DNA from: an uncultured Eubacteriales bacterium
GTDB taxonomy: Bacteria; Bacillota; Clostridia; Christensenellales; Borkfalkiaceae
NCBI GenBank assembly: GCA_900549005.1
Contig: URMT01000056.1
Location: forward strand, 1 to 10,659
DNA length: 10,659 bases
Direction of reading: 5' to 3'
Shown here: positions 1-10,659 of the stretch, in pieces
How positions within the stretch are numbered: the stretch's first letter is position 1
Layout of the letters: each line of letters begins with the position of its first letter
Program-made: the position numbers and the translations under genes
Notes under the pieces: model-generated
Told to the model about the DNA's origin: nothing
The model's input: the letters and a program-made list of their open reading frames with translations, nothing else
Databases searched by the model: none

Positions 1-35
1 TTTGCCGCGCGCCTTTAAAAAAGGCGCGCGGCAAA
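1..35. terminator. Perfect GC-rich inverted repeat at the left edge, terminator-like
   Basis: Bases 1-16 are perfectly complementary to 20-35, with a three-A loop. The outer ends are TTT and AAA and the core is GC-rich, the same style as the other terminators here. On the + strand the hairpin is followed by ATGCTTTG, which is a poor U-tract. It may act on a minus-strand transcript whose U-tract lies outside the window, or as the end of an off-window gene. The promoter of the next gene starts immediately behind it at 39. Confidence 0.55.
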
Positions 36-38
36 TGC

Positions 39-67
39 TTTGCAGGGACAAAGATTAGTGATATAAT
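39..67 (+). promoter_or_regulatory. Extended -10 promoter for a probably leaderless gene
   Basis: A -35-like TTTGCA (39-44), a 17-bp spacer and an exact TATAAT (62-67) are preceded by TG at 59-60, giving the extended -10 form TGnTATAAT. Counting seven bases past the -10 puts the transcription start at about 74, the A of the ATG. There is no room for a ribosome binding site between promoter and start codon. Confidence 0.75.
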
Positions 68-73
68 GTACTT

Positions 74-406
74 ATGAAAAAAAGTCTGCTAAAAAAACTC
101 AATTCGGCCCCCACGGCGGAGGGCGTTGAAAGGGCCGTGCTGGCCGCGGGATATGCGCCGTTTGAAGAGGGCGACATAGAGGGCCTTACGCTGATGACGA
201 TATTCAAGGCGAAAGAGAGGCACACGGCAAGGCGGAAAAAAGAGGACGGCTTTTACGTAAAGTTGCAGTCCTTCACCTCGCCCGAAGGCGCCGAAGATTG
301 CGACTTTGTGGCCCTGAGCAAAGATATAAAGCGGGCAAAGCGCGGCGAGGACGGCAAAAAGTTCGAGCCCGTTGAATGCAGAATTTATGCAAAACGCGGC
401 CTTTAA
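74..406 (+). CDS. Small protein of unknown function, probably translated from a leaderless mRNA
   Basis: This 110-residue protein is not recognised. It is soluble, strongly charged and lysine-rich (MKKSLLKKLN start, KRAKRGEDGKK near the end), with no membrane segment, signal peptide or cysteine motif; its single cysteines lie near residues 76 and 102. The start is fixed by an in-frame TGA at 59-61, just 13 bases upstream, and no alternative start occurs before residue 41. The predicted transcription start falls on the ATG itself, and no Shine-Dalgarno sequence is visible. A strong terminator begins 18 bases after the stop, so the gene is a single-gene transcript, with the neighbouring HAD gene converging on it. 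The strong promoter and clean terminator argue that it is real and well expressed. Function cannot be inferred from context. Confidence 0.8.
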   Translation: MKKSLLKKLNSAPTAEGVERAVLAAGYAPFEEGDIEGLTLMTIFKAKERHTARRKKEDGFYVKLQSFTSPEGAEDCDFVALSKDIKRAKRGEDGKKFEPVECRIYAKRGL

Positions 407-423
407 ATAAAATTACTGCGAAC

Positions 424-464
424 GGGGCGGCAGATTGAATTTCAATCTGCCGCCCCTGTTTTTT
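424..464 (+). terminator. Rho-independent terminator of the leaderless gene
   Basis: A 14-bp GC-rich stem (424-437 with 443-456, extendable into the loop by A-T pairs) is followed by TGTTTTTT. It lies 18 bases after the stop at 406. On the minus strand the hairpin is followed by GTTCGC, so it works mainly for the + strand. Confidence 0.92.
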
Positions 465-481
465 GTAATTACCCGGCATAT

Positions 482-500
482 ATGCCGCAACGAGCGGCAT
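482..500. terminator. Short hairpin, possible weak terminator of the HAD gene
   Basis: Bases 482-488 (ATGCCGC) pair with 494-500 around a five-base loop. On the minus strand the hairpin is followed by ATATATG, and on the + strand by TTTG. It is the only stem seen downstream of the HAD gene before the + strand terminator at 424-464, so it may end that transcript. The U-tract is weak on both strands. Confidence 0.35.
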
Positions 501-576
501 TTTGCGCGCTTTTAATATTACTTATATATGCTCTTATGCTCTGCGCGTACGCCGCGACTTTAAATTTTGAAAGCTA

Positions 577-1239
577 TTAAATCTTGCAGATATTTTTAAG
601 CACGCGTTCGGTCGGCAGAAGGCTTTCGAAATACACTTTGCAATACTTTTTCAGCTCGTCCTGGTCGTTGCCGCCGCCGATATCCTTTACGCCCGCCACG
701 TTGAAGCCCGCCGCTGCGGCAGTGCGCGCGGCGTGAGGGGAATCTTCAAACACCCAGCTTTTTGCCTTACGGGCGCCCATAAGGCGCAGAGCCGCCTCGT
801 ACACGTCGGCGCCGTCGCGCTTGCCCACGCCCACCTCCGAACAGGTGAAAATACCCATAAAGTACTTATCCATATTCAGCCGCCTGAGGCCACCCTCCAC
901 CAGATACCTGTCGGTTGCCGTGGCAATAGTCATAGGAACGCCGCGCCTTTTAAGCTCTTCAAGCAGCTCTACCGCCCCCTCTTTGGGCTGTATGTAAGAA
1001 AAATACGCCTCCTCCATCACTCCGTTTATGCCGCGCACAATCTCCTCCGCGGGAATATCGATGGAATACAGCTGCTTTACGTATTGCGCCGCGCCCAGGC
1101 TTGTCATAGTAAGAATTTTTGCCGCCATATCGGGCTGCGCCTCTATTCCGAGTTTTTTGAGGTAGACCACGCCCGCGCCGCGCCATATGCCCATAGAGTC
1201 TAAAAGCGTGCCGTCGAGGTCGAAAACAATACCGTCCAT
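577..1239 (-). CDS. HAD-superfamily phosphatase, beta-phosphoglucomutase-like (subfamily IA)
   Basis: The 220-residue protein is a full-length haloacid dehalogenase hydrolase. Motif I is FDLDGT, with nucleophile Asp7 and acid/base Asp9. A helical cap follows at about 17-85. Motif II is in TIATATD (Thr107), the motif III lysine is Lys140 in VGVGKRDG, and motif IV is FEDSPHAARTAAAAG with Glu165 and Asp166. This resembles the beta-phosphoglucomutase and sugar-phosphatase branch; the substrate cannot be read from sequence. The frame stays open far upstream, to a possible start near 1554. The ATG at 1237-1239 is chosen because AAAAGGAAAGG lies just before it, because the family's N-terminus begins exactly there, and because the upstream extension would translate the hairpins at 1421-1482. 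The enzyme is probably a cytosolic phosphatase of small phosphorylated metabolites. Its 260-bp leader has several inverted repeats. Confidence 0.9.
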   Translation of the reverse strand: MDGIVFDLDGTLLDSMGIWRGAGVVYLKKLGIEAQPDMAAKILTMTSLGAAQYVKQLYSIDIPAEEIVRGINGVMEEAYFSYIQPKEGAVELLEELKRRGVPMTIATATDRYLVEGGLRRLNMDKYFMGIFTCSEVGVGKRDGADVYEAALRLMGARKAKSWVFEDSPHAARTAAAAGFNVAGVKDIGGGNDQDELKKYCKVYFESLLPTERVLKNICKI

Positions 1240-1329
1240 ACACCTTTCCTTTTCAGTCAAATTGCCGTTTGTTGCGCCATATGTGCGGGGCAAATGCAAA
1301 AACCTGCGCTCGCGCGCCGCAAAAGGGCA

Positions 1330-1359
1330 ATTATAAAATAACTTTTTTCTGCCATATAA
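1330..1359 (-). promoter_or_regulatory. Possible promoter of the HAD phosphatase gene
   Basis: Reading the minus strand, an exact TATAAT lies at 1335-1330, with a poor -35 (TTATAT, 1359-1354) 18 bp upstream. The transcript would start near 1322 with a leader of about 80 nt. The exact -10 supports the call and the weak -35 limits it. A + strand TATAAT (1355-1360) overlaps this -35, so the two could be back-to-back promoters. Confidence 0.35.
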
Positions 1360-1404
1360 TTTTACCTTATTTGCGTGCACATTTACAAGCAAACTAAGGT
1401 AAAA
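1360..1404. repeat. Inverted repeat with 15-bp arms between the HAD and XRE genes
   Basis: TTTTACCTTA (1360-1369) is complementary to 1395-1404, and the adjoining TTTGC (1370-1374) pairs with GCAAA (1389-1393). Only C1394 is unpaired, leaving a 14-nt loop. It has no U-tract and is AT-rich, so it is not a terminator. It could be an operator, an RNA stem in the HAD leader, or part of a small RNA ending at 1460. Confidence 0.6.
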
Positions 1405-1420
1405 ATATCGTAAAATTTCA

Positions 1421-1460
1421 GCGGCGGCACGCGCAGAAAGCGCGTGCCGCCGCCTTTTTT
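1421..1460 (+). terminator. Strong hairpin with a + strand U-tract, possible terminator of a small RNA
   Basis: A perfect 14-bp stem (1421-1434 with 1440-1453) with loop AGAAA is followed on the + strand by CTTTTTT. On the minus strand it is followed by TGAAATTTTACG, a broken U-tract. It is the only strong stem close behind the minus-strand XRE gene, so it may terminate that operon inefficiently. Its form fits a + strand transcript, yet no + gene precedes it. Confidence 0.65.
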
Positions 1461-1488
1461 CGGGCGCATTGACCTGCGCCCGATATTT
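1461..1488 (+). terminator. Second hairpin in tandem, U-rich on the + strand
   Basis: CGGGCGCA (1461-1468) pairs with TGCGCCCG (1475-1482) around a six-base loop and is followed by ATATTTT on the + strand. On the minus strand it is followed by AAAAAAGG, so it is not a minus terminator by itself. It directly follows the hairpin ending at 1460. Confidence 0.45.
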
Positions 1489-1499
1489 TAAAAAAGATA

Positions 1500-1700
1500 T
1501 CAATAATCGTCCAGCCCGAGAAGATAGTCTGCCGAAACCTGAAAATATCTGCAAATTCTTACTATCAGCTCGGTGCTCAAATCAAGACTCTCCCTCTCGT
1601 ACTTGCTTAAACTCTTCTGCGAAATATTCAGTTTTTCTGCAAGTTGTTTTTGGGTGAGCCCTTTTTCGCAACGCAGTTCACGCAGTCTTTCGCCGTACAC
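1500..1700 (-). CDS. Small XRE/Cro-type helix-turn-helix regulator
   Basis: A 66-residue protein made almost entirely of one HTH_XRE domain. The recognition unit is GLTQKQLAEKLNISQKSLSK, residues about 14-33 of this product, and the C-terminus VSADYLLGL is the family's usual last helix. It probably binds DNA as a dimer, with no sensor domain. The start is set by GGGAGG at 1714-1709, eight bases before GTG at 1700-1698. An in-frame TTG at 1706-1704 would leave only two bases after that ribosome binding site. It lies 38 bases after the ATPase stop codon on the same strand, so the two are likely co-transcribed from the ATPase promoter. It could regulate the ATPase operon or the HAD gene beyond the inverted repeat at 1360-1404. 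The target is not visible from sequence. Confidence 0.87.
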   Translation of the reverse strand: MYGERLRELRCEKGLTQKQLAEKLNISQKSLSKYERESLDLSTELIVRICRYFQVSADYLLGLDDY

Positions 1701-1708
1701 GCCCAAGC

Positions 1709-1714
1709 CCTCCC
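1709..1714 (-). promoter_or_regulatory. Ribosome binding site that decides the XRE start
   Basis: The minus strand reads GGGAGG here. The spacing is eight bases to GTG (1700-1698) but only two to TTG (1706-1704), which favours the GTG start. Confidence 0.7.
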
Positions 1715-1738
1715 GCGATTTCTTCTATGCCGCGTTTT

Positions 1739-4552
1739 TCAGCGCACGGCGGTGCGCTCTGCGTTCCTCGACTTGATTGCGTCCCAGAGTTTGCCGTATT
1801 CGGCGACGAGGAGGGGCACCAATGAAAAGGCTATAACTATAAGCCACTGCTGCCAGCCGAGGGCACCGAGGCCGAGCGCCGAGGCTACGTGCGGCACAGC
1901 CGCCACCACCGCGAACAGCGCCAGCATAACTCCGCAGCTTATATACAGCTGGGGGTTATCCTTTATGCGGTACTTATACAGCATACTGCGGCTGCGCACC
2001 GTTAAGACGTGGAGTATGGACGTCCAGCCCGTAATGAGGAACGCCATAGTCCTGCCCGCTTCGAGCGAGGGCGAGGCATCTCCGAACTGTACGTGTGTAC
2101 CGATGTAATAACCCGCCAGAGTTACTATGGCAAACACGAATATCTGCTGGATAATCACTTCCATAAGCCCGCCGCCGAAGAAACTTTCGTTACGGGAAAT
2201 GGGCTTTCGCTTCATTATGCGCTTATCCGACTCCTCTTTGGCGAGCGCAAGCCCGGGTATGCCGTCGCCCAGCACGTTGATAATGAGCAGCATAAGCGGC
2301 GTTAAGGGCAGTTCCCAGCCCATAAACTGCGCGAACAGCATAACGAGTATTTCCGATATGTTGCACACGAGCAAAAAGTATACAAGTTTGCGTATGTTCG
2401 AGAATATGTTCCTGCCCTCGGCGACGGCCTCGATTATGGTAGAGAACTTGTCGTCGGTGAGAATCATCTTGGCCGCGCTCTTGGAAACTTCGGTGCCGTT
2501 TATGCCCATCGCAACGCCCACGTCGGCGGCCTTCAACGCGGGTGCGTCGTTCACGCCGTCGCCCGTCATTGCAACTACTTCGCCGCGCGACTGCCAGGCC
2601 TTTACTATGCGAATCTTATCCTCGGGGCTCACGCGCGCGTATACCGAATAGAATTCCACGCTGTCGGCAAGCTCTTCGTCTGAAAGGGCAGAGAGCTCCT
2701 GCCCCGTAATTACGCCCTCGTTTGCGGCGATTATGCCCAGCTCTCTCGCGATTGCGCCCGCGGTTGCGGCGTGGTCGCCCGTTATCATAACGGTGCGTAT
2801 GCCCGCCGCCTTGGCCTTTGCTATCGCAGCCGCGGCCTCGGGACGGGGCGGGTCGATTATGCCAACAAACCCGCCAAACGTCAGCCCGCTCTCAACATCG
2901 GCAATGTCGGCGGGAAGGCGGTCAATCTTCTTGGAGGCGAGCGCGATTACCCTGAGCGCGTCCTTTGCGAACCCGTCGTGCACGCGTTCGAGTTCGTACA
3001 TATAGTTTCTGTCCGAGCGGTCGAAGGGCAGCCTGTCGAACGCGCCCTTGGTGAGGACGAGGTAGCCGTCTTCCAGCTCTATGACGTTTGTCATCATCTT
3101 GCGCGCCGACGAGAAAGGTATTTCCGCCACCTTCTTGTAGCGCGAGCCTAAATTCTGGTAATCTATGCCCTTTTCCATTGCGAGGCGGACTATCGCCGTC
3201 TCGGTAGGGTCGCCCATAATCTTTTGGTTGCCCTCGTCGTCGGTGCCTACCGTCGCCGCGCACGCAAGGCAGAGATTTAAAAGAAATTCGTTCTGCCCTT
3301 CGGAAAACTGCCCGCTTTCGGCGACGGGCTCGCCGCCGTACACCCACAGCCTCTTCACAGTCATCTTGTTCATAGTGAGCGTGCCCGTCTTGTCGGAGCA
3401 TATGACCGAGGTACTGCCGAGCGTTTCAACGGCCTGCATCTGCCGCACGAGCGCGTTTTTGGTTGCCATCTTCTTTGCGCCGTAAGAGAGAATGAGGGTG
3501 ACGATGAGCGCAAGCGTTTCGGGCACGGCCGCCACGGCGAGCGTGATTGCCACGAGGAGCATATCCATTATGCCCTGACCCTGTATAAGGCCCGTGACGA
3601 AGAGCACCACGGCTGACATTACCGCTATGCCCGATATTACCTTGCCCACCTTGTCGAGGCGCACCTGCAAGGTGGTCTTTTTATTCTTTGTATCGGTTAA
3701 AAAACGGGCAATTTTGCCCATTTCGGTATTCATACCCGTGGCGGTGACAACGGCGGCGGCGCCCGCCGTTACAAGACAGCCCGAGTATACGCAGTTGGCC
3801 CTGTCGCCCAGCGGGGCCTCTTCCGAAAAAGTTGCCGAGGCGTCCTTTTCTGCGGGAACGCTCTCGCCCGTGAGCGAAGATTCGTCGGCGGCAAGGCTTT
3901 CAGAACGGATGAGGCGCGCGTCGGCGGGCACCAAATCGCCCGTCTTCAACATAACCAAATCGCCCGGCACCAGCTCGGCGGGGTCGGCCTCGCGCACGCT
4001 TCCGCCGCGCACGACGCGGCATACGGGCGAAGACAGCGACGACAGCGCTTCGAGCGCGTTTTCGGCACTGCGCTCCTGCGTGACAGCGAGTATGACGTTC
4101 ATAACTATGATTGCGAACACCACGAGCGGCTCTATAAGGCTGTGAACGCCCTCCCATTCGATAATCGACATAGTAAGGCTTAAAATGCCCGCGATAATAA
4201 GTATTATTGTAGATACGTCTTTGAGCTGGGCCAATATTTGCTTTAAAAGGCCCGTCTTTTTCTGTTTTTCAAAGGCGTTTGCGCCGTAAATTCCCCTGCG
4301 CCGCGCGGCCTCTTCGTCCGTAAGGCCGAAAATGGGGTCGGCTTCGTAGGTCTTTGCCACCTCTTCGGCAGACATAAGGTAGGCCTTTGCCGCCGTCTGC
4401 ACAGCGTTTTGCGTGGCACTTTTTTCGGCTTCCTGCCCGATTGACCCCCCAATATCCCCGATTGAACGGGGCGACTGTTCTGCCTGCGCAGGCGAAACGC
4501 GCTGATTTTCTCCGCTATCGGGCGGCCCGGGAGTTCTTTTTTCTTCTTCCAT
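1739..4552 (-). CDS. Cation-transporting P-type ATPase, calcium type (PMR1/SERCA-like, P2A)
   Basis: The 937-residue membrane pump uses ATP to export a divalent cation, most likely Ca2+ and possibly Mn2+. Visible in order: a cation ATPase N-terminal domain (about 57-100), M1-M2 (110-158), actuator motif TGES (228-231), M3-M4, phosphorylation loop DKTGTLT with Asp387, nucleotide-domain KGAFD (502-506), hinge TGDGVNDAP (663-671) and M5-M10. Ion-site residues match Ca2+ pumps only partly. M4 reads PETLA (344-348) where PEGLP is usual, keeping Glu345. M5 keeps Asn731 and Glu734 (NISE). M6 reads NVLGD, keeping Asn759 and Asp763 but with Gly762 where SERCA has Thr. This suggests one ion site, as in PMR1. 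A hydrophilic extension of about 55 residues, rich in E, Q, S and P, precedes the domain. The ATG follows AAGGAG with a seven-base spacer. It heads an operon with the XRE gene. Confidence 0.93.
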   Translation of the reverse strand: MEEEKRTPGPPDSGENQRVSPAQAEQSPRSIGDIGGSIGQEAEKSATQNAVQTAAKAYLMSAEEVAKTYEADPIFGLTDEEAARRRGIYGANAFEKQKKTGLLKQILAQLKDVSTIILIIAGILSLTMSIIEWEGVHSLIEPLVVFAIIVMNVILAVTQERSAENALEALSSLSSPVCRVVRGGSVREADPAELVPGDLVMLKTGDLVPADARLIRSESLAADESSLTGESVPAEKDASATFSEEAPLGDRANCVYSGCLVTAGAAAVVTATGMNTEMGKIARFLTDTKNKKTTLQVRLDKVGKVISGIAVMSAVVLFVTGLIQGQGIMDMLLVAITLAVAAVPETLALIVTLILSYGAKKMATKNALVRQMQAVETLGSTSVICSDKTGTLTMNKMTVKRLWVYGGEPVAESGQFSEGQNEFLLNLCLACAATVGTDDEGNQKIMGDPTETAIVRLAMEKGIDYQNLGSRYKKVAEIPFSSARKMMTNVIELEDGYLVLTKGAFDRLPFDRSDRNYMYELERVHDGFAKDALRVIALASKKIDRLPADIADVESGLTFGGFVGIIDPPRPEAAAAIAKAKAAGIRTVMITGDHAATAGAIARELGIIAANEGVITGQELSALSDEELADSVEFYSVYARVSPEDKIRIVKAWQSRGEVVAMTGDGVNDAPALKAADVGVAMGINGTEVSKSAAKMILTDDKFSTIIEAVAEGRNIFSNIRKLVYFLLVCNISEILVMLFAQFMGWELPLTPLMLLIINVLGDGIPGLALAKEESDKRIMKRKPISRNESFFGGGLMEVIIQQIFVFAIVTLAGYYIGTHVQFGDASPSLEAGRTMAFLITGWTSILHVLTVRSRSMLYKYRIKDNPQLYISCGVMLALFAVVAAVPHVASALGLGALGWQQWLIVIAFSLVPLLVAEYGKLWDAIKSRNAERTAVR

Positions 4553-4576
4553 TTTTACGCTCCTTGCCGTTATTTT

Positions 4577-4622
4577 GCGGAATTTTAATTAAAAACAATA
4601 AAGTAAATAAAAAATATTCCGC
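4577..4622 (-). promoter_or_regulatory. Leader stem that would pair the 5' end of the ATPase mRNA
   Basis: GCGGAAT (4577-4583) is complementary to 4616-4622, and extra A-U pairs continue past a bulged T4615. The predicted transcription start is about 4620, so the first bases of the mRNA would be sequestered in this stem. The loop is very AU-rich, and the stem ends 11 bases before the ribosome binding site at 4565-4560. Confidence 0.5.
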
Positions 4623-4626
4623 ATAT

Positions 4627-4655
4627 ATTATACAATATCCTGTGTGAAAATTCAA
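4627..4655 (-). promoter_or_regulatory. Promoter of the ATPase-XRE operon
   Basis: On the minus strand, -35 TTGAAT (4655-4650), a 17-bp spacer and an exact TATAAT (4632-4627) are seen. Transcription should start near 4620, giving a leader of about 68 nt. It lies just after the terminator of the upstream methyltransferase gene, so the operon is independent of it. Confidence 0.8.
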
Positions 4656-4666
4656 TGGCGAACGTG

Positions 4667-4707
4667 AAAAAAGCCCCGGTAAAATGTTTTGCAAACAATA
4701 CCGGGGC
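4667..4707 (-). terminator. Rho-independent terminator of the rRNA methyltransferase gene
   Basis: A 9-bp GC-rich stem (4673-4681 with 4699-4707), with a further small GTTT/AAAC stem inside the loop, is followed on the minus strand by TTTTTT (4672-4667). It lies 60 bases after the stop at 4767. Confidence 0.92.
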
Positions 4708-4766
4708 ATAAATTTTATTCAATTTGCGGCTTTAATTGCGGCATATATGCAGGGCAATTTCACATT

Positions 4767-6161
4767 TCATCTTTTTTGCAACACTACCATAGTCTCGACG
4801 TGCTTTGTCTGGGGGAACATATCGTAGGGCTGTATGTACGATATGCGATAGGCGCTAGTTGAGGCATAGTCGGGGGTCTTTTTTAAAACGCCGCCCTCAT
4901 CTTTGAGCGAGCCGAGAAGAAGCCCTAAGTCGCGCGCAAGCGTTGCGGGGTTGCAGGACACGAGTATGACTTTATCTGCCCCGCAGCCTTTTATCGCCTC
5001 GGTGACGGAACGCTCCATACCCTTTCTGGGCGGGTCGCACACGATTACCCTGTTCATTCCGCGGGTGCGCGCAAACACGCCCGCAAGCTCGCCTTCGACC
5101 GTGCCGCATACGTTGAACATCTGCCCCGAGAGGCCGTTCAGCTCCATCAGCTCATCGGCACAGGCAGAGGCCTCCTGCACTACCTCTATTCCGTACGCTG
5201 CGCCGCAGGCGCGCGCAAGAAGGGCGGTGAGCATTCCGCCGCCGCTGTATAAATCTATCGCCACGTTGCCGCTCCCGGCCGCCTCGCGCACAATCGCCGA
5301 ATACAGCTCGGAGCGCACTCCGTCGTTAACCTGCAAAAAGGTGTTGGCGCCCGCGCGGAATTTTATGCCCATATCTTCGGCCTCGAAAAAACCGTCGCCG
5401 CTCACCGTGTGCCACTCTTTGCCGAACACGGCGTTGCCCGTGGAGGAATTGACGTTTAAAAGAAGGGTGACTTCGCCCAGCGCACCCGAAAGCAACCGCG
5501 CAAGCGGAGCGCAGTCCACGTACTTAGCTGCGACGAGCGCCGCTATGAACCTGCCGCCCACCTCGCGCACGGCAATTCTGCGGAGGTCGCCTTTACGGGT
5601 GGTCTCGTCGTACCCAGAAAGGCCGCAGTTTTGCATAAATTCTTTGACGGCCGATATTACGGCGGCACACCAGGGGGCCTGGATGGGGCAGTCGTCCGCG
5701 CATACTATGCGGTGACTGCGCGGGGCGTAAAAGCCGATTGCCGCACTGCCGCCCTCGCCCGCACCTATCGGAAGCACCAGCTTGTTGCGGTAGCGGTATT
5801 GCAGGCTGCTGCCGATGGCAGGGCGCATGTCGCAGTCTATGCCCGCAATTTTTTTGAGCGTGTTCTTTACCAGGCCCGTTTTCAGCTCCCTTTGCGCCGC
5901 GTAAGACATATGCTGCAACTGGCAGCCGCCGCACCTGCCGAACACGGGGCAGAGAGGAACGACGCGCACGGGCGAAGGCGAGAGCACGCGCAGAAGTTTG
6001 CCGTATGCCACGCCGCCCTTTACCGAAAGTATTTTTATTTCAGCCTCTTCGCCCTCTATCGCGCCGGGGACGAACACGGGCGTGCCGCTATGAACGAACA
6101 CCGCCTCACCATCGCTGCCATAGCCGCCCGCGACGGCAGTTATAATATCGTTTTTCTGCAT
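4767..6161 (-). CDS. rlmD: 23S rRNA (uracil-C5)-methyltransferase, RlmD/RlmCD (RumA) family
   Basis: This 464-residue SAM-dependent enzyme makes 5-methyluridine in 23S rRNA. Gram-positive members often act as RlmCD on both U747 and U1939 (E. coli numbering). An N-terminal TRAM RNA-binding domain spans about 1-62. A [4Fe-4S] site is formed by Cys71, Cys77, Cys80 (CPVFGRCGGC) and Cys158. The Rossmann part has FLQVN (275-279), the SAM loop AIDLYSGGGM (301-310), CDPPRKG (375-381), catalytic Cys403 in VSCNPATLARDL, and the general-base Glu456 in HVETMVVL. All key residues are present. The ATG at 6161-6159 begins just before the TRAM domain. A GTG nine codons upstream lies inside the hairpin at 6172-6204 and has no ribosome binding site. 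For the ATG, the nearest GGAGGG is 14 bases away, also inside that hairpin. Which of the two sites it methylates cannot be told. Confidence 0.93.
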   Translation of the reverse strand: MQKNDIITAVAGGYGSDGEAVFVHSGTPVFVPGAIEGEEAEIKILSVKGGVAYGKLLRVLSPSPVRVVPLCPVFGRCGGCQLQHMSYAAQRELKTGLVKNTLKKIAGIDCDMRPAIGSSLQYRYRNKLVLPIGAGEGGSAAIGFYAPRSHRIVCADDCPIQAPWCAAVISAVKEFMQNCGLSGYDETTRKGDLRRIAVREVGGRFIAALVAAKYVDCAPLARLLSGALGEVTLLLNVNSSTGNAVFGKEWHTVSGDGFFEAEDMGIKFRAGANTFLQVNDGVRSELYSAIVREAAGSGNVAIDLYSGGGMLTALLARACGAAYGIEVVQEASACADELMELNGLSGQMFNVCGTVEGELAGVFARTRGMNRVIVCDPPRKGMERSVTEAIKGCGADKVILVSCNPATLARDLGLLLGSLKDEGGVLKKTPDYASTSAYRISYIQPYDMFPQTKHVETMVVLQKR

Positions 6162-6165
6162 AAAT

Positions 6166-6204
6166 AAAAAAGCCGCCCTCCGCGGCACCGCCGCGGAGGG
6201 CGGC
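6166..6204 (-). terminator. Terminator of the trpS operon abutting the rlmD start codon
   Basis: A perfect 14-bp GC-rich stem (6172-6185 with 6191-6204) with a five-base loop is followed on the minus strand by TTTTTTATTT and then, with no gap, the ATG of rlmD at 6161. It lies 65 bases after the stop of the membrane protein gene, so it can end the trpS operon. The only GGAGG near the rlmD start is buried in its 3' arm. Confidence 0.88.
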
Positions 6205-6269
6205 GCCTTAAATTACCCTTTTAAACCCGTTAATTCGGGCATATTGCCGCCGCAATCAAGTAAAAAAAT

Positions 6270-7154
6270 TTATTTCTTTATCCTGTATACCAGCATATTT
6301 ATCCAAATCTGCACTTTGAACATAAGATAGTCGTACAACCACAAAAACAGCGAGCCCGCGACGAGAATGATTATCCACACGTAATCGTTTATGGTCTGCC
6401 AGAAAGTGCTGGCATTGAGCCCCATAAAGCTGCCGAGCGCATAATACATTACAAATAACATAGCATCGAACCACACCATCTTTACGACGAGCGCAATCCA
6501 CCTGTTTACACTGTATTTAAGTTGCAGAGAATTAGCCAGCGGGTGAAGTCCGAAAAACATTACGAACGGGATAAACTCCCACCATCTGCCCACGAGACCG
6601 CCCACGAGCAATGCGAGAATTACCGTGGCGACATAGGCAAGCACATCCATAACGTAAAACTGCTTTGAAAGAGGCACCATAAGCGCCACCTGTGCGACTA
6701 TATATGCAGTAGCAAGTATCCAATATACGTAATACCCGAGCAGAAGCGCCGCAAACGCCGCGCCGCACGATATCCCCGCGAGCGCTATCTGGAAAGAGCG
6801 CGAATACTTGCGCCTGTCCTTTTGCGGCAACGGCTTTTGCCAGAGCACAAAGTGCCGCTTTTTGCCGCGCTCCGCGCCTGCACCTTCCCGTTCTTCGCCC
6901 GAATGGTTTGAAGCGCTTTCTACGCCACCGGCTTCAAAAAAGCCGTCGTCTGCGGGGGAATTGCCTGTATCTGATTGCGCGGCACCGCCCTTTTTAGCGG
7001 CGTCTGTCTGTTTTTCTGCATTTTGCCCGTCAGGCATTTCGCCCTGTTTTGCGCCGTTATTTGCGGCATAGTAGGGGGTGTTTTGCCCTTCGGGGGAAGA
7101 TATCGACTCTTCCTTATCGCGGGTTTCCCCGCGCATTTTTTTATCTTCGTCCAT
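6270..7154 (-). CDS. Multi-pass membrane protein with a long disordered N-terminal tail, function unknown
   Basis: The 294-residue protein has two parts. Residues 1-115 are hydrophilic and of low complexity, rich in G, E, A, N, Q, D and K, and probably disordered in the cytoplasm, ending in a basic stretch (KKRHFVLWQK, KDRRKYSR) at the membrane. Residues 121-290 hold about five or six hydrophobic segments (roughly 121-142, 144-163, 168-188, 192-206, 218-243, 256-277), with many aromatic residues and few charges. There is no signal peptide, transporter motif or enzyme motif that I recognise. The ATG is preceded by TAAGGTAGG. It starts 37 bases after the stop of the J-like gene and is last in the trpS operon. 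The context suggests it works with the J-like protein, perhaps as its membrane anchor, but that is inference only. Confidence 0.85.
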   Translation of the reverse strand: MDEDKKMRGETRDKEESISSPEGQNTPYYAANNGAKQGEMPDGQNAEKQTDAAKKGGAAQSDTGNSPADDGFFEAGGVESASNHSGEEREGAGAERGKKRHFVLWQKPLPQKDRRKYSRSFQIALAGISCGAAFAALLLGYYVYWILATAYIVAQVALMVPLSKQFYVMDVLAYVATVILALLVGGLVGRWWEFIPFVMFFGLHPLANSLQLKYSVNRWIALVVKMVWFDAMLFVMYYALGSFMGLNASTFWQTINDYVWIIILVAGSLFLWLYDYLMFKVQIWINMLVYRIKK

Positions 7155-7191
7155 AGCCTACCTTAACGCCGCGCGCCGCAAGATAAAAAAA

Positions 7192-7812
7192 TCAGCGGCA
7201 GCAGTTGCACAGCATATTGAGGCACATATTGAGCGCGCAGCACTGTATGCACGACGAACAGAAGCTGCCGCCGAGCTGTTCGTCGCCCGAGGGCTGCATA
7301 GTCTGCCCTTCGTATACGCCCTGCTGTCCGCCCTGGGGAGCCTGCGCCTGCTGTGCGTTACTCCTAAGCCTGTCGTTTAATTTGCGGTACGTTTCCTTAT
7401 ACTTTTCGTTGTCGGGTTCGAGCTGCATAGCGATTTCGAGCTGTTTTTTGCTCTCGTTCATCCAGCTCTTTTTATAGAACACCACGCTCTGCAAATAATG
7501 CCAGCGCGCGCCGCGCTCGTTGAACGAGTCGAGCACCCTCTGCGCCTCCTGGATATCGCCCGAGCGGATGAGTTCTTCAACCCTTTCGAACGAGGTGCCG
7601 CCGTTTTCGGAATTGGATTCGGCAAGCTCGCTCATAATTTCGGCATAGGCCGTATCCAGCCTGGTGAGCATACGCGCCGCCTCGTTGCCCTCTTCGCCGT
7701 CTTTGAAGCGGTCTTCGAGGTACTTTGCGCGCAACTTTGAATACGCGTCTTTGATTTCTTCTTCGGTAGCGCCTTCCGAAAGGCCCAAAAGTTCAAGATT
7801 GGACTTCTTCAT
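7192..7812 (-). CDS. Degenerate J-domain protein with TPR-like middle and cysteine-rich tail
   Basis: The 206-residue protein starts with a J-domain-like helical hairpin (LELLGLSEGATEEEIKDAYS, then KLRAKYLEDRF). The HPD tripeptide needed to stimulate DnaK is absent; YLED stands where YHPD would be. Residues about 75-148 look like one or two TPR repeats (SGDIQEAQRVL, then KKQLEIAMQLEPDNEKY). A Gln/Gly-rich linker follows, and then a tail with eight cysteines at 185, 188, 191, 192, 197, 202, 204 and 205. The tail could bind a metal or an Fe-S cluster, form disulfides or be lipid-modified. Its start overlaps the upstream DUF5685-type gene by 20 bases and the nearest GGAG is 14 bases away, so translation is probably coupled. 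It is unlikely to be a normal DnaK co-chaperone; scaffolding of the neighbouring proteins is more plausible. Confidence 0.87.
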   Translation of the reverse strand: MKKSNLELLGLSEGATEEEIKDAYSKLRAKYLEDRFKDGEEGNEAARMLTRLDTAYAEIMSELAESNSENGGTSFERVEELIRSGDIQEAQRVLDSFNERGARWHYLQSVVFYKKSWMNESKKQLEIAMQLEPDNEKYKETYRKLNDRLRSNAQQAQAPQGGQQGVYEGQTMQPSGDEQLGGSFCSSCIQCCALNMCLNMLCNCCR

Positions 7813-8677
7813 TTTTTTCTGATTTTCTCCCGCAGGACCCCGTGCCGTACATCACCGCGCGCGTCTTTAAAGGTATTCCGCGCAGAATGATGTTATCGGT
7901 GAGGTCGTGATTGAATTTGAATTTTATGTTGTAAAGGTGCGAACGCATATCGGCAAACAGGCTGTCGAATATGAACACGAGCTCGCCCTCGCCCTTTTTG
8001 AGCGCCTCTTTCTTTGTCTTTTCGCCGTAATTTAAGTGCAGTACGTTGTACCTGCCCTTTTTTACGTCCTTGTCGTAGTCGTCGAGCGCGTCTATGAGGT
8101 ATACCCACTTGCCTATCGCGTAGCTCAGCCCTTCGGTGTGCTCGTTGGAATGTTCGCCGAGAACTTCGGCAGAGAGCTGCCTCATCATCTGCGCCGTGGG
8201 TTCGCACGCCATATCTATGCTCGTGCAGCTCTGCTTTTCGAGCTCGGCCTGCGCCCTCATCTGTTCGCTTACGATATCCACCACGTTAGGGTATTTTTTT
8301 AAGGCGCGCTTATAGCCCTTGTTATATAAAAACCTGAGCGCGCCGCGCTTGTCGCCGTCGGCCTTGTCGTCGGTGAGTTTATAGTAGGCGAGCACGGTGT
8401 TCACGCAGGCTAAAAGCCTGGTTACGTCGTCCGTCTCGGTCATAGGGCGGCGGCGTATGGGGTGAACGGGGCACCTCCGCCTTACTATTTTTACGTCCTC
8501 GCCGCGGATATTGTGCACGAGCGCAGACATAAAAGCCATATCGTAGGTGAGCGCCGTGCGCGCCATCTGCCCGCACTCTGCGCTGATTGCCCTGCACACG
8601 CCGCAATAGAGCGCCTTGTAAAGCGTTTCGTCCTTGATGAAAAGGTAGGGCCTGTCAGGCCCGATATAGCCAAACAT
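7793..8677 (-). CDS. DUF5685-type protein with isoprenoid-synthase-like Asp-rich motifs
   Basis: The 294-residue, mostly helical protein opens with MFGYIGPDRPYLFIKD and YCGVCRA, which I recognise from memory as the Clostridia family DUF5685; no function is established for it that I know of. Two cysteine pairs, Cys25/Cys28 (CGVC) and Cys69/His72 (RRRCPVHP), look like a metal site. Further on, DDKAD (103-107) and DDYDKDVKKGR (199-209) match the DxxxD and DxxxDxxxGR motifs of squalene/phytoene synthases, about 97 residues apart. This suggests a relative of the all-alpha isoprenoid synthase fold, possibly without the same reaction. The ATG follows AAGGTG with eight bases between. That ribosome binding site overlaps the trpS stop codon nine bases upstream, so the genes form a tight operon. 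The C-terminal tail is charged and not conserved-looking. Confidence 0.85.
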   Translation of the reverse strand: MFGYIGPDRPYLFIKDETLYKALYCGVCRAISAECGQMARTALTYDMAFMSALVHNIRGEDVKIVRRRCPVHPIRRRPMTETDDVTRLLACVNTVLAYYKLTDDKADGDKRGALRFLYNKGYKRALKKYPNVVDIVSEQMRAQAELEKQSCTSIDMACEPTAQMMRQLSAEVLGEHSNEHTEGLSYAIGKWVYLIDALDDYDKDVKKGRYNVLHLNYGEKTKKEALKKGEGELVFIFDSLFADMRSHLYNIKFKFNHDLTDNIILRGIPLKTRAVMYGTGSCGRKSEKNEEVQS

Positions 8678-8686
8678 CGCGGCACC

Positions 8687-9709
8687 TTACAGCTGGTAGA
8701 AGCCGATTTTGCGGTATACCTTGGAAAGCGTGCCCGAGGCGACTTTATACGCCCTTGCCGCGCCCTCTTTCAAGACGGAGTTGAGGTATTCCTTGTCGGC
8801 AAGCAGGCGGGCCTGCTCATTTTGCACGGGGCCGAGCTTATCTGCCACGGCCTCGCCCACGGCCAGCTTGAAGTCGCCGTATCCCTTGCCCGCAAATTCG
8901 CGCTCGGTCTCTTCTATGCTCTTGCCCGAAAAGGCGGTGTATATCGAAATCAAGTTGCTCACGCCCGGCTTTTTTTCGGGCGAGTAGCGCACTTCGCTGT
9001 CGCTGTCGGTCACCGCCCTGCGGAACTTTTTTATAATAGTATCCCTGTCGTCGTCCATAAATATGGTGCCTGCGGGGTTTTCGGCAGATTTCGACATCTT
9101 TTTGGAGGGGTCGAGAAGGTCGCCGATTTTTGCGCCCACCTTGGGGTAGACGCCCTCGGGCACGACGAACGTGGGGGAATATATGTTGTTGAAGCGGATT
9201 GCGATGTCGCGCGTTATTTCAAGGTGCTGGCGCTGGTCTATGCCCACGGGCACCACGTCGGCCTTGTAAAGCAGTATGTCTGCCGCCATTAAGACTGGGT
9301 AGTCCATAAGGCCCATATTTATATTATCGGCGTGTTTTGCGCTCTTATCCTTGAACTGCGTCATACGCTCCATTTCGCCCACGTAGGTGAAGGTGTTCAG
9401 CACCCACGCGAGCTCTGCGTGGCAGGGCACGTGCGACTGCACATACAGAGTGCATTTTGCGGGGTCGAGCCCGCAGGCCATATACAGCGCGAGGAGCGAA
9501 AGCGTCTTTTGCCTGAGCTGGGCGGGCACCTGGCGCACGGTTATGGCGTGCATATTTGCGATGGCAAAAAAGCAGTTATATTCTTCCTGCATTGCCACCA
9601 TATTCTTTATTGCGCCTATATAATTGCCTATCGTAAGCGCGTTTGTGGGCTGAACGGCGGAATACAGCGTCTTTTTAGGCTGCGCCGCCGAGGTTATAAC
9701 TTCTTCCAT
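8687..9709 (-). CDS. trpS: Tryptophanyl-tRNA synthetase
   Basis: The 340-residue class I synthetase charges tRNA-Trp with tryptophan using ATP. The usual bacterial length is about 330-350, so it is complete. Visible motifs are the HIGH equivalent TIGN (26-29) within PTNALTIGNYIGA, GIDQRQH (157-162) in the tryptophan pocket region, and KMSKS (204-208). The first motif is slightly unusual: PTN replaces the common PSG. The ATG follows AGGA with eight bases of spacing. It is the first gene of an operon with the DUF5685-type, J-like and membrane protein genes, which is an unexpected company for a housekeeping synthetase. There is no T-box leader upstream, although many Firmicutes trpS genes have one. 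Confidence 0.96.
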   Translation of the reverse strand: MEEVITSAAQPKKTLYSAVQPTNALTIGNYIGAIKNMVAMQEEYNCFFAIANMHAITVRQVPAQLRQKTLSLLALYMACGLDPAKCTLYVQSHVPCHAELAWVLNTFTYVGEMERMTQFKDKSAKHADNINMGLMDYPVLMAADILLYKADVVPVGIDQRQHLEITRDIAIRFNNIYSPTFVVPEGVYPKVGAKIGDLLDPSKKMSKSAENPAGTIFMDDDRDTIIKKFRRAVTDSDSEVRYSPEKKPGVSNLISIYTAFSGKSIEETEREFAGKGYGDFKLAVGEAVADKLGPVQNEQARLLADKEYLNSVLKEGAARAYKVASGTLSKVYRKIGFYQL

Positions 9710-9710
9710 A

Positions 9711-9794
9711 TTACAAGTCCTGCGCGGAATTTACGCGCTTTTATTGGTCAGTACGGCGGGGCAAAGCCCGCGCCGATGGTAAAATTTGGTTATA
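9711..9794 (-). promoter_or_regulatory. Leader of the trpS operon
   Basis: The predicted leader is about 85 nt and holds two small stems: a GC-rich one at about 9758-9777 (GGCG and GGG arms around CTTTG, one bulge) and GCGCG/CGCGC at about 9722-9738. The ribosome binding site AGGA follows. No T-box sequence, Trp-codon leader peptide or terminator U-tract is seen, so attenuation is not supported. Confidence 0.4.
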
Positions 9795-9801
9795 CAACGA
9801 T

Positions 9802-9830
9802 ATTTTAGCATAATGCACGGCAAAATGCAA
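9802..9830 (-). promoter_or_regulatory. Extended -10 promoter of the trpS operon
   Basis: On the minus strand, -35 TTGCAT (9830-9825), a 17-bp spacer and TAAAAT (9807-9802) preceded by TGC give an extended -10 element. Transcription should start near 9795. No other promoter is seen for the four-gene operon. Confidence 0.75.
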
Positions 9831-9844
9831 CGCAATTGCCGCGC

Positions 9845-9867
9845 AACTTTGGCCAATCACCAAAGTT
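9845..9867. repeat. Inverted repeat upstream of the trpS promoter, possible operator
   Basis: AACTTTGG (9845-9852) and CCAAAGTT (9860-9867) are complementary around seven bases, and flanking GC pairs extend the match past one bulged base. It ends 15 bp upstream of the trpS -35. With no U-tract on either side it is more likely a protein-binding site than a terminator. Confidence 0.45.
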
Positions 9868-9906
9868 AGCCGAAATTTACACACTCTTTTCACCATAAAC
9901 CGCATT

Positions 9907-9951
9907 AAAATGCGCGTGGGCGCGCCGAAAAATTCGGCGCGCCCACGCGCA
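9907..9951 (-). terminator. Terminator of the 61-residue gene
   Basis: A perfect 19-bp stem (9911-9929 with 9933-9951) with a three-A loop is followed on the minus strand by TTTTAA. It lies 29 bases after the stop of the small gene at 9981. The very stable stem may also block + strand transcription. Confidence 0.88.
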
Positions 9952-9980
9952 ATGTTGCAGTCCCCGATAAAATCAGTCCG

Positions 9981-10166
9981 TCATAAAAACTGCTCTTTGA
10001 GTGCGGAAAGCAGCGACAGGTATTCGCGGCGCGCCGCGGCATACTGCTCTGCCTCGGCATACTCGACACAATGCTTTACCACGACATATATGGCGTTGTA
10101 ATAGCGGAATTTATCGGGCCGACGCTCTATTTTAAGAAAAACTTCGTGCGGAATAACATACCGCAT
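9981..10166 (-). CDS. Small helical protein of unknown function, divergent from an XRE regulator
   Basis: This 61-residue protein is not recognised. It starts MRYVIPHEVFLKIERRPDKF, then a predicted helical region rich in Tyr, Ala and Glu (YVVVKHCVEYAEAEQYAAAR), ending LSALKEQFL. There is no signal peptide or clear membrane helix and one cysteine, at residue 33. The ATG has a promoter upstream but no Shine-Dalgarno sequence; the first codons can form a TGCGG/CCGCA hairpin. It has its own promoter (10200-10228), whose spacer is a perfect palindromic operator, and its own terminator. That organisation supports a real gene despite the short length. The divergent XRE regulator probably controls it. 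A small regulatory or toxin-antitoxin-type pair is possible, but no toxin family is recognised. Confidence 0.7.
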   Translation of the reverse strand: MRYVIPHEVFLKIERRPDKFRYYNAIYVVVKHCVEYAEAEQYAAARREYLSLLSALKEQFL

Positions 10167-10199
10167 TTATAGGCGCGGATTTTATTGTATACTAACCGA

Positions 10200-10228
10200 A
10201 ATATATCACATAATATGTGATAAGTCAA
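10200..10228 (-). promoter_or_regulatory. Promoter of the 61-residue gene
   Basis: On the minus strand, -35 TTGACT (10228-10223), a 17-bp spacer and TATATT (10205-10200) are seen, so the start point is near 10193. The spacer is almost entirely the palindromic operator at 10204-10222, so bound regulator would block RNA polymerase. Confidence 0.75.
10204..10222. promoter_or_regulatory. Perfect 19-bp palindromic operator O1
   Basis: TATCACATAATATGTGATA has two perfect 9-bp half-sites around a central A (10213). It lies between -35 and -10 of the minus-strand promoter and in the -35 region of the + strand promoter of the XRE gene. This is the classic place for a Cro/CI-type repressor, and the XRE product is the obvious candidate ligand. 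Confidence 0.85.
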
Positions 10229-10230
10229 AC

Positions 10231-10236
10231 TATAAT
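10231..10236 (+). promoter_or_regulatory. -10 element of the XRE regulator gene
   Basis: An exact TATAAT without a recognisable -35 at 16-19 bp; that region is occupied by operator O1. The start point would be near 10243, inside operator O2, giving a leader of about 18 nt. Confidence 0.6.
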
Positions 10237-10252
10237 CATATTTTATGTGATA
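10234..10252. promoter_or_regulatory. Imperfect operator O2
   Basis: The right half TATGTGATA (10244-10252) is identical to that of O1. The left half AATCATATT matches O1 at six of nine positions. The centres of O1 and O2 are 30 bp apart, about three helical turns, so two dimers would sit on the same face of the DNA. O2 covers the predicted start point of the XRE gene. Confidence 0.65.
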
Positions 10253-10260
10253 ATTGGGAT

Positions 10261-10494
10261 ATGAGAAACAGAAACGACGGCACGCGGCTTGCCGAAATAC
10301 AGCGCAGACTGCGCGAAGAAATCAAGAACAGCGGAATGGCGCAGCGGGACATAGCCGCGGCGATTGGCGTTTCGCCGCAGACCGTTTCGCGCTATATGCG
10401 CGACGACATATTCCCCGCGCTCGATACGCTTGCAAGGCTGTGCGTGCTTCTGGACGTTTCGGCCGACTATATCCTCGGGATAACGGGTGAATGA
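10261..10494 (+). CDS. XRE/Cro-CI-type helix-turn-helix regulator, probably autoregulated
   Basis: A 77-residue single-domain regulator. The helix-turn-helix is at about 26-46 (MAQRDIAAAIGVSPQTVSRY), and the last helix carries VSADYILGI, very like the VSADYLLGL of the other XRE protein at 1500-1700. There is no effector domain. The ATG at 10261 is chosen because it is the first in frame after the promoter and leaves the usual helix before the HTH. Only TTGGGAT precedes it, so there is no good Shine-Dalgarno sequence. The gene diverges from the 61-residue gene, and the shared 94-bp region holds two related palindromes, so repression of its own promoter and of the divergent one is likely. Its real target range is unknown. 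Confidence 0.9.
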   Translation: MRNRNDGTRLAEIQRRLREEIKNSGMAQRDIAAAIGVSPQTVSRYMRDDIFPALDTLARLCVLLDVSADYILGITGE

Positions 10495-10508
10495 GCATAA
10501 AAAATTAA

Positions 10509-10523
10509 GGCGGTGCGCGCCGC
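10509..10523. other. Weak GC-rich hairpin after the XRE gene
   Basis: GGCG (10509-10512) can pair with CGCC (10518-10521), followed by GCATTTTAT on the + strand. It is far weaker than the other terminators here and may be the remnant of one. It marks the last GC-rich bases before the composition change. Confidence 0.3.
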
Positions 10524-10659
10524 ATTTTATATCTTGATGGTGATACAGTTAAAATTCCTGAAGGGTATCAAAATATCACAAGAGAGTACAACTTCTATCA
10601 CTTCTTAGAAGATTACTTGTTTGATAATTGGGAAGATATTGCTACAGATGAGACATATG
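10509..10659 (+). pseudogene. AT-rich open frame with no start codon, running off the window; possible gene remnant
   Basis: From the stop TAA at 10506 to the window edge, one + frame stays open for 50 codons. It encodes about ILYLDGDTVKIPEGYQNI, then a Tyr/Phe/Asp-rich part (EYNFYHFLEDYLFDNWEDI). There is no ATG, GTG or TTG in this frame before TTG at 10617; only an ATT at 10524 lies near the front. Codon use (GAT, AAT, TTA, ATT, ACA) is unlike the GC-rich neighbours. It looks like coding sequence that lost its 5' part, or a gene using a rare start. The family is not recognised and the rest lies outside the window, so function cannot be assigned. Confidence 0.4.

What the first reader, a model, noticed from the sequence alone, without database searches (positions are those of the whole stretch)
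7793..8677. DUF5685-type protein carries both Asp motifs of squalene/phytoene synthases
DDKAD at 103-107 and D-x3-D-x3-GR at 200-209 match the two diphosphate-Mg2+ motifs of head-to-head prenyl synthases in order and roughly in spacing. An added CGVC...CPVH cluster near the N-terminus is not part of that family. It may be an unrecognised isoprenoid-related enzyme or binding protein.
Basis: partly seen in the sequence, partly recalled or inferred. Interest (0 to 1): 0.7.

Follow-up and report, generated by a model that had tools for sequence, protein, structure and literature searches.

The report
Isoprenoid-synthase-fold partner of cysteine-tailed proteins
A bacterial gene of unknown function turns out to have the predicted shape and metal-binding motifs of enzymes that handle isoprenoid lipids, and it usually sits next to a protein ending in a string of cysteines, which suggests a bacterial way of attaching such lipids to proteins.

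Summary

The surroundings add something new. Directly downstream in 107 of 116 loci (106 of 115 distinct) lies a protein with a Cys-rich C-terminus, on a J-domain/TPR or TPR-only body. In four actinobacterial proteins and L109 the Cys tail is fused to DUF5685 itself. In 299 sampled genomes a J-domain Cys-tail match occurs in 21, all among the 33 with DUF5685.

My best reading, not shown, is that DUF5685 transfers a prenyl group to the cysteine tail: a bacterial cysteine S-prenyltransferase on the isoprenoid-synthase fold, with a ComQ/ComX-like gene arrangement.

The parts
7793..8677 (-). DUF5685 (PF18937) protein, 294 aa, predicted isoprenoid-synthase fold
   Evidence: (E 7.5e-69)
8357..8371 (-). 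first Asp motif D103-D-K-A-D107
   Evidence: D103 and D107 invariant in 107 of 107; in the 34-row set D107 is 33 of 34
8066..8092 (-). second Asp motif D196-x3-D200-x3-D204
   Evidence: D196, D200 107/107; D204 106/107; aligns onto N-x3-D-x3-D of squalene/phytoene synthases and the second Asp motif of polyprenyl synthases
8594..8605 (-). C25-G-V-C28, in predicted helix 14-35; proposed metal ligands
   Evidence: both Cys 107/107; helix
8462..8473 (-). C69-P-V-H72, in predicted beta-hairpin 64-80; C69 proposed third ligand
   Evidence: C69 107/107, H72 82/107; hairpin
7192..7812 (-). partner protein, 206 aa: J-like domain without HPD, TPR-like region, Cys-rich C-terminal tail; reading frame overlaps the DUF5685 gene by 20 bases
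   Evidence: PF00226 E 1.6e-5, under the curated cut-off; model (pLDDT 76.9, pTM 0.40) matches J-domain structures, best E 0.054, prob up to 1.00; Cys-tailed partner in 107 of 116 loci
7195..7260 (-). Cys tail of the partner (residues 185-206, CSSCIQCCALNMCLNMLCNCCR), proposed acceptor
   Evidence: last Cys terminal or penultimate in 103 of 107 partners; 896 Cys in 3745 residues of the last 35, versus 26 in 17566 residues before the last 40

Best explanation
DUF5685 is an enzyme of the isoprenoid-synthase superfamily, distantly related to squalene/phytoene synthases, whose substrate partner is a protein with a cysteine-rich C-terminal tail. Proposed mechanism: the two Asp motifs (D103/D107 and D196/D200/D204) hold Mg2+ and the diphosphate of an allylic prenyl donor such as farnesyl or geranylgeranyl diphosphate. 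The three invariant cysteines C25, C28 and C69 hold a zinc ion, whose fourth place is taken by a thiol of the tail, as zinc does in eukaryotic farnesyltransferases. The activated thiolate attacks the prenyl carbon and gives a thioether. The lipidated tail then anchors the J-domain/TPR or TPR protein (or DUF5685 itself where the tail is fused) to the membrane. Shown by computation: predicted fold, conserved motifs, gene pairing, tail conservation, tail fusion. Inferred: diphosphate binding, zinc, tail as acceptor, prenylation, membrane anchoring.
For: Fold; the top viral-library row is a trans-prenyltransferase (E 0.059). Motif invariance. Register with the catalytic motifs of known families. 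The Gln three residues before the second Asp motif of polyprenyl and squalene/phytoene synthases, linked to Trp recognition in ComQ/PalQ-type enzymes (PMC13290415 section 9), is Tyr193 here (107 of 107; His in the four actinobacterial proteins). Partner pairing: Cys-tailed neighbour in 107 of 116 loci (L001 and L108 are the same locus); in 27 of the 33 DUF5685 genomes of a draw of 299, plus one with a fused tail. The J-domain Cys-tail profile matches 21 of 299 genomes, all within the 33. The body varies (J with HPD, J without HPD, TPR only) while the tail stays. The tail is fused to DUF5685 in 4 of 4 actinobacterial proteins read and in L109, two separate places in the tree. Further TPR-Cys-tail genes follow in 9 window-clade loci. 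L109 carries a polyprenyl diphosphate synthase two genes downstream. L084, the one member of the 34 that lost the three Cys, E147 and D200, has no Cys-tailed neighbour.
Against: No activity, metal or lipid was measured. The distance between the Cys triad and the Asp motifs in the model could not be read (no coordinates). Five of the 33 sampled DUF5685 genomes show no Cys tail next to the gene (G060, G163, G231, G255, and G141, whose copy has an in-frame TGA), although the first four keep the Cys triad. Actinobacterial tails are Gly/Asp-rich, not hydrophobic, which also suits metal binding. A polyprenyl synthase gene was found in only 1 of 116 loci, many with short flanks. Six positions are Lys-or-Arg in at least 85% of 107 members (15, 21, 76, 124, 190, 271), so a second diphosphate site, as in chain-elongating or head-to-head synthases, is not excluded. 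The profile match to polyprenyl synthases is weak (hhalign P 0.021), and a profile search of PDB sequences found no isoprenoid synthase. The co-occurrence profile was built from partners in 8 of the 21 matching genomes and does not reach the window-type partner of G001.
Confidence: 0.4

Rival explanations
1. DUF5685 is a small-molecule isoprenoid synthase (squalene/phytoene-synthase-like condensation, chain elongation or a terpene cyclase); the Cys-tailed protein is an accessory chaperone or scaffold, not the substrate.
For: Of the two profiles tried, SQS_PSY is the closer; register N-x3-D-x3-D and YLP/YNP. Both Asp motifs kept; six conserved basic positions could hold a second diphosphate. 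G001, the genome of a close relative, has no PF00494 match and one polyprenyl synthase, so a head-to-head enzyme would not be redundant there.
Against: Does not explain fusion of the Cys tail, its survival when the J domain is lost, or further tail paralogues. Neighbouring isoprenoid genes were seen only in L109 and, several genes away, in L081 (ispD, ispF); no systematic search for such genes was made beyond the polyprenyl synthase profile.
Confidence: 0.24
2. DUF5685 is a non-catalytic member of the fold that acts in metal or Fe-S delivery or assembly; the Cys triad and Cys tail pass a metal between them, the J domain recruits Hsp70.
For: Invariant CxxC and C69; Gly/Asp/Cys tails in Actinobacteria look like metal sites; a fold-mate, NDUFAF6, is counted among SQS-PSY domain proteins (search listing and start of abstract of PMC12470011; its role as an assembly factor is recalled).
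Against: Diphosphate-motif Asp kept in nearly every member is unlikely in a non-enzyme; HPD is lost in 79 of 79 partners of the window clade, so Hsp70 recruitment is not general.
Confidence: 0.2
3. DUF5685 modifies the tail cysteines in some other way with a diphosphate-bearing donor other than a simple prenyl diphosphate.
For: Same genetic evidence as the main reading; a superfamily relative, MoeN5, the top Foldseek hit, uses a non-standard acceptor (recalled).
Against: No donor can be named from the data.
Confidence: 0.1

Closest known systems
Squalene/phytoene synthases (PF00494 SQS_PSY)
   Same: Predicted superfamily fold; DDxxD first motif; second motif in register (D/N-x3-D-x3-D followed by Y-[NL]-P).
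   Different: Below the Pfam cut-off (best 18.8 of 26 bits); D replaces N at the first position of motif 2; invariant Cys triad; paired with a Cys-tailed protein.
trans-IDS-like peptide prenyltransferases ComQ, PalQ, ChrPC P domain
   Same: Isoprenoid-synthase superfamily; enzyme gene next to the gene of its polypeptide substrate (ComQ-ComX, PMC5331326 passages); C-terminal acceptor in PalQ (PMC13290415 section 9).
   Different: All characterised ones act on Trp; the Trp-linked Gln is Tyr193 here; the putative acceptor is Cys. No direct comparison with a ComQ or PalQ sequence was made.
MoeN5 prenyltransferase
   Same: Best Foldseek hits (6j8v, 5b00, prob 1.00).
   Different: About 14-17% identity in the alignments; acts on a moenomycin precursor (recalled).
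Eukaryotic protein farnesyl/geranylgeranyl transferases
   Same: Proposed chemistry only: zinc-activated Cys thiol plus prenyl diphosphate (PMC13290415 passage).
   Different: Different fold (recalled).
Cysteine-string protein (DNAJC5) and CYSTM tails, for the partner
   Same: J domain, linker, Cys-rich C-terminal region (recalled for DNAJC5); top Foldseek hit of the partner model is the DNAJC5 J domain, 2ctw, E 0.054. CYSTM: small Cys-rich tail-anchored proteins (abstract of PMC10217909 in the listing).
   Different: Eukaryotic; DNAJC5 is palmitoylated (recalled); the bacterial partner has a TPR-like region and, in the window clade, no HPD. No sequence comparison of the tails was made.

Membership tests
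DUF5685 (PF18937) | Pfam profile above gathering score over full length | tested here: met
   232.6 bits against cut-off 26.7, residues 1-272
Isoprenoid synthase superfamily | all-alpha isoprenoid synthase fold | tested here: met
Isoprenoid synthase superfamily | two conserved Asp-rich Mg-diphosphate motifs | tested here: met
   conservation shown; that they face each other was not read from coordinates
Isoprenoid synthase superfamily | binds prenyl diphosphate | not testable with these tools
   needs protein
SQS_PSY (PF00494) | Pfam profile above gathering score | tested here: not met
   2 of 107 members match at E<=10, best 18.8 bits against cut-off 26
SQS_PSY (PF00494) | N-x3-D-x3-D then GRxYLP | tested here: inconclusive
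   register met, first residue D not N, GR not conserved, Y-N-P in place of Y-L-P in the aligned members
trans-isoprenyl diphosphate synthases (PF00348) | conserved basic isopentenyl-diphosphate site (GGKRxRP, RR after motif 1, KT; invariant in A6) | tested here: inconclusive
   no single Lys or Arg reaches 85% in A5, but six positions are Lys-or-Arg in 85% or more (15, 21, 76, 124, 190, 271); none lies just after motif 1; the GGKR region was not covered by the profile alignment
ComQ/PalQ-type peptide prenyltransferases | Gln just upstream of the second Asp motif for Trp recognition | tested here: not met
   Tyr193 at the aligned place in 107 of 107; feature from PMC13290415 section 9
ComQ/PalQ-type peptide prenyltransferases | prenylates a polypeptide encoded next door | not testable with these tools
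   adjacency met; activity untested
Eukaryotic protein prenyltransferases | alpha/alpha-barrel fold with catalytic zinc | tested here: inconclusive
   not among the listed fold matches, which cannot exclude it
J-domain proteins (partner) | J fold with HPD motif | tested here: not met
   J fold supported; HPD absent in the window protein and in 79 of 79 partners of its clade (L001 is a fragment), present in 23 of 28 others

The most novel reading that the evidence does not exclude
DUF5685 is the first bacterial cysteine S-prenyltransferase: an isoprenoid-synthase-fold enzyme with a Cys3-zinc thiol-activating site that lipidates the C-terminal cysteine strings of J-domain, TPR and fused proteins, giving bacteria an independent counterpart of eukaryotic protein prenylation and of cysteine-string chaperones.
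Probability: 0.32. Interest if true: 0.92.

Novelty: new variant of a known kind. Interest (0 to 1): 0.74.

Why it matters
A Pfam family of unknown function seen here in Bacillota, Actinomycetota and Thermotoga maritima gains a predicted fold, a probable substrate class (prenyl diphosphates) and a partner. [quoted passage not shown] Even if not, the cis/trans link between this enzyme fold and cysteine tails is a question that mass spectrometry of one protein pair could settle. My paper searches found one paper naming DUF5685, in a list of domains, none with PF18937 and none joining cysteine string, J-domain, bacteria and prenyl. A wider search for bacterial cysteine prenylation listed 10 of 38 papers, of which I read only PMC13290415 in part, so a report after 2017 is not excluded.

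Tried and rejected
NCBIfam gave only a weak TrsH match (E 0.033). A Pfam scan of 107 members also gave weak hits to unrelated families (FTCD_C in 7 members, best E 0.013; CENP-O 3; 25 of 58 families shown), so the Pfam SQS_PSY hits alone prove nothing; the shuffle and ORF controls do the work. The polyprenyl synthase profile gave no useful score (best 6.6 bits). The idea that the neighbour matters as a J protein was dropped because HPD is lost in the window clade and the J domain is missing in L102, L110 and L115 while the tail remains. The CCECMGGD tail pattern was absent in the four tail-less genomes G060, G163, G231, G255 (other tail types would be missed), and no match along the whole partner profile was found there.

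Full report
What is there. The ORF at 7793-8677(-) encodes 294 aa and is a full-length DUF5685 protein (PF18937, E 7.5e-69). Relatives are abundant: 1151 proteins with E<=0.001, of which the best 120 are listed. The nearest loci of genome contigs are uncultured Clostridia, among them Candidatus Coproplasma (74-79% identity for the first seven). No whole genome is held for the window.

Conservation. I aligned the window protein with 106 of the 259 proteins listed by three searches, chosen for spread (A5). Invariant in 107 of 107: Y24, C25, C28, C69, D103, D107, E147, G189, Y193, D196, D200, N211; D204 in 106, D155 in 106; H72 only 82; R209 only 30. In a second set of 34 rows (window and loci from genomes, plasmids and phage-labelled records) D103, D196, D204 and N211 are 34 of 34; C25, C28, C69, E147 and D200 are each 33 of 34, the exception being L084; D107 is 33 of 34 (N in L100); Y193 is 33 of 34 (H in L082). 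Three more actinobacterial proteins keep the Cys triad and D103, D196, D200, D204; L152 has E at 107 and all three have H at 193.

Sequence link. Profile-profile comparison with 19 polyprenyl synthases (A6) gave P 0.021 and with 4 SQS_PSY proteins (A7) P 0.0062, both weak, but in each D196, D200 and D204 fall on the catalytic second motif. A profile of the 4 SQS_PSY proteins scores 28 of 107 members at 10 bits or more and 6 at 15 or more; 0 of 2140 shuffled and 0 of 811 other ORFs reach 10 (5 and 1 reach 5 bits, against 51 members). Pfam SQS_PSY itself is matched by 2 of 107 members, best 18.8 bits, under the cut-off 26. So the family is a remote relative, not a member of SQS_PSY.

The partner. 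In the window the DUF5685 frame overlaps the next gene, 7192-7812(-), by 20 bases. That 206-aa protein has a J-like domain (PF00226 25.3 bits, under cut-off 27.8; J-domain structures head its fold search although none is under E 0.05), a TPR-like region and the C-terminus CSSCIQCCALNMCLNMLCNCCR. Across 116 DUF5685 loci in hand (80 from genome contigs, the best of 149 and close relatives of the window; 3 plasmid and 2 phage-labelled records; 30 from a phylum draw; the window), 107 have a Cys-tailed ORF just downstream on the same strand (at least 4 Cys in the last 35 residues). L001 and L108 are the same locus, so this is 106 of 115 distinct. Of the nine others, L016 runs off its contig and L025 ends close to a contig end, L082 and L109 have the tail fused to DUF5685, and L084 and L111-L114 show none. 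83 of 107 overlap by at least a base, ORF starts taken furthest upstream. The last Cys is terminal or penultimate in 103 of 107; Cys make up 896 of 3745 residues in the last 35 and 26 of 17566 before the last 40. As control, 27 of 836 other ORFs of 100 aa or more in these loci pass the same test; by eye 10 of the 27 are TPR-Cys-tail paralogues encoded after the partner and 9 end in zinc-ribbon-like sequence.

Tail, not J domain, is the constant part. HPD is absent in 79 of 79 partners from the window and genome-contig loci (one, L001, is a fragment) and present in 23 of 28 others; the five without are L083 (NPD), the fragment L108, and L102, L110, L115 without a J domain. L102, L110, L115 and two further genomes (G093, G128) have a short TPR-like protein with the tail. 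Four of four actinobacterial DUF5685 proteins read (Nocardia PE-7, Nonomuraea, Nocardia farcinica, Tsukamurella) and L109 end in their own Cys cluster. On a 37-row tree the fused state needs two changes, forced by well-supported branches, though L109 is a long branch. Nine window-clade loci (L020, L023, L033, L039, L043, L044, L046, L056, L079) carry one to three further TPR-Cys-tail genes downstream with at least 5 Cys; L018 has one with 4.

Co-occurrence. In the same draw of 299 genomes of the phylum of G001, DUF5685 is in 33 and a match to the partner profile A9 at E<=1e-26 in 21 (19 along nearly the whole profile, 2 short J-plus-tail proteins). All 21 are among the 33, none among the 266 others (Fisher P 3.8e-24). 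Eight of the 21 genomes supplied rows of A9; without them it is 13 of 25 against 0 of 266 (P 4.0e-16). Genomes are related, so these P values are too small. Of the 33, 27 have an adjacent Cys-tailed gene, one a fused tail, four none, and G141, with an in-frame TGA, none. In 20 genomes without DUF5685 no match spans J domain and tail; the longest is 2-150 of 201. In the family of G001 (genome of L001, 77% identical to the window protein) 38 of 41 genomes have DUF5685. Thermotoga maritima is the only one of 14 control genomes with it.

How it may work. Two Asp motifs argue for Mg-diphosphate chemistry. Whether a second diphosphate site exists is open: no single Lys or Arg is conserved at 85%, but six positions are Lys-or-Arg at that level. 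A gene that travels with, sits next to, or fuses to a Cys tail suggests the tail as acceptor. Three invariant Cys recall zinc sites that activate thiols (general knowledge; for farnesyltransferase, PMC13290415 passage). ComQ with its neighbouring substrate ComX (PMC5331326, passages) and PalQ with its C-terminal acceptor (PMC13290415 section 9) show that this superfamily can modify polypeptides. What speaks against: no chemistry is shown, the Cys triad's place relative to the active site is unknown, four tail-less genomes keep the triad, and actinobacterial tails could as well hold metal.

Verdict. The fold and superfamily assignment I hold at about 0.95. That DUF5685 acts on or with the Cys tail I hold at about 0.65, and that it prenylates it at about 0.4.

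Noticed in passing
window 7192-7812 (-) and partners in L001-L080: The J-like domain of the partner has lost HPD (mostly LED/LEE in its place) in 79 of 79 partners of the window clade, so it probably cannot stimulate Hsp70 (inference).
   Followed up: partly
L020, L023, L033, L039, L043, L044, L046, L056, L079 (and L018), about 1.1-2.3 kb after DUF5685: Further small TPR-like proteins, each ending in its own Cys tail.
   Followed up: partly
L109:3065-3825(+): A polyprenyl diphosphate synthase gene (cut by the locus end) lies two genes downstream of a DUF5685 with fused Cys tail.
   Followed up: no
L084:5995-6864(+): A DUF5685 relative on a phage-labelled faecal scaffold whose other ORFs look bacterial to me has lost the Cys triad, E147 and D200 and has no Cys-tailed neighbour.
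   Followed up: partly
L001:6861-7483 (same locus as L108): The partner ORF appears split into two frames in this assembly; described only.
   Followed up: no
window 6270-7154 (-): 294-aa protein with a charged N-terminal and a hydrophobic C-terminal half, no Pfam match at E<=1 or NCBIfam match at E<=10.
   Followed up: no
L190:1774-2688(-): A second, divergent DUF5685 copy in genome G003 without a Cys-tailed neighbour in the 4.5 kb fetched.
   Followed up: no
L086-L091, L093, L094: A small protein with a hydrophobic start and a zinc-ribbon-like end (CPHC...CPCC) follows the partner in these eight loci.
   Followed up: no
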